A DNA stretch of 64,000 bases from positions 1,364,001-1,428,000 of the forward strand of contig NC_014762.1 of assembly GCF_000183725.1 (NCBI RefSeq), written 5' to 3'. The translations under genes were made by a program, and so were the position numbers. This document shows positions 1-64,000 of this stretch, piece by piece (positions within the stretch are counted from its first letter, which is position 1; each line of letters starts with the position of its first letter). The DNA comes from Sulfuricurvum kujiense DSM 16994. GTDB taxonomy: Bacteria; Campylobacterota; Campylobacteria; Campylobacterales; Sulfurimonadaceae. The notes beneath the pieces are model-generated. The model was not told the origin of the DNA and ran no database searches. It saw only the letters and a program-made list of their open reading frames with translations.

Positions 1-246
1 GCCAAGGGGCAAATCAAACGGGTGAAACAGATTTTGTCCCCTTATGCAGAGATCCCAATATTCAAGCTTAAAATCAAAGAATGCGTTCGTCAGGCAACTT
101 TTAATAAGCTCTCCATTCTTCTTGCCGAAAACTATTTTGAGTCGGCTAAAAGAATAGCTGATTTTTACATCAACGAATTTGGAAAAGATAATGAATATGA
201 GGATTTGCTCAAACAATACGGATTGCAGAACATTAACTCGTGTTGA
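1..246 (+). CDS. C-terminal fragment of an unidentified protein (5' end outside window)
   Basis: The reading frame is open from base 1 to a TGA at 244-246. An internal GTG at 22 is unlikely to be the true start because the frame continues upstream with no stop. About 81 residues are visible. They are charged and helical (Lys/Glu rich, with a LAENYFESAKRIADFY segment) and have no signal peptide or membrane segment. I do not recognise the family. The gene converges with the minus-strand gene ending at 253, leaving only 6 bases between them. Confidence 0.5.
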   Translation, partial: AKGQIKRVKQILSPYAEIPIFKLKIKECVRQATFNKLSILLAENYFESAKRIADFYINEFGKDNEYEDLLKQYGLQNINSC

Positions 247-252
247 CCGCCT

Positions 253-2091
253 TTATTCAGACGTGTGAGTGCCGTAATGTTCTTTCAAATGGATAATCGA
301 TTCATACACGATGTGCGGCTCGCTATCCATACTCAGCGGTTCACCGTAAATAACGCGGATGTTTCTACGAAACAAAGAGCGTAAAGGGGTATGACGTCTT
401 GGGGCACGTGAAAAAATGCTTCCGTAAATACCGCATATATAGAAGGGGATGATGACCCCATTCAAATCGCTTGAAATCTTTTTATACCCGGGCATAAATG
501 TCCCCATCTCACCGTTTCGACTGATGGTACCTTCGGGAAAAAGGCCTATGATCTCACCATTTTGAAGTCGATTACGTGCATGTCGAAACGATTCTTTAGC
601 CCCTTTTGCAGAAATGGGAATCACTTCTCCGAGTTCCATAATGGGACGTATCAGAGGTTTTTCGTATATGGATCGCTCCATCAGATAACGGATACGCCGC
701 TCAACACCCACCTGCACTAAAATCCAATCGAGCCAGCTGATGTGGTTTCCCATCAATAAAACCGCTTTATCTTTTGGAATATTATGGGTTTGCATCGGAA
801 TAATGTTATAGCGCAACGCCAAAAGGCGTTCAAAAATAAACCACACAAAATAATCTTTGTAACGTACGAGCGTCCAAAATGTAAGGAGTGCGGATACGGC
901 CAGCATCGCATACAAGAGCATTAATCCATCCCACCCCGCATATGCGAAAAGGGTCGTTAATACCAAAAAGAGAGTCATAAAAATATTTTGTATCCAGTTG
1001 TTCCCCGCCAATATATACGCGATATGGGCACGGGGAGTTTGAGAAAGAATCAGGGCATTGAGAGAGACGATCATCATCGAGCCTCCGATCCCGAATCCGA
1101 AGAAGATAAGTCCGATAAGAACAAGATTATGGGTCAGCGGTAAAAGAATGAGCATTACGGTGATTTTAAACGCTCCGGCAACAATTAGCCCCTTGTGAAG
1201 ATAATGGCGTGACAGTCGGGCGGCAATGATCGAGCCGGTAATGATGCCGAATGCCGCTAGCGCCATAAGCCCCTGCACGACAATGGTATTCTGAACCCCT
1301 AAGGTCGATTTCGCATAAGCGCCGAATGCCGCCAAAATGACCTGTGAGATCGACCAAAATAACGAGAGAAAAAGTATGGCGTCAAAAATCTCTCTTTTAC
1401 GTCGTAGCAGCATCCAGTTTTTACGCAGGGAATAACCGCTTAGATATTTTTTAATATTAAACGGAATCGAGCTGTTTTTTCCTTTTTGCGGGAGCGTCAG
1501 TGTTAATAAAAACTCGATGATACTTCCGATAACCAGCAGCCACCCAAGCGGTGCAATTTGATGCAAGATTTCCGATTCGTTGTTGTATCGGCCGGTCAGA
1601 GAATTTTCAAACATTACGGTGTACCCGATAATACCGGAGAGTATGGCTACCGTTGTGACCGATTGAACTAAAGCGTTCAGTGCGCTAAACTCTTTTTCAT
1701 CCGCGATTTCTTTGATATAGCCGTATTTGGCAGGAGAATAGATGGCCGCCTGCACCGCTAACATCAATGTCAGGGCAAATGACGTCCAAAACCATCCCTG
1801 ATAATAGCTGTAGGTGATCAGCAAGGTAATGAATACGGCCGACAATGCGCCGTATCGCATGACATTCACTTTTGAAAACCGGTGAGATATATATCCTGAG
1901 GGGGTAAAGAGAAAAACAAACGGGAGCAGTATAAGGGCGTTTAGAACAGCGGTATAGATGATTTGGGTCTGATCGTCATAAATTTTGAAAACGGTATTTT
2001 GAATAATGATTTTATGCCCGAGGTCGGTAAAGGCATTAAGAAAAAGTGCCAGAGCATAGGGGATTACCCCCTTAATTTTGGTGATGCTCAT
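253..2091 (-). CDS. MFS transporter fused to a PlsC-type acyltransferase
   Basis: Residues about 1-420 form a 12-helix major facilitator domain resembling the lysophospholipid transporter LplT. Residues about 430-612 are a 1-acylglycerol-phosphate acyltransferase with the NHxxxxD motif (GNHISWLD, near residue 447) and the FPEGT motif (near 517). The inferred role is to flip lysophospholipid across the inner membrane and re-acylate it. Unlike the three-part Aas/LplT fusions known elsewhere, there is no acyl-ACP synthetase domain. I chose the ATG at 2091, which overlaps the upstream stop as TAATG. An in-frame ATG at 2112 would add 7 residues. It is the last gene of the hemH operon. Confidence 0.85.
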   Translation of the reverse strand: MSITKIKGVIPYALALFLNAFTDLGHKIIIQNTVFKIYDDQTQIIYTAVLNALILLPFVFLFTPSGYISHRFSKVNVMRYGALSAVFITLLITYSYYQGWFWTSFALTLMLAVQAAIYSPAKYGYIKEIADEKEFSALNALVQSVTTVAILSGIIGYTVMFENSLTGRYNNESEILHQIAPLGWLLVIGSIIEFLLTLTLPQKGKNSSIPFNIKKYLSGYSLRKNWMLLRRKREIFDAILFLSLFWSISQVILAAFGAYAKSTLGVQNTIVVQGLMALAAFGIITGSIIAARLSRHYLHKGLIVAGAFKITVMLILLPLTHNLVLIGLIFFGFGIGGSMMIVSLNALILSQTPRAHIAYILAGNNWIQNIFMTLFLVLTTLFAYAGWDGLMLLYAMLAVSALLTFWTLVRYKDYFVWFIFERLLALRYNIIPMQTHNIPKDKAVLLMGNHISWLDWILVQVGVERRIRYLMERSIYEKPLIRPIMELGEVIPISAKGAKESFRHARNRLQNGEIIGLFPEGTISRNGEMGTFMPGYKKISSDLNGVIIPFYICGIYGSIFSRAPRRHTPLRSLFRRNIRVIYGEPLSMDSEPHIVYESIIHLKEHYGTHTSE

Positions 2092-2798
2092 TATCCCAGC
2101 ACCGTGCTCCATCCCTCATAATAGCCGTGTTCCTGCATTGCCGATTCATACAGGGATGTGGTTGTCTCTTCAATGATTGCAGGCATTATCGCTTCTGTTT
2201 TGATCAGAACGACCCCGTAAGCGTAATCACTCTCATCGTCATTGACATATTCTTTTACCTCAAAACCGTGTGACGAAAGCTGCGATACGGTACGCTCCAT
2301 TGAGCTTTTGGTTTGGAAAAAGAGATAGTGTTCTACTTCTCTGGGGATAGTCAAATCATCTCCCGCTTCAACAAGTGCGGCAATGGTATGACGGTTTTGG
2401 ATACTGAGCAAGCCGTATGCATCAGGATAGAGATTGTCATTGTACATCTCCCACTTCGAATCTCTGGATGATCCGCGCTCATACACATATCCGCCGTGAC
2501 GGTTCATCACATCAGAACTGATGTTTTCAAACCGTTTGGCGTGCGGAGCGTAGAAATAAAATTCCGCCCATCCCTCTTTCATTACTCTGCCCGCGAATAC
2601 GGCGTCCAATGAGCCGCTTAAGGTACTGATAAGATCTGTCGTGAACGCTTCCAAAGCATCAGTGAGGGTGTCGGCTTTGACAAAAAGCCATAACAGCCAG
2701 GGACGTTCTTCTTGGGGAGACTCTTCGAGAAGATCCAATTCCACATCACAGCGATAGGGAATATTTTCGTCATCGAGCAGTTCATAAAATTCTATCAT
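2091..2798 (-). CDS. DUF695 / RraB-like domain protein
   Basis: A soluble 235-residue acidic protein. The N-terminal part (about 1-130) resembles DUF695. The C-terminal part (about 135-230, with LFFQTKSSMERTVSQLSSHGFEVKEY) resembles the RraB fold, named for the regulator of RNase E activity. The combination is known in hypothetical proteins; no role in RNA turnover is shown here. It overlaps the following fusion gene by one base (TAATG), which implies translational coupling. Confidence 0.65.
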   Translation of the reverse strand: MIEFYELLDDENIPYRCDVELDLLEESPQEERPWLLWLFVKADTLTDALEAFTTDLISTLSGSLDAVFAGRVMKEGWAEFYFYAPHAKRFENISSDVMNRHGGYVYERGSSRDSKWEMYNDNLYPDAYGLLSIQNRHTIAALVEAGDDLTIPREVEHYLFFQTKSSMERTVSQLSSHGFEVKEYVNDDESDYAYGVVLIKTEAIMPAIIEETTTSLYESAMQEHGYYEGWSTVLG

Positions 2799-2835
2799 GG
2801 AGTAAAGACCTTATTTTTTTGCCATTATAAAGTCT

Positions 2836-4074
2836 TTATTCTTGGTTTTCTCCCAAATAGCTTCTGTGAAGTTTGACTTTACTTGCTAATTCTTGGACAC
2901 TTCTGGCTTCTATCATTGGAGAACTATCCCTCTCATGCGAACCCTGTTTTTGGAGTGTTTGCGTCAAAAGCTGGATTTGTGCGGTCGCTTCAGCGGCTAC
3001 TTGTTCCAAACTTTGGCGGACTGCACGGTATTCTTGATGTTCATACGATTCAAGCGTTACGATAAGTTCACTCAGTTTACCTTTGGCATGGACAAATTCT
3101 TTATGGAGCGTTTCGGCAGAATCAAAAAGGTGTGAAAGCGGTTTGAGTGAATCGGAGAGCTCTTTGGCATGAAGGGTCATCTCTTTCATCTGTTTGGAGG
3201 ATAGAACCATTTGCTGCATAATCAGTTCGCTTTGTTCCCGTGAACCCTGAAGCAAGGCATCATTTTCAAGCAATGAGGTAACGATGGATTCACTTTTCGC
3301 CCCGAGTGACTGAAGATGATGGGAAAAATCCTGAACGATGCGGTCCAGCTCTTTATGCAATACCGCAATGGTATGGTCCGGAAGCTGATGATGGCTCATA
3401 TGTATCAGAAGTTCACGAATCTCATTTAACTGAGTATGTACCTCTTTTTGCTCATCACTGCTGGACCGGGCCACATTTTTCAGCTGCAAAAAGTGATCTT
3501 GTTCCGCAACTCGAAGCATATCGATGTGGCGGTGCACGACATTATCCAGACTCGGAAGTTCCGTAAACGTAAACTCTTCAAATTTCCCCATGGCATTTTG
3601 CTGTTGCGCTAAAAGGGATTCGATTTTTTTGATAAAAAGCTTTTGATTCTCTTGAATAACATTAAGTGCGTCAAATTCCTCTTTAAACACATGCCGTATC
3701 TGATCGTGTGTCGACCCCTCCATTTGAGTGATGAGATCAAGACGTTCTTTCAGTGATGTCAATAAAGCGACTTCTTCACTGATTTGACTGATCCGCAATC
3801 GATCTTCATGGGAGTTGATGACCGAAACCGTTTGATTCATAACACTCATAATAGCTGAGAGTAGGATTCCGACGCTTACGGATAAGAGTGATTCTTTGAT
3901 TATGGTTATTTCAATAGAACCGCTGAGGATAAAATGCAATAATCCTCCGATAAAGCCTAAAGCCAATACCATAGGGGTATAATTGATTTTACTCGGGTCT
4001 TTGTAAACGGCGGTATGACGCAAAAATAAAAGTGACATGGCTAAAATTACGAGTAACAAATCCAGACTGATCAT
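2836..4074 (-). CDS. membrane-anchored coiled-coil protein of unknown function
   Basis: About 412 residues. Three hydrophobic segments lie in the first 110 residues (MISLDLLLVILAMSLLFL, then MVLALGFIGGLLHFIL and SVSVGILLSAIMSVM). They are followed by about 300 residues of heptad-rich helical sequence with many Gln, Glu, His and Ser. This layout resembles tethered cytoplasmic coiled-coil scaffolds, but I do not recognise the family. The start was set at the ATG at 4074, one base after the stop of the HAD gene. A longer frame back to 4221 would lie inside that gene. Confidence 0.6.
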   Translation of the reverse strand: MISLDLLLVILAMSLLFLRHTAVYKDPSKINYTPMVLALGFIGGLLHFILSGSIEITIIKESLLSVSVGILLSAIMSVMNQTVSVINSHEDRLRISQISEEVALLTSLKERLDLITQMEGSTHDQIRHVFKEEFDALNVIQENQKLFIKKIESLLAQQQNAMGKFEEFTFTELPSLDNVVHRHIDMLRVAEQDHFLQLKNVARSSSDEQKEVHTQLNEIRELLIHMSHHQLPDHTIAVLHKELDRIVQDFSHHLQSLGAKSESIVTSLLENDALLQGSREQSELIMQQMVLSSKQMKEMTLHAKELSDSLKPLSHLFDSAETLHKEFVHAKGKLSELIVTLESYEHQEYRAVRQSLEQVAAEATAQIQLLTQTLQKQGSHERDSSPMIEARSVQELASKVKLHRSYLGENQE

Positions 4075-4075
4075 A

Positions 4076-4717
4076 CTAACCCTTTTTATTGATAATATCC
4101 AAAAGTGATTCAGGTGTAGAGGCATAGTAATCCCCTGCCCCATGAGAACTGAACCCCCATCCCGCGAAAATCCCTTTGACTCCTGCCCGAGCGGCCGCTT
4201 CCATGTCTTTGGAGTTATCACCGATCATCCAAGCACTATCCGTACCTGAACGATAATTATAGTGTTTTAAATGGTGGTTGAGCATTTGCGGATGAGGTTT
4301 GGGTTCTTCAACATCATTGGCACCGAGTATCAGCTGAAAGAAATCATCCATTTTTAAATGATTCAGCATCCGTTTTGCAAATTGACTCGGGGCATTGGTG
4401 GCAACTCCCAGAATGATATTACTTTTATGCAAAGTAGATAAAAGATCACAAATTCCTTCATAGGGAGCAACATTTTGTATGCATTGATCATAATAGTGTT
4501 CTTCAAAAAGATCGCGCGCTTTTTGCTCGTAAACACTCTGAGAATAAAAAATTTCAGACAAATTTCGAACGGGGGCATTGATTGCATCAATGACATTCTG
4601 TACACTGAGGGGTTCTAGCTGATAACACTCAGCTCGGACATGATTTATTGAGAGTGTAATATCCAATCCAGAATCGATCAGCGTTCCATCCATATCGAAG
4701 AGAACAATCTGTTTCAT
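4076..4717 (-). CDS. HAD-superfamily phosphatase, phosphoglycolate phosphatase-like
   Basis: 213 residues with the four HAD motifs: FDMDGT at residues 7-12 (nucleophile Asp8 and Asp10), a Thr in VATNAPS, a Lys in EEPKPHP, and the acidic GDNSKD motif. An alpha-helical cap lies between motifs I and II, as in Gph/PGP enzymes. Substrate is inferred only: a small phosphoester such as 2-phosphoglycolate or a nucleotide by-product. The ATG follows the hemH stop directly (TAAATG), so the two genes are co-transcribed. Confidence 0.8.
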   Translation of the reverse strand: MKQIVLFDMDGTLIDSGLDITLSINHVRAECYQLEPLSVQNVIDAINAPVRNLSEIFYSQSVYEQKARDLFEEHYYDQCIQNVAPYEGICDLLSTLHKSNIILGVATNAPSQFAKRMLNHLKMDDFFQLILGANDVEEPKPHPQMLNHHLKHYNYRSGTDSAWMIGDNSKDMEAAARAGVKGIFAGWGFSSHGAGDYYASTPESLLDIINKKG

Positions 4718-5665
4718 TTATCTCATTTTCTCGTAGATTTCTTTGAGAGTCTGGACAAACAGCGGATGATCGTTCGGGCATCGACATACGCGATACGACT
4801 CATACCCTAAATCATGGGCAACTTCCGCATATTCGACGGAGAGCTCGAAATCGGTTTCAGAGTTGTCGATCGTAAATGCGATCGGGACAATAATGACCCG
4901 TTTATTGGATAGTTCATGTAAAGTAGTCTCGAGAGAAGGTTCCAGCCATTTCATCGGCCCAACTTTGGACTGATAGGCCAAATGGACAGCGTTAAAGCAA
5001 AGACCGGCCTCTTTCATCATATTTTCCATAATATCCACATGAGCAATGACATGACGCTGATACGGGTCACCCTGATCGACGATTTTTTGCGGCAAGCCGT
5101 GTGCCGAGAATATGACATCAAACGATTCGGCATTATCATCACCCAACGCCTCGATGATTCGTTCAATTAGACATCGGTTGTAAGTTTGGGATGAAAAGAA
5201 GTGTTTAATTTCATGTGTTATGACATTCCATCCTATTGCGTGTGCAGATGCTTCGAAATCATCCAATGAAGATTGGGTTGTCGTAGAGGAATATTGCGGA
5301 TATAACGGAATGAGATAAACTTTTTCAATCCCCTGTTCTTTTAGACGGATACATACCTCATTGGCCATAGGCGGAGTATATCGCATCACAAAATCAACAA
5401 TAACCTCATTTCCGACAGCCTCCTGAAAACGTTTAGCTAAAGCTATCGTAAGAGTTACCAGAGGAGATTTTCCTCCGATTTGCCGATATATTTCTTGCGA
5501 TTTCTCTGTACGTGTCAGGGTGATCATTCCCGCGATAAAACGGCGCAAAAGAGGGCTCTTCGTACGTATGATGTAGGGGTCATTGAACATGTTATGCAAA
5601 AACATCTCAACTTCATCCAAATTATTGGGGCCGCCCATATTCAATAATACAATCGCTTCTCTCAT
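4718..5665 (-). CDS. hemH: ferrochelatase
   Basis: 315 residues, the usual length for bacterial ferrochelatase, which inserts Fe2+ into protoporphyrin IX to make protoheme. It shows the family N-terminus (AIVLLNMGGPNN), the LYPQYS segment, the catalytic-His motif FSAHGLP, and the C-terminal region around DNSETDFELSVEY. It heads the minus-strand operon and diverges from the NlpC/P60 gene across 126 bases. Heme demand fits the cytochrome c synthase gene elsewhere in the window. Confidence 0.95.
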   Translation of the reverse strand: MREAIVLLNMGGPNNLDEVEMFLHNMFNDPYIIRTKSPLLRRFIAGMITLTRTEKSQEIYRQIGGKSPLVTLTIALAKRFQEAVGNEVIVDFVMRYTPPMANEVCIRLKEQGIEKVYLIPLYPQYSSTTTQSSLDDFEASAHAIGWNVITHEIKHFFSSQTYNRCLIERIIEALGDDNAESFDVIFSAHGLPQKIVDQGDPYQRHVIAHVDIMENMMKEAGLCFNAVHLAYQSKVGPMKWLEPSLETTLHELSNKRVIIVPIAFTIDNSETDFELSVEYAEVAHDLGYESYRVCRCPNDHPLFVQTLKEIYEKMR

Positions 5666-5756
5666 TAATGCTTATTATCCGTTCGTTTTTGGAGAAAGTG
5701 TACCATAACATAGTGTTAAATCTAAATATTATAAAAAAAACTAAAGCTTTTTGATC

Positions 5757-5788
5757 TATAATGACTATAGTGCAGAAAAGAAGGAGGG
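5757..5788 (+). promoter_or_regulatory. -10 box and strong ribosome binding site of the NlpC/P60 gene
   Basis: TATAAT lies at 5757-5762 and AAGGAGGG at 5781-5788, four bases before the ATG at 5792. No clear -35 is visible. The site is in the AT-rich divergent spacer with hemH. Confidence 0.6.
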
Positions 5789-5791
5789 TTA

Positions 5792-6586
5792 ATGCCGATA
5801 AGAAGTACAGTGTTATCACTGGTTTTACTGAGTATTGTCGTACAAGCGGATTCATCAAGGCGTGAGCCGTCTCTCTTCTTAGAATACGAGCGCGAATTGA
5901 AAAAAATTAATGATATTTTAAAAGATGATGACACCTCCTTTAATCAGTCATCTTCTACATTCTCCAAAACAAAAGCTGCTCCGCAGCCTGATCCGGCTGT
6001 AAAGTCTATCGCTATGGCTGAAACTACTGTTTTAAAAAATACCAAAATCGATCCCGACACAATAGGCAAAGAGGCTAATCCTTTTTTAGTCGTACCAAAA
6101 CCGGCACCTATTGTCTCATCAACCCTTTGCGATGTCTCCAAACCTGCGGAAACACCTAAAACTACACCTCAGAAAATCATCAAAAATTTAAAAAATGCTA
6201 AAGAAAAATTGCTCTCGCGTGCCAAAGGTTTTTTAGGAACACCTTATGGTTTCGGAGACAAAGACAGCGGACGTACCGATTGTTCAGGATTTACGCAGCA
6301 AGTTTACCAGCAGTTTGGAATTTCATTGCCGCACAGTGCAATGGAACAGGCACAATTTGGAGAAAATGTCAATCCTGATGACTTGCAAATCGGTGATCTT
6401 CTTTTTTATAGGACGTATAAGTCTGATCCGTCTCATGTCGCTATCTATGCCGGTAACGGCCAAATTATTCATGCCTCCTATACCGCACGTAAAGTGCAAT
6501 ACGATTCAATAGAAAAAGGGTACTATAAAGACCGTTTTATGTATGCCAGACGTATTGCCTTGAACGACCCTGATCATGATGAGTAA
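5792..6586 (+). CDS. secreted NlpC/P60 cell-wall endopeptidase
   Basis: 264 residues. A signal peptide of about 19 residues ends near VVQADS. A low-complexity Pro/Lys/Thr-rich linker follows to about residue 140. The C-terminal NlpC/P60 domain has Cys164 in RTDCSGF, His215 in SHVAIYAG and a third polar residue in IIHASY. Such enzymes hydrolyse D-Glu-diaminopimelate bonds in peptidoglycan peptides in the periplasm. The linker suggests the domain is held away from the membrane. The following small gene begins 2 bases after the stop. Confidence 0.88.
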   Translation: MPIRSTVLSLVLLSIVVQADSSRREPSLFLEYERELKKINDILKDDDTSFNQSSSTFSKTKAAPQPDPAVKSIAMAETTVLKNTKIDPDTIGKEANPFLVVPKPAPIVSSTLCDVSKPAETPKTTPQKIIKNLKNAKEKLLSRAKGFLGTPYGFGDKDSGRTDCSGFTQQVYQQFGISLPHSAMEQAQFGENVNPDDLQIGDLLFYRTYKSDPSHVAIYAGNGQIIHASYTARKVQYDSIEKGYYKDRFMYARRIALNDPDHDE

Positions 6587-6588
6587 TT

Positions 6589-7053
6589 ATGTCGACTATT
6601 TATTCTACATTGGACAAACACTGGCTTTGGAAAGAGATATACACAAAACTCGATATCTCTTCGCCTGCCTATCAATACTGGAATAATACACGTCACATTA
6701 AACTTAACCGTTATATATTTCTCGAAAAACATACACTTCCCATCAAATATGCCCATATCGAAGAAGATTTGACAGATCTCTCCGGCTATTTACCCACCCA
6801 ATATGCCGCAACACAGCTAGGGATCGACAGCCATATTTTCGCCTACAAAAAAATGCGTCTGTATAGTCAATTCGAGTATAAATTTGTCAATGATATTAAA
6901 TTTGTCAATCTAAAACGGTTTTTTCTAGAGAACGGAATTAAAATCGGTAAAAAAAGTTATATCCATCTGGCACGCCTGGATGAGCTTATCATTACAGCCA
7001 ACTCACGCTTTTACCGAATTGACGACAATTACGGAGTGGTTGTCTACGACTAA
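6589..7053 (+). CDS. conserved-looking small protein of unknown function
   Basis: 154 residues, rich in Tyr, Lys and Ile, with no signal peptide or membrane helix. The reading frame is long and its ATG lies 2 bases after the NlpC/P60 stop, so it is probably translated as part of that operon. I recognise no motif. It converges with the PAS-GGDEF-EAL gene with one base between the stops. Confidence 0.6.
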   Translation: MSTIYSTLDKHWLWKEIYTKLDISSPAYQYWNNTRHIKLNRYIFLEKHTLPIKYAHIEEDLTDLSGYLPTQYAATQLGIDSHIFAYKKMRLYSQFEYKFVNDIKFVNLKRFFLENGIKIGKKSYIHLARLDELIITANSRFYRIDDNYGVVVYD

Positions 7054-7054
7054 A

Positions 7055-8740
7055 TTATAAAAGTGACGGAAGGATCGGCTTTCCAAACAGATAGCCTTGA
7101 AAATACTCGCATCCCATCAATACAAGCTTTTGATACTGTTCTTCTGTTTCAACCCCCTCGGCGATTACTTCAAAGCCAAACTTTTGCCCGATTGAAATTA
7201 TGGTTTCGACGATGATGACATCATTACGATTCGTGGTTAATTCCCTAATAAAGGATTGATCGATTTTAAGCTCATCGATAGGAAGTTGTTTTAGATAAGA
7301 TAAGGATGAATACCCTGTTCCGAAATCATCTATAGAAAGAGAAATCCCTAAAACTTTTAGTTGACGGATTTTATGTAAAGCTTCCTCTGTATTTTTTATC
7401 AATAGACTCTCTGTCAATTCAAGTCTAAGTCTATTAGCAGCAGTAGGATATTCCTGTAAAATAGATTCCATAAGCGATACAAAGTCATCTTTTTCAAATT
7501 GTTTGTAGCTGACATTGACCGAGATACGCCAATCTTTTTTGACCGGATCATCTTCCCAAATTTTTAACTGTTTTACCGCTTCTCGCATGATCCATTCACC
7601 CAAGGGGATAATCAAACCGCTCTCTTCTGCCAGGGGGATAAATTCTCCCGGGGAAATCATCCCGTGTTCAGGGTCATTCCAGCGCAGCAGCGCTTCTACA
7701 CCGACTACATGCTGATGGCGATTGACCAAAATTTGATTTTGATAATGCAGTGCCATAAAATTGTTTTCAATTGCTTTTCGCAGCCGATCGAGCATACAGG
7801 CTCTATCTTCCATCATCTTTTGAAGAAGCGGATCAAAAAAACGAAACGTATTTCGTCCGCTTGTTTTTGCATTGTGCATAGCACTGTCAGCATATTTCAA
7901 TAAATCATCAATGGAGTGCTCTAAATCCGTAAACATTGCAATACCGATACTGGCCGATGTTCTAAAGTCGAAATCATCAATATAGAAAGGCTTTTCCAAT
8001 TCGGCAAGGATTTTTTCGGCTACAAATTGCGCATCGGCTGTTGCCTGAATTTTGTCGTCCTTGTTGGTATTGATCAATACAACAAATTCATCGCCTCCGA
8101 ATCGGGCAACGGTATCGCATTGCCGAACAATATTAAATATGCGTTTTGCCGTTTCCACCAATATTTGGTCACCGACACTATGGCCTTTTGTATTATTGAT
8201 CGTTTTGAAATGATCCAAATCAATAAATAAGATGGCTGCATAATGTTTGCTTCTGTAAGTATGATGAATCATATTGCTTAAATGGACCGTAAATAATAAA
8301 CGATTCGGCAAATTCGTCAAGGTATCGTAGTGTGTTAGATTTTTCAAATCTAATTCCAGTTTTTTTTGATCCGTAATATCGATACCGATTTGAACTTTTG
8401 CCAATTGTCCGTTTTTCCATCGTATTATCCGGTCATTGTAGAGGTAATAACGGCCGTTGCGCGTATTTTGATTTTCCCACTCAAAATAGGTTCCCACCGG
8501 AAGCGAAAGAGGATCTATAGGCTGCTGTTGCATCGGACAAAAATCACAAGGGACATTTTGTCCGTTCTGTAATACGCTATAGCATGCTTTCCCCTCTATA
8601 TCACCGAATAAACTTTTGCATTGCTTATTCGCATACAAAATTTCATAGCTACTCAAATCGATAACATAGACCAAAGCTCCCGTATTGTTTACAATGGCTT
8701 CCATCGGCTCAAAATAATCAATTGAAGGTAAATTATTCAT
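7055..8740 (-). CDS. PAS-GGDEF-EAL cyclic-di-GMP signalling protein
   Basis: 561 residues: a PAS domain (about 10-125), a GGDEF domain (about 135-300) with an intact RFGGDEF active site near residue 213, and an EAL domain (about 315-560) with EALLRW near 350 and DDFGTGYSSL. Both catalytic signatures look intact, so it could make or degrade c-di-GMP, with one half acting as a regulator. No membrane segment is seen. The PAS domain contains CDFCPMQ, a CxxC that could be redox-sensitive (inference). An AT-rich 143-base spacer precedes it. Confidence 0.92.
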   Translation of the reverse strand: MNNLPSIDYFEPMEAIVNNTGALVYVIDLSSYEILYANKQCKSLFGDIEGKACYSVLQNGQNVPCDFCPMQQQPIDPLSLPVGTYFEWENQNTRNGRYYLYNDRIIRWKNGQLAKVQIGIDITDQKKLELDLKNLTHYDTLTNLPNRLLFTVHLSNMIHHTYRSKHYAAILFIDLDHFKTINNTKGHSVGDQILVETAKRIFNIVRQCDTVARFGGDEFVVLINTNKDDKIQATADAQFVAEKILAELEKPFYIDDFDFRTSASIGIAMFTDLEHSIDDLLKYADSAMHNAKTSGRNTFRFFDPLLQKMMEDRACMLDRLRKAIENNFMALHYQNQILVNRHQHVVGVEALLRWNDPEHGMISPGEFIPLAEESGLIIPLGEWIMREAVKQLKIWEDDPVKKDWRISVNVSYKQFEKDDFVSLMESILQEYPTAANRLRLELTESLLIKNTEEALHKIRQLKVLGISLSIDDFGTGYSSLSYLKQLPIDELKIDQSFIRELTTNRNDVIIVETIISIGQKFGFEVIAEGVETEEQYQKLVLMGCEYFQGYLFGKPILPSLL

Positions 8741-8883
8741 AATCTACCGCCCTTATTATAAAAATAAAGGAATATTATACTAATAAAATCTCACAAAAAT
8801 GTCAATAAATAATGCAAACAAACATAAAATATTATATTATAAATAAATATTATTAAACATTATTTTATATAAATAAGACTAAA
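8741..8883. other. very AT-rich intergenic spacer
   Basis: 143 bases made almost wholly of A and T, upstream of the PAS-GGDEF-EAL gene and downstream of the FAD oxidoreductase gene, both on the minus strand. It probably holds the promoter of the GGDEF gene. No convincing hairpin with a T tract or RNA gene was seen. Confidence 0.4.
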
Positions 8884-10023
8884 TTATTTTCTTTTAGCCC
8901 ATCTTTGGAAAAAACGTGAAGGCGAAAGTAAAGGATTTAGGGAAGAATCCGTAGTTAGATGCTCTTGAAGCCTTTTTGATAAATACGGGGCGAGTACGAA
9001 ACCGTATCCCCCCGATCCGTTGACCATCGTTAAATTCGGATAGTAGACGAATTCACGCGGATTAATTTTTTCGCCGTGGCGCAGATGAGGAAACTTTTCC
9101 AGTGTTGCCTCGGCATCTACAAGATTTCCCAACATTGGGAGATAATCATTTGATCCTGAACGCAATCCCATGTAGTCATTGAGAATATTTATATTATTTA
9201 ATTTTAATGTTTTAGAAGCTTTTTCCAAAAGTAGAGCTCTCCCCTGCTCTACATCGTAAGGCTCTAGCAAAAACGGAGAATAATGGACATCATGGGTTGC
9301 TCCGATTGCGACAATCCCCTCTTTGGTCGTAGGAGAGATCGAGACATGATGGTGCAGGATACACGGAATATGCGTTGATGTTTCTATATCGATACGATGA
9401 CCCCAGATGCCGCGTAAACCGACATAATCGATCGGTAACAGCTTCGGATAGGCTCCGATTGCGAGGACAAGGTGCTTTGATCTTAGTTTACCTACCTCCC
9501 ATAATCCGTCTGCATGGGTAAGTTGTTCAACTCTCATCGGATAAAAATCGACTCCCTCCGCCATGGCGTGACATACTCCCTGTGCGTCAACGACGGCGCC
9601 CATGTCAAAATAAATCGACGCCGAATGTAATGCTTCATCGCTTAAAAGGGTTTGTATTTTATGGGGGATGTTGGAGTGTTTTAAATGGGATTCTCGTTTG
9701 AAGGATTCGACTTTTTCACCCTCTTTCGGGCTATTGGCGATATGAAGAAGCGGTTTTACGAGGGTAAACTGCGGAAAATGGGACGTATAAAAGGCCAATG
9801 CTTCAACATGAGCCTCGGACATTATCTCTTTGAGCTCTCCGGCTTTGGAGATTTTCGGAGAAATAAACGCCCCTGCCGCACCGCTGCCGCCGGAAGCGAT
9901 ACCGCCCTGATCGATCAGAGCGACGTTCAGCCCTGCTTGTGCAAGGGAATAAGCACTACAGCAGCCATTTATCCCCGCACCGATGATGATGACATCATAA
10001 GGTGATATTTTTGATGTCGGCAA
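8884..10023 (-). CDS. FAD-dependent oxidoreductase of the DAO family
   Basis: 379 residues with an N-terminal dinucleotide-binding motif (DVIIIGAGINGCCSAYSLAQAG, GxGxxG near 15-20) and a C-terminal GSGGYGF flavin-contact segment. The family includes D-amino acid and glycine oxidases and the oxidase half of MnmC; the substrate cannot be set from sequence. The frame has only a TTG (10023) as an early start. It overlaps the 3' end of glyS by 29 bases, so translation is probably coupled to glyS. Confidence 0.8.
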   Translation of the reverse strand: MPTSKISPYDVIIIGAGINGCCSAYSLAQAGLNVALIDQGGIASGGSGAAGAFISPKISKAGELKEIMSEAHVEALAFYTSHFPQFTLVKPLLHIANSPKEGEKVESFKRESHLKHSNIPHKIQTLLSDEALHSASIYFDMGAVVDAQGVCHAMAEGVDFYPMRVEQLTHADGLWEVGKLRSKHLVLAIGAYPKLLPIDYVGLRGIWGHRIDIETSTHIPCILHHHVSISPTTKEGIVAIGATHDVHYSPFLLEPYDVEQGRALLLEKASKTLKLNNINILNDYMGLRSGSNDYLPMLGNLVDAEATLEKFPHLRHGEKINPREFVYYPNLTMVNGSGGYGFVLAPYLSKRLQEHLTTDSSLNPLLSPSRFFQRWAKRK

Positions 10024-12031
10024 TCGAATAAATCTCTGCGTAGATCATACCGACCAACGCTTTGCGGTTGGCACGGACACTTAAATCTTCGGCATTGACC
10101 ATGACATTGTCGAAGAAGGTATCCAAAGGCGCTTTAAGTGCGAACAATGCATCCAAACGCTCTTCCAGTGTTTCGTAGCTTTTAGAGATAGCCGAAACTG
10201 CGGCGGAGTATAGATTACGCTCCGCATCGTTTTCAAACAATGTTCCGTTAACCTTGAACCCTTTATCCATCGCTTCGTCTTTAAGGATATTGCTGACCCG
10301 CTTAAAGGTAGAGAACGCTTCGACGAACGAATCGGATGAAGCGATAGTGTTGACTGCCCGGATTTTACGATCGATTTCGAGAATATCGAGTTCTACATTC
10401 GCATCTTTGGCAACAACCGCTTGGATGATCGACGGATTGACACCGACATAAGCTCCCGCAAGACGTTCGATGACAAATGTCTCAACGTTCTTTTTATACT
10501 CTTTCCCTTGCGGATAGATAGATACAAGCTGATCAATCAATGTTGAAAAATTAAGCGGAATTTGGTGCGTTACGGCAATTTTGATAATCCCGTTGACGGC
10601 ACGGCGAAGTGCAAACGGATCGCGTGAACCGGTCGGAATCTCACCGATACTGAACATACCGATCAGCGTATCGACTTTCATAGACATAGCAACGATCGCA
10701 CTGAGCATCGTACTCGGCAATGCGCTCTCTTCCCCAGTAGGGAGATATTGCTCTTTGATAGCTGTTGCGACATCCGCATTTTCACCGAGCGCCAATGCAT
10801 AATAATACCCCATAAGCCCCTGAAGCTCGGTAAACTCATACACCATCTCGCTCATCAGATCGGCTTTTGCCAGATCCATTGCACGATCCAAATGTGCAGG
10901 ATTAATATTATCATATATGAGATTGGCGATAGTGGATGCAACCACTTTTTCACGCTTGATTTTTTCCGCCAATGTTCCCAAGCCGTTCATAAAGACGACT
11001 TTTTCGAGTCCCGCGGTACTGAGCCCTTTTTTTAGATCGTTTCGATAGAAGAAAAGTGCATCGGAAAGACGCGGACGCAGAACCCGTTCATTCCCTTCGA
11101 TTACTTTGGAGAAATCATCGGTGAGTGCATTGGAAACAACAACAAACGCATTGATCAGTTTCCCCTCTTTGAATACGGGAAAGTAGCGCTGATGCTCTTT
11201 CATAGATGTAATGATAACTTCCGGTGGAAGCTCAAGGAAACTCTCATCAAAACTACCTAAAAGCGGTGTCGGATGTTCGGTAATCGCAACGACTTCATTC
11301 AAAAGATCTTCATCGACTTCGATACTAATACCGTTTTCTTTTTCTAGTTGTGCAAAATTGGCTAAAATCGACTCGCGGCGGCTTTGCGGATACAGATCGA
11401 CGGAACCCTCTTTGAGAAGATCGAAATAGTGATGGATAGAGTTTACTTTCTTCGCTTCGAAATGGCTGATACGGTGAACGTACGTCTCAGAAGCGGAGCG
11501 GACGCCGAAAAGCTCCATATCGACCAGTTCTTCCCCTAGCGTAACGTTTACCCAGCGGATCGGACGGATAAAACTCTCATGGTTCGAACCCCAACGCATC
11601 GATTTTCCAAAGCTCAAGCTTTTAATCCATTGGTCAATCATTTCACCCAAGATTTCAATACTTGAGCGTCCCGGAATATTTTGGCTGAAATAAAGTACCT
11701 CTTTACCGCCCTTTTCGGCACGGGAGAGCTGATTGAACTCCACGCCGCATTTTTTGGCAAACCCTAATGCGGCAGGTGTAGGAGTACCGTCTTTAATGGC
11801 AATATCGACCGGTGCCCCGTAAAACTCTTCTATACGGTCGTCCTGACGCGTTTTAAATTCACGGTGCCACAATACCAAACGACGCGGCGTATAGTAAAAC
11901 TCAAACTCTCCGAGAAGTGCGTTTTTTTCGAGTACCGCGACCCATTTTTTTTCTATATCCGCAAGTTCTTTGAGCAGAGGAACAGCCGGCAGTTCTTCGA
12001 CACCGATCTCAATCAAAAGTGGTTTTAACAT
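9995..12031 (-). CDS. glyS: glycyl-tRNA synthetase beta subunit
   Basis: About 678 residues, typical of the GlyS chain of the alpha2beta2 enzyme that charges tRNA-Gly. It begins with LLIEIGVEELPA and contains the family segments RRLVLWH, SMRWG, ITSMKEHQRYFPVF and SRDPFALRR. A C-terminal helical anticodon-binding region follows. I prefer the ATG at 12031 over 12037 because GGA lies about 9 bases upstream. The alpha subunit gene is not in the window. Confidence 0.93.
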   Translation of the reverse strand: MLKPLLIEIGVEELPAVPLLKELADIEKKWVAVLEKNALLGEFEFYYTPRRLVLWHREFKTRQDDRIEEFYGAPVDIAIKDGTPTPAALGFAKKCGVEFNQLSRAEKGGKEVLYFSQNIPGRSSIEILGEMIDQWIKSLSFGKSMRWGSNHESFIRPIRWVNVTLGEELVDMELFGVRSASETYVHRISHFEAKKVNSIHHYFDLLKEGSVDLYPQSRRESILANFAQLEKENGISIEVDEDLLNEVVAITEHPTPLLGSFDESFLELPPEVIITSMKEHQRYFPVFKEGKLINAFVVVSNALTDDFSKVIEGNERVLRPRLSDALFFYRNDLKKGLSTAGLEKVVFMNGLGTLAEKIKREKVVASTIANLIYDNINPAHLDRAMDLAKADLMSEMVYEFTELQGLMGYYYALALGENADVATAIKEQYLPTGEESALPSTMLSAIVAMSMKVDTLIGMFSIGEIPTGSRDPFALRRAVNGIIKIAVTHQIPLNFSTLIDQLVSIYPQGKEYKKNVETFVIERLAGAYVGVNPSIIQAVVAKDANVELDILEIDRKIRAVNTIASSDSFVEAFSTFKRVSNILKDEAMDKGFKVNGTLFENDAERNLYSAAVSAISKSYETLEERLDALFALKAPLDTFFDNVMVNAEDLSVRANRKALVGMIYAEIYSIADIKNITL

Positions 12032-12173
12032 AATCATTTATCCGTTAATCATTTTTAAAGTCCGATTTTACCGCTTAGATGGTTAAAAAATGCTGTTGAA
12101 TGACCGTTGCTTTGGAAAAAATTAATTCAGAGATAAAATATCTTATTTAGGTGTTGTTAAAAGTTTTGAGGAG

Positions 12174-12208
12174 TACAATACCCACATCATAATTATTCAA
12201 TTAAGGAA
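12174..12208 (+). promoter_or_regulatory. -10 box and RBS of the superoxide reductase-like gene
   Basis: TACAAT at 12174-12179 is a fair -10 box. AAGGAA at 12203-12208 lies 5 bases before the ATG at 12214. The rest of the spacer from 12032 shows nothing further. Confidence 0.5.
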
Positions 12209-12213
12209 ACATC

Positions 12214-12633
12214 ATGCCAACAATCAATCGTTACGTAGATATCAGCACAGTAGACCGTGAAGCGAAAAAAGATTATATCGATCGTCACTCACCGTTTATC
12301 CACTGTGCAGCAAATGCTAAAAAAGGCGAAAAATTTGCCGTTACGGTAAAAATGGGGAACGAATATTCTCATCCTGATGATTTCGATCACTTTATCGCCA
12401 ATATCGCACTTTATAACGGTGAGACATTACTTGCACGCGCAGATTTCGTACCCGGTACACTCGGAAATGAAAAGAACCATGCGGAAGTCACTTTCAACAT
12501 CGTTCCGACAGGGAAAAAATTGACCCTTGTAGCTCACGGCTACTGTACTAAACACGGCGTATGGGAATCAACTCCGGTTGAAGTTGAAGTCGAAGAAGCC
12601 AGTTCTTGCTGCGGCGGCGGACACTGCTCGTAA
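12214..12633 (+). CDS. superoxide reductase-like (class II desulfoferrodoxin-type) protein
   Basis: 139 residues. All five ligands of the mononuclear Fe(His)4Cys centre can be placed: His25 (RHSPF), His53 (SHPDD), His59 (DHFI), Cys111 and His114 (GYCTKHG). This family reduces superoxide to peroxide without making oxygen. The canonical EKH near the iron is DRH here, so the usual catalytic Lys is Arg24. The C-terminus ends in CCGGGHCS, a Cys/His tail not typical of the core family and possibly a second metal or redox site (inference). It is monocistronic: its own promoter precedes it and a terminator follows. Confidence 0.85.
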   Translation: MPTINRYVDISTVDREAKKDYIDRHSPFIHCAANAKKGEKFAVTVKMGNEYSHPDDFDHFIANIALYNGETLLARADFVPGTLGNEKNHAEVTFNIVPTGKKLTLVAHGYCTKHGVWESTPVEVEVEEASSCCGGGHCS

Positions 12634-12640
12634 ATTCTAA

Positions 12641-12663
12641 ATAAAGCCCAAAGCGGGCTTTAT
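12641..12663 (+). terminator. hairpin terminator after the superoxide reductase-like gene
   Basis: ATAAAGCCC (12641-12649) pairs with GGGCTTTAT (12655-12663) around a 5-base loop. It lies 8 bases after the stop. The tract that follows is pyrimidine-rich (CCCCCTCTTT) rather than pure T. Confidence 0.75.
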
Positions 12664-12831
12664 CCCCCTCTTTACAAAATTTCTTCAACTTTTTTCTCAT
12701 CTCGCATCATTGCAATGTATAAAAAACAGATACCTGAATAATAAATAGTAATAGATTTGTAATCAAACGAGAAGTTAATTACAACACTTTTTGGATATCA
12801 TATTAAAACTATTTTTAAAGATTATGTACTT

Positions 12832-13242
12832 ATGGATGAGAACATCTTAAATCGGGTCAATGTACTCGTCAAAAAAACGTACTATACATATGAGCGATTT
12901 GAGGTTGACGCAACGTTTGCCCTGTTGTACCATGAAACACCATTAAGTGTAGTGGATTTATCACAATTTGTGAGGCTTTCAGATCATTTGATACAGTTGG
13001 ATGAACATCACTATTTTATAATTTTTGCATTTACGTCTGAAGAAAACGCTTACAAAGCATCTCAAAACATTATCCATAAGTTAGACGGACATTTTAATAA
13101 CCACAGCAGCTCAGTCGCATTGGATTCGTTGGATGTAACCATGTCGCCGAAACTTATTTTAAACCGTCTAAAACAGATTATGAAAGAGATCCACAAAGAT
13201 TCCCATGTCCGCATTGAAACGGAAGATATCCTTCACCGCTAA
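12832..13242 (+). CDS. small protein of unknown function, possibly a degenerate GGDEF-like fold
   Basis: 136 residues, no signal peptide or membrane segment. The pattern RLSDHLIQLDEHHYFIIF followed by a helical ENAYKASQNIIHKL resembles the strand-helix order of a GGDEF domain without the GGDEF residues. This is weak structural intuition, not homology. The ATG lacks an obvious Shine-Dalgarno. The 198 bases before it hold the upstream terminator and AT-rich sequence. Confidence 0.5.
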   Translation: MDENILNRVNVLVKKTYYTYERFEVDATFALLYHETPLSVVDLSQFVRLSDHLIQLDEHHYFIIFAFTSEENAYKASQNIIHKLDGHFNNHSSSVALDSLDVTMSPKLILNRLKQIMKEIHKDSHVRIETEDILHR

Positions 13243-13314
13243 GAAAATCAGATTAGACTTTTTATCTCCTTTTAACCCCTTCTTATCTATACTCCATTAA
13301 ATACATAAACGTAA

Positions 13315-13986
13315 GTGAATGCCGTGGACTCTTTTCAAAATCTTGCTCTTCTCGAAAATCTTTATCGGTTAAAATCATTAGGGTATTCTTTTGTTGATCC
13401 GATTACGCCGAATCTTCAAACCCCTTTGAACTCATTACCCGATTCTCTTGGGGAAATTAATCAAAACATTGCTCAATGTTTTCTCTGCGATTTGAGTAAG
13501 TCCCGCCGTCAAAGTATGAGCGGATACGGCAACATTAAGGCTCAACTGATGTTTGTGGATGCCTACGTTTCAGCCGCTGAAGATGAGAGTTCAGAGTATT
13601 ATGTCGGAAGATCGGGCGTGATGCTGCGGGATATGATTGAAAAAGTGTTGAATCTAAAAATTGAAGAGGTTTTCTTTACCCATGCCGTTAAATGCAAGCC
13701 GTTCGGTTTTCAAAATCCTTCCCCCAGCGAATGCAGCAGCTGCGCTCCGTTTTTATCCAAACAGATTGAACTGATTAAACCCCGCATTATCATTCCTCTG
13801 GGAGCGGATGCCTATCGGATACTCAGCGGAGACCACGGAGATTTTGAACGTGTCCGGGGAGAGATTATCCCTTATGGAGATTCTCAATTGATTCCGATGC
13901 ATCATCCCCTCTATCTTGTACGCAATCCCTCTTGTAAAAAAGAGGCGATGAGGGATTTGCAAACTATCAAGAGCCAGTTATTATGA
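13315..13986 (+). CDS. uracil-DNA glycosylase family 4-like protein with altered motif A
   Basis: 223 residues from a GTG start. Cysteines in CFLCDL (55, 58), KCKPFG and ECSSC match the Fe-S ligands of family-4 UDG. YVGRSGVML and the C-terminal MHHPLYLVRNP (HPxxxLR) match conserved segments. The usual GEAPG motif A reads VDAYVSAAED here, so uracil excision may be lost or altered. The protein may still bind DNA or act on another base. Its stop overlaps the next ATG (ATGA), indicating an operon. Confidence 0.75.
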   Translation: MNAVDSFQNLALLENLYRLKSLGYSFVDPITPNLQTPLNSLPDSLGEINQNIAQCFLCDLSKSRRQSMSGYGNIKAQLMFVDAYVSAAEDESSEYYVGRSGVMLRDMIEKVLNLKIEEVFFTHAVKCKPFGFQNPSPSECSSCAPFLSKQIELIKPRIIIPLGADAYRILSGDHGDFERVRGEIIPYGDSQLIPMHHPLYLVRNPSCKKEAMRDLQTIKSQLL

Positions 13987-15050
13987 TCTTTTTGCGTTTA
14001 GCTTTTATCCTTTCGCTTATGTTCGTTTTTTCTCAGGGAAAAACGATGGTTATTCGAAAATCATCCGATGCAATCCACCCGATTCAAACATCCATCAAAC
14101 CTGATGAATCGATTAAAATTGCCGTAGTCTCTTCTCCGAAGATAATCGGAAAATATGCACAGTCGGTTTATAACGTCGCACTGGCAACACTCTCAACCCG
14201 TCGAAGCGGCCGTTTTTCAATACAACAATATACTATGCAGGATGAATCGTCAATAACGTTGGCAGAAACGTTTGCAAAACTGCGTGAAGACAAAATGGAT
14301 GCCGTACTGGCTCCCCTTACCGGTGAAGGTGCCAAGAATCTTGTCCATATCGAGACACATCTCCCGATATTTATTCCGACCGTGCATAAGCGTGATATCC
14401 CATCAGCTCCTGATAATATCACTTTCGGAGGAATCGATTATCTGGCACAGATTGAAGCGCTGCTCCCGTATATGGCAGATTCAATTTCAATCTTTTACGA
14501 CACTTCACCGGTGGGTTCGCAACTAAAGTCATCTACCGAAGAGGTTTTTCTGGCTCATGAACGCGAAAAGAAAAAAGTCAGAAGCTACGCCGTAGACTTT
14601 AACGGTGACAATATTATTTCCCATCTTTCAAAACCTTCCCTATTTAACAAAAACAGTGTAATCCTTCATATTCCTGTTGTAAAAAGCGCTATTTTGGCCT
14701 CCCAACTCACTTTTATAGGGATCAAAGAACGTAATATTCTCTCCACACAAATCAATATGGACCCGAATCTTTTAGTGTTAACCCAATACCGAGATCGAAA
14801 AAATATGATCATCGCCAATTCTCTCGTTGAATTCCCTCCTTCGATTTATGAGGCTAATGAATTGATGAATAACGATCTTGCCTATGATTGGATTCAATAC
14901 TCCAGCAGTGTCGGAATCGATTATCTTGTCTCGATGTTAGATAATACGCCACGAGCCTATACAATGCGTCTAATTAATTCTCAAGTTATTTATCCTGTTG
15001 AGCTGTTGCATGCGAAAGAGTACGGTTTTGAATCAGTTACCTCAAAATAA
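13983..15050 (+). CDS. exported protein resembling a type-I periplasmic binding fold
   Basis: 355 residues with an N-terminal hydrophobic signal (FLRLAFILSLMFVFSQG). The mature part begins IKIAVVSSPKIIGKYAQSVYN and contains alternating strand-helix units (MDAVLAPLTGEGAKNLV, FIPTV, ADSISIFYD). The layout is like ABC-type ligand-binding or LpoA/LppC-like proteins. No ligand can be assigned. It overlaps the UDG-like gene by 4 bases and the Crp/Fnr gene by about 41 bases, so the three form one operon. Confidence 0.6.
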   Translation: MIFLRLAFILSLMFVFSQGKTMVIRKSSDAIHPIQTSIKPDESIKIAVVSSPKIIGKYAQSVYNVALATLSTRRSGRFSIQQYTMQDESSITLAETFAKLREDKMDAVLAPLTGEGAKNLVHIETHLPIFIPTVHKRDIPSAPDNITFGGIDYLAQIEALLPYMADSISIFYDTSPVGSQLKSSTEEVFLAHEREKKKVRSYAVDFNGDNIISHLSKPSLFNKNSVILHIPVVKSAILASQLTFIGIKERNILSTQINMDPNLLVLTQYRDRKNMIIANSLVEFPPSIYEANELMNNDLAYDWIQYSSSVGIDYLVSMLDNTPRAYTMRLINSQVIYPVELLHAKEYGFESVTSK

Positions 15051-15693
15051 TTCGCTTTCTCTGGAACGAATCGGAATTTTCTCCCATTTAACCCCACTAC
15101 AGTGCAATCAGATCGAACAGATCGGAATTATCCGCCATTATAATAAAGGTGAAATCATTTTTTATGAAGGGAACCAAAGCGATTATTTTCATTTTCTGAT
15201 TGAAGGGGAAGTTTCCATTTTCAAATCAACCGCCTCAACCGAGACGATGTTGATACACCGATTCCGGGCACCTTCATTGGTCGCCGAGGTCGCAACATTG
15301 AAACAAGTCCCCTACCCGGCTTCGTGTGAAGCGATAGATAGCTCAATTATTTTAAAAATTGCTCGTGATCCTTTTCTTAAACTTTTGCAGAATGATCCCT
15401 CATTGAGCATCGCCCTTATCTCCTCACTGACCCAAAAAATATCCGCATTAGAGCTCTCGCTGCAACGACACAGTGCCCCAAACGCCATGGCAAAAGTAGC
15501 GCGATTGATTCGAGATGATATCGGTATTTTTCAGCGCCTTAAAGGGATCGAAATTGCACATTTGCTTGGGATTACGCCCGAAACACTATCAAGAATGATT
15601 AAAAAATTAAAATCCGAAGGGATAATAGAATTCTCGAAAAAAAACGGTTTAAACCTTTTGTCCTCGGATAAATTAAATCGGTGTTGCGGATAA
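15010..15693 (+). CDS. Crp/Fnr-family transcription regulator
   Basis: About 227 residues. A cyclic-nucleotide-binding-like beta-barrel (about 20-135, with YNKGEIIFYEGNQSDYFHFLIEGEVSIF) is joined by a long dimer helix to a winged helix-turn-helix (EIAHLLGITPETLSRMIKKLKSEGII). There is no N-terminal Cys cluster as in oxygen-sensing Fnr, so it may sense NO, heme or another ligand. The ATG at 15010 was preferred over a TTG at 14998. The RxxxSRMIKKL recognition helix resembles Fnr/Dnr proteins. A target site is not known. Confidence 0.88.
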   Translation: MRKSTVLNQLPQNNSLSLERIGIFSHLTPLQCNQIEQIGIIRHYNKGEIIFYEGNQSDYFHFLIEGEVSIFKSTASTETMLIHRFRAPSLVAEVATLKQVPYPASCEAIDSSIILKIARDPFLKLLQNDPSLSIALISSLTQKISALELSLQRHSAPNAMAKVARLIRDDIGIFQRLKGIEIAHLLGITPETLSRMIKKLKSEGIIEFSKKNGLNLLSSDKLNRCCG

Positions 15694-15759
15694 TTATTTT
15701 CCTTTAAGAGAAGCAGTGATAGAGTTAAACAATCTATAAAAAAAGATAAGGAGTTTACG

Positions 15760-16266
15760 ATGGGCAAAAGAGGTATTTCACTCCTTCGAGGAATCGAAGC
15801 GCAAACGGTTTACGAACTTCTTAACAAAGCATATTGTGATGAATGGTTAGCGTATTACCAGTATTTCATCGAATCCAAAGTGGTCAAAGGGTTAATGAAA
15901 GATGCTGCAATCGCAGAGCTTACCCAACATGCGGCGGATGAGCTGCGTCATGCTACGATGGTAGCCGATCGGATTATTCAGCTCGGTGGTACTCCGGTAC
16001 TTCATCCTTCCGAGTGGGTAAGCAATTCCAATTGCGGATATGAGGCCCCGACTGATCCTGATGTACGCAAAGTTCTTGAACAAGCTATCAAGGGCGAACA
16101 ATGTGCTATCAGTGTCTATTCCAATATCCTCGACATTACTCGGGAAAAAGACATTATTACCTATGACATGGTCTCACAAATTTTGGCAGATGAAGTCGAG
16201 CATGAAGAGGATCTACAGGCACTGTACGATGACATCCATGATTTTATTGCCGAGTTTAAAAACTAA
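15760..16266 (+). CDS. ferritin-like / DPSL-type di-iron protein
   Basis: 168 residues, four-helix bundle. Iron ligands are visible: Glu28, Glu61 with His64 (DELRHA), Glu113 and Glu145 with His148 (DEVEHEED). This pattern fits bacterioferritin and Dps-like (DPSL, thioferritin) proteins that oxidise Fe2+ with peroxide. Cys92 and Cys115 lie about 23 residues apart near the second half of the site, as in thioferritins (inference). A good AAGGAG RBS precedes the ATG. The ankyrin gene starts 3 bases after the stop. Confidence 0.82.
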   Translation: MGKRGISLLRGIEAQTVYELLNKAYCDEWLAYYQYFIESKVVKGLMKDAAIAELTQHAADELRHATMVADRIIQLGGTPVLHPSEWVSNSNCGYEAPTDPDVRKVLEQAIKGEQCAISVYSNILDITREKDIITYDMVSQILADEVEHEEDLQALYDDIHDFIAEFKN

Positions 16267-16269
16267 CGT

Positions 16270-16719
16270 ATGAAAAAAATTCTTTTATTAGCAGTCCTAC
16301 TCTCTAATCTCCTGTATGGTGCAGAGATATTGAAACTGGTAAGTTTGCTTGACCTTAATGATACCGAGGCGCTTGAAATGCAGGTTCAAAATCTGAATGA
16401 TGCGAATGCCGCCAGAGAGGATAACAATAAAACAGTTTTAATGTATGCTTGCTGGGTCGGGAATTTGGAAGCGGTCAAGTATCTTGTCTCCAAAGGTGCG
16501 GACGTAAACGCTCAAGACTCCGGCGGTGCGACTGCATTGCATCTGGCTGCTTGGAAAGGGCACAACACTATTGCTTTGTATCTACTTGAAAACGGCGCTT
16601 CAGGAAGTTCGATGAGTAAAGACGGGATGACACCCTTGGATATTGCATTGATGAAAGAAAACAAAGAGATCGCAGAAGCGATTGAAAAAGCGGCACCGAA
16701 ACTCAAGCCTCTCTTATAA
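16270..16719 (+). CDS. exported ankyrin-repeat protein
   Basis: 149 residues. A signal peptide (KKILLLAVLLSNLLYGAE) is followed by about three ankyrin repeats (TVLMYACWVGNLEAVKYLVSKGADVNA, TALHLAAWKGHNTIALYLLENGA, TPLDIALMKENKEIAEAIE). Ankyrin proteins next to heme or iron peroxide-defence enzymes are known, for example the KatA partner in Campylobacter jejuni. The tight coupling here suggests a similar helper role for the ferritin-like protein, but the signal peptide would place it in the periplasm. It overlaps the convergent thioesterase gene by 6 bases. Confidence 0.85.
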   Translation: MKKILLLAVLLSNLLYGAEILKLVSLLDLNDTEALEMQVQNLNDANAAREDNNKTVLMYACWVGNLEAVKYLVSKGADVNAQDSGGATALHLAAWKGHNTIALYLLENGASGSSMSKDGMTPLDIALMKENKEIAEAIEKAAPKLKPLL

Positions 16720-17085
16720 AGCTGAGAGAAATTGTTTTTCGCGATCGGGGATTTTTGTCATTTTTCCCGAAAAATCGATATGAACCAGAACAATCTTCAT
16801 CGAAAAAAGTTTCTCATCGGCTCTGAATACTTCCTGCAATAACGTAAATGAGGCATTTTTAATCTCTAAGAGTGTTGTTTTTACCTCTAAAATGTCAGCG
16901 AATTTGGCACTTTTCAGATACTCCGCATCGATATGTTTGGCTACGAAATGTCCGTTTTCCAATATCGGTGAACGTCCGGCATCAAAAAAAAGCTGACTGC
17001 GGGCCCGTTCGCAGAAGTTAAGATAGTTGGAGTGGTAGACGACTCCCCCGACATCAGTGTCTTCGTAATATACGCGTATTTGCAT
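16714..17085 (-). CDS. YbgC-type acyl-CoA thioesterase
   Basis: 123 residues, hot-dog fold. It begins with the family signature YYEDTDVGGVVYHSNYLNFCERAR, including the catalytic Asp of DTD. YbgC proteins hydrolyse short or acyl-ACP/CoA thioesters and often associate with Tol-Pal, though no tol genes are seen here. The gene converges with the ankyrin gene. Upstream is the regulatory region of narK. Confidence 0.88.
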   Translation of the reverse strand: MQIRVYYEDTDVGGVVYHSNYLNFCERARSQLFFDAGRSPILENGHFVAKHIDAEYLKSAKFADILEVKTTLLEIKNASFTLLQEVFRADEKLFSMKIVLVHIDFSGKMTKIPDREKQFLSAL

Positions 17086-17227
17086 ATCAGGCCTCTATTT
17101 TTCAATTTTTAAACGCAGATTTATATATAAATTTTCCGTGGGATTTATCCTAGCGTATTATACATGCACTATCGATTTATCTTCAATTATTGACTTTATA
17201 GCATGATTTTTATTTTAAACATCAATA

Positions 17228-17309
17228 TGATTAATTTTTAATCATAATATAGTATTAACAGTGAAATTTTCGCGTTACAATTATTTCAGATAAAAAAATC
17301 CTAATTAGG
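17228..17309 (+). promoter_or_regulatory. narK promoter with TGATTA-N5-TAATCA operator
   Basis: A perfect palindrome, TGATTA-ATTTT-TAATCA, occupies 17228-17244. Exactly 31 bases later is TACAAT (17276-17281). The predicted transcript begins AGATAAAA at 17288. There is no good -35, so an activator bound around -52 is likely (inference). CCTAATTAGG at 17300-17309 is itself a palindrome that covers the RBS. The layout repeats upstream of nrtA and nirE. Confidence 0.8.
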
Positions 17310-17316
17310 AGTGGAT

Positions 17317-18594
17317 ATGAAATTGGGTGAATTGAAAAAAGAGGGGCACTGGCCGTCACTGCTGGCCGCCTTCTTGTATTTCGACTTTAGTTTTATGATG
17401 TGGACGATGCTCGGACCGTTGGCGACTGAGATCAATGAGACGCTAAGTGCGGCAGGCAATGCCCTCAATGATTCGCAGATCGCGACCTTGCTGGCGCTTC
17501 CGATTATGTCCGGAGCCCTTTTACGGATTCTTCTCGGTTTCTTCGTCGATAAATTCGGACCGAAAAAGACCGCGTTGGGATCACAATTGATCGTTATTTT
17601 CACCCTCTTCTTCGCATTCATCCAATCGGATGCGATTACCTATAATCAGCTGCTGCTGGTTGCGCTCGGTCTCGGATTCGGCGGTGCGTCGTTCGCCGTT
17701 GCCCTTCCGCAAGCGGGACAATGGTATCCGCCGCGTCTTCAGGGGGTTGTTTTGGGTATTGCGGGTGCGGGAAACATCGGGGTCGTGATCGACTTTTTGT
17801 TTGCTCCTAAGATCGCTCAACTGTGGGGATGGCCATCGGTTTTTCTCGTGGGCGGAGTCCTATCAACAATCATTTTCATCGCCTATATGTTTTTGGCAAA
17901 AGATGCCCCGCTAAGCATTTATAAGCCGAACCCGAAGAGATTCAAAGACTACATGAAACTTCTAGGGGATAAAGACACCTGGTGGTTCAACCTCTTTTAT
18001 GCAGTCTCATTCGGTGGGTTTGTCGGATTTGCCAACTATATGAAAGTCTATTTGATGAACACCTATCAAAGCGATATGTCCGCTATCGGTCTGGATATTC
18101 TGAATGAAGACAATGTCAAAGTCATGGCAGGATATTTCGGAGCTCTCTGTATCTTCGCCGGGGCTGTTTTGCGTCCGGTCGGAGGGGCTATCGCCGATAA
18201 AATGGGCGGGGTAAAATCCCTCTATGTATTTTATGGTAGCATTGTAGTGTTGTCTCTGATCACGGCCTTGATCGACCTGCCGTTTTGGGCAGCGATTACG
18301 GTGATGTTTTTGATCATGGCGAATCTCGGAATGGCAAACGGTTCGGTGTTCCAGCTCGTACCGCAGCGCTTTGGTAAAGATATCGGGATTATGACCGGAC
18401 TTATCGGTGCGGCCGGAGGATTGGGCGGATCGGCTTTAATCAAAACATTCGGTTGGTCTCAGGGGGCATTTGACGGTTATGCCGCCGGGTTCTTAATCTT
18501 TGCCGGATTCGTTTTAGTGGCGATATCGGGTATCTCTCTGGTAAAAACCCGATGGAGAACGACGTGGGGTGCGACTGCAGGCGGACGGATTTAA
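17317..18594 (+). CDS. narK: nitrate/nitrite transporter of the MFS NNP family
   Basis: 425 residues with 12 predicted helices. Both nitrate signatures are present: GIAGAGNIGVVI in helix 5 and GLIGAAGGLGG near helix 11. The family moves nitrate and/or nitrite across the inner membrane. The context with assimilatory enzymes suggests nitrate import for nitrogen nutrition (NasA-type). The ATG at 17317 follows AGGAG; a GTG at 17311 is less likely. It is the first gene of a unit with the phosphatase-kinase gene. Confidence 0.92.
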   Translation: MKLGELKKEGHWPSLLAAFLYFDFSFMMWTMLGPLATEINETLSAAGNALNDSQIATLLALPIMSGALLRILLGFFVDKFGPKKTALGSQLIVIFTLFFAFIQSDAITYNQLLLVALGLGFGGASFAVALPQAGQWYPPRLQGVVLGIAGAGNIGVVIDFLFAPKIAQLWGWPSVFLVGGVLSTIIFIAYMFLAKDAPLSIYKPNPKRFKDYMKLLGDKDTWWFNLFYAVSFGGFVGFANYMKVYLMNTYQSDMSAIGLDILNEDNVKVMAGYFGALCIFAGAVLRPVGGAIADKMGGVKSLYVFYGSIVVLSLITALIDLPFWAAITVMFLIMANLGMANGSVFQLVPQRFGKDIGIMTGLIGAAGGLGGSALIKTFGWSQGAFDGYAAGFLIFAGFVLVAISGISLVKTRWRTTWGATAGGRI

Positions 18595-18605
18595 ATCCTG
18601 TATTA

Positions 18606-18624
18606 TACGGTGCATCGCACCGTA
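18606..18624 (+). promoter_or_regulatory. intergenic hairpin between narK and the phosphatase-kinase gene
   Basis: TACGGTGC (18606-18613) pairs perfectly with GCACCGTA (18617-18624) around the loop ATC. There is no T tract after it. It may mark an mRNA processing or attenuation point that lowers expression of the downstream gene relative to narK (inference). Confidence 0.55.
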
Positions 18625-18666
18625 AATATGAAATTGACAAAATCCTATATAACTTGGACTTTTAGC

Positions 18667-20307
18667 ATGCTGCAACTGCAATCCAGCGAATATATTCTTC
18701 CCAAACCCGGTTCCACAGGAGATGACGCATGCGCCTATGCCATTATCGATAATTCGCTTTTCGTATCGGTATTGTGCGACGGCGTGGGGAGCGCCAAACG
18801 CGGCGGAACCGCCGCCCGTCAGAGTGTCAAATTTTTTATCAATCAGTTCAAATCCCGTCCAAAAGCATGGGGGATTTCCAAAACGATGGAAGTCTTTACC
18901 CGCCATATCAACGGGCTCCTCTTTAAAGAGTCGATTTCCCAGTACGGGCAAATCGAACTGCTGACAACACTCTGTCTGGCAATCATCGAAGGCGAGAGCC
19001 TCTATACCCTCAATCTCGGAGATTCCCGCATCTATCTTTTGAAACAAAACGGAGAGTTCAAGCGCCTCAGTACCGATCATACGATGGATGATGAATACAT
19101 GTCGCACGTCCTGACCCAAGCCTGCGGCATGAGTGAAAACATCGATCCGAATATCGTCTCTACCCCGATCGCCGTCGGAGACACTCTGGTTTTATGCAGC
19201 GACGGCGTCTACAATCTGATCGATGAAAAAAGTTTTATGGATCTGGTACATCAGGGATTAGGATCTGCAACGATCATCAACCACGCCGCTCAAGACGGCC
19301 AACTGCACGATCGTGATGATATGAGTCTGCAGATCTTTCGTATCGAATCACTCGATCCGCTGCACGCACTCAAAAACAACGATCTTCCTATCCCTAAATC
19401 GCTGTATGAAGGTGACATTATCGACGGATATACCCTCATATCACCGATGATGGAACACCGGCGGATCTGGAAAGTGAGCAAGCAGGGGCAATTCTATGTC
19501 ATGAAATTCCCGATGCGCGCGTATGATGAACAAGCCTTGGACGAATTCGTCCGCGAAGCATGGACCGCAAAACAGATCACCCACAAAGCCTTCGGTCACG
19601 CATGGATTCCCGAAGGGCGCAGTGTCCGCTATTATATGATGGACCTCGTTGAGGGAATCAATTTAAAAGATTACGTCAAAAACCGCCCTCTCTCCATCGA
19701 CAATGCAATCGAACTCGGAAAATTTCTCCACCGAGCCGAAGCCCATCTGCTGCATCTGGGATTGGTGCACGGCGACATTAAACCCGAAAATATCATCGTC
19801 TACAAAAAGGAAGGGGAAGCGGGGGTCAATTTTAAAATGGTCGATTTCGGCTCGATTGTCGAAATTTTTTCGACCGACTCCCGAGCGGGGACCCCCTCAT
19901 ACCTTGCGCCCGAACGGTTCATCGGAGGCGTTATCAACGAATCGACCGAAATCTTCTCAATCGGAGTCACCCTCTACTGGGCTTTGAGCGGCAAACTCCC
20001 TTACGGCGAGATCGAACCGTTCCAGACTCCGACGTTCAAAACTCCCAAACGTCCGGTCAAGCTCAACAGCAATATCCCCCTCTGGCTTGATTCGATCATC
20101 ATGCGTGCCATTGCCGTTTCGCCGGAGCGTCGCTACACTCACTACTCCGAATTTTTTTATGAGCTTAAAGCGCCCGAGAAAGTCAAACCTTTCTTCAGCG
20201 ATGAGACACCCCTGATCGAGCGTTCGCCCGTCATGTTTTACAAGATCGGATTTTTTCTTGCCCTCGCTGCCGAGATTGTAACCTTTGTCCTCTATGTTTC
20301 GAAGTAG
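18667..20307 (+). CDS. bifunctional PP2C phosphatase / Ser-Thr protein kinase
   Basis: About 546 residues. The N-terminal PP2C domain (1-235) has CDGVG, LNLGDSRIYLL, LCSDGVYNL and a final HDRDDMS metal site. The kinase domain (about 250-500) has Lys280 (YVMKFP), HGDIKPEN at 368 (Arg of HRD replaced by Gly), DFG at 393 and GTPSYLAPE. A C-terminal helix (about 524-543) anchors it to the membrane. The same pairing with a nitrate transporter occurs in Pseudomonas nasA regions. Its target is unknown, NarK being one candidate. I chose the ATG at 18667 because earlier starts lie in or just after the hairpin and extend beyond the PP2C fold. Confidence 0.9.
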   Translation: MLQLQSSEYILPKPGSTGDDACAYAIIDNSLFVSVLCDGVGSAKRGGTAARQSVKFFINQFKSRPKAWGISKTMEVFTRHINGLLFKESISQYGQIELLTTLCLAIIEGESLYTLNLGDSRIYLLKQNGEFKRLSTDHTMDDEYMSHVLTQACGMSENIDPNIVSTPIAVGDTLVLCSDGVYNLIDEKSFMDLVHQGLGSATIINHAAQDGQLHDRDDMSLQIFRIESLDPLHALKNNDLPIPKSLYEGDIIDGYTLISPMMEHRRIWKVSKQGQFYVMKFPMRAYDEQALDEFVREAWTAKQITHKAFGHAWIPEGRSVRYYMMDLVEGINLKDYVKNRPLSIDNAIELGKFLHRAEAHLLHLGLVHGDIKPENIIVYKKEGEAGVNFKMVDFGSIVEIFSTDSRAGTPSYLAPERFIGGVINESTEIFSIGVTLYWALSGKLPYGEIEPFQTPTFKTPKRPVKLNSNIPLWLDSIIMRAIAVSPERRYTHYSEFFYELKAPEKVKPFFSDETPLIERSPVMFYKIGFFLALAAEIVTFVLYVSK

Positions 20308-20318
20308 CCTGAAAACAA

Positions 20319-21044
20319 CTACTTTTCAAGTATAAACAGATTGTTGCTCGGATGGCATTCAGCGATAAACCGCTCTTTGAGCTCCCGGTCAAACGTCATC
20401 AGATAAACATTTGCATTTTTGAGCGAAAGCGTTTGAAAGTGCCCCAGTAAAATATCATCGGCGACATTCTTGCCGTGATCGCATTTGGTGAAATTAAACG
20501 ACTGAAGCGTCTTTTTATAATCGTACAGATCGGCTTCCCATTGGCTTTTGTATAGATACAGAGAATCAGGGTTGGCCGCGACATAAATACGATTATCGGG
20601 AATGTCGAATTTCTCGATAACGTCGTTGAACAACGATCCGATGTTGGAAAAGTTTTCAATATCCCAAAACAGATAATCTCCGCGGTTTTGCGTCGCTTTG
20701 GACTTGTTTATCAGGGTCAGACGTTTGGAAATGTTGTAGTGGTTATGGGCAATATCATTGATTAGTTCGATCTTGTTTTTGAGTTTTTGCGCATCGGTCG
20801 TATCAAATTTCAGCACCTTTCCCAGTTCGATGTACAGCTCGATATCGGCGAGTTCCTCTCTCGCCCCACCCTTTTGATAACTCTCCAGTGCTTTGAGTTT
20901 ATAGGGGGGGAAAATAATCCCGATATTCATCGCTTTCCCCTCACCGAAAGCCCTTTTGACTTTGGCAAAGAGACGTTTCGCCTCGTCGGTATTTTCTAAT
21001 TCTATCGAACCGAAATATTTTTGATTAATTATAATTTTTTGCAC
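20319..21044 (-). CDS. NYN (PIN-like) domain protein
   Basis: About 241 residues. The second half has the acidic motifs of NYN/LabA-like nucleases: LFWDIENFSNI, then HGKNVADDILLGHF, then VYLMTFDREL. These Asp residues bind Mg2+ in the family, which cleaves RNA. The N-terminal half is helical and unrecognised. The GTG at 21044 is preferred because AAAGGG lies 5 bases upstream; an ATG at 21086 has no RBS. It converges with the kinase gene and diverges from the Rrf2 gene, inside the nitrate region but with no obvious link to it. Confidence 0.72.
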   Translation of the reverse strand: MQKIIINQKYFGSIELENTDEAKRLFAKVKRAFGEGKAMNIGIIFPPYKLKALESYQKGGAREELADIELYIELGKVLKFDTTDAQKLKNKIELINDIAHNHYNISKRLTLINKSKATQNRGDYLFWDIENFSNIGSLFNDVIEKFDIPDNRIYVAANPDSLYLYKSQWEADLYDYKKTLQSFNFTKCDHGKNVADDILLGHFQTLSLKNANVYLMTFDRELKERFIAECHPSNNLFILEK

Positions 21045-21139
21045 TTTCACCCTTTGTCGAGAATATTTTAGCATTTGATACTTCATATTTTGAGTGCTCT
21101 TTCTTTTAAGGCATCCATCTCTTATTACTGGAAGTTTTG

Positions 21140-21145
21140 TATAAT
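21140..21145 (+). promoter_or_regulatory. -10 box of the Rrf2 regulator gene
   Basis: TATAAT lies 31 bases before the ATG at 21177. It implies transcription from about 21152, which rules out the longer reading-frame starts at 21075 and 21144. The nitrate palindrome is absent here. Confidence 0.5.
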
Positions 21146-21176
21146 GCAGCTATCAGTTTCCTTAGAAGGTCCCTCT

Positions 21177-21602
21177 ATGCTCTCTTCTGCTTGTCAAGAT
21201 ACTATCCGCGCCGCCGTATGGCTCTCCACCAAAGAAATCGGAAAGTTTTATCGTATACAAGAGATCAGCGAATCGCTGGAACTGCCGTATCACTTTCTCT
21301 CAAAATCGCTCCAAAAACTGGTTCATGCGGGGATATTGGTCTCTTTGCGGGGTGCCTCGGGAGGGGTGAGCCTTTCAAAACCCGCATCGGAAATCACCCT
21401 GCTCTCGATTATCGATGCCGTAGACGGAAGCGTCTTTTTTGATACCTGCGTTTTAGGTATCGGAGATTGCGAAGCGGAAAAACCGTGCGCTTTGCATGCG
21501 CAATGGGATGTATGGCGCCAAGAGATGCTGGAGATGTACTCCGCCATGCGCCTGAGCGAGATCACCGATGACGTCATCTTGCGAAAAGTAAAACGGATTT
21601 AG
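21177..21602 (+). CDS. Rrf2-family regulator with probable Fe-S cluster
   Basis: 141 residues. The N-terminal winged helix (YRIQEISESLELPYHFLSKSLQKLVHAGILVSLRGASGGVSL) is typical of Rrf2 proteins. Cys91, Cys98, Cys104 and His107 match the IscR [2Fe-2S] ligand set (Cys92, Cys98, Cys104, His107) with one extra residue in the first gap. The NsrR and IscR branches sense nitric oxide or Fe-S status. Lying directly upstream of nrtA, it is the best candidate for reading the three TGATTA palindromes, but this is inference. The start was placed at 21177 from the RBS (AGAAGG) and the promoter. Confidence 0.87.
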   Translation: MLSSACQDTIRAAVWLSTKEIGKFYRIQEISESLELPYHFLSKSLQKLVHAGILVSLRGASGGVSLSKPASEITLLSIIDAVDGSVFFDTCVLGIGDCEAEKPCALHAQWDVWRQEMLEMYSAMRLSEITDDVILRKVKRI

Positions 21603-21640
21603 ACCTCTTATTTTCACAATTCTCACACCATACATAAAAG

Positions 21641-21720
21641 TGATTATTTTTTAATCAACATACTGCATAGTATTTCTAATTTTTACTCTACAATTATTTC
21701 AGACAAAATAGTCTTAATAA
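21641..21720 (+). promoter_or_regulatory. nrtA promoter with TGATTA-N5-TAATCA operator
   Basis: The palindrome TGATTA-TTTTT-TAATCA is at 21641-21657. TACAAT is at 21689-21694, again after exactly 31 bases. The predicted +1 at 21701 begins AGACAAAATAGTCT, which can form a small AGAC/GTCT hairpin. The sequence from TACAAT to the +1 (TACAATTATTTCAGA) is identical to that of narK over 15 bases. Confidence 0.82.
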
Positions 21721-21731
21721 GGAGTTTCATT

Positions 21732-23114
21732 ATGAAAAGCTTGAGTATTTTAGGAAAAGGTGCATTAGTGCTCTCTATTGCCGCCTCTATAGCCATGGCC
21801 GCACCGGAAAAAGCAAATTTGAAAATAGGGTTTATCGCCCTTACCGATTGTGCTCCGATCGTCATTGCGAAAGAAAAAGGTTTCTTTGCCAAACACGGAT
21901 TAAACGTTGATGTCGTAAAAGAAGGGGGCGGATGGGCCGGAATACAGCAAAAAGTGATCAGTGGAGAATACGACTATTCCCACGCTCTTGCCGTGATGCC
22001 GTTAGCCGCGACACTCGGTATCAGCGGAAATACACCGATGTATGCCCTCCTCTCCCTCGATTACAACGGTAATGCAATTACCTTCAGTAACGACGTAATC
22101 GATCAAATGGAAAAATACGGATTGGATTCGGTCAAACGACCGGTTACGTCTGCCTCACTCAAAAAATTGATCGATGCCAAACGTGCCGCTGAAGGATCAA
22201 AATATAAGCCTCTTGAATTCGGTATGGTATTTCCTGTCTCTACCCATAACTATGAAATTCGTTATTGGATGGCAATGAGCGGAATTGATCCGGATGCCGA
22301 TACGACGCTTAAGGTTGTTCCGCCGCCTCAGATGGTCGCGAATCTTCAAGCCGGTAATATTGACGGATATTGTGTCGGTGAACCGTGGAATGAACGGGCG
22401 GTAATGGCAAATCTAGGTTCGTCTTTGGTTACCAACTATGACATTTGGAACAATAAACCCGAAAAAGTATTGATGTCGACCAAATCATTTGCCGATAAAA
22501 ATCCGGAGACTACCCAAGCCGTCATGCAATCGATCATTGAGGCGCAAAAATGGCTTGATGCTTCTTGGGATAACCGGAAAGAGGCTTCCGCCATCCTCTC
22601 TAAAAAAGAGTATGTCAATGCCCCTAAAGATATTATCGACAATTCGATGACAGGTACATTTCAATTCCTAAAAGGAAAACCGAGTGAACCTAATCCGATG
22701 TTTAACGTCTTTGCAAACAATTATGCCGCATATCCGTTCTACAGCCACGGGATGTGGTATCTGACTCAGATGATCCGCTGGGGTCAAATCAATAAAGCGA
22801 TCGACATGAAAAAAACGGTCGAAGCGGTTTACCGTCCCGATTTGTTTGCCAAAGCAGCGAAAAGCGTAGGGTACAGCCTCCCTGCTTCACCGTGGAAAAT
22901 AGACGGTAAAGACCAATATAACAAATTTATCGACGGCAAAGTGTTTGACCCCAATCATGCCGTAGATTATATCTATGATACCAAAGTCAATCATGCCAAA
23001 GTTTCCAAAGCAGCTTTGGCCAAAGCAAATACGTGGAAAGTTAAAACACTTCAGCCGGCGTATGTATGTCCTTACGGTCCTGCAGGCTGTGCTAATCCGA
23101 AATTTATCAAATAA
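21732..23114 (+). CDS. nrtA: nitrate ABC transporter, substrate-binding protein (NrtA type)
   Basis: 460 residues with a signal peptide ending AIAMAAP. The mature part is the CmpA/NrtA/SsuA fold (LKIGFIALTDCAPIVIAKEKGFFAKHGL, GVISGEYDYSHA-like, VGEPWNERAVM). Length and the Trp-rich YPFYSHGMWYLTQMIRWGQ segment fit the nitrate/bicarbonate branch. It delivers nitrate to NrtB in the periplasm. The C-terminus carries two Cys (CPYGPAGC), which is unusual. No lipobox is evident, so it is probably soluble. Confidence 0.92.
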   Translation: MKSLSILGKGALVLSIAASIAMAAPEKANLKIGFIALTDCAPIVIAKEKGFFAKHGLNVDVVKEGGGWAGIQQKVISGEYDYSHALAVMPLAATLGISGNTPMYALLSLDYNGNAITFSNDVIDQMEKYGLDSVKRPVTSASLKKLIDAKRAAEGSKYKPLEFGMVFPVSTHNYEIRYWMAMSGIDPDADTTLKVVPPPQMVANLQAGNIDGYCVGEPWNERAVMANLGSSLVTNYDIWNNKPEKVLMSTKSFADKNPETTQAVMQSIIEAQKWLDASWDNRKEASAILSKKEYVNAPKDIIDNSMTGTFQFLKGKPSEPNPMFNVFANNYAAYPFYSHGMWYLTQMIRWGQINKAIDMKKTVEAVYRPDLFAKAAKSVGYSLPASPWKIDGKDQYNKFIDGKVFDPNHAVDYIYDTKVNHAKVSKAALAKANTWKVKTLQPAYVCPYGPAGCANPKFIK

Positions 23115-23124
23115 GGGTTGAGTT

Positions 23125-23916
23125 ATGAATTCCAATGTGTTTGAATTGGGCAAGAGGATTGTTCTTCCTCTGCTCGTACTCGTACTCATAATCGCCGGAT
23201 GGTCGGCACTATCGAGTCATGTGGAACAGTTTCCTACTCCGAGTGAAACGTACGATGTCGCCAAAGAGGTGTTCGCCGATCCGTTTTATATCAACAATGA
23301 GGATGACAAAGGGATCGGATGGCAGATACTCAACTCTCTAGAGAGGGTATTCGGCGGATTCGCTCTGGCCATTCTTGTCGGAGTGCCGCTAGGACTGTTG
23401 ATCGGGATGAGTAAAAATGCGTTTATCGCTCTCAACCCGTTTATCCAGATACTCAAACCGGTTTCACCGCTGGCATGGCTGCCTCTGCTGTTGTTTGTCT
23501 TTAAAGATATTAATTTAACTGCGATTACAACCATTTTTATCACCTCGATCTGGCCGATCATCATCAATACGGCTCTGGGTGTGAGAAGTGTAAGCGAGGA
23601 TTATCTCAACGTCGCGAAAGTGTTGCAGCTCACGCCGTTTGAAAAAGTGTTTCAGATCATTCTCCCTGTAGCGGTTCCGTTTATTTTTACGGGAATGCGT
23701 CTGTCGCTGGGGATAGCATGGCTCGTTATCGTCGCGGCAGAAATGCTCACCGGCGGTATCGGTATCGGCTTTTGGATCTGGGATGAATATAACAATCTCA
23801 ATTACCACTCGATCATTATCGGGATTGCGATTGTCGGTGTAATAGGGCTTATTTTGGATGCTATTATGGGGTTGATTGCCGATTTCTTTGATTATCGAAA
23901 GCGAGGACGAGCATGA
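23125..23916 (+). CDS. nrtB: nitrate ABC transporter permease
   Basis: 263 residues, about six membrane segments. The ABC permease EAA loop is seen as YLNVAKVLQLTPFEKVFQIILPVAVPFIFTGMRLSLGIAW. It lies 10 bases after nrtA and overlaps the ATPase gene by 4 bases (ATGA). Together they form the importer NrtABD; no separate NrtC fusion ATPase is present. Confidence 0.92.
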   Translation: MNSNVFELGKRIVLPLLVLVLIIAGWSALSSHVEQFPTPSETYDVAKEVFADPFYINNEDDKGIGWQILNSLERVFGGFALAILVGVPLGLLIGMSKNAFIALNPFIQILKPVSPLAWLPLLLFVFKDINLTAITTIFITSIWPIIINTALGVRSVSEDYLNVAKVLQLTPFEKVFQIILPVAVPFIFTGMRLSLGIAWLVIVAAEMLTGGIGIGFWIWDEYNNLNYHSIIIGIAIVGVIGLILDAIMGLIADFFDYRKRGRA

Positions 23917-24713
23917 GTGTAAAACCATTTTTAAAAATCGATCATGTCGATAAAATCTTCCCTTTGGGCGGAGGAAAAGAGTATGTCGCCCTTCGGGATG
24001 TCAAACTCGAGATTAGAGAAAATGAAATCGTTTCGATTATCGGACACTCCGGCTGCGGAAAATCGACGATTCTCAATCTGATAGCCGGCTTGGATACGAT
24101 CAGTAACGGAACCATACTGTTGGAAGACAAACATATCACGGCACCCGGACCGGAACGGGCGGTAGTCTTTCAAAACCATTCACTCCTACCATGGCTCAGT
24201 GTGTATCAAAACATCGAGATGGCCGTTCGAAAAGTATTGGGAGACGATCTGAGCCCCGGCGAGATCCGCGATCATGTGATGAAATACATCCATATGGTCA
24301 ATCTCGACCATGCGAAAGATAAATTTCCCGGTGAGATCAGCGGGGGGATGAAACAACGTGTCGGAATCGCCCGTGCACTCGCCATCGAGCCAAAAGTACT
24401 GCTGATGGATGAACCGTTCGGAGCACTCGACTCATTGACCAGGGCCAACCTGCAAGATCATTTAATGCGGATTCAGATGCAAACAGGAAATACCGTCATC
24501 ATCATCACCCACGATGTCGACGAAGCGGTACTGCTATCGGATCGGGTCATTATGATGACTAACGGACCGGAAGCGACGATCGGTGAGGTATTGGAGGTCA
24601 ATCTTCCGCGTCCCCGCAATCGTCTGGAATTACAGCATAACGAAGAGTATCTTCGATGCCGTGGTGCGATCATCGAGTTTCTCTATTCGAAATTCGCAAA
24701 AGAAGATGAATAA
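23913..24713 (+). CDS. nrtD: nitrate ABC transporter ATP-binding protein
   Basis: 266 residues with Walker A GHSGCGKST, the Q-loop (VFQNHSLLPWLSVYQNI), the ABC signature SGGMKQR, Walker B LLMDEPFGALD and the switch His in IITHDVDEA. It is the NrtD/SsuB type with no fused binding domain. It powers nitrate uptake through NrtB. Confidence 0.93.
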   Translation: MSVKPFLKIDHVDKIFPLGGGKEYVALRDVKLEIRENEIVSIIGHSGCGKSTILNLIAGLDTISNGTILLEDKHITAPGPERAVVFQNHSLLPWLSVYQNIEMAVRKVLGDDLSPGEIRDHVMKYIHMVNLDHAKDKFPGEISGGMKQRVGIARALAIEPKVLLMDEPFGALDSLTRANLQDHLMRIQMQTGNTVIIITHDVDEAVLLSDRVIMMTNGPEATIGEVLEVNLPRPRNRLELQHNEEYLRCRGAIIEFLYSKFAKEDE

Positions 24714-24742
24714 ATACCCTATAACACGACAAGGATTCACAC

Positions 24743-25999
24743 ATGATAAAAATCACATTATCAGCCATTGCCATCTTGACGATGGCCAGTCCGGTTACAG
24801 TCTCTTTGAGCGCCGATGAGGGCTTTAGCCTATTGGGCAATGCTAAGTTCAACGGCGAAATCCGCCCCCGTTATGAAACCGTAGACGACGAATCTACCGC
24901 ATCGGGCAGTGCCGCCAATGCTATGACCGTGCGCGCGGTGCTCGGTTTGGAGGCGCAACTGCTCGGCATCGAAGGCCTCTCAGGAAAAGTAGAAGGGACA
25001 ACTGTTCAATCGATCGGCGGAGAGCACTATTACAGTGTCACAAACAGCCGTTCAAGTACCGCTTACGATACGATCGCCGATCCTCAGCAGTCACGTATTA
25101 CTCAAGCCTATCTGCACTACAAACTGAACAAAACAACGGCCAAAGTCGGACGTCAGATCATCAACATCGACAATCAGCGTTTCGTAGGATCGGTTGACTG
25201 GCGTCAGATGCCGCAAGTTTTTGATGCGGCACTCATCAGCGATAACACCATTGACGCGTTGACGCTGACCGGTGCGTATGTCTGGGGAAGAGATCTGGCG
25301 ATCAATAATAATCCGACGTCGAAGACAAACTCCATAATCCTCAACGGATCGTACAAAGTGAGTGATATGCTCAAAATTACCGCCTATGACTATATGATCT
25401 CGTCTGCCAGCGATACCGTCGGAATCGCATTGACGGGGACGCTTCCTTTCGCGAATGCAAAAGTCGCCTACCGTGCCGAATACGCTTCACAGGGGGATGC
25501 GTCGCGTGACACCGACAATCTTCCGGCAAATCAAAATGTTCAAGCCGATGCCTACTACTACAACCTGGATCTAAAAGCCGATATGAACGGCTTTTTTGCG
25601 GGTGCAGGATACGAGTTTTTAAGCGGAACGACAACGACTGATGGCAAAACCAAATTTCAGACCCCTCTGGCCACGCTTCATGCCTTCAACGGATGGGCCG
25701 ATAAATTTTTGGCTACCCCGACAGGCGGCCTCAAAGATACAAGCGTGACCCTCGGCTACAGTGCGGCAGGTCTGGGAAAAGCGATGGTCGTGTATCATGA
25801 TTTCGCAACGGACGTGGAAATGGGCGGCAAAAGCGACTTAGGGAATGAATGGGATCTGCTCTACACCAATGCGATTCCCGGTGTAAAAGGGCTAAACGCT
25901 CTTGTGAAAGCCGCTTTTTATAATGCCGGTGACGTCAATCCGACAACAACATACGCTGATACCGATAAAATCTGGCTCCAACTCGATTATAAGTTCTAG
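24743..25999 (+). CDS. outer-membrane porin in the nitrate operon
   Basis: 418 residues. A signal peptide is followed by amphipathic beta strands ending in the C-terminal aromatic residue (IWLQLDYKF), the outer-membrane signature. Segments NGEIRPRYETVDDES and TAKVGRQIINIDNQRFVGSVDWRQMPQVFDA resemble OprD/alginate-export-like porins common in Campylobacterota. Being 29 bases after nrtD suggests it admits nitrate or another small anion (inference). A strong hairpin follows it. Confidence 0.85.
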   Translation: MIKITLSAIAILTMASPVTVSLSADEGFSLLGNAKFNGEIRPRYETVDDESTASGSAANAMTVRAVLGLEAQLLGIEGLSGKVEGTTVQSIGGEHYYSVTNSRSSTAYDTIADPQQSRITQAYLHYKLNKTTAKVGRQIINIDNQRFVGSVDWRQMPQVFDAALISDNTIDALTLTGAYVWGRDLAINNNPTSKTNSIILNGSYKVSDMLKITAYDYMISSASDTVGIALTGTLPFANAKVAYRAEYASQGDASRDTDNLPANQNVQADAYYYNLDLKADMNGFFAGAGYEFLSGTTTTDGKTKFQTPLATLHAFNGWADKFLATPTGGLKDTSVTLGYSAAGLGKAMVVYHDFATDVEMGGKSDLGNEWDLLYTNAIPGVKGLNALVKAAFYNAGDVNPTTTYADTDKIWLQLDYKF

Positions 26000-26014
26000 C
26001 CTTCTTGCTTCATA

Positions 26015-26042
26015 CGGCTGAATACCTTTGCGTATTCAGCCG
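26015..26042 (+). terminator. terminator of the nrtABD-porin operon
   Basis: CGGCTGAATAC (26015-26025) pairs perfectly with GTATTCAGCCG (26032-26042), loop of 6. The next bases, CCCCCTATTTTA, give only a moderate T tract. It separates the operon from the nirE promoter. Confidence 0.82.
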
Positions 26043-26078
26043 CCCCCTATTTTACCCTTCTACATAAAGAAAATCGGG

Positions 26079-26170
26079 TGATTAAAAAATAATCATAAAT
26101 TTGATTTACTTCTCGATATTTTTGACTATTATTTTTAAAGATAAAAAAGTCTGAATAAAGACTCCAAGGA
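26079..26170 (+). promoter_or_regulatory. nirE promoter with TGATTA-N5-TAATCA operator and leader hairpin
   Basis: TGATTA-AAAAA-TAATCA occupies 26079-26095. TATTAT at 26127-26132 again follows after exactly 31 bases. The predicted +1 (26139) begins AGATAAAAAAGTCTG. AGTCT (26148-26152) can pair with AGACT (26159-26163) just upstream of the RBS AAGGA (26166-26170). Confidence 0.8.
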
Positions 26171-26177
26171 AAATAAG

Positions 26178-26954
26178 ATGCACGGAAAACTCTATTTGAT
26201 CGGATGTGGTCCCGGTGATGCCGATCTATTAACCCTCAAAGCACTTAAAACAATTCATAAACTTGATATTGCCCTGATCGACCATCTCCTCACCCAGGAG
26301 ATCATCGATCTGATCTTGCCGCACACCAAAGTGGTATTTGTCGGAAAAGAGAAAGGAAAACACAGTTTCCCGCAAGAGACGATCAACGCAATGATTACCG
26401 AATATGCCCGTCAAGGCTACACGGTAGGCCGTCTCAAATGCGGCGATCCCTATATCTTCGGCCGGGGTACCGAAGAGGCGATCTATGCCTCATCAAACGG
26501 TATAGAGACGGAAGTCATCCCCGGTATCTCCTCGGCGCTCTCAGGCCCGCTCTCGGTCGGGATTGCTCCGACTGCCCGCGGTGTCAGTACCGGGGTCTCG
26601 GTCGTATCGGCACATCTGTCCGGTGACCGGGTCAATCTCTCATGGATTCCGATGCTCGGGGTAAGCGACCATACGACGGTCGTGCTGATGGGGCTCAGCC
26701 GCATACGCCAAATCGTCAAAGAGGCGCTGGATCAGGGAATCGATCCTCATCTTCCCGTCGCCATCGTCTCCAATGCCACAACCGCGATCCAAAGCTCTAT
26801 CGTCACGACCCTCAGTGAGCTTGTCGCAACGGCCAAAGGGGCGCCTAAACCGGCGATCTTAGTGTTCGGAGAAGTAGTCAATCTATCTCAGATTCTCCCG
26901 AAATACCGTTATGAACCGAAGGAGGTATCGTATGACATCGCTCATGCAGGCTAA
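26178..26954 (+). CDS. nirE: uroporphyrinogen-III C-methyltransferase (SUMT)
   Basis: 258 residues. Family motifs are present: LIGCGPGDADLLTLKALK at the N-terminus, GRLKCGDPYIFGRG, and PGISSALSGPLSVGIAPTARG. The enzyme methylates uroporphyrinogen III twice to precorrin-2, the precursor of siroheme. It is a stand-alone SUMT without the CysG dehydrogenase-chelatase half. It heads the reductase operon and supplies siroheme for the nitrite reductase that follows. cobA is an equally valid name. Confidence 0.92.
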   Translation: MHGKLYLIGCGPGDADLLTLKALKTIHKLDIALIDHLLTQEIIDLILPHTKVVFVGKEKGKHSFPQETINAMITEYARQGYTVGRLKCGDPYIFGRGTEEAIYASSNGIETEVIPGISSALSGPLSVGIAPTARGVSTGVSVVSAHLSGDRVNLSWIPMLGVSDHTTVVLMGLSRIRQIVKEALDQGIDPHLPVAIVSNATTAIQSSIVTTLSELVATAKGAPKPAILVFGEVVNLSQILPKYRYEPKEVSYDIAHAG

Positions 26955-28842
26955 TGAAGCGCGCAGCGCCAAACGCCACAAAACCGAATCGATCAAAGAT
27001 GCCTTTAACGCAACCGAAGCGTGGGAACGGCTGATAGGCTATTCGAAAAACGGCTACGCATCGATCAGTGATGACGATAAAGATTTTGTCCTCAAAAGTT
27101 TCGGTATTTTCGACCGTCCCGCCACTCCGGAGCGTTTTATGCTCCGTGTACGGATTGCCGGAGGCGCTTTAAATGTCGAGCAGGCTACGGCACTCGCGTA
27201 TGTCGCCAAAACGTTCGGTCAAGACTACATCGATCTAACAACCCGACAGCAGATCGAACTGCGATACCTGCGGATCGAAGATATCCCCGAACTGTACAAA
27301 CGGCTCGAAGATGTCGGCCTCACGGGATATCAAACCGGAGTCGATAATTTCCGTAACATTCTCATCGATCCGCTTGATGGGTTGGCCATGGACAATATTA
27401 TTGCCTGTCGTAGTATTTTGGAAGATATTCAATCGCTCTTTTTAAAAAATCCCGACTGGATCACCACCCTCCCTAGAAAATTCAACATCGGCATCAACGG
27501 ATCCCTCTCCAACCGATGCAACATCTTCGGTCAGGACTTCGCCCTCTCGCTTGCCCAGAAAGAGGGAGTTTACGGTTTTAATCTCTATCTGGGGGGACGT
27601 GTCGGATCGTTGGCCCACACTGCCGATATGTTTGTATTGCCGAGCGAAGCACCCGAAGTGTTCGAAGCGGTAGCAACCCTCTTTAAAACCTACGGCTTTC
27701 GGGACAACCGCAACAAGAACCGTCTCAAATTTCTCATAGAAGCGGTCGGTATGGATGAGTTTCGTTCAGCGATCGAAGAGTATCTCGGGCGCCCTATGGC
27801 GCACGCGGGAGAGTCTCTAACGGCATTGGAGGGGGGCGATCATTACGGAAAAATAGCCCTAAAAGACGGATCGTTCGCCCTGTATTCGGCCGTTCCGTCC
27901 GGTGTGTTCAGCGGAAGCGATCTCTATCACGCGGCAGAAATCGCCCGATCACAAAACGGCTCAATCCGTCTGACGATCGAGCAAAATCTCATTGTCGCCG
28001 GTGTCCATGACGAAGAGAGCGCTTTGCAATCACCGCTGTTTGTCAACTATCCGAATCGCCCTTCACCGTATATGGCGAACCTCATCGCGTGCGCCGGAAG
28101 CGAGCATTGTCCTTTCGGTGTTATACCCGGCAAGCCTGATGCCATCACTATGAGCGAATATCTCGCCTATACCGTGCCGATCGAAGATGCTAAAATCCGC
28201 CTCTATTGGTCGGCCTGCATCAAAGGGTGCGGTGTTCACGGAGCGGGAGATTTGGGATTCGTCGGATGCAAAGTCGCTAAAGGGGGCAAAACAATGCTGG
28301 GGGTCGATATCTTTATCGGCGGAACCCTCAGCGGCGAGGGGGGAGAGGGGCATCTTTTGCTCAAAGGGGTTATCCTGGATGAGGCGAAAGAGTACGTTGC
28401 CGAGTTAATGCGTGAGTATCGCGATCTTAAAACGGACAAAGAGAATCTGGAACGTTTTATCCGACGGTTACAGCATCGATACAGCAACTATGCGATCGGG
28501 TTTGTAATGCAATGGAATCGCCTCATGGAGCAACATTCGCTCGAAGCAAAACTCCGTTTTAATCTTAAAACGCACGGCGGAAGTCATAAAGAGCCCGATG
28601 AGATTTACCATTTCGGTTTGGCACTGGTCCATTCGATGACCAAAAGCAAAGCCTATGACGTCGAAGACCCGTTTGCCGAGGGGAAAAAACCGTATCTATT
28701 TGATACCGCATCGTTGGACGTATCTTATCGCCCCTATAAAGAGATTATCGAAAAAATGCTCCATCCCAACCCGATGCTTCGGTATCAGGTTTTTACCGAA
28801 ATCGTCAGCGACATCGAGAAAAAGCTCCATGAAAACGGATAA
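26932..28842 (+). CDS. nirA: siroheme nitrite reductase (ferredoxin-type)
   Basis: 636 residues with two ferredoxin-like halves of the nitrite/sulfite reductase family. Cluster and siroheme ligands are Cys387 and Cys393 (CAGSEHC) and Cys429 and Cys433 (CIKGC). It catalyses the six-electron reduction of nitrite to ammonium in the cytoplasm. The start at 26932 follows a perfect AAGGAGG; an ATG at 26911 lies upstream of that RBS. It overlaps nirE by 23 bases. A sulfite reductase role is less likely given the nitrate context. Confidence 0.9.
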   Translation: MTSLMQANEARSAKRHKTESIKDAFNATEAWERLIGYSKNGYASISDDDKDFVLKSFGIFDRPATPERFMLRVRIAGGALNVEQATALAYVAKTFGQDYIDLTTRQQIELRYLRIEDIPELYKRLEDVGLTGYQTGVDNFRNILIDPLDGLAMDNIIACRSILEDIQSLFLKNPDWITTLPRKFNIGINGSLSNRCNIFGQDFALSLAQKEGVYGFNLYLGGRVGSLAHTADMFVLPSEAPEVFEAVATLFKTYGFRDNRNKNRLKFLIEAVGMDEFRSAIEEYLGRPMAHAGESLTALEGGDHYGKIALKDGSFALYSAVPSGVFSGSDLYHAAEIARSQNGSIRLTIEQNLIVAGVHDEESALQSPLFVNYPNRPSPYMANLIACAGSEHCPFGVIPGKPDAITMSEYLAYTVPIEDAKIRLYWSACIKGCGVHGAGDLGFVGCKVAKGGKTMLGVDIFIGGTLSGEGGEGHLLLKGVILDEAKEYVAELMREYRDLKTDKENLERFIRRLQHRYSNYAIGFVMQWNRLMEQHSLEAKLRFNLKTHGGSHKEPDEIYHFGLALVHSMTKSKAYDVEDPFAEGKKPYLFDTASLDVSYRPYKEIIEKMLHPNPMLRYQVFTEIVSDIEKKLHENG

Positions 28843-30853
28843 TATCACCTTAACGGGCTGCCCGTTTTGCGGAACGGGATGCGCACTCTCTGTCGAGTGC
28901 AATGAGAACGGATACAAAGTCAAAGGGGATAAAACCAACCCCTCGACCCAAGGGGATCTGTGTTTCAAACCGATTCAGATGGCGAAAGCCCTCGATGCTC
29001 ACCGCCTGACTTCCCCGCTTTATCGCTCGGATAAGACAAAACCTTTTCAGGAAATATCGTGGGATGAAGCAACCGCCCTCCTCGCCCAAAACATTTCCGA
29101 TCTTCCCAAAGAGGCACTCTACTTTTATCTCTCAGGGCAGCTTCTGAGCGAGGAGAGCTATCTCTTTACCAAACTGATCAAAGGGCATTTGGGAACCAAC
29201 AACGTCGACGCGAACTCCCGCCTTTGCATGGCAACCGCCGTCGTCGCCCACAAAATGGCGTTCGGAAGCGACGGTCCGATAGGCAGTTACGCCGATATCG
29301 ACGATGCCGATGCCATTATCATCAGCGGCTCCAATCCCGCGTGGGCGCATCCGGTCATCTTCCGTCGGATACTATCACGTAAAAAAGCCCATCCCGAGAC
29401 AAAAATCATCGTCATCGATCCGATCTATACCGAGACGGCCGAAAAAAGCGATCTGTGGATCGGTCTCTCTAGCGGAAGCGATACGACCCTTTATAACGCC
29501 CTCTTAGCCGAGCTCTATCGACGCGGTGCATGTGATACCGTTTTCATCGATCGCGCGACCGAAGGGTTCGAGCAAACCGTATCTGCAGCCATGGATATCT
29601 CTTTTGCCGATTCCGTCGCCTCCTGCGGACTCTCTTTGAACGATGCCGAATCACTGGTCGAACTCTTTGCATCCGATAAAAAGATACTGGGGTTATGGTG
29701 TCAGGGACTTAATCAGGCACATGATGGCGTCATGCGAAATCTCGGTTTCATCAACCTCTTTTTAGCCACGGGGCGTTTAAATGCCCAAAAAGGGCTACCC
29801 CTTTCCCTTACCGGTCAGCCCAACGCGATGGGAGGACGGGAAGTCGGATATCTCTCCAACGCCCTGCCGGGATACCGTGATGTCCGCAACGGCGATGATC
29901 GAGCCGTATGCGAAGCGTACTGGAATCTTCCGTTACATACGATTGCCCCTACTCCCGGTATCACTATTACCGATGCGATCGATGCCATAGCCGCCGATCA
30001 AATCCGATTTTTGTGGGTCGCCTGCACCAATCCTCTCCTCACCCTTCCCGACGTGAAAAAAACACAGAGTGCCCTCAAAAATCCGAACCTTTTTTTGGTT
30101 GTCCAAGACTGCGTCCTCAGCGAAACGGCATCGCTTGCCAATCTCGTCCTGCCGACACTATCATGGGGAGAAAAAGAGGGGAGCATGACCAACTCGGAAC
30201 GTTTTATCAAACGCTTGCGCCCGTTTAAATCCGGCCCTGAGGGAGCCAAAAGCGACATTGACATTATTTGCAGCGTAGCGCAGAAACTGGGATTTGAGGG
30301 ATTTGACTATCACGGGGCAGAAGCGATCTATAACGAGTATAAAGCACTTACCGAGGGGCGGTTATGCGATCAAAGTAACCAAGCGTATGAATCGCTCTCA
30401 TTCCAATGGGGAGGGGAGCGTCTCTATGCGGATGAACATTTCGCCACACCGACGTGCAGAGCCCAGTTTCATCCTATCCTCTCCTCGGCCCCTCAGCGGG
30501 ATAAAGATACGTTTGTCCTGATTACCGGCCGAACCAAAAAACAGTGGCATACGATGACCCGTACCGGGCAGGTTGCCGAACTTTTAAAAGAGGAAGAATA
30601 CCCCTATCTTTTGATGAACGCCGAGGAGGGGGAAGCGTTGGGGATATACGAGGGGGAGCCTGTAATCATCACCAACCACTTAGGCTCGCTCGAGCTTCCG
30701 GTACGGTTCGGGAAACTGGCACCGAATCATCTGTTTGCCCCGTTCGGCTATCCGGAAACTCCGATTAATACACTGGTTCCGGTAAAAAACGATCCGTTTT
30801 CATCCCAAAGTGCACTCAAATCCGCTCGTGTAACACTTCATTCGTCTTTTTGA
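28829..30853 (+). CDS. nasA: assimilatory nitrate reductase catalytic subunit
   Basis: 674 residues of the Mo-bis-MGD oxidoreductase family. A [4Fe-4S] site is formed by Cys11, Cys14, Cys18 and Cys45. Cys133 in NSRLCMATAV is the expected Mo ligand. The C-terminal dinucleotide-binding domain includes LITGRTKKQWHTMTRTG. There is no Tat signal, so it is cytoplasmic, as in NarB/NasA. It reduces nitrate to nitrite for NirA. The ATG overlaps the nirA frame by 14 bases; a longer frame from 28655 is an artefact inside nirA. Confidence 0.92.
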   Translation: MKTDNITLTGCPFCGTGCALSVECNENGYKVKGDKTNPSTQGDLCFKPIQMAKALDAHRLTSPLYRSDKTKPFQEISWDEATALLAQNISDLPKEALYFYLSGQLLSEESYLFTKLIKGHLGTNNVDANSRLCMATAVVAHKMAFGSDGPIGSYADIDDADAIIISGSNPAWAHPVIFRRILSRKKAHPETKIIVIDPIYTETAEKSDLWIGLSSGSDTTLYNALLAELYRRGACDTVFIDRATEGFEQTVSAAMDISFADSVASCGLSLNDAESLVELFASDKKILGLWCQGLNQAHDGVMRNLGFINLFLATGRLNAQKGLPLSLTGQPNAMGGREVGYLSNALPGYRDVRNGDDRAVCEAYWNLPLHTIAPTPGITITDAIDAIAADQIRFLWVACTNPLLTLPDVKKTQSALKNPNLFLVVQDCVLSETASLANLVLPTLSWGEKEGSMTNSERFIKRLRPFKSGPEGAKSDIDIICSVAQKLGFEGFDYHGAEAIYNEYKALTEGRLCDQSNQAYESLSFQWGGERLYADEHFATPTCRAQFHPILSSAPQRDKDTFVLITGRTKKQWHTMTRTGQVAELLKEEEYPYLLMNAEEGEALGIYEGEPVIITNHLGSLELPVRFGKLAPNHLFAPFGYPETPINTLVPVKNDPFSSQSALKSARVTLHSSF

Positions 30854-30901
30854 CATTGTCTAAAGTAAGAATAATGTACAATAAAAGAAAAAGAGGTATA
30901 T

Positions 30902-31279
30902 ATGAATTCCGAAAAAGTGATTTCCGGTTTTTTTATCATCCTGGCCCTTACACTGAACTTTGGATTTGTGTACGGTGATTTCGATGTGATTGCCTATCAC
31001 AGTGTTTATGAATTGGTCGCAGCCATTACCGTTAATATTATTGCTACGATCATGAAACTGGGGGATAAAACCCAAACCGGATCGGTTCTTCTGGCTACTA
31101 GTTTCGTAGCGGACTTGCAACTTCTTGCCGCAGCGTCTTTCTGGGGGATTGTCAATATGACCAGCGTTATGACCCCGGAACTCTTTACTATTGTCGTCTC
31201 TTTAGCTGTCGGCGCATTGGTTGCGAATATTATCTCTGTCACCCTTTTCGTCGGTGAAACGCTTCTTCTCAAACGCTGA
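30902..31279 (+). CDS. small integral membrane protein, unknown function
   Basis: 125 residues with about four hydrophobic helices (SGFFIILALTLNFGFVYG, LVAAITVNIIATIMKL, LLATSFVADLQLLAAASFW, LFTIVVSLAVGALVANIISV). It resembles a small uncharacterised family seen in Campylobacterota. It starts 48 bases after nasA, with TTGACA at 30850-30855 and an AGAGG RBS. It lies 10 bases before the K+ channel gene, so it may be a channel partner (inference). Confidence 0.65.
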   Translation: MNSEKVISGFFIILALTLNFGFVYGDFDVIAYHSVYELVAAITVNIIATIMKLGDKTQTGSVLLATSFVADLQLLAAASFWGIVNMTSVMTPELFTIVVSLAVGALVANIISVTLFVGETLLLKR

Positions 31280-31289
31280 TTACTGATCT

Positions 31290-32945
31290 ATGAGTAACGA
31301 ATCGACCATTTGGCTTTTTTTGCGAAAAATGAGGACTCCCCTCATTGTCCTAAATCTAGCCCATGCCATCCCTGTTATCCTTCTCACCGCTGTTCCGGGT
31401 GTTGACGGAGAGGGGAAAACGGTTTATCTCAGTTTTTTTGATGCGATGTATATCGTCGGATACACTGCGACGACGATCGGATTTGGTGAGATCCCGTATG
31501 CTTTTACCTATCCTCAGCGGTTGGTTGTTCTTCTTACAATTTATTCGAGCGTTCCGGCATGGATTTACGCATTGGGTTCTATTATCGCATTGCTTCAAGA
31601 GAAAACGTTTACCAATGCGATCAAAATGAATACATTCCGCCGCAAGGTTCGTCACCTCAGGCAAGATTTTATCATCGTATGCGGCTATACCGATGCGGGG
31701 AAACTGTTGATCGATAGGCTCAATAAAGATAATCTTTACCGTATCATCGTTATTGATAAAAGTATCGAAAAAATCGAAGCACTGCAAAGTGAAATGTATC
31801 TCCCCTCGATTCCCGCAATCGTTGCCGATGCTTCGATGACGAATGTACTTAAATCATCGGGAATTGAATCACCTCAGTGTAAATTTTTGGTTACGTTGTT
31901 CGATGATGATCAGCTCAACCTCAAAATCTGTGTCCGCGCCCGTGTTTTAAATCAGGGACTTCGTATTATAGCCCGGTCCGGGATTAAACAGGGGGGCGAA
32001 AATCTCTCTAATATCGGTGTCAATCACGTCATCGACGCCTTCTCGATTATCTCCAAACGGATCGATTTCGCTCTGCGTTCCCCGTACCTGTTTAATCTTT
32101 TGAGTTGGGTTCAGGGGGGAAATCTGCATGTCAGCAAAAGCGATATCCTCCCTATCGGGAAATATATCGTATGTTCTAAAGGGCGGTTCGGAAACACGCT
32201 TCAAAAGACTCTTGATAACAACCGTATTGAATACACCTATCTGGATATTAATAAAGATACCCATGAAAAAGTCTCTTCGGATCAGGATTTTTTCATTCAG
32301 GCCGGGATTATGGATGCCGCCTGTATTATCGCCGGAACCAATGATGATGCGATCAATCTCTCCATCGTTGCGACCGCGCGTAGCCTGAATCCTAAAATTT
32401 TTGTTATCGTGCGGGAAAATGAGCTTGAAGAGAGAAGTCTTTTTAGCAATCTCAGAGTGGATAAAATATTTATTCTTGATCAAATCGCCGCACTGGACGG
32501 CTATAACTACATTGATCGTCCGATGACGTTTAAATTTATCGATGAAGTATCAAAATACAATAAAGAAATGTATGTTGATACATTGCTGCTGATTACCAAA
32601 AAAGTTAATAAGCGCCCTGCTCTGATCGAAATGGAGATCGATGAACACCATATGTATGCGCTCAGCCGCTATTTAACTGAAGCGTCCGTATCTATCGGAC
32701 AATTGATTCGTAATCCTTACCATGACGGCGAAGATCTGGAGATAGTCATTTTGGGGCTTGAGCGTTCAAATGGAGAATTCATCCTTTTACCGGATGAATC
32801 TACCTTGCTGCAGCCGAATGACCATATTTTATTCGCATCTACCCGTCCGAGTCTGGATCGATTCCAAACCATTGTCAACCATTATTATGAACTCTATTTT
32901 GTCATTCACGGAGTTGAAGCGCGACGATTTAAATTATTCGGCTGA
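31290..32945 (+). CDS. potassium channel-like protein with two RCK (TrkA-N/C) domains
   Basis: 551 residues. A short pore module with two membrane segments surrounds the filter TATTIGFGEIP, a variant of TVGYGD. Two NAD-binding RCK domains follow (FIIVCGYTDAGKLLIDRLN near 125, and a second near 275-400), then a TrkA-C-like end. RCK domains gate K+ flow on ligand binding. The filter variant TIGFGE leaves K+ selectivity uncertain. The pore lies at the N-terminus in the inner membrane. Confidence 0.85.
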   Translation: MSNESTIWLFLRKMRTPLIVLNLAHAIPVILLTAVPGVDGEGKTVYLSFFDAMYIVGYTATTIGFGEIPYAFTYPQRLVVLLTIYSSVPAWIYALGSIIALLQEKTFTNAIKMNTFRRKVRHLRQDFIIVCGYTDAGKLLIDRLNKDNLYRIIVIDKSIEKIEALQSEMYLPSIPAIVADASMTNVLKSSGIESPQCKFLVTLFDDDQLNLKICVRARVLNQGLRIIARSGIKQGGENLSNIGVNHVIDAFSIISKRIDFALRSPYLFNLLSWVQGGNLHVSKSDILPIGKYIVCSKGRFGNTLQKTLDNNRIEYTYLDINKDTHEKVSSDQDFFIQAGIMDAACIIAGTNDDAINLSIVATARSLNPKIFVIVRENELEERSLFSNLRVDKIFILDQIAALDGYNYIDRPMTFKFIDEVSKYNKEMYVDTLLLITKKVNKRPALIEMEIDEHHMYALSRYLTEASVSIGQLIRNPYHDGEDLEIVILGLERSNGEFILLPDESTLLQPNDHILFASTRPSLDRFQTIVNHYYELYFVIHGVEARRFKLFG

Positions 32946-32957
32946 TTGAACCCTATT

Positions 32958-35459
32958 ATGCATCTCCCCGTTTTGGACGTTATCGACGATATACGATCAG
33001 CCTTATTGAATAACAGCCGTCTAATCCTTCAAGCCCCTCCGGGAGCGGGAAAGACGACTGCCGTCCCCCTCGCCTTGCTTAACGAACCCTGGCTCAACGG
33101 TAAACAGATCATCATGCTGGAACCCCGTCGTATCGCCGCACGGAGTGCTGCAATGCGTATGGCGGATATGCTGGGCGAAAAGGTAGGAATGAGGGTCGGA
33201 TATCAAATCCGTTCCGAAAAAAAACTCTCTGATCAGACGAAAATAGTTGTCGTCACCGAGGGGATTTTGACCCGTATGCTTCAGCGTGATCCGTCATTGG
33301 AAAATATCGCCCTTATTATCTTTGATGAGTTCCATGAACGTCATCTGCACAGTGACGTATCTCTAGCCTTTTCTCTGCAGTCACAGGAGTTTTTACGCGA
33401 TGATCTCAAAATTGTCGTTATGTCTGCAACCCTCGATACTGCTTCTTTACAAACCCTATTGAACCATCCTCCTCTTATCACCAGTGAGGGGCGCAGTTAT
33501 CCGATTAGCGTTGAGCATTTGCCCCCAAACTCATCGCCGGTCGAGCCTAAAAAGATTGTTCCCTCTATCATGAACCTGCTCACGAAAGTCATCGAGCAGG
33601 ATAAGGGAAGTATTCTGGTGTTTTTGCCCGGTACCCGTGAGATCAAAGAACTTGATACTTTTCTCAAAGAGTATTGCCGCACGATGGATATCGATATCGC
33701 TCCACTGTACGGCGAACTCACAAAAGAAGCGCAGCAACATGCCATAGCACCGTCACAAAAACGTAAAATTGTCTTGGCCACCAATATCGCCGAAACCAGT
33801 TTGACGATCGAGGGGATCAGTATCGTTGTTGACTCCGGACTGGAAAAAGTGCTTATGTTCGATCCGAAAAGCGGTATGGAGCGTTTAGTTACCCAAAAAA
33901 TTTCCCGAGCTTCTGCACAACAGCGTTCAGGACGTGCAGGACGGCTTGAAGCGGGAAAATGTTACCGTCTGTGGGGTGCGGCGGCTCATCACAGTCTCTC
34001 TCCCCATAAAGAACCGGAAATCCGTCTTTGCGACTTGACTCCTCTAGCCTTAGAACTCAGCGCATGGGGGGATTCGGATCTATCATGGCTTACTCCGCCG
34101 CCGTCCAAGGCACTGATGCACGGCGAGTCTTTGCTTGGCTCATTGGGGGCGATCGATGATAAAGGTGTCATAACGGCGCACGGCAAAGAGATGTTGGGGT
34201 TGGGGATTCATCCCCGCTTGGCGCACATGATCCTCATCGGGCGCTTACTCGGGTATCAGAGTGAAGCGATTTTACTTGCTTCTTTGCTAAGCGAACGCGA
34301 TCTCTACACCCGAAGTTCTGTCCGAACTTCCGATATGCGGGAGCGGTTTTGGAGCTTATGCGATGCGATGATCAAAAAAACGCTCCCGTCCGTAATTGCA
34401 GAGAATGCTAAAGTCATCCTCATGAACGCGAGTGACCTTTCAAAACGGCTGAATACATCGCTTTGTTTATCACGCGATTTCCCCTCAGCAATGATCGCTA
34501 TTTTACTCTCCGTCGCCTATCCTGATCGAATAGCACGTATTCGTACATCCAAAGGGGAGAAATATCTCCTCAGCAACGGCAAAGAGGGACGTTTGCGGCG
34601 AGAGGATGATCTATTTGGCTCAGAATGGCTCGTCGTCACTCAAAGCGACGGCGAATCAACGACCGGAGAGATATACCAATGTGCTCCGCTTGAATATGAG
34701 CTTTTAGAGCATCATGCCCCCGAACTTTTTACTACCGATGAGACGATAACATGGAATAGCAATACGGGACGGGTCGAAGCCCGAGAGATTCGTCGTTTGG
34801 GTGCTATCGTCATTGAGTCGCGTCCGATTGAGAGTCCTGATCCGGTTTTAATGAAAGAAAAACTTTTGGAGGGGATACGTTTAATGGGACTTGACGCCCT
34901 CCCCTGGTCGGTACAGTCGATTGCTCTTCGCCATCGCCTCCAAACATTGCACTACCATGCTCCCGAAAGCAGTTTCGGCGATTTTAGTGACGAGGCGCTG
35001 CTGGGGTCGTTGGAAATATGGCTGCTTCCCTATCTAACGGCACAGAGCTCTTTGCGCGAGTGTGAATCGCTTGATCTGCATGCCATCCTCGCATCACAGC
35101 TTTCGTGGGAACAGAGTCAGCGTCTTGATCTATTATTACCGACGCATTTTACGGCCCCGACCGGAAGTTCAATTCCACTCGATTACTCTGATCCCGAGGG
35201 GATCGTTCTGGCTGTGAGGATACAGGAAGTTTTCGGATTGGAGAGCCATCCGAGCGTTTTGGAGGGGAAAATAGCGCTGTTGGTGCATCTGCTTTCGCCG
35301 GCACGCCGCCCGATCCAAGTGACCCGCGATCTTGTCGGCTTTTGGAACGGCTCGTACGGTGATGTCAAAAAAGAGCTAAAAGGGAGATACCCCAAACACT
35401 ACTGGCCGGATGATCCTCGCAATGCGGAAGCAACGAGCAGAACGAAAAAATATATGTGA
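32958..35459 (+). CDS. hrpB: ATP-dependent RNA helicase HrpB
   Basis: About 833 residues. Walker A is APPGAGKTT, the DExH box reads FDEFHERH, and motif III is SATL; QQRSGRAGRL is motif VI. HrpB-specific C-terminal sequence ends with the conserved YPKHYWPDDP. Length fits HrpB (about 810-840). The physiological RNA target is unknown in bacteria. The ATG at 32958 is used; a TTG at 32946 would add four residues. It converges with recR with a single base between. Confidence 0.93.
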   Translation: MHLPVLDVIDDIRSALLNNSRLILQAPPGAGKTTAVPLALLNEPWLNGKQIIMLEPRRIAARSAAMRMADMLGEKVGMRVGYQIRSEKKLSDQTKIVVVTEGILTRMLQRDPSLENIALIIFDEFHERHLHSDVSLAFSLQSQEFLRDDLKIVVMSATLDTASLQTLLNHPPLITSEGRSYPISVEHLPPNSSPVEPKKIVPSIMNLLTKVIEQDKGSILVFLPGTREIKELDTFLKEYCRTMDIDIAPLYGELTKEAQQHAIAPSQKRKIVLATNIAETSLTIEGISIVVDSGLEKVLMFDPKSGMERLVTQKISRASAQQRSGRAGRLEAGKCYRLWGAAAHHSLSPHKEPEIRLCDLTPLALELSAWGDSDLSWLTPPPSKALMHGESLLGSLGAIDDKGVITAHGKEMLGLGIHPRLAHMILIGRLLGYQSEAILLASLLSERDLYTRSSVRTSDMRERFWSLCDAMIKKTLPSVIAENAKVILMNASDLSKRLNTSLCLSRDFPSAMIAILLSVAYPDRIARIRTSKGEKYLLSNGKEGRLRREDDLFGSEWLVVTQSDGESTTGEIYQCAPLEYELLEHHAPELFTTDETITWNSNTGRVEAREIRRLGAIVIESRPIESPDPVLMKEKLLEGIRLMGLDALPWSVQSIALRHRLQTLHYHAPESSFGDFSDEALLGSLEIWLLPYLTAQSSLRECESLDLHAILASQLSWEQSQRLDLLLPTHFTAPTGSSIPLDYSDPEGIVLAVRIQEVFGLESHPSVLEGKIALLVHLLSPARRPIQVTRDLVGFWNGSYGDVKKELKGRYPKHYWPDDPRNAEATSRTKKYM

Positions 35460-35460
35460 T

Positions 35461-36030
35461 TTATATGCTGACGCGGTCTTCCATCGCTTTGGTAAGCGAT
35501 AGTATATCGACGTTTTCCAAACTCACACCCGTCGGAACCCCCTGCGCGATTCGGCTGAATCGGACATCGCAATCGATCAGTTTATCTTCGATATAGAGCA
35601 TAACTCCCTGATTGGCGATCGATGGGGTCAATGCGAAAATCACCTCTTTGATTCCGCTTTGGATCACTCCGCGCAAATGGGCTATATCAAGCTCTTCTAT
35701 AGAGTCTAAAACAAAATAACGACCGTCAAAAAGGCCGTTTTCTTCAAAGGTCAAAATATCTTTGGCATTTTCGACAATACAAAGCACTTCATGATTACGC
35801 CGCTCATCACTGCAAATCGAACACAGTTCATCTTCGCTCAATCCACCGCAGGAACGGCATTTTTTCAAAGAGGTAATAGCATTTTCGATCGCATGGGCGA
35901 GTTTAAGTGCCCCGAAGCTGTCGTTCATAACCATATGATAGGCTAAACGGGTCGCCGATTTCTGCCCGACGGTCGGGAGATTTTGGAGGGCATCGACAAG
36001 GCGGTTAAATTTTTCAAGGGAACGTTTCAT
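35461..36030 (-). CDS. recR: recombination mediator RecR
   Basis: 189 residues, slightly shorter than the usual 195-200. It has the helix-hairpin-helix (LPTVGQKSATRLAYHM), the zinc motif CRSCGGLSEDELCSIC and a Toprim domain (VLCIVENAKDI). RecR with RecO loads RecA on gapped DNA. It diverges from dnaJ. Confidence 0.95.
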   Translation of the reverse strand: MKRSLEKFNRLVDALQNLPTVGQKSATRLAYHMVMNDSFGALKLAHAIENAITSLKKCRSCGGLSEDELCSICSDERRNHEVLCIVENAKDILTFEENGLFDGRYFVLDSIEELDIAHLRGVIQSGIKEVIFALTPSIANQGVMLYIEDKLIDCDVRFSRIAQGVPTGVSLENVDILSLTKAMEDRVSI

Positions 36031-36110
36031 AATCGATATTGTAGCAAAGGTTGTACCACAAATAGTTTAGTCTTAATGACTCAATTAAGCTAACACTCTT
36101 TTTGACATGG

Positions 36111-36139
36111 TATAATTGCAAAAAAATATGTTTTTGGAG
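36111..36139 (+). promoter_or_regulatory. dnaJ promoter -10 and RBS
   Basis: TATAAT at 36111-36116 predicts a start near 36123. GGAG at 36136-36139 is 7 bases before the GTG at 36147. This supports the GTG and excludes the frame start at 36102. No CIRCE or HrcA-like repeat was seen. Confidence 0.6.
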
Positions 36140-36146
36140 TTGTTTC

Positions 36147-37262
36147 GTGGAAGAAATGAGTTATTATGAGATTTTAGAGATTAGTAAAAATGCCAGCGGA
36201 GACGAAATCAAAAAAGCGTACCGCAAAATGGCTAAACTCTACCATCCTGACCGTAATCCGGATGATCCGACGGCAGAACATAAATTCAAACTCTGCAATG
36301 AAGCATATCAAGTCCTGAGTGACGATCAGCAGCGCTCTATTTATGACCGTTACGGGAAAGAAGGTCTTCAAGGGGGTGGCGGTCGTAGAAGCAGCGGCGG
36401 GTTTGACGATCTCGGAAGTATTTTTGAAGAGATGTTCAACGGTTTTGCGGGAGGCGGACGTCGCCAATCACGCGCGCAAAGCGATAAATTCCCGCTCGAT
36501 TTGGGCGTAGAGATGCGTGTCAGCTTCAAAGAAGCGGTTTTCGGATGCGAAAAAGAGGTCAAATTTACCGCCAAAAATTCCTGTAAACCCTGTAAAGGTA
36601 CCGGAGCCAAAGACGGCAAAGTCACTTCGTGCAGCCAGTGCGGCGGCAAAGGACAGGTGTATGTACGCCAAGGCTTTATGACCTTCTCCCAAACCTGCCC
36701 TGCCTGTCACGGCGAAGGTACCATGGCAAGTGAAAAATGCCCCGACTGTAAAGGCAAGAGCTATACGGAAGAAAAAGAGACCGTTACTATCAAAGTCCCT
36801 GCCGGAATCGATACGGGGAACCGTTTACGTGTCTCGGGACGGGGTAATACCGGAAAAAGCGGCGTAAGAGGCGATTTGTATGTGACGTTTGAAGTCGAAG
36901 AAGACAGTCACTTTATCCGAAACGGCAACGATATCTATCTCGAAGTTCCCGTATTTTTTACCCAAGCGGTCCTGGGTGAAGATATCACGATTCCTTCATT
37001 GAACGGTGAATTGACATTGGAACTCGAAACGGGAACCAAAGACGGTCAGCAGTACCGTTTCCGAAATGAAGGGGTTACTGATGTACACGGTCGCGGCAAA
37101 GGGGATTTGATTGCCCAAATCCACCTCACCTACCCTAACCGTCTAAACTCGGCTCAAGAGGAGTTGTTGCAAAAGCTCCAGGAGAGTTTCGGTATCGAAT
37201 CTAAACCTCACGAGTCGTTGTTTGAATCGGCTTTTGAAAAAGTCAAAGGATGGTTTAAATAA
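36147..37262 (+). CDS. dnaJ: chaperone protein DnaJ
   Basis: 371 residues from a GTG start. J domain with the HPDRN motif, a Gly-rich region ([13 protein letters not shown]), four zinc-finger repeats ([32 protein letters not shown]), and C-terminal substrate domains. It stimulates the DnaK ATPase. The fourth zinc repeat ends KGKS rather than GxG, a mild variation. The GTG gives [12 protein letters not shown], matching the N-terminus expected for Campylobacterota DnaJ. dnaK is not nearby. Confidence 0.95.
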
Positions 37263-38363
37263 CTATCCGTTCGGGATATCCGGTTTTTCCCCGGATATCA
37301 TTTGGATAAAATGACGGACTTTTTTGATCACGCTGTGCTGCTCGTTATTCATCCAATTATGCAGTAGGGTTTCGTTATGCGAATCATATACGATACTGAA
37401 TGCCACTTTCATCATTCCGGGGATATCCATAGTTTCAATATAAAGCGGTATAGCTTCAACGGATACATTCAGATTGTCGACAATAATTTGTGCATCTAAG
37501 GGTTTACCAATTTTGGATGATATAGTTACCAATACTGTTGGATCATCGGTTTGCACGGAAACACCTTTTTCCGATAAATCGTGTAACGGCAAGGAAATAG
37601 TTTTCTCATTTTTGCTAAATATATTTAAATGGCCGATTTTTTCTATCGCATAGCGTATATTGTTTCGCAGGTGAAACCCCTCTGAGACAAGGCGAAGATT
37701 TTTCAGCCATATTCTTCCCCCTTTCAAATCATAACTGGATACATCCCCCGCAATCATCAAATCTTGTTTGATGCCGATCAGCCATTCCTTGCCTGTTTCC
37801 GTTGCGATAAGTTGATTTCTTTCAATACTTATTTCAATCATTTCATTGCTGATACTGATTATTTTACTTTCGGCTTTGAGAGGGATCCCTTTATAAAGAA
37901 CTATCGAAATAAATTTTTTATCCTCAAAGTTCGTTCCCAATGCGTTCGTAAGCAATTTCCACTCACTGTTATTAAGGGGTGAATATTCATGTTTTTTTTG
38001 AAGGAGATTTGGAAGAGATTGGCTGCTATTCTTTATAGCTTCTATCGACTGTTCAGATATCTTGACTAAGACGAAGATGGTTATATCATCACTAATGCTT
38101 CGGCGTTCAATTTGAATGATACTGTTTTGATTTAAAAAATAGCTATTGTTAAAAAAGAAGTCATGAACTGTGTTATGCGTTGGGTTCGGTATTCCTAAGC
38201 GGTTACCGATGATTTCGATTATACGCTCTTTTGAGAGTGCAGATAAGAGTAGAACATTTTGAAGATGGTCATTTATAAAAAAAAGGGTTCTTTTCTTGAA
38301 CAGCATCACCCCGACAGGGAGATGCTTGTATGCATAAAAGAGACCTTTTATTGCATTCTCCAC
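37263..38363 (-). CDS. PAS-like / PilZ-like protein, unknown function
   Basis: 366 residues, soluble. The N-terminal 130 residues resemble a PAS sensor (FYAYKHLPVGVMLFKKRTLFFIND). The C-terminal part has RNNIRYAIEK followed by PLHDLSEKGVSV, close to the PilZ RxxxR and D/NxSxxG c-di-GMP motifs. c-di-GMP binding is inference. A perfect inverted repeat, GATATCCGG/CCGGATATC, lies in its last codons (37275-37299), next to the dnaJ stop, and could serve as a shared terminator. Confidence 0.6.
   Translation of the reverse strand: MENAIKGLFYAYKHLPVGVMLFKKRTLFFINDHLQNVLLLSALSKERIIEIIGNRLGIPNPTHNTVHDFFFNNSYFLNQNSIIQIERRSISDDITIFVLVKISEQSIEAIKNSSQSLPNLLQKKHEYSPLNNSEWKLLTNALGTNFEDKKFISIVLYKGIPLKAESKIISISNEMIEISIERNQLIATETGKEWLIGIKQDLMIAGDVSSYDLKGGRIWLKNLRLVSEGFHLRNNIRYAIEKIGHLNIFSKNEKTISLPLHDLSEKGVSVQTDDPTVLVTISSKIGKPLDAQIIVDNLNVSVEAIPLYIETMDIPGMMKVAFSIVYDSHNETLLHNWMNNEQHSVIKKVRHFIQMISGEKPDIPNG
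37275..37299. terminator. possible terminator at the dnaJ / PilZ-like gene junction
   Basis: GATATCCGG (37275-37283) pairs with CCGGATATC (37291-37299) around TTTTTCC. It lies 12 bases after the dnaJ stop but inside the 3' end of the opposite gene. No strong T tract follows. Confidence 0.4.
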
Positions 38364-38430
38364 TGTAATATCCTTTTATGGATCTTAACTATCCATTATT
38401 ACAGTTTAGTGTTGCAAGTTTGTTGCAAAA

Positions 38431-38451
38431 TACAAAAATTAAATTTTTGTA
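38431..38451 (-). terminator. AT-rich palindrome at the ccsBA 3' end
   Basis: TACAAAAATT (38431-38440) and AATTTTTGTA (38442-38451) form a perfect 21-base palindrome spanning the ccsBA stop codon. It could fold as a weak terminator before the downstream PilZ-like gene. Confidence 0.35.
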
Positions 38452-41400
38452 GATCTCTTTGTATAAGCCATCGCAATAACGATGGCAATCACAGCATACG
38501 TCCATGGGACGAAATCCGGTACCGGGACGGGATCGCCTTTGGCATACGAGTGCATACCTGCTAAGTAGTAGTTTACACCGAAATAGGTCATAAGTACCGA
38601 TGTAAATGCGAGAAGCGACACAACGCTGAAAATATAGTCGCTGTAAGCCCCTTTGATCATTCGCAAGTGGATGACAACGGCATACACGAGAATTGTGACC
38701 AAGGCCCACGTCTCTTTCGGATCCCATCCCCAATAACGTCCCCAGCTCTCATTTGCCCAAACACCTCCGAGGAAGTTTCCGACAGTAAGGAGAATCAAAC
38801 CGACCAACAGACTCATCTCGTTAATAGCGTTCAGCTCTTTAATGGCCTGATTCAACCGTGCAGAATTTTCCGGTTTTTTGAGAATAAAAAGGATGAGAGC
38901 AATCATCCCAAGGAGTGCGCCGAGTCCCAAGAATCCGTAACTTGCCGTAATCATGGCAACATGGATTGCCAGCCAGTACGATTGTAGTACCGGTACGAGG
39001 TTGGTCACCTGCGGATCCATCCAGTTTAGATGAGCGACAAAGAGGATAAGTCCTGTCATGATGGCTGTAGCCGCCATCGTCATTACAGAGCGCTTTGAGA
39101 AGATAAATCCTGCCAGTACACTCGCCCAACCGATATAGATCATCGATTCATAGCCGTTTGACCACGGTGCGTGTCCTGAAATATACCAGCGCATAATTAA
39201 TCCTGCAGTATGTGCGGCAAAGAAAAGAACCAATAAGCCGAAAGAGACTTTGCTGAGCCACTCTTCTTTAAACGTCGGTTTGATGATTTTGATAAACGAC
39301 AAGATGAGCAGAGTAAATCCGACGACGAAATATAAAGGCCATAATTGCTCAAAGATATTGGCTTTGTTATAGAAAATCTCTACTTTTGATTTCAAATCGT
39401 TCGGATAAACGCTCGCTCCGACAAATCGCTGGTATTTGTCGATACGGTCAAGCGCTTCGTCCGCTTTTGTCCAATCACCGCTTTTCATTGCCTGATCGAT
39501 AGAACCGAAATAGCTGATGGCGAGAAGGCGCACAATTTCACTCTCTTTCGGGCTAAGTGTCTGTAACGCTTCGATAGTAGCGTCCCATTTATGGTTCTTA
39601 TCGCCCGGTTTAGGCCACATACGGACGAGTGAACCGGTATAGACCATATAAGCGACATTGACACGTTCGTCAACCTGCAAAAGAGCTTTGTCAAATTTAT
39701 CCCGTTGACCCGGCGCTTTTCGGTTGGCTTCGTCAACAAGCTGTCCTAATTTGTATCCTTTGATTTCATCGGGAGCTTCAAAAAACTGTGAGAATGCGGC
39801 GGTTTTTGCACTCTCCGGCAGGCCGATCATTTTATTGATCTCTTTATCTCCGGTGCGGATGATAGCAATCTCACGCCATGCGTCGGGACGAAGCATCATC
39901 CCCAGAACGACTTGGTTCGAATTCAAACCTAAAAAGGCATCGTTGCGGTTGAGTTTAGCCAAAATCTCATGGCTCAGCGTATCCATCGGTTTCATGCGAC
40001 CGCTGGCATCTTGTACGATAAGATGCCCGAATTTATCGGCGTGTGCTTTATCAAACCCTTTTGCAATTTTTATTACGGGATTTTCTTCGTCTGCGGCGAT
40101 CGCGTTCGTCGAGCTGAACAGTACAAGAGTGACAACGGCTAAAGCCGCTAACGTTTTTTCAGCTTTGATCGCTTTGAGTTTTTCACCCAAAGCATTGAAA
40201 CGGCCGTTTTTCACGATAAGGACTCCGAACATTCCGAATGCAAGCAGAATATAGCCGATATAGGTGATCAATGTCCCCGGATCATGATTGACCGATAAAA
40301 CGGTACCGAGTTCATCCTGATCGAATGAAGATTGGAAAAATCGGAATCCTTGGTAATCAAGAATATGGTTCATGTAGATACGGAAATCGAATTTTTCCTG
40401 ATTCGCAGGATCGATGACGCTTACTTCGCTGGCATAGGATGCCGGAGACATGGATCCCGGATAACGTTCCAGCTCAAAATCGCGCAAAGCAACCGAAAAC
40501 GGGATTTTGCGCTCGATAGAACCGTAAGCGACATTGATTACGGTATCACCCAAAACTACTTTTTTAGCTTCGCCTATAGCTCCCGGACTCCCCAATATCA
40601 CTTCCGTCACTTTGTTCTCTTTACTTGTAAACGTCAAGGTTAAAGCATCCTGCCCACCCTGCATCATGGGACCTTTCCCTTTAGGGGCTGAAACCAGCTG
40701 CATCGAGGCTTTAGGAAGGAAGTTCCGCAATACAAAGCCGCTCTGAGACGTTTGGAACAATGTCCGTTTCGTCATCTCGTGTTTTCCGCCATTAAGCATA
40801 CCGTTTTGCTGTGTATCCATACTGAGGGTAGCAAGGGAAGAAGGGGTAGTGATATAAGGCTTATCTCCCTCGACGCTTAGTGAAACAACCGGCTTTTTGA
40901 ACGTTTGGTTAGAATCAAAATCGATGACGACATCGTTCGCTTCGACAAACTCGCCTTGTTTGAGAGCGACTTGCTGCGCCCCCATCGCACCGGTAACCAT
41001 AAGGTTAAAAAGAGGCTCCCCTTTTGGATCAGCGGCAGGTTCATAGCGGGCATCCCCCATGTATTGCTCAAGTCGGACATTGATCTGCTCACCGTCGACG
41101 GACAAAGTCCGGTCAAAATGGTTTGCAGTACGTTTGGAAAGAAACAGATTCTCTTTGAATTCGTATTGCTTGCCCCCCTTGTCAACATTGAATGTGACAT
41201 ACGGCTCGGCGCTGATTATGGCGTTATTGCTTTCTCCTTCGCGGATGTGCATGGTCCCCTCGTACCCGATATATCGGGTAACCGCCGCACCGACAAGGAT
41301 AATCAAAAAGGCGGCATGAAAAATAAATACGAGTTGTTTGCCCTTTCGTGCCATTTTAAAATTGATGATATTGAGGGTTAAATTAACGGCGAGCAATGCA

Positions 41401-41561
41401 AGAAGAATTTCAAACCAACGGGCATTATAGACATCCGCTTTGGCGGTCATTGATCCGTAATCGTTTTCAATAAACGTAGCATAGCCGATCGAGACGGCAA
41501 AAATAAGCATAAGAGCGGCCATGGTTTTCATGGAGCTCAAAAGGGAGAGAATTTTATTCAT
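38439..41561 (-). CDS. ccsBA: fused cytochrome c synthase CcsBA (ResB-CcsA)
   Basis: 1040 residues. The N-terminal ResB half has four membrane segments and a large periplasmic domain. The C-terminal CcsA half has the heme-handling WWD-type motif WANESWGRYWGWDPKETWALV and multiple helices. System II enzymes of this fused type are typical of Campylobacterota and Bacteroidota. They export heme and ligate it to CXXCH apocytochromes in the periplasm. An extra middle domain (about 480-730) joins the halves. A single chain with no frameshift. Confidence 0.95.
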   Translation of the reverse strand: MNKILSLLSSMKTMAALMLIFAVSIGYATFIENDYGSMTAKADVYNARWFEILLALLAVNLTLNIINFKMARKGKQLVFIFHAAFLIILVGAAVTRYIGYEGTMHIREGESNNAIISAEPYVTFNVDKGGKQYEFKENLFLSKRTANHFDRTLSVDGEQINVRLEQYMGDARYEPAADPKGEPLFNLMVTGAMGAQQVALKQGEFVEANDVVIDFDSNQTFKKPVVSLSVEGDKPYITTPSSLATLSMDTQQNGMLNGGKHEMTKRTLFQTSQSGFVLRNFLPKASMQLVSAPKGKGPMMQGGQDALTLTFTSKENKVTEVILGSPGAIGEAKKVVLGDTVINVAYGSIERKIPFSVALRDFELERYPGSMSPASYASEVSVIDPANQEKFDFRIYMNHILDYQGFRFFQSSFDQDELGTVLSVNHDPGTLITYIGYILLAFGMFGVLIVKNGRFNALGEKLKAIKAEKTLAALAVVTLVLFSSTNAIAADEENPVIKIAKGFDKAHADKFGHLIVQDASGRMKPMDTLSHEILAKLNRNDAFLGLNSNQVVLGMMLRPDAWREIAIIRTGDKEINKMIGLPESAKTAAFSQFFEAPDEIKGYKLGQLVDEANRKAPGQRDKFDKALLQVDERVNVAYMVYTGSLVRMWPKPGDKNHKWDATIEALQTLSPKESEIVRLLAISYFGSIDQAMKSGDWTKADEALDRIDKYQRFVGASVYPNDLKSKVEIFYNKANIFEQLWPLYFVVGFTLLILSFIKIIKPTFKEEWLSKVSFGLLVLFFAAHTAGLIMRWYISGHAPWSNGYESMIYIGWASVLAGFIFSKRSVMTMAATAIMTGLILFVAHLNWMDPQVTNLVPVLQSYWLAIHVAMITASYGFLGLGALLGMIALILFILKKPENSARLNQAIKELNAINEMSLLVGLILLTVGNFLGGVWANESWGRYWGWDPKETWALVTILVYAVVIHLRMIKGAYSDYIFSVVSLLAFTSVLMTYFGVNYYLAGMHSYAKGDPVPVPDFVPWTYAVIAIVIAMAYTKRSTKI

Positions 41562-41636
41562 TCATAGACCTGTCTGTATAGTATGGTGCAATTGTAGTCG
41601 CACATTGGTAAATATTTGTTAATTCACTATTAACAA

Positions 41637-42989
41637 TCAAACGCCTTCAAGAATCATCGCTTCGGCAACCCGTTTAAATGCGGCGATATTTGCGCCGTCA
41701 ACGAAGTTTCGCTCCACTCCGTACTCCTTAGCCGTCAGTGAGACCCGTTTGTAAATCTGGCGCATCAGCTCATCGAGTTTACGGTCCACTTTGTCAAAAT
41801 CCCATTTTTCCATAGATGCGTTTTGAGACATCTCAAATTCACTGACCGAGACACCCCCGGCATTGGAAGCTTTTCCGGGGGAGAAGAGTACCCCCTCACG
41901 CTGAAACAATTCGATCGCATCCGGGGCCGTCGGCATATTGGCCCCTTCGATAACGGCTACGCATCCGTTTTCTATCAGCGATTTCGCATCAAAAAGGGAG
42001 AGTTCGTTCTGAGTAGCACACGGAAAAGCGGCAAAACAGGGATACTGCCATACCGCATGCCCTTGCGCAGGATAATCATTTTTGGAGGTATAGACTGATC
42101 CAGGAATGCGATCCGCATACCCTGAGAGTGACAAACGTCTGCCATTCTCTTTGAGCTCACGGACGACGGTAAGATCAATGCCTCTGGGATCATAGATTGT
42201 TCCATCACTGTCACTGGCGGTCACGACGAGAGCCCCCAACTGCTGAAGCTTCTCAATCGTATGGATTGCAACGTTTCCGGCGCCGCTCACCGTACACACT
42301 TTTCCCTCCAAAGATTCCTGCAGCTCCTGGGAGAGCATCTCCCGGGCGAAATAGACGACGCCGTATCCCGTAGCCTGAGGGCGAAGAAGCGATCCGCCGA
42401 ACGCATACGGTTTCCCGCTGAGTACACCGTCGTAATTCTTGGTAATGTGTTTATATTCGCCGAAAAGGTAGCCGATCTCACGGCTCCCTACGCCGATATC
42501 TCCGGCGGGTACATCGATACGCGCTCCGATATAGGTGTGAAGTTCGCGCATAAAAGCATGGCAGAACCGCATGATCTCAAATTCGCTTTTCCCTTTGGGA
42601 TCGAAATCGCTCCCCCCCTTTGCTCCCCCGACCGGAAGCCCTGTCAACGAGTTTTTAAAAATCTGCTCGAACGCAAGAAATTTCAGAATATTGATATTGA
42701 CGCTGGGATGAAACCGAAGTCCCCCTTTGTAGGGTCCTAGCGAATTATTGAACTGGATTCGATATCCGTTGTTGATTTGGACGTTATTGTTATCATCGAG
42801 CCATTGGATTTTAAACTGTATGATCCGATCCGGTGTGACAAGACGTTCCAAAATAGCGAACTGCTCGTAACGTGAATCACTCTTGATAATCGGTTCCAAT
42901 GAAGCGAGCACTTCGCTTACCGCCTGTAAAAAAGTGTCGTCGGTTGAACAATTGGACTTTTCGAGATTGGCTAAGATTTTTTCGACCAT
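41637..42989 (-). CDS. gdhA: NADP-type glutamate dehydrogenase
   Basis: 450 residues, the length of the hexameric class I enzyme. The substrate pocket reads GGLRFHPSVN and PVGGAKGGSDFDPKGKSEFEIMRF; the nucleotide fold has VSGAGNVAIH. It makes glutamate from 2-oxoglutarate and ammonium, which fits with the ammonium produced by NirA, though it is not in the same regulon. No TGATTA palindrome precedes it. It lies downstream of polA. Confidence 0.95.
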   Translation of the reverse strand: MVEKILANLEKSNCSTDDTFLQAVSEVLASLEPIIKSDSRYEQFAILERLVTPDRIIQFKIQWLDDNNNVQINNGYRIQFNNSLGPYKGGLRFHPSVNINILKFLAFEQIFKNSLTGLPVGGAKGGSDFDPKGKSEFEIMRFCHAFMRELHTYIGARIDVPAGDIGVGSREIGYLFGEYKHITKNYDGVLSGKPYAFGGSLLRPQATGYGVVYFAREMLSQELQESLEGKVCTVSGAGNVAIHTIEKLQQLGALVVTASDSDGTIYDPRGIDLTVVRELKENGRRLSLSGYADRIPGSVYTSKNDYPAQGHAVWQYPCFAAFPCATQNELSLFDAKSLIENGCVAVIEGANMPTAPDAIELFQREGVLFSPGKASNAGGVSVSEFEMSQNASMEKWDFDKVDRKLDELMRQIYKRVSLTAKEYGVERNFVDGANIAAFKRVAEAMILEGV

Positions 42990-43005
42990 GTAAATCTCCT
43001 CTAAA

Positions 43006-45735
43006 CTATTTTAACTCGCCCCAGTGGTTTCCGATATGCATCGAAGTTTTGAGCGGAACCCGTAGTTCTAAAATACGTTCCATCGCATCGACAAAACGGA
43101 CGGCGTATTCTTCGGCAACATCCGCATCCACTTCGAAAATCAGTTCATCGTGGATTTGCAGCAGCATTCGGGCTCGCAAACCTTCGGTTCGGATCATCGT
43201 GTCAATTTTATTCATCGAGAGTTTGATAAGATCAGACGCACTTCCTTGAAAGACTGTATTGACCGACTCGCGCTCATAGGCAGCTTTCAGCATCGGGGTA
43301 GCGGAACCGAAATCAAAATAGCGGCGACGGTGCAGCAGTGTCTCGACATACCCTATCTCTTTGGCCTGTTCAACAATGCCGTTGAAATATCCTTTGACAC
43401 TCGGAAACGTCTCGAAATAGCGTTCAATGATCTCTTTGGCCTCTTTCGTCGTAATCCCGAGAGTATCGGAAAGTTTTTTCTGCCCCATCCCGTACAATAG
43501 ACCGAAATTGACCGTCTTGGCGATATTACGCTTCCTAGATGCATCCTCCGCACCGAACAGTGCTATCGCCGTTTGCATATGGATGTCGTGCCCCTCGTTA
43601 AAGGCATTGACCAAAACAGTGTCTTCACTGAAATGGGCGAGGAGACGAAGCTCGATCTGAGAATAGTCGATCCCGATCAGTTTTTTGCCCCGAGGTGCCA
43701 CGAACGCTTCGCGTATCCGCATTCCCAATGCCGTTTTGACGGGGATATTTTGGAGATTCGGATTTTTGGAGCTGAGCCGACCCGTCGCCGTCCCCGTCTG
43801 GACAAAAGACGTATAAATGCGCGATGAGGGATCATTTTGCGCCAAAGCGATCAGCGGTTCGATATAGGTCGAATAGAGCTTGTGGTACTCGCGATACTGC
43901 AACAGCATCGGAATCATCGGATGTTCAAATTGAAGCCCCTCCAAAACCTGCTCGTCGGTGCTGTATCCCGTTTTGGTTTTCTTGCCGTGAGGAAGCCCAA
44001 GCGTCTCAAACAAGATGACACCGAGTTGTTTGGGAGAATTGAGATTAAAGACGGTTCCGCACGCACTGTGTATCTGCTCGGTCAGTGTCGCTATCTCATG
44101 GGCAACCTCTTTTTTAAAGAGTTCCAAAACCGCCGTATCGACGGCTATCCCCTCTTTCTCCATTCCCAGCAATGTCAATGTAAACGGAAACTCGACATCA
44201 AACGCTTCGTCTAATGCTTCTTGTCCGCCTTTTAGCAGCAGCTGCTCTTTGAGCACTTCGTACAGACGGTAGGTTATGTAAGCGTCTTCTCCCGCATATT
44301 TACAGGCATCTTCGATAGCGACGGAAGCGAAGTTCTCCCCTTTTTTTACCGTATCTTTGAAATGGATCATCTCGTGATGCAAAAGTGATTGTGACAAGTT
44401 GTCCATCGCCAGTGAGCGCGACGAGTCGGTCAGCCAAGCGAGAACCATCGTATCGGCATAGATACTTAAGCGGTCAACACCCAAAAACCGGGTGACAAAA
44501 TGAAGATCGAATTTAATATTATGTCCGATAACGCGATGTTCAAATATCAATCGAATTGCTTTCGCCGCCGCTTCAGTACTGACCTGATCCCCGACTCCGA
44601 GATAACTGTGCATCATCGGAACATAATATCCGGTTTTGCCATCAGTGCTGAAGCTAAAACCTACCAAATGATCTTTACTCGGGTCAAGCCCAGTCGTTTC
44701 GGTATCAAAGGCGATAAGTGCATCATCGGCTATCGTTTCCATCAGGGCAATTAAAGCGGCATCGCTATCGATCAAAACACTGCATCCATCGAGACTATCG
44801 CACTGCGGAACTTCCGCTTTTTCAGTTTTTTCACTCTGAGGCGTATTTGAGGGCTGTGACTCTTCAAACAATGCTTTGGCTTTAAGGGTACGCAATACGG
44901 CGTTCATCTCATAGTGCACCAGATCATCATAGATAGGCAAAAACGGATTATCGAAATGCATTGCAAACTCCGAAAAATCGAGCGTATCAAACACATCATC
45001 TTTAAGACGTACCAGTTCGCGGGAGCGGAATGCATCGTCACGGTACGTTTCAAGCAGACCCCGTATCCGCGGAGGGGTAACCTCTTCGATGCGTTCATAC
45101 AGTGTATCCAGCGTCCCGAACTGAGAAAGAAGTTTTTGTGCCGTCACTTTACCGATCCCTTTGACACCGGGGACATTATCGGCAGTATCGCCGATAAGGG
45201 ATTGATAATCGATAAACTGGCACGGATGAACACCGTATTTTTCATCGCAGTGACGTTCATTCATCACTTTTTTGCTGATCGCATCGACCAACACGACCCG
45301 ATCATCATCGATCAGCTGATAGAGGTCTTTATCATGGGAAACGACGCGAACCAAAAAACCGTGTTGGCGCGCTTGACGAACAACCGATGCGATCATGTCA
45401 TCGGCCTCATACCCGCTTTGGGATAGAGATTTATAACCCATTTTATCGATCCAGTCGATAGCGATGGGGAGTTGCTGGATCAGCTCTTCGGGCGCGGGTG
45501 AACGGTTGGCTTTATAATTTGGATCGATCTCGGCCCGGAAACTCGGCCCTTTTGCATCGAGAGCGAATATCAAATAATCGCTGCTGTGGTCTTTGTGCAG
45601 TGATGCAATAAAGTTAATGAATCCGGTCAAAAGTCCGGTAGGAAACCCGTGTCTATTCTTTAGAGGGGGAAGTGCATAAAACGAACGAAAGAAAAATCCG
45701 AAAGTATCGATTATAGTAACGGTAGGTTGTGCCAT
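43006..45735 (-). CDS. polA: DNA polymerase I
   Basis: 909 residues: 5' nuclease domain (1 to about 290), 3'-5' exonuclease with intact motifs (FDTETTGLD, HNIKFDLHF, YAGEDAYITY), and the Klenow polymerase with IGIDYSQIELRLLAH (motif A) and LLQIHDELIFEV (motif C). Repair and Okazaki-fragment processing. The ATG at 45735 is used; the preceding TTG would add one residue. The proofreading site appears active, unlike some bacterial PolA. Confidence 0.96.
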   Translation of the reverse strand: MAQPTVTIIDTFGFFFRSFYALPPLKNRHGFPTGLLTGFINFIASLHKDHSSDYLIFALDAKGPSFRAEIDPNYKANRSPAPEELIQQLPIAIDWIDKMGYKSLSQSGYEADDMIASVVRQARQHGFLVRVVSHDKDLYQLIDDDRVVLVDAISKKVMNERHCDEKYGVHPCQFIDYQSLIGDTADNVPGVKGIGKVTAQKLLSQFGTLDTLYERIEEVTPPRIRGLLETYRDDAFRSRELVRLKDDVFDTLDFSEFAMHFDNPFLPIYDDLVHYEMNAVLRTLKAKALFEESQPSNTPQSEKTEKAEVPQCDSLDGCSVLIDSDAALIALMETIADDALIAFDTETTGLDPSKDHLVGFSFSTDGKTGYYVPMMHSYLGVGDQVSTEAAAKAIRLIFEHRVIGHNIKFDLHFVTRFLGVDRLSIYADTMVLAWLTDSSRSLAMDNLSQSLLHHEMIHFKDTVKKGENFASVAIEDACKYAGEDAYITYRLYEVLKEQLLLKGGQEALDEAFDVEFPFTLTLLGMEKEGIAVDTAVLELFKKEVAHEIATLTEQIHSACGTVFNLNSPKQLGVILFETLGLPHGKKTKTGYSTDEQVLEGLQFEHPMIPMLLQYREYHKLYSTYIEPLIALAQNDPSSRIYTSFVQTGTATGRLSSKNPNLQNIPVKTALGMRIREAFVAPRGKKLIGIDYSQIELRLLAHFSEDTVLVNAFNEGHDIHMQTAIALFGAEDASRKRNIAKTVNFGLLYGMGQKKLSDTLGITTKEAKEIIERYFETFPSVKGYFNGIVEQAKEIGYVETLLHRRRYFDFGSATPMLKAAYERESVNTVFQGSASDLIKLSMNKIDTMIRTEGLRARMLLQIHDELIFEVDADVAEEYAVRFVDAMERILELRVPLKTSMHIGNHWGELK

Positions 45736-45747
45736 CAATCGTCTTTA

Positions 45748-46563
45748 TCAGGCACGGATTCGAGCGAGCATCGAATCAATTGCCGCTTGAAGCATAGTGA
45801 CGTCATAGCCCGCATCTTCCGCTTTTTTAAGGCCATATGAGATTCCGTGTTCCCCCAGCGGATTATTGACCGGAATAATCGTTTTAATGATGTTCAGAGC
45901 GGTAGAGTACTCTTTGACATCATCCGGCGCTTTGGCAGGCGCATCGGAAAATTTAATCATCTCAACAAATTCTTTATCAAAATTCCAGTGGGTAAAAATT
46001 TCCGCCGTCACGGTAGCCGTCGTTTCATGAATGTAAGAGCGCTCAACTCTTGCAATGTCAATCGTCACTTCAATATCGGATTTAAAATTGGCAGCTAAAT
46101 CTTCTTGAATAACGTCGCTTGCGATAATAATTTTTCCCGTCTCCTGCAAAAATGCGGCTAAAAAAAGCTTATCGGCTTTAAGGCGGTCTATTTTCATGTA
46201 CCATTCATGAACCAAAGCAGCCTGCATCGATGAAATTTCCGCAAAACGGTCCGATGTAATTCCATAGGGTTCCATGTCGACATTGAGCAGTTTGCGGACC
46301 GAATTGCCGATACCGATAGATCTCGTCATACTCATCCCGAACAAAGAGACCGCCTGAGAGACATTGAGTATCTCGCGTCGGAAACTGTACAGAGGCGAAT
46401 TGGCGGCTTTAAGCAAGTTGGCAACGATCATCGGGTCTTGTTCGACAGTTTTAATCAGATCATTGATCGAACTGTCGGGATCATTACAAATACGTTGCAT
46501 CTCTATCACCGTTTTAGGAAGCGGCGGCAAAGATTTAATACTGTTTATAATCGAGCTTTTCAT
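45748..46563 (-). CDS. HDOD domain signalling protein
   Basis: 271 residues. The HDOD fold is shown by SLPPLPKTVIEMQRICNDPDSSINDLIKTVEQDPMI and LLKAANSPLYSFRREILNVSQAVSLFGM. HDOD proteins lack the catalytic HD pair and act as signalling scaffolds. It lies 12 bases upstream of polA, but a functional link is not evident. Confidence 0.9.
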   Translation of the reverse strand: MKSSIINSIKSLPPLPKTVIEMQRICNDPDSSINDLIKTVEQDPMIVANLLKAANSPLYSFRREILNVSQAVSLFGMSMTRSIGIGNSVRKLLNVDMEPYGITSDRFAEISSMQAALVHEWYMKIDRLKADKLFLAAFLQETGKIIIASDVIQEDLAANFKSDIEVTIDIARVERSYIHETTATVTAEIFTHWNFDKEFVEMIKFSDAPAKAPDDVKEYSTALNIIKTIIPVNNPLGEHGISYGLKKAEDAGYDVTMLQAAIDSMLARIRA

Positions 46564-46593
46564 AAAAATCCTCTGTAAATCCTGTTAATCTTA

Positions 46594-49410
46594 TTATAGC
46601 CTATTTAGCTCAAGAGCTAAATATTTTCCGGTGAAACTTCCCGTTTTTTCCCAGCTCTCGGCAACTTCTTCAGGGTTCCCCTGCGCGACCAATAATCCGC
46701 CGCCGCTGCCCCCCTCAGGCCCCATATCGATGATATAGTCGGCATTTTTTATCATATCGAGATTGTGCTCGATAACCAGTACGGAGTTACCGAGTTCGAC
46801 GAAATTATGAAGTACCTTTGTCAAACGGTTGACGTCATCAAAATGCAGACCCGTCGTCGGTTCATCAAGGATATAGAGGGTATTTCCCGTATCGCGTCGG
46901 CTAAGCTCTTTGGCCAGTTTAATCCGCTGCGCTTCCCCTCCTGAGAGGGTAACGGCATTTTGTCCCAGCGTAATGTAATCAAGCCCGACATCGCTAAGTG
47001 TCTGTAGAATCGCTTTGATTTTCGGGATCGGTGCAAAAAATTCGAGTGCTTCGCCGACCGACATATTCAGAACATCGGAGATGGTTTTCCCTTTATACTC
47101 AACCTGAAGTGTTTGGAGATTGTATCGGCTTCCGTGACACGAATCACACTTGACCATAATGTCGGGAAGGAAGTGCATTTCGATCTTGATTTCCCCTTCT
47201 CCCTGACATTTTTCACATCGCCCCCCTTTGACGTTAAAGCTAAAGCGCGATGCCGTATAGCCGCGGATCTGTGCTTCTTTGGTTTTCGTGAATAGATTTC
47301 GAATTTCGTCCATGACACCCGTATAAGTGGCAGGGTTCGAACGAGGCGTACGTCCGATCGGGCTTTGATCGAGATAGATCACTTTGTCGAGTTTTTCCAG
47401 ACCTTCTACTTCGACCCCGGCGACACGGTTTATTTTACGTGCATGGTTCAGTATTTCGCGAGTAACGGGAAGCAACGTCTGCAGAATCAGAGAGCTTTTT
47501 CCGCTGCCGCTGACTCCCGTTACACAGACAAAATTATGAAGTGGAATTTTTACGCTCAAATTGGTAATATTATTTAATGTAACATTATTGATTGCCATCC
47601 ACTCTTTTTGTTCGCGTCGATAAAAATATTTGATTTGTTTGCGTCCAGAGAGGTAGTCGGCCGTGAGGGTATTGGATTGTTTCATTTCCTCCAACGTACC
47701 TGCAAAGACGACATTACCGCCGAATTTTCCGGCACCGGGGCCGATATCAACAATGTAGTCGGCATTTTCAATCGTCTCTTTGTCATGTTCGACAACGATA
47801 ACGGTATTCCCTTTTTCCTGCAATGAACGGAGCGTTCGAATCAGTTTGAGGGTATCGCGTTCATGCAATCCGATACTCGGCTCATCCAGAACATACATTA
47901 CCCCTGTCAAACCGCTTCCGATCTGAGAAGCGATACGGATACGCTGGGCTTCCCCCCCGCTGATGGTGCGGGCGTCGCGGCTGAGGGAGAGGTATCCTAA
48001 ACCGACATCAAACAAAAAGAAAAGACGTTCGCGTATCTCATTTAAAATCGGTGCGGCAATCATTGCATTTTGATCGCTCAGACCATCAAATGTCTTTGGA
48101 TCGGCAAACCACGCATACGAATCTTTAAGGGGCATCGATATCACATCCCCGATCCCCTTTTGGGCAACGCGAACGGCAAGCGATTCGCGCTTGAGACGGT
48201 GAGAATTACAGATGTTGCACGGTTTTTCGGACATGTAATCGGCGAGATCTTTTTCATCTTTGAAAATATCGTATGCGATGCGTACGATTCCCGGCCATAC
48301 ACGCTTGATAGGATGGTCCTGCCACTTGAATTCGACTTCATCGACGCTGCCGTGGAGGATCGCTTTTTTCTGATACTCTTCGAGTGCATAAAACGGAGCC
48401 GTAATACTGATCCCTTCCGCAGCGCAAAACGCTTTTAGGAAGGTAAAATAATACCCTTTGTTAAATCCGTAAACGATTTTTATCGCCCCTTTCTCTATGG
48501 GGAGTTCGGAATCGATAATTTTGTCGTAATCGAGCGCATAGCGGATGCCGAGGCCGTCGCATTCAGAACATGCCCCTTTGGGAGAGTTAAACGAAAACGA
48601 GAGCGGTTCGAGCGGATCAAAACTCACTTTACAGTCAAAACAGGCGCTGTGTTCACTGTAGTGGATCAGCTTGTCAGCCATCCCTACTTCGTCGTGGTTC
48701 TGAATCTCAATTTCTACCTCTCCATAAGACTCTTTGAGCGCTTTTTCGACGTCTTGGGCCACACGGTCATGGTTGTCATCTTTTATGATGAGACGGTCAA
48801 TCACAACTTTAAGAGTATGTTTTTTGGTCTTGGAGAGATCAATCTCTTCATCCAGACGCACCATGACGCCGTCGATCATGGCACGTACATACCCTTTATG
48901 ACGGAGCGATTCGAGAATATCGGCAAAGGAGCCTTTTTTCTCCCGTACGAGCGGTGCAAGTATGACGATTTTGGAACCTTCGGGAAGCTTTAAAACCTGT
49001 GTGATTATATCTTGAGCCGACATTTTGGATATCGGCTTGCCGCACAGATGACAGTGTTGAACTCCGATACGGGCATACAAAAGTCTCAGATAGTCATAGA
49101 TCTCGGTAATCGTTCCTACGGTTGAACGGGGATTTTTTGAGGTCGTTTTTTGATCGATCGCAATAGCCGGAGTGAGGCCTTCGATTTTATCGACATCGGG
49201 CTTTCCGACACGGTCCAAAAATTGACGGGCATACGATGAGAGAGACTCGATATAGCGGCGCTGTCCCTCGGCATAAAGGGTGTCAAAGGCCAATGTCGAT
49301 TTACCGCTTCCGCTGATTCCGGTACATACAATCAGCTTGTTTTTCGGGATCTCCAAAGAGATGTTTTTGAGGTTATGCTCCCGTGCTCCGATAATTTTAA
49401 TCTTGTCCAT
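46594..49410 (-). CDS. uvrA: excinuclease ABC subunit A
   Basis: 938 residues. Two ABC ATPase modules, with Walker [21 protein letters not shown] at the N-terminus and [11 protein letters not shown] in the second half. Zinc sites appear as [18 protein letters not shown] with CSECDGLG, and CEKCQGEG with CDSCHGSRY. Both SGGEAQRI signatures are present. It finds bulky DNA lesions together with UvrB. The TauE-type gene lies 3 bases upstream on the same strand. Confidence 0.97.
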
Positions 49411-49413
49411 AAG

Positions 49414-50151
49414 TTACCCCGCGATAAGTTTGTATGCCGTAATGGCAAAAATAATGATGTAAAAAATAACCAATACCTGTTTGTAATGAGTCACTTTGAC
49501 CCGATGCAGCAACGCGATGCCCGCCATAATGCCGAATAATGAGCTCAAAGCCATCGTCAGACCCGCTTCAAGATTCACAAGACCGAGCCACAAAAGTGTC
49601 GCCAAAGCCGAAACGGAAGAAAACGTAACAAAAAAATGTCCTACTGCTGAAGCTTTCTTCAGCGGAAATCCCATAAAACTAACCAGTACCGGCGTCATCA
49701 AAATCGAACCTCCAACTCCAAGCATTCCGGAAAATACGCCGATCACGCTTCCGACAAACGTATATAACGGCCGATTGACCACTTCCGGACGGGTCGGTTC
49801 GGGATTGGAAAGAGCCAGTCGCCCCAGCGTAAAGGCGACAATTGAGAGAAAAAGCCATTCCAATATACTCGAATGGAGTGCTTTGACCAATATCCCGCCC
49901 GCTATCGCACCAAGAATTCCGCCGTAACCGAAATATTTGATATCGCCGATCGCATACGTTTGTTTTTTATGATGGATCCACGCCGCCAACAACGAACCGG
50001 CAACCATTTGGGTAACCGATATGCCGATTGCCTCTTTGATACCAAACCCGAGATAGAGCAGAATCGGAACACTCACCGTACCGCCGCCGATTCCGAAAAA
50101 TCCTGACAGTGTACCGACCCCTACCCCTAAAAGTGCTAATTCAATAGTCAT
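49414..50151 (-). CDS. TauE/SafE-family permease (sulfite exporter type)
   Basis: 245 residues, about seven to eight helices with two homologous halves: [24 protein letters not shown] and [21 protein letters not shown]. The family exports sulfite or sulfonates and related anions. The substrate is not set here, though a sulfur-oxidising lifestyle would fit. Confidence 0.88.
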
Positions 50152-50236
50152 ATTTTATCTTTGTTTAGATTATGGCGCGCGATTATACCCCCTTAGTGCT
50201 TCAACTAATACCCTTTTCGTTCATTAGATTTTACGC

Positions 50237-50242
50237 TATAAT
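50237..50242 (+). promoter_or_regulatory. -10 box of the CheX-fliN-fliO operon
   Basis: TATAAT, giving a predicted +1 near 50249. This makes the frame start at 50172 impossible and supports the ATG at 50280 with its GAGGG RBS. There is no sigma-54 (GG-N10-GC) element here. Confidence 0.5.
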
Positions 50243-50279
50243 CGATTCTCATAGATATTTAACAAGAGTGAGGGATGTA

Positions 50280-50702
50280 ATGTTACCGATTATTGTCGAA
50301 GCAGCCACTAATTTTTTTCTTCATCAAATACGCCTCCCTTATGATTTTATAGACTCAACTAAAAAGAGAACGCTTTTTGCTTATATCGATATTGAAACGA
50401 CGAACGGTGAGATTCACCGTGCTTATATCGGATGCGATCCGATGTTGATTCAGACCATAGCCGAGATTTTTTTGGGCGAAGATGAGAGTGATGAACAGAC
50501 ACTCATCGATATGCTGTTGGAAACAACCAATATGATTGTCGGAAGTGCAAAAGTACTGGCCGGTGAGTTATATGAAACATCTTTATCGATTGCGACCCCT
50601 TTTCTTTTATCGGATGAAGAGGTATCGGCGGTTCAATTGGATAATTCAAAATGTATCGGTATTAATGGCGGAGAAATGACAATTGCTTTGCAAAGGCTCT
50701 AA
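50280..50702 (+). CDS. CheX/CheC-like phosphatase-family protein
   Basis: 140 residues. The motif Asp77-xxx-Glu81-xx-Asn84 (DMLLETTN) followed by MIVGSAKVLAG matches the (D/S)xxxExxN site of CheC/CheX/FliY phosphatases. These dephosphorylate CheY-P. Only one copy is present, as in CheX. It is 3 bases upstream of fliN, so the switch complex probably contains or contacts it, like a FliY protein split into two genes (inference). Confidence 0.75.
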   Translation: MLPIIVEAATNFFLHQIRLPYDFIDSTKKRTLFAYIDIETTNGEIHRAYIGCDPMLIQTIAEIFLGEDESDEQTLIDMLLETTNMIVGSAKVLAGELYETSLSIATPFLLSDEEVSAVQLDNSKCIGINGGEMTIALQRL

Positions 50703-50705
50703 GAG

Positions 50706-51050
50706 ATGGATGAAACAGTAGCGGCAGAAACTTCTTTACATCATGAACACGGTTTCGATCCTGAAAAAGAACTTTCATGGATGGATTACGACGGATTGCT
50801 TGACATGGAAGTGGAATTTGTTTCGGATTTGGGACAAACGACTCTCACGTTGGACGAAATACTCAAACTGGAAAAAGGTTCCGTCATCGACTTGGGCAAA
50901 CCGGCGGGGGAAAGCGTGGAATCGTATGTCAACAGACGTATTATCGGTAAGGGGGAAGTAATGGTTTATGAGAAGAATTTAGCGATACGTATCAATGAGG
51001 TACTCGATTCGAGCGCCGTATTGTATTACCTATCAAAAGAGAGACTATGA
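50706..51050 (+). CDS. fliN: flagellar motor switch protein FliN
   Basis: 114 residues with a C-terminal SpoA domain: MEVEFVSDLGQTTLTLDEILKLEKGSVIDLGKPAGE, then VMVYEKNLAIRINEV. FliN forms the lower C-ring with FliM and binds CheY-P and FliH. The N-terminal 30 residues are acidic. It overlaps the next gene by 4 bases (ATGA). Confidence 0.92.
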   Translation: MDETVAAETSLHHEHGFDPEKELSWMDYDGLLDMEVEFVSDLGQTTLTLDEILKLEKGSVIDLGKPAGESVESYVNRRIIGKGEVMVYEKNLAIRINEVLDSSAVLYYLSKERL

Positions 51051-51943
51051 GATATTTACTTCCTCTGCTGCTTCTTCCCGCTTTTTTATGGGGAGCTAAA
51101 ATTTTAAGTTACAACGTATATGACCGGAATGACCGCGTCGATGTGATGTTGACGTTCGATACTCCGTATGAAGGGGTATTGCGCCAAAATCGCCAGAACG
51201 ATACCGTCATCGTAAAGCTTGAAGAGGCGTTTATCGATTCTCCGGTAGTCAAAAACGTTACTTCCAAATATCTCAACAAACTTACCATTACACCTGAAAA
51301 CGAAAATATCAAAATTATTGCCGAACTTTCGAATAACGTCATTATGCAAGCCTCTAAAACCTCCGATTCATATGGTCTGCGTCTACGATTTATGCATCCT
51401 GAAGCCGTAAATTCCGCTACGCAGAATACACCGGTCGATGAAACATCGGTGGATGGGCTTCCGACAAAAAAAGGAAATGAATTCGAGCAAAGCTATTATG
51501 TTGTTATCGGCATATTAATCATCGGGATTGCTATTTTATTCTGGTTGAAACAAAATATAGCCAAACGCACTACAGCCATGAAAAATGAGCCGAAATCTCC
51601 ATGGTTATTTGATAAAACGACCGCTGCGGAAACAAAAGCGTCACTCTCCGCATCTCTTCCTATGTCAAATGAGAGCGGGGGAGTTCATATCCGTTTTCAA
51701 AAACCGCTTGATAATTCCCATACTGTGGCAATGCTCGATTACGGAACGATGAGCTATCTGGTATTATTGGGGAACACTACCATTTTACTCGATAAATTTC
51801 AGGATAATATTCCGGTAACGCAAAATGACTTCGAAACCCTTTTGCAGTCAAAACATCGAGAACTTGACGGCTATTTCCAGCTCGCCCCGGCTCAGGATGA
51901 AGTTTTCGATTCCTACAAAGAAAAAGCATCAGGAGTTTATTAA
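51047..51943 (+). CDS. fliO: FliO-like protein with AMIN-like periplasmic domain
   Basis: 298 residues. A signal peptide precedes a periplasmic beta-rich domain (about 20-120) resembling AMIN (YEGVLRQNRQNDTVIVKLEE). One helix (YYVVIGILIIGIAILFWL, about 150-167) leads to a cytoplasmic part with YLVLLGNTTILLDK, like the small FliO cytoplasmic domain. Gene order fliN-fliO matches Campylobacter. FliO helps assemble FliP in the export gate. FliO is poorly conserved, so the name rests partly on context. Confidence 0.7.
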   Translation: MRYLLPLLLLPAFLWGAKILSYNVYDRNDRVDVMLTFDTPYEGVLRQNRQNDTVIVKLEEAFIDSPVVKNVTSKYLNKLTITPENENIKIIAELSNNVIMQASKTSDSYGLRLRFMHPEAVNSATQNTPVDETSVDGLPTKKGNEFEQSYYVVIGILIIGIAILFWLKQNIAKRTTAMKNEPKSPWLFDKTTAAETKASLSASLPMSNESGGVHIRFQKPLDNSHTVAMLDYGTMSYLVLLGNTTILLDKFQDNIPVTQNDFETLLQSKHRELDGYFQLAPAQDEVFDSYKEKASGVY

Positions 51944-51946
51944 GCA

Positions 51947-52177
51947 ATGGATCTAAAACAGAAATTAGTTGATTTCGGATGCGGAAACGAATTTGTCGAA
52001 ATCGCTTTGGGATACAAAGAATTTTATAACACTGACGAAGATATTGAAATATTTATAGAATACGTTGAAGTCGAACATGCAAAAGTCGAAGAAGCAGAAG
52101 CGCTGAAAGAGCGGGAAAAAGAGATTGTCGATGCAGCGGGTTTGCTTTTAGAATTCGAAGATGAAAAAGAGAATTAA
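51947..52177 (+). CDS. small acidic protein of unknown function
   Basis: 76 residues, 3 bases after the fliO-like stop, with the AGGAG RBS within the end of that gene. The second half is a charged helix rich in Glu (EVEHAKVEEAEALKEREKEIVDAAG). It probably belongs to the same operon. It converges with the DTW gene with 4 bases shared. Confidence 0.65.
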   Translation: MDLKQKLVDFGCGNEFVEIALGYKEFYNTDEDIEIFIEYVEVEHAKVEEAEALKEREKEIVDAAGLLLEFEDEKEN

Positions 52178-52842
52178 ATCTCTTCTCTTCTTGTCTTAAA
52201 TCTGACGCTCTCTTCAGAGTGCGAAGCACATCCGATTTGATATTCCACCATAGCTTTGAACGGATTTAAAAAAGCTTCAAAAGCCCCCTCTTCTATCGCT
52301 TCAAGACCCTGCTGATGCAATAATTCCAATACACTCAATGTCGATTCGATCGTCGAAAGACAGTATGCTTCGGGCTGTTCCTTAATAAGGAATTGGGAAG
52401 TTTTAGAGTGGGTGAAACTGACGCGCGGCAATGTTTGAAGATTGCGGCTGACTCTGAGCATTTTTACCGAGCATGCCCAGGTTGAATCGATAATGAAGAT
52501 GACAATTTGTTTGCCCTGCGCATCAATCTTCCGGGTGTTTAGATTGATGCTTTTTTTCCCGGGATAAAGAACATAGCAGAGGTTGTTACTGTCCTCAATC
52601 AATGCATTAATGGCGCTATGCTCGCTGAAATCGACATCAATATAGAGTTCTGAATTCGGCAGTGAGAGATGGGTAAGTCTTCCGGTGCCGTTTTTGGTTT
52701 TTTTAAACTCTTTGGGGTGCATTAAGATAACAAATTTAGTTTGTGTCGCTATAGGCTTAACATACGGGCACATGCAGGATGTTATCGGGCGATAGCACCG
52801 GTAGCATTTTTCTCTGCCTTCAATTATTTTATTCAATTTCAA
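52174..52842 (-). CDS. DTW-domain protein (probable tRNA-uridine aminocarboxypropyltransferase)
   Basis: 222 residues. It has the zinc-like N-terminus CYRCYRPITSCMC, then MHPKEFKKTKNGTGRL, the DSTW motif (FIIDSTWACSVKM) and YCLSTIESTL. The TapT/TuaA group uses S-adenosylmethionine to make acp3U in tRNA. It lies between the flagellar group and ktrB and is transcribed away from ktrB. Confidence 0.85.
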   Translation of the reverse strand: MKLNKIIEGREKCYRCYRPITSCMCPYVKPIATQTKFVILMHPKEFKKTKNGTGRLTHLSLPNSELYIDVDFSEHSAINALIEDSNNLCYVLYPGKKSINLNTRKIDAQGKQIVIFIIDSTWACSVKMLRVSRNLQTLPRVSFTHSKTSQFLIKEQPEAYCLSTIESTLSVLELLHQQGLEAIEEGAFEAFLNPFKAMVEYQIGCASHSEESVRFKTRREEI

Positions 52843-52935
52843 TATGGCTTTTTTTACGAATTATATCGAAATGTCTAGAACATTTCAGCAATGTGTCACA
52901 ACCACTTTTTTAAGTATTCAATATGGGTTCAGTGA

Positions 52936-52984
52936 TATACTTTCTCTTCCTCTTTTTTCAAAAAAAGTAGTATTAGTAAAAGGA
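52936..52984 (+). promoter_or_regulatory. ktrB promoter -10 and RBS
   Basis: TATACT lies at 52936-52941. GGA at 52982-52984 is followed after 6 bases by ATA at 52991. No ATG, GTG or TTG occurs in frame before 53054. Confidence 0.45.
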
Positions 52985-52990
52985 TAGAAA

Positions 52991-54319
52991 ATACATACGC
53001 AAGAGATAAAAATTATTCTTTTTAGCTTTATAGCACTCATATTCGGAGGTGCGTTGCTTCTGTCGCTCCCCTTTGCCCATAACGGTGAACTTAGATTTGT
53101 TGATGCCGTTTTTACTGCAACTTCGGCAGTTTGTGTGACGGGATTGATCGTCAAAGACACTCCGGTCGATTTTACGCCGTTTGGACATGTCGTTATCCTC
53201 TCCCTTATCCAGATCGGCGGGCTTGGCTATATGACTGCAGTGACCTTTATGGCGGTAATGCGTAAACAAAAGATTGGTCATCGCGACCGGCTTATTCTAA
53301 AAGAGTCCCTCAACCATCCGGGAATGGACGGGTTGGTCCGTTTTTTGAAAATTGTATTCGCTTCAATTATTATCATAGAAGCGGTGGGAATGTTGATTTT
53401 GACACTCCGATTTTGGGTTGATATGCCGTTTGGCAAAGCAGTATGGTTTGGAACATTTCATTCGATATCCGCCTTTAATAATGCCGGATTTTCATTGTTC
53501 AGCGACAATATGATGAGTTTTAGAGGTGATTTTGTTATCAATATGGCGATACCGTTGTTGGTTATTCTGGGCGGTTTAGGATACATAGTTCTATTGGAAA
53601 TATATAATTTTCGCCGCGATCGGTTACTTCGGATCTCTACGCATACGAAAATTGTTCTTTGGATGAGCGGAATCTTGATTCTTATCGGGATGATACTGCT
53701 TTTGTCTTTAGAGTGGAACAATCCAAAATCATTTGGCGGACTTGATACTTATGAGAAGATTTTAGCTGCATGGTTTGCATCCGTTAATTACCGTACTGCC
53801 GGATTCAACAGTATCGATTTTTCGACTTTGACCGACTCCAATCTTTTCTTCTCTACCTTCTTTATGATGACCGGGGGGAGTCCGGGCGGTACGGCCGGGG
53901 GGATTAAAACGACTGCGGTTGCTTTGGCGCTTATCGGTGTCTGGTATACGCTTCGCGGTGATACAAACGCGCATATCTTCCGCCGTTCCATTGCCCAATA
54001 TCAGATTAATAAAGCCTATGCGGTGATTTTCGTCGCCTCTTTTTATGTCGTAATGACCACTATTATCTTGAGCGAAGTGGAGCATTTGCCTTTTTTACGT
54101 ATATTGTTTGAAACGACTTCGGCATTCGGGACGGTAGGTGTATCGACGGGAGATGGCGGAGTATTGAGCTACAGTGCCCTTTTTAGCGATTGGGGAAAAA
54201 TCAATATTATAGTATTAATGCTGATGGGAAGAGTGGGCGTATTTGCTTTTACTATTATCATCGTTGGAAAAGCGGTGGAGAGCCGTATAAAATATGCAGA
54301 AGGAAAGGTTATAATTTAG
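52991..54319 (+). CDS. ktrB: KtrB/TrkH K+ transporter membrane subunit, apparent ATA start
   Basis: About 442 residues. Four pore loops with filter glycines are seen: SAVCVTGLIV, SAFNNAGFSL, YRTAGFNSID and AFGTVGVSTG. The frame opens after a TAG at 52985. From ATA 52991 it reads IHTQEIKIILFSF, completing the first helix. The first ordinary start, TTG at 53054, would remove that helix and has no RBS. An ATA start, or a single base change from ATG, is therefore likely. It forms a K+ uptake pair with ktrA, one base later. Confidence 0.85.
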   Translation: MHTQEIKIILFSFIALIFGGALLLSLPFAHNGELRFVDAVFTATSAVCVTGLIVKDTPVDFTPFGHVVILSLIQIGGLGYMTAVTFMAVMRKQKIGHRDRLILKESLNHPGMDGLVRFLKIVFASIIIIEAVGMLILTLRFWVDMPFGKAVWFGTFHSISAFNNAGFSLFSDNMMSFRGDFVINMAIPLLVILGGLGYIVLLEIYNFRRDRLLRISTHTKIVLWMSGILILIGMILLLSLEWNNPKSFGGLDTYEKILAAWFASVNYRTAGFNSIDFSTLTDSNLFFSTFFMMTGGSPGGTAGGIKTTAVALALIGVWYTLRGDTNAHIFRRSIAQYQINKAYAVIFVASFYVVMTTIILSEVEHLPFLRILFETTSAFGTVGVSTGDGGVLSYSALFSDWGKINIIVLMLMGRVGVFAFTIIIVGKAVESRIKYAEGKVII

Positions 54320-54970
54320 ATGGAAACATTTGCTGTAATTGGTTTGGGAAAATTCGGATTTCATGTCGCCAAAGGGCTGGCACAACAAGGACTTAGTGTT
54401 ATCGCCGTTGATGTGGATGAAGAACAGGTTCGTGAAATTAACGAATTTGTACAAGATGCTGTAATCCTCGATTCTACCGATATGCGTGCATTACGCGAAG
54501 CGGGGATCGGTAGCGTCGATGTCGCCGTTGTGAGTATCGGTGAAAACATCGAAGCGAGTATTTTGACCGTTATGGCTCTTAAAGAGCTTGGGGTGGAGAC
54601 GGTCGTTGCCAAAGCGATTACAACGGTGCACGGGCAGATCCTCTCAAAACTCGGTGCGGCCAAAGTGATTTATCCCGAGATGGAATCGGCGAAAAAAATC
54701 GTTAAAAAAATGGTCAAAAACATGCACTATGAAACCATCGATCTTTCTATTACGATGAAGATCGCCAAGTTGACTGTCCCATCGTTTTGGGTTGGAACAT
54801 CGATTCTCTCTCCTATATTCGAATCAGAGTTCGAGGTAAAGCCTATTGCCTATAAACATCAGGGCATTTGGTACACATCGTTTGAAAAAGATGATATTCT
54901 CGAAAAAGGGGATATTTTGGTTGTACTGGGCAACAGCGGACATATCGAAGCACTCAGTAAAAAGATTTAA
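54320..54970 (+). CDS. ktrA: K+ uptake regulatory subunit KtrA (RCK)
   Basis: 216 residues. An N-terminal Rossmann RCK domain (FAVIGLGKFGFHVAKGLAQQG, then VDVDEEQV) is joined to a C-terminal TrkA-C domain. It forms the ring that gates KtrB on binding ATP or NAD nucleotides. It begins right after the ktrB stop. It overlaps the convergent PAS/PilZ gene by 4 bases. Confidence 0.93.
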   Translation: METFAVIGLGKFGFHVAKGLAQQGLSVIAVDVDEEQVREINEFVQDAVILDSTDMRALREAGIGSVDVAVVSIGENIEASILTVMALKELGVETVVAKAITTVHGQILSKLGAAKVIYPEMESAKKIVKKMVKNMHYETIDLSITMKIAKLTVPSFWVGTSILSPIFESEFEVKPIAYKHQGIWYTSFEKDDILEKGDILVVLGNSGHIEALSKKI

Positions 54971-56856
54971 AGTTTATTGGCAATCGTTTTAATCTCATTA
55001 ACGAGTGCCTGTTGACGGGCATATATATACTCGATCAGATAACTCTCATACGGCTCGGCAAGCATGAGTTCCACGACTACCTTGGTAAACTCGTCCCCTT
55101 CTTGAATATACTGTATTTTCCCGGCGATAACCATGGTTACCATACCGCCCTCAAATCGCTCAAGGGGGAGATTGAATTGCAGATTGACTTTGGAATCCAG
55201 TTTTAACGGAACTTTTGAAACGCTTAATTTACACGCAATCGATTTTATCGAAATATCTAAAATCGTACCGGAGATGACGCTTTTGGCAGTCGCAATCGTA
55301 ACGTGCATTCTATGGTCGCTTTGTATCCTGATATATTGACGGTTATTGCCGGAAGCTTCCAACGGCTCAAAATTAGACAGGACGGCAATTTTTTTAGCTA
55401 CATCAACGATCTTGACACTGGCAAGGATGTCGAAAGGGATATTGGTCCCTTGAATCACGACGTGCTGTTCAAGTTTCATCGCATATCCCTGAATTTTTTC
55501 TATAGAAAGATACACCGTCTCGTTCGAAATTTTGACAATCTGTGCTGCCGTACTGATCCGAATTCCTTTATAAAAGTTCAAAACCTTTACCGGGGTCTTG
55601 GACATAATCATTTTTTCAAGATAATGGAGCGCATGTTCCTGCTCATCCACTGATTCTTGCGGCGATGCGGAAATTTCAAAATGGACTAAATGGGCCAAAT
55701 CCCTAGAGAGGAGCTGCTTGTGTTTGATATGATCGATAATTCCGATTGCTTTGTTGAGCTCGACGCCGTGCATATCGATGATAAACGAATCTATGACCAG
55801 CGATGCCCCGTCAACCGATGCTTCAAGCTTCAGATTTTGATGAAACTTCTCCAACGATTTTTTCAGTTCATCCAAAGAAGCCCTGGATGCGATAAGGGTA
55901 TAAATATGTTTATTCCATTGCGCGATCTCTATATCATCTTTAAAATGGACTTGTGCAAGTTCAATCATCTCTTTACACAGATCGTTGAATATATTTTCAT
56001 CGTGCATCTCAATGATTTTATCCGAATTCTCAATATGCATAATAATAATCGGGATAGCTTCATTTTCACCTTTGTGAATGACAAAAGCATCTTTTAAAAG
56101 TTCGATAAATCCCATTCGGTTATGAAGCTGTTTTTCATTTTTCAGCGGCACAAGCAAAGGAGCCATACTTACGAGATACTCCCCGTCATTAAGAGGCTGG
56201 TTTGTCACCAAATATTCTTTTATTTCGCCTTCGGTATCTTCTTTAGAAATAATTTTTTGAGCAATGCCGGAAGATTTAAACATATCCGCCATATCTTTGT
56301 CATGAAAGTAATGGTTCAGTTCATCTAAATTTTTAATTCCGAATTTTCGTTTAAAAGCTTCATTGACGTATACCGCTTTTGCTTGCTTATGAATCCAAAA
56401 AAGGTTAGTGGAAAATTCAGAAATCATCCGCTCATAGTTGTTCACGATAGACTCATTGTGTTTTTTCACCAAAGTTGAAAAAACAGCCATCATCGTTTTG
56501 ACAAATTCTTCTTCATTTGAGGGGACGAAACTTACATTCGCAACACGGAAATAAAGCGCAATTTTATAAAGATTGATGTTAGAATAATCGGGAGTCAAAA
56601 TGATGGTTTCGAGAGGATTGAGCAAAGAAACCGCATTTTTGAGCGAAGGTTTTTTAAAAAATTCGTATGACCCGCATGCAATCAATAAGTGGCATGAAGT
56701 AGGAGAAGTTTCGGAAATGATTTTTTCCGGAGATTTCAAGCTGACAGTTCGAAAAACATCCTCCGCATATTCCTGGAACGGTAAAACAAATCCCTCTTCA
56801 TGAACGATAAGAAGATCAAAGTGCTTAGCATATTTGGCAATTTTTTGAATGGACAC
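54967..56856 (-). CDS. multi-domain signalling protein: receiver-like, PAS, degenerate GGDEF, PilZ-like
   Basis: 629 residues. The N-terminal 120 residues resemble a receiver fold without a clear phospho-Asp. A PAS-like part follows (NLFWIHKQAKAVYVNEAFKRKFG). The middle (about 250-380) has a GGDEF-like order but no GGDEF. The C-terminus has RIQSDHR and ILDISIKSIACKLSV, a degenerate PilZ pattern. It probably senses and relays rather than makes c-di-GMP. Shares style with the 37263-38363 protein. Confidence 0.6.
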   Translation of the reverse strand: MSIQKIAKYAKHFDLLIVHEEGFVLPFQEYAEDVFRTVSLKSPEKIISETSPTSCHLLIACGSYEFFKKPSLKNAVSLLNPLETIILTPDYSNINLYKIALYFRVANVSFVPSNEEEFVKTMMAVFSTLVKKHNESIVNNYERMISEFSTNLFWIHKQAKAVYVNEAFKRKFGIKNLDELNHYFHDKDMADMFKSSGIAQKIISKEDTEGEIKEYLVTNQPLNDGEYLVSMAPLLVPLKNEKQLHNRMGFIELLKDAFVIHKGENEAIPIIIMHIENSDKIIEMHDENIFNDLCKEMIELAQVHFKDDIEIAQWNKHIYTLIASRASLDELKKSLEKFHQNLKLEASVDGASLVIDSFIIDMHGVELNKAIGIIDHIKHKQLLSRDLAHLVHFEISASPQESVDEQEHALHYLEKMIMSKTPVKVLNFYKGIRISTAAQIVKISNETVYLSIEKIQGYAMKLEQHVVIQGTNIPFDILASVKIVDVAKKIAVLSNFEPLEASGNNRQYIRIQSDHRMHVTIATAKSVISGTILDISIKSIACKLSVSKVPLKLDSKVNLQFNLPLERFEGGMVTMVIAGKIQYIQEGDEFTKVVVELMLAEPYESYLIEYIYARQQALVNEIKTIANKL

Positions 56857-57002
56857 CTGTATCCCTAAGGTTTTAAAATTTATCGGTTATTAAATATAGA
56901 CTATATTATACCAAATCTGATTCTAACACTTTCAAAAAGCACTCAAAGCTGCCTTAAACGGAGTTTCTGCTAAGATTGTAAAAAAGATATAGGAAATTTT
57001 AC

Positions 57003-58301
57003 ATGCTCCGTTTTGCCCCAAGCCCGACCGGCGATATGCACATCGGCAATCTTCGTGTCGCTTTGTTTAATTATATATCCTCTGTACAGCGTGAAGAACC
57101 TCTCCTGATCCGTATTGAAGATACCGATAAAGAGCGCAATATCCCCGGAAAAGATAAAGAGATATTTGAGATTTTGGCACTTTTCGGGATCCAATACCAA
57201 GAACAGCAGCTTCAAAGCGATAATCTCCGTTTTCATCGGGCAATGGCGTTACAGCTTCTTCAGGATAAAAAAGCATTTAACTGTTTTTGTGCTCCCGAAA
57301 CACTAGATGCTAAACGAGAATCGGCAATAGAGGGGAAAACTGCCTACCGTTATGACGGTGCTTGCGAAAATCTCCCCCCGGAAGAAGTTATCGACAATCC
57401 GCTTCCTTTCACGATCCGTCTTAAAAAACCTGATCACGCTATTACCGTCACCGACATCATTAAAGGGGAATCGACGTTCGTCCCCGATGACATTGACAGC
57501 TTTATTTTGATGCGTGCCGACAAATACCCTACCTATAATTTCGCATGTGCGGTAGATGACATGCTCGCCGATGTATCATTGATCATTCGCGGCGAAGATC
57601 ATCTGAGTAATACCCCTAAACAAATAGCGATCCATGAAGCGCTCGGATATACGAAAAAAGTCGAATATGCCCATCTGCCGATCATCCTCGGAAATGATGG
57701 AAAAAAGATGTCGAAACGCGATGACGCTTCGAGTGTAAAGTGGCTCCTTGAAGAGGGATACGTGCCTGAGGCGATCAGCAATTACCTCATATTAATGGGC
57801 AATAAAACACCCGTTGAAATTTTTAGCCTAAAAGAGGCGATCAAGTGGTTCGATCTTAAAACGATTTCAAAAGCCCCTGCCCGTTTCGATATCGACAAAC
57901 TTAAATTTATCAACCGTGAACATCTCAAAGGGCTCGATCCGAAAGAGCTATCGCGTTATGTCGGGTTTGCCGACGAAGAGATAGGAAATCTCGCAAAACT
58001 TTTCCTCGAAGAGGCGAGTACGCTCAAAGAGCTCCGCACAAAAATCAGGGCTGTTTTCGGTGCTAAAACTGTTCCGGATGAGTACAAAGAGGAATTTGAA
58101 ATCTTACGTGAGCTGACCTTGAAAGCACCGCATTTCGATGATTACGAGGCATATAAAACATATCTGATGGAGCACAGCGGTCTCAAAGGAAAAAATCTCT
58201 TGGAGCCGCTTCGTCTTCTTCTAAGCGGAGTTGAACACGGACCTGAAATGGGAGATTTATACATGCACATTAAAAATTATCTGAAAGAGGTGGTCAAATG
58301 A
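57003..58301 (+). CDS. gltX: glutamyl-tRNA synthetase
   Basis: 432 residues. The class I HIGH motif reads [19 protein letters not shown] and KMSKS reads GKKMSKRDD. Campylobacterota have two GltX copies, one charging tRNA-Glu and one tRNA-Gln; which type this is cannot be set here. No zinc-binding Cys cluster is obvious. The stop overlaps the yggT start (ATGA), giving an operon gltX-yggT-slt. Confidence 0.93.
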
Positions 58302-58588
58302 TGGGGGGAATCGTTTCTGGTTTGGGCGGAATCGTCCACTCGCTTATCACCGTTTATATCTGGGTTCTGATTATCGGCGCCCTCCTTTCATGGGTACGCC
58401 CTGATCCTTATAATCCTATCGTTCAGATTATCTACCGTCTTACCGAACCGGCGTATCGCGCGCTCCGCCGCCTTATGCCGACGGTTTTCAACGGGATTGA
58501 CCTTGCGCCGCTGATTTTGGTGATTTTACTTCAAGTTATCGACGTTATTTTGGTGAACGTTATCAACGCATTGGTTTATTCCTCATGA
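58298..58588 (+). CDS. YggT-family membrane protein
   Basis: 96 residues with two hydrophobic segments ([21 protein letters not shown] and [21 protein letters not shown]) and the [18 protein letters not shown] segment of the family. YggT proteins are linked to cell shape or osmotic tolerance in other bacteria. The frame overlaps both neighbours by 4 bases. Confidence 0.88.
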
Positions 58589-60237
58589 TGCGTTCTGCCT
58601 TTTTAGCCCTGCTCCTCACTTCCGGAGCATGGAGTATTACCCTCTCGGATATCAATGACAAACCCGCGTCCCGTCAAAAGAATTTTTTGATCTGGCAGTT
58701 TTTACATCAGGATATCAGCGCTTCGGAAGCGGCTGAAGCGTTCTACCAGGTCGAAAATGTCAACGAACGGTTTTTATTCGACTATGCGAAAAAAACGGAT
58801 GAACCGGAAATCAAATATACGGCAACATGCATGCAAGAGCTGGCATGCAACCTTCCCGTTATCGAACAAGACGACTGCCTCATGCTCGCACTTACTCCGG
58901 CAAAAGCCATAGCCCTTAAACCCGAAGAACGTGAAACTATCGCTGCGCGGCTGAATAACCGATTCGGAAATACCGAATGGCTCCGGGCGATGAATCAGGA
59001 GAGCCTCTATACGTCGACGGATAATCTTACCAATGAGACTACCGTTTTTCGTCTCTCCGGAGCGCTCTATCGGCATGAGAATTTCAATCATCCCCTCTCC
59101 TATGACGTTGTAAACGCGCTGACCCAAAATCCGTATTTTTCCCAAATCGTTTTTCTCACCGTTACCGATCCCGAAATGGTTCAAATGCAGCAGTCGCTTT
59201 GCGCCGTTACAGGCGGCCACTTCGATCCGCAAACCCATTTTTTCCTTGCGATGAACGATATAAAATACGGAAAATTCGACATTGCACTCGAGCATTTAAA
59301 AGAGGCAAAAGGACGTTTCTATTCTCCTATTGATCGGGACAAAAGTACATTCTGGATTTATCAGATCACCAAAGATCAGACCTATCTGGATGAACTCTCC
59401 AAGAGTCTTGATATCAATATGTATGTTCTGTATGCACGCGAGTTGCTCCAGCTTCCGACAGAAAACTATTTCACCTCCCTTCCGACCGTTCATCGCAGCG
59501 ACAGCATCAACGGTATCGATCCGTTTCAATGGCGGGAATTTGCTGAGGAGATTAAAGCTTCGACACCCGATACACTCGTCAATCTAATCGATCGATGCGA
59601 CGGGGACGACTCCGTAGGAGTTCAAGGATATGTACTGGAGCGGACGTATGAGCCGTATATTCATAATTTCACAATGGCTTACGATCAATATATGACCAAT
59701 TTAAGTACCGATCAAAAAGCGCTTGTTTATGCTCTTATGCGGCAGGAAACCCGATTTGTTCCCGGGCTTATTTCACGCTCGTTTGCACTGGGACTAATGC
59801 AGATAATGCCGTTTAATATCGATACTATCAGCAAAGCACATCCGCTTAAGCCGACTACCTATTTTGACATGCTCAAACCTGAAATGAGCATCGCATATTC
59901 AATAGCCCATATGCAGCACTTGATCGATTACCTGCATAACCCGATTTTGATCGCATACGGATATAACGGCGGTATCGGGTCGACAAAACGTCTTTTGATG
60001 AATGGCGGCCGATTTTTACCGGGTGAATTTGAGCCGTTTTTAAGTATGGAACTGATCGGAAATGACGAAAATCGCGAGTACGGCAAGAAGGTTCTTGCCA
60101 ACTATGTTATTTATAAGAAGATTTTTGGGGAGCCGGTGTCACTAAAGGCCATTTTTGATAATTTAATACAACCGAGCCAGTCTGATTATTTTCGAGCCGA
60201 AGCGCTAAAGAAGGTTCAGGCACTGAGTCGAATTTAA
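58585..60237 (+). CDS. slt: soluble lytic murein transglycosylase
   Basis: 550 residues with a signal peptide (AFLALLLTSGAWS), a long helical superhelix region, and a C-terminal SLT domain (about 390-510). The catalytic Glu is in ALMRQETRFVP, with FALGLMQIMP and YNGGIG following. It cleaves the glycan chain of peptidoglycan in the periplasm, leaving 1,6-anhydro-MurNAc. Its last 131 bases are antisense to the lipoprotein gene. Confidence 0.92.
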   Translation: MMRSAFLALLLTSGAWSITLSDINDKPASRQKNFLIWQFLHQDISASEAAEAFYQVENVNERFLFDYAKKTDEPEIKYTATCMQELACNLPVIEQDDCLMLALTPAKAIALKPEERETIAARLNNRFGNTEWLRAMNQESLYTSTDNLTNETTVFRLSGALYRHENFNHPLSYDVVNALTQNPYFSQIVFLTVTDPEMVQMQQSLCAVTGGHFDPQTHFFLAMNDIKYGKFDIALEHLKEAKGRFYSPIDRDKSTFWIYQITKDQTYLDELSKSLDINMYVLYARELLQLPTENYFTSLPTVHRSDSINGIDPFQWREFAEEIKASTPDTLVNLIDRCDGDDSVGVQGYVLERTYEPYIHNFTMAYDQYMTNLSTDQKALVYALMRQETRFVPGLISRSFALGLMQIMPFNIDTISKAHPLKPTTYFDMLKPEMSIAYSIAHMQHLIDYLHNPILIAYGYNGGIGSTKRLLMNGGRFLPGEFEPFLSMELIGNDENREYGKKVLANYVIYKKIFGEPVSLKAIFDNLIQPSQSDYFRAEALKKVQALSRI

Positions 60238-60634
60238 CATAATAATAACGGTTCCAATTGTTTTGGACCGGCATTAGGAGACGTTTAGGGTCTTTTTCGG
60301 AAAGAGGCTCGATAAGCGTCGCCTTTTTGCCGTTTAGGGATAGCGTATAGCCGTTCGATTCCAACTCTCTTGTTTTATAGCCTTTATCGTCATTTTCAAA
60401 ATAAACGGAAACAATAAAGTTTTCACCATCGCTATAGTGCGCCGGATCGGTATTATTAAGATACAAAGATGAAAAAATAGCTTTGGTCTCTAATGAGAGG
60501 ACGATTGCCCCGCTGCGAAGCTGTTCAACCGCACGTTCATGCGCTTCATCCATCTTAAAAAGATCAAATGCCCCTTTTTGCGAACAGCCGCCAAAGACCA
60601 ATAAAGCAGATATTGCTATCCATGAAAACCGCAT
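60107..60634 (-). CDS. putative lipoprotein, unknown function
   Basis: 175 residues. A lipoprotein signal ends LLVFGGCSQK, with Cys17 as the lipid site. The mature part is beta-rich and polar. The C-terminal 43 codons lie opposite the end of slt, and both frames look like real protein (here FDSVPEPSLALRLENNQ). The membrane-anchored protein is not recognised. Confidence 0.7.
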   Translation of the reverse strand: MRFSWIAISALLVFGGCSQKGAFDLFKMDEAHERAVEQLRSGAIVLSLETKAIFSSLYLNNTDPAHYSDGENFIVSVYFENDDKGYKTRELESNGYTLSLNGKKATLIEPLSEKDPKRLLMPVQNNWNRYYYVKFDSVPEPSLALRLENNQTGSVVLNYQKWPLVTPAPQKSSYK

Positions 60635-60707
60635 TATAATCCTTTTGTCATCGAATAATCGTTATTATACGTCAACTCGCCTTAACGAACTTTCAATGAT
60701 TGTTGAC

Positions 60708-60734
60708 TATAATAGCCATTATTTTACATTGAGG
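60708..60734 (+). promoter_or_regulatory. mobB promoter -10 and RBS
   Basis: TATAAT at 60708-60713 predicts a start near 60720. GAGG at 60731-60734 precedes the TTG at 60744. This excludes the reading-frame start at 60483, which lies opposite the lipoprotein gene. Confidence 0.5.
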
Positions 60735-60743
60735 TTGCTTTTT

Positions 60744-61250
60744 TTGAAAAAACGTTTAGCAGTAGCCTTTACCGGCCCCTCCAATAGCGGCAAAACGACG
60801 CTGATTCTGAAAGTTGCACGTAAATTGATTCATGAGCACGCTCTGGACGTCGCCATTATCAAAAATGATCCGAAAGACAAAGCTCAATTTGACGTTCCCG
60901 GAAAAGACAGTTATAAATTCAGCGACACGGGAGCGGAGGTCATCGTCACCTCCCCTACCCGCACCACCTATTTCTCACAGCGCCATAAAGAGCTCGATGA
61001 ACTGGTGGCCCTATTCGGTGATTTCGACGTCCTTCTCGTAGAGGGGTTAAAAAATCTTCCGCTTCCGAGAATCAGTATTTTCAGAGGTACTATCGATACC
61101 GATTATTTTCCATATATGAACGCTTTGGCGATCGATGAGAGTATCGATACCTCGCACTATAGTATCCCTGAGGGAATCGATATTCTCGATCTGAACAACC
61201 CAGACCAGACAATCGAATGGATTTTAACTCACGCAAAGGTAATGCAATGA
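60744..61250 (+). CDS. mobB: molybdopterin-guanine dinucleotide biosynthesis adapter MobB
   Basis: 168 residues from a TTG start. P-loop [15 protein letters not shown], then [21 protein letters not shown] and [18 protein letters not shown], the MobB signature. MobB binds GTP and helps MobA load the Mo cofactor. That supports the Mo-bis-MGD nitrate reductase encoded in this window and other molybdoenzymes. It overlaps fbp by 4 bases. Confidence 0.88.
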
Positions 61251-62092
61251 ACCCAATTTTAACGGCGATACAAAAAAGCGCTATCCGTATCAAGCACGCG
61301 ATTGATGTAAAAGATATCGGCTATTCCCAAGAGCAAAACAGCTCGGGGGAAACGCAGCTGCAGCTTGATATCCAAAGTGACTTGATCATCGAAGAAGAGC
61401 TGAGCCAAATAGAGGGTGTCCATACGATCGCAAGCGAAGAGAAAGAAGAGCCGATGATTCTAAACGAAAACGGCCACTATTTCATCGCATTCGATCCGTT
61501 AGACGGGTCTTCGCTTGTCGATGTGAATCTCAGTGTCGGATCGATCTTCGGTATTTACGAAGGAGCGTTTACCCCAGAGAAAATGGTCGCTTCGTGCTAC
61601 GTAGTCTACGGGCCTCGAGTTGAACTTGTGTTTGCCTATGAGGGAAAAGTAAAGCTTTATCTCCTCCAAAACGGTGAATTCGAATACGTCAAAGAGATCC
61701 ATTTAAATGAAAAAGGGAAGATTAATGCTCCCGGCGGAACGCAGCAATGCTGGGCTCCGTTTCATAAAACCATGATCGATTCCTTTTTCGCACGCGGTTA
61801 CCGCCTGCGCTACTCCGGCGGTATGGTTCCCGATCTGCATCAGATCCTCCTCAAAGGGGGCGGATTGTTCAGCTATCCCGGTGCGAGCGATAAACCCGAA
61901 GGGAAGCTTAGAATGTTGTTTGAAGTATTTCCTTTCGCATTCATCTTTGAAACAGCAGGAGGAAAAGCGGTTGACGGAACTATACGCGTTTTAGAGAAAA
62001 ACCCGCGCCATGTCCACGATACCAGTCCGTGCTTCTTTGGTTCATGCGATGAAATAAATGAGGTCATAAGTGTCTATGCAGGACAGCAATAG
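61247..62092 (+). CDS. fbp: fructose-1,6-bisphosphatase class I
   Basis: 281 residues, at the short end for class I FBPase. The metal and substrate motifs are [16 protein letters not shown] and [19 protein letters not shown]. It works in gluconeogenesis and hexose synthesis from fixed carbon. The ATG at 61247 overlaps the mobB stop (ATGA). A longer frame from 61217 lies in mobB. Confidence 0.94.
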
Positions 62093-62270
62093 CGTTTATG
62101 AAGAACGGCTTGATGCGGCTATGAATGATCTTCAAGAGTGTCAGCAAGTCCAAAATGTGAGCAGCTGCTACGTGTGCGAAAAGTGCATCGGATGTGAAAT
62201 TCGAACGAAATACATCCGAAGTGTTTATGAGAGTATGTCCAAGGGTGAAACCGGCGGATTTGATTTTTAA
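62076..62270 (+). CDS. small Cys-rich protein of unknown function
   Basis: 64 residues with [11 protein letters not shown], a CxxCxxCxxC set that could bind zinc or an Fe-S cluster. It overlaps the end of fbp by 17 bases, so is probably translated with it. A GTG at 62070 would add two residues. A helical N-terminus ([15 protein letters not shown]) precedes the Cys motif. Not recognised. Confidence 0.7.
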
Positions 62271-62280
62271 ACCTATCTTC

Positions 62281-62342
62281 GTCATCCCCGACTCGATCGG
62301 GAATCCACTTTCCCCGTCATTTCGTATCAAGTACGGAATGAC
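62281..62342. repeat. palindromic intergenic repeat resembling dRS3-type elements
   Basis: The element begins GTCATCCC and ends GGAATGAC, near-perfect terminal inverted repeats. Inside are two hairpins: CCCGA-CTCGA-TCGGG (62287-62301), and the imperfect palindrome GTCATTTCGTA/TACGGAATGAC (62316-62342). Short GTCAT-CCCG-GGGAAT repeats of this kind are scattered in many genomes, for example Neisseria dRS3. Other copies cannot be checked inside this window. Confidence 0.6.
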
Positions 62343-62386
62343 AAAATAGAACTAGAAAACCCCCTAAACTCTGTTATAATTAACTC

Positions 62387-62704
62387 ATGACAAAAAAAGA
62401 AGAAATCTTAGCCTATCTCTCATCCATCCGCCCGAAATTAGAAAGCGAAGGGATCGAAAAATTAGGATTATTTGGTAGTTATGCACATGAAAGTGCCGTA
62501 TGGGGTAGCGATATCGACATCGTGATGTATACTACTCCCCGTTTTTTACAAGTACATCCCGGATGGGAAGCATTGCGTGTAATCGAAGAACTCCGAAGTG
62601 CTATATCGTATCGTTTCGGCGGGAGACGTGTCGATATTTGTGATCTATCAGGATTAGATGACGTCAAAAGAGATAAATTGCTCAAAGAGGCGATTTATGT
62701 CTGA
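62387..62704 (+). CDS. mntA: MntA-type nucleotidyltransferase antitoxin
   Basis: 105 residues. The minimal nucleotidyltransferase motif GSYAHESAVWGSDID fits GSx10DxD, with the third acidic residue in RRVDICD. In MntA-HepT systems the antitoxin AMPylates a Tyr of the HEPN toxin and blocks it. It overlaps the toxin gene by 8 bases. Other family members act as stand-alone transferases, but the partner makes this role likely. Confidence 0.88.
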   Translation: MTKKEEILAYLSSIRPKLESEGIEKLGLFGSYAHESAVWGSDIDIVMYTTPRFLQVHPGWEALRVIEELRSAISYRFGGRRVDICDLSGLDDVKRDKLLKEAIYV

Positions 62705-63074
62705 TCTTCGTGACGCAGAACGTGTTCAAACCATCATCGAAAAAATCAATCTTATTCTCGAAATTGTCGATGAAAGCGACGGGATAGTTGCCGCGTTATC
62801 GGATACAAAACTCAAACGTCCAGCCATTTTGATGCACCTTGTTGCGATGGCGGAACAGTTTGAAAAACTCAAAAACGATGCCGCTTTCACTATCTTGACT
62901 CACTTTGATCGAGAAGACCTCAAAGGCTCATATGATATACGAAATTTTATCGCTCACGATTATGAGGGGATCAATCTTCCGATTATAGAAATGGTGATTC
63001 GCGAAAAACTCCCTCATATCAGATTATGCGCCATAGAAGCTCTAAAAGTTACCGAAAATCAACCTGCAATTTAA
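62697..63074 (+). CDS. hepT: HepT-type HEPN toxin (RNase)
   Basis: 125 residues, helical. The HEPN active site is RNFIAHDY, R-x4-H-x-Y, with the Tyr that MntA modifies. HEPN toxins cleave tRNA or other RNA. The start at 62697 overlaps mntA; a longer frame from 62658 lies inside mntA. The order is antitoxin then toxin, the reverse of the well-known Shewanella pair. A palindromic repeat precedes the cassette, which suggests a mobile or accessory insertion between fbp and metG. Confidence 0.88.
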   Translation: MSDLRDAERVQTIIEKINLILEIVDESDGIVAALSDTKLKRPAILMHLVAMAEQFEKLKNDAAFTILTHFDREDLKGSYDIRNFIAHDYEGINLPIIEMVIREKLPHIRLCAIEALKVTENQPAI

Positions 63075-63157
63075 TACTTTCAAATGTAACACCCGATAGA
63101 ATTACGATAATTATTCCATCAATACTGTACGCACGGTCAATTTGTCTAAGGATACCA

Positions 63158-64000
63158 ATGAAAAACTATATTACTACCCCAATTTATTATGTCAACGGTG
63201 AAGCTCATATCGGTCATGCCTACACTACCTTTATTGCCGACACGTTAGCCCGCCATTCGCGCCTCATCGGAAATGAGACCTATTTTCTGACCGGTACCGA
63301 CGAACACGGTCAAAAAATCGAAGAATCGGCAGTAAAACAAAATAAACCGACGCAACAGTTCGCCGATGAGATCAGCGCCACGTTCCGAAATCTGTGGGAT
63401 GAGTTTAATATCAGTTACGATCAATTTATCCGAACGACGGATGATGCCCATAAAAAAGGGGTTCAAGCCGCATTTTTGAAAATGTTCGAAAACGGTGACA
63501 TCTATAAAGATTTTTATGAGGGGAACTATTGCGTCAGCTGTGAAACTTTTTTCCCGGAATCACAGCTTATGGACGGCGGATGCTGTCCTGACTGCGGAAG
63601 AGCGACCACCATCGTCAAAGAAGAGAGCTACTTTTTCCGTCTCTCCAAATACGAAAAACCGCTATTGGACTATTATGAAGCCCATCCGGAATTTATCCTC
63701 CCGAAATCTCGCCGCAACGAAGTAATCAGCTTCGTCAAGGGTGGCCTTAACGATCTTTCGGTCACACGCACCAGCTTTAGCTGGGGAGTGCATTTGCCCG
63801 AATCATTGAACGAGCCGAAGCACGTTATGTACGTTTGGCTTGATGCGCTGATGAACTACGTCACCGCTCTGGGATACGGCTCCGATGAATCGAAAATGCT
63901 CTTTTGGCCGGCAAACGTTCAGCTTGTCGGGAAGGATATCCTCCGATTCCATGCCATTTACTGGCCGGCATTTTTGATGAGTCTCGGCCTTCCGCTCCCA
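63158..64000 (+). CDS. metG: methionyl-tRNA synthetase (5' part; continues beyond window)
   Basis: The visible 281 residues are open to the last base. HIGH motif in TTPIYYVNGEAHIGHAYTT, then TGTDEHGQKIEESA. A zinc knuckle appears as CVSCETFFPESQL with CCPDCGR, and VMYVWLDALMNYVTALGY follows. It charges tRNA-Met and initiator tRNA. An AAGGA RBS precedes the ATG. The KMSKS motif lies beyond the edge. Confidence 0.95.
   Translation, partial: MKNYITTPIYYVNGEAHIGHAYTTFIADTLARHSRLIGNETYFLTGTDEHGQKIEESAVKQNKPTQQFADEISATFRNLWDEFNISYDQFIRTTDDAHKKGVQAAFLKMFENGDIYKDFYEGNYCVSCETFFPESQLMDGGCCPDCGRATTIVKEESYFFRLSKYEKPLLDYYEAHPEFILPKSRRNEVISFVKGGLNDLSVTRTSFSWGVHLPESLNEPKHVMYVWLDALMNYVTALGYGSDESKMLFWPANVQLVGKDILRFHAIYWPAFLMSLGLPLP

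Follow-up and report, generated by a model that had tools for sequence, protein, structure and literature searches.

We propose that nitrate assimilation in Sulfuricurvum kujiense is controlled through two promoter elements, E1 and E2, and that the second is the predicted operator of a pathway-specific Rrf2-family regulator. In this reading, to which we give a probability of roughly 55%, the cluster-loaded form of the regulator would repress the pathway at E2 and be relieved by NO. Observed directly are the two elements, their fixed spacing, the sets of genes downstream, conserved ligand residues, synteny, and the NO-related gene neighbourhood of relatives. The mechanism would operate as follows. 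E1, about 50 bp upstream of the transcription start, would be bound by a general nitrogen activator, rather than by the Rrf2 protein. At E2, over the transcription start, an Rrf2 dimer would bind and block transcription. We infer that this requires an Fe-S cluster, held by C91, C98, C104 and probably H107. NO, from nitrate and nitrite reduction, would damage the cluster and release the genes. With an activator at E1, and an NO-released repressor at E2, full expression should require both nitrogen hunger and a sign of nitrogen oxides.

The regulator is encoded by the forward strand, at positions 21177-21602 of the 64,000-nucleotide stretch of the S. kujiense DSM 16994 genome that was analysed (the window). 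The open reading frame specifies 141 amino acids and was assigned using Pfam, orthologue alignment and fold matches. Its ATG start is preceded by a ribosome site, AGAAGG, at 21164-21169, and a putative -10 element, TATAAT, at 21140-21145. Both domain score and fold place the protein in the Rrf2 superfamily. Briefly, it scores 86.9 bits against Pfam Rrf2 (PF02082; E=1.7e-24, cut-off 30) and 83.3 bits against TIGR00738 (cut-off 73.3). The solved folds nearest to its AlphaFold model are those of RsrR, CymR, IscR and NsrR. The pLDDT of the model is 81.6, and is lowest at residues 94-97, within the Cys loop. Residues C6, Q7, D8, C91, C98, C104 and H107 are unchanged in 24 of 24 sequences (orthologues, 72-100% identity). 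Since C91, C98, C104 and H107 are invariant, the Cys/His set is not a chance occurrence. Hence, the open reading frame with a Cys-Cys-Cys-His set, described in an earlier note on this DNA, is real.

The earlier note also equated these residues with the ligands of IscR (C92, C98, C104 and H107; PMC5411485). The overall fold and the presence of three Cys plus His resemble IscR. The spacing, however, is C91-x6-C98-x5-C104-x2-H107, compared with C-x5-C-x5-C-x2-H in IscR, so the first gap is one residue longer. Similarity to NsrR is also limited, with an equivalog score of 34.3 bits against a cut-off of 182. Note that Asp8 is known as a cross-subunit cluster ligand only for S. coelicolor NsrR (PMC5411485). 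On alignment with E. coli NsrR, the Asp8 position is occupied by the invariant Gln7, between Cys6 and Asp8 of our protein. We rejected D8 as an NsrR-like ligand because it aligns with Tyr9, not with Asp8 of NsrR.

The Rrf2 gene is embedded among forward-strand genes for nitrate assimilation (nas). A narK-type MFS nitrate/nitrite transporter gene (17317-18594; Pfam MFS_1, start set at an ATG behind AGGAG) is followed by one encoding a fused PP2C phosphatase and protein kinase (18610-20307; Pfam and synteny). Next after the Rrf2 gene are nrtA (21732-23114), for the nitrate ABC transporter binding protein (Pfam NMT1_2), then nrtB (23125-23916) and nrtC (23913-24713), assigned by position and sequence. 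Further downstream, and recognized using Pfam, are cobA (26178-26954), for sirohaem synthesis, nirA (26911-28842), for an assimilatory nitrite reductase with two 4Fe-4S/sirohaem halves, and a narB-type assimilatory nitrate reductase gene (28823-30853; Molybdop_Fe4S4, Molybdopterin). A conserved 255-residue protein, with no Pfam match, is encoded at 20319-21086, divergently from the Rrf2 gene; many relatives also encode it among their nas genes.

Orthologues of the regulator, with 72-85% identity, were detected in 23 of 36 Sulfuricurvum genomes sampled. Among 397 Campylobacteria genomes, none were found outside Sulfuricurvum at 1e-25, except paralogue-like matches, and, Sulfuricurvum aside, a species-wide contig scan brought up a single distant protein, from Marinimicrobia. 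In every Sulfuricurvum genome whose contig shows the surroundings, the gene is in the nas cluster. It directly follows the PP2C-kinase gene of a narK-pp2cK pair in several relatives (gap of ~13 nt), follows a PDC-like gene (2-nt gap), or precedes nrtABC, just upstream of nrtA. The PDC-like gene encodes a membrane protein of 285 amino acids with no Pfam match over cut-off (L084:8145-8999, L076:10104-10958). In some members of the genus it shares an operon with the Rrf2 gene, and it is a possible sensor partner. Taken with the invariant ligands, the constant location agrees with the earlier suggestion that an Rrf2 regulator of Fe-S type is linked to nitrate assimilation.

We found E2 by aligning the promoters of narK, nrtA and cobA from different Sulfuricurvum genomes. 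Absent from the earlier note, it is a better candidate for the Rrf2 operator than E1, the palindrome TGATTA-N5-TAATCA. The E2 core, MAGAY-N6-RTCYK, is ~5 nt past the -10 hexamer, over the expected transcription start. Sites overlapping +1 are typical for repressors. At narK, E2 (CAGATAAAAAAATCCT, 17287-17302) follows the -10 element TACAAT (17277-17282). The copy at nrtA (CAGACAAAATAGTCTT, 21700-21715) is just after TACAAT (21689-21694), and that of cobA-nirA-narB (AAGATAAAAAAGTCTG, 26138-26153) is after TATTAT (26127-26132). All three promoters also have an exact copy of the E1 palindrome, ~30 bp before the -10 element and at a fixed distance: TGATTAATTTTTAATCA for narK (17228-17244), TGATTATTTTTTAATCA for nrtA (21641-21657) and TGATTAAAAAATAATCA for cobA (26079-26095). 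E1 and E2 are 42 bp apart in 3 of 3 window promoters, and separated by 40-43 bp in other genomes. As the earlier note had it, the Rrf2 gene lies between the E1 palindromes of narK and nrtA and lacks the palindrome itself. Neither E1 nor E2 was found in its own upstream region in the window, and autoregulation via either element there was rejected.

E2 is largely confined to nas promoters. For Rrf2-bearing genomes, 50 of 63 such promoters have a perfect match, 11 have one mismatch and 2 have two; 61 thus have no more than one. The reversed pattern, applied to the same stretches, always had at least two mismatches. E2 was found at 0 of 28 E1-bearing glnA, amtB, amt2 and PDC promoters, where the best fits had 3 to 5 mismatches. 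This set comprised 5 glnA, 8 amtB, 9 amt2 and 8 PDC promoters, less two of the latter that were dropped (doubtful assignment, >170 bp). The promoter of the PDC-RRF2 operon has E1 and no E2. Genome-wide, a 22-bp E2 allowing one mismatch or fewer identified mostly nas genes (narK, nrtA and cobA); reversed-pattern controls returned about 0. Downstream of E1 at nirA in other genera, E2 is absent.

Three further observations concern the distribution of E2. The sole clear non-nas copy in the S. kujiense genome is near-perfect, lacks E1, and precedes a SOD-like gene (TTAAAGACAAAATAGTCTTAAT; L147:8752-8773, on the 118-kb contig C1). It is behind an NnrS-like gene and ~5 kb from an NO-linked Rrf2 paralogue, and it counts against our proposal. 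In another genome (G003), an SOD-like gene is divergent from nrtA. A dCache chemoreceptor-like gene of S. kujiense (L061:790-3003) has E1-like and E2-like sites upstream, with a spacing unlike that of nas promoters, and perhaps belongs to the nitrate regulon. Finally, the nrtA promoters of G026 (L065) and G437 (L230) carry a second perfect or near-perfect E2, upstream of E1 and ~80 bp from the first. Such pairs might accommodate two dimers acting together.

Position, pattern of loss and layout together make it likely, but not certain, that E2 belongs to the Rrf2 protein. Among Rrf2-less genomes with nas genes, G429, G033 and G005 have lost or degraded the E2 of narK, and G018 that of cobA. Comparing genomes of at least 85% completeness, E2 with one mismatch or fewer was present at 61 promoters and missing from 2 where Rrf2 was encoded, against 3 and 4 in Rrf2-less genomes (two-sided Fisher p = 0.0005, a value that overstates the case because the promoters share descent and the E2 pattern came from the same set). 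We conclude that E2 tends to decay where Rrf2 is lost. The counterexamples are Rrf2-less G005, with a perfect E2 at nrtA and one mismatch at nirA, and G033, which keeps E2 at cobA. These could reflect recent loss of Rrf2 or a different binding protein. The latter would fit a reading in which E2 serves another factor, or the mRNA leader, and Rrf2 is merely a neighbour, its target set being drawn from context only. We think this unlikely: E2 erosion tends to accompany Rrf2 loss, and no second conserved DNA-binding gene was seen in the nas cluster among the orthologue neighbourhoods. An RNA hairpin was rejected, since the E2 arms fold weakly for nrtA, do not fold for narK or cobA, and tolerate C-A mismatches at narK.

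The case for NO as signal comes from relatives with the same ligand spacing, C-x6-C-x5-C-x2-H. Their gene neighbours concern NO metabolism, but those of the nas Rrf2 protein concern nitrate. A Sulfuricurvum paralogue with this motif adjoins norQ/norD/norE, NnrS or globin genes (named from sequence). Other relatives with the motif are near ric, truncated haemoglobin and nosZ genes in Tunicatimonas, hmpA in Hymenobacter and, in a further Campylobacterota genome (L160), genes resembling norB. A more distant Deinococcus relative, in which the motif is broken, is also next to hmpA. On this basis NO is the favoured signal, and its mention in the earlier note was plausible. A tree groups the nas Rrf2 branch with the relatives sharing the motif, but supports are 86/87 (below 95) and branches are long, which leaves the precise order of branching uncertain. 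The E. coli IscR, NsrR and rhizobial RirA references in this tree were checked by their family scores.

Upstream of the NO-linked paralogue there is a conserved palindrome, CTAY-N6-RTAG. E2 is absent from this promoter. A longer form, TACTAY-N6-RTAGTA, occurs upstream of paralogues at L147, L155, L157, L190, L194, L195, L198 and others, and is a candidate operator for them. Both palindromes have a 4-N6-4 layout, with Y and R flanking the gap. The nas Rrf2 protein and the group with its ligand spacing (from Sulfuricurvum nor/NnrS/globin loci, Bacteroidota hmpA/ric loci and Marinimicrobia) form neighbouring tree branches, and the Sulfuricurvum paralogue shares the operator layout. The group differs in its target genes and half-sites, and has only 30-40% identity to the nas protein. 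Two of these points count against our proposal: the half-sites of E2 (AGAY) differ from those of the NO paralogue (CTAY), and the NO signal is read from the neighbours of relatives this divergent.

The Rrf2 protein might instead bind E2 and report Fe-S or iron supply, as IscR or RirA would, so tuning a pathway that is costly in Fe-S clusters. The IscR-like combination of three Cys with one His (ligands in PMC5411485), and the Fe-S enzymes encoded by narB and nirA (Pfam), are consistent with this. However, the IscR equivalog scores are 56.8 bits, far under the cut-off of 207.55, and 43.1 against 275. Conserved neighbourhoods of the Rrf2 gene contain no iron or isc/suf cluster-assembly genes, and this, like the different predicted operator, separates the protein from IscR. 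A holo-repressor would also release Fe-S-demanding genes at times when clusters are short. With relatives that share the motif adjoining NO genes, we consider the iron reading improbable, at about the same level as a foreign binder of E2.

Alternatively, the protein could bind E2 and answer nitrate or nitrite, directly or via the PDC-like or kinase/phosphatase partner. It would then be a pathway inducer switch, its Cys/His set holding a structural cluster or metal. Operon-like pairing with a sensor-like membrane protein (2 nt) or PP2C-kinase (~13 nt) favours such a switch, but the operon partner differs among species and we know of no Rrf2 protein that binds nitrate. We regard this as still less probable.

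The remaining candidate operator is E1. The earlier note spoke of three operators and treated the palindrome as a possible Rrf2 site. In fact, exact E1 with an A/T gap occurs nine times in the S. kujiense genome, with none for the reversed control. Beyond the window (L059, L060, L061, L062 and L063), sites precede glnA, a guanidine-type ABC operon, a porin gene and a dCache chemoreceptor gene, and others lie ahead of and between the glnK/amtB genes. E1 is in all Sulfuricurvum genomes sampled, even those without Rrf2 or nas genes (G009, G015, G016, G021, G034 and G036), and upstream of some nirA genes in other genera that have no Rrf2 orthologue. Hence, although E1 is in promoters flanking the Rrf2 gene on both sides, and the Rrf2 operon itself begins at an E1 promoter in some species, binding of Rrf2 to E1 is very improbable, given its occurrence at glnA, glnK/amtB, guanidine-type and other operons and where Rrf2 is missing. 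From the same distribution, E1 seems to serve general nitrogen control in Sulfuricurvum and in certain other Campylobacterota; its distance to the -10 element is constant, at ~30 bp. A Crp-type gene (15010-15690), considered for the E1-binding factor, is not conserved beside nas genes. Two Guanidine-I riboswitches lie downstream of E1 in S. kujiense, at L059:3110-3202 (ABC transporter operon) and L060:2789-2881 (porin). Guanidine use thus appears subject to a riboswitch as well as to nitrogen control.

Our preferred reading, NO-relieved repression at E2 by the Rrf2 protein, has a parallel in Bacillus subtilis. There, nitrogen control of nasDEF is reportedly exerted by TnrA, to go by the title of a 1998 paper from Nakano. 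The same assimilatory nitrite reductase genes are repressed by NsrR, an Rrf2 NO sensor (PMC8139620). The logic of pairing a nitrogen-control site with an Rrf2 site would be shared. The components differ: the Sulfuricurvum protein has C-x6 spacing, Gln at the Asp8 position and His at 107, and its candidate operator is even-symmetric and covers uptake plus both reductases. The NsrR operator, given as gATGyAT-N5-ATrCATc in PMC1274295, has odd symmetry, and E2, which is even, does not fit it, a further point against our reading. The same paper places nsrR of Rhodobacter capsulatus E1F1 in a nas cluster, near hcp; this resembles the location of our Rrf2 gene, although the passage concerned describes no E2-like operator. 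Orthology of the two regulators is not expected because the NsrR score is low.

More tentatively, and with rather less than even odds, there may be a separate class of Rrf2 sensor, defined by C-x6-C-x5-C-x2-H and even-symmetric 4-N6-4 operators. One branch would gate all Sulfuricurvum nitrate promoters, downstream of a Campylobacterota nitrogen activator, so that nitrogen hunger and NO or nitrite are needed together. Our literature search found no published account of nitrogen-assimilation control in sulfur-oxidising Campylobacterota such as Sulfuricurvum, and no Rrf2 regulator of nitrate assimilation for Sulfuricurvum or its class. Two testable operators result: E1, for general nitrogen control, and E2, the likely Rrf2 site. 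The logic of Bacillus NsrR at nasDEF would extend to an unrelated group that uses a different branch of Rrf2 proteins and an operator of different shape. The promoters described here point to where denitrification products and assimilation may be coupled.
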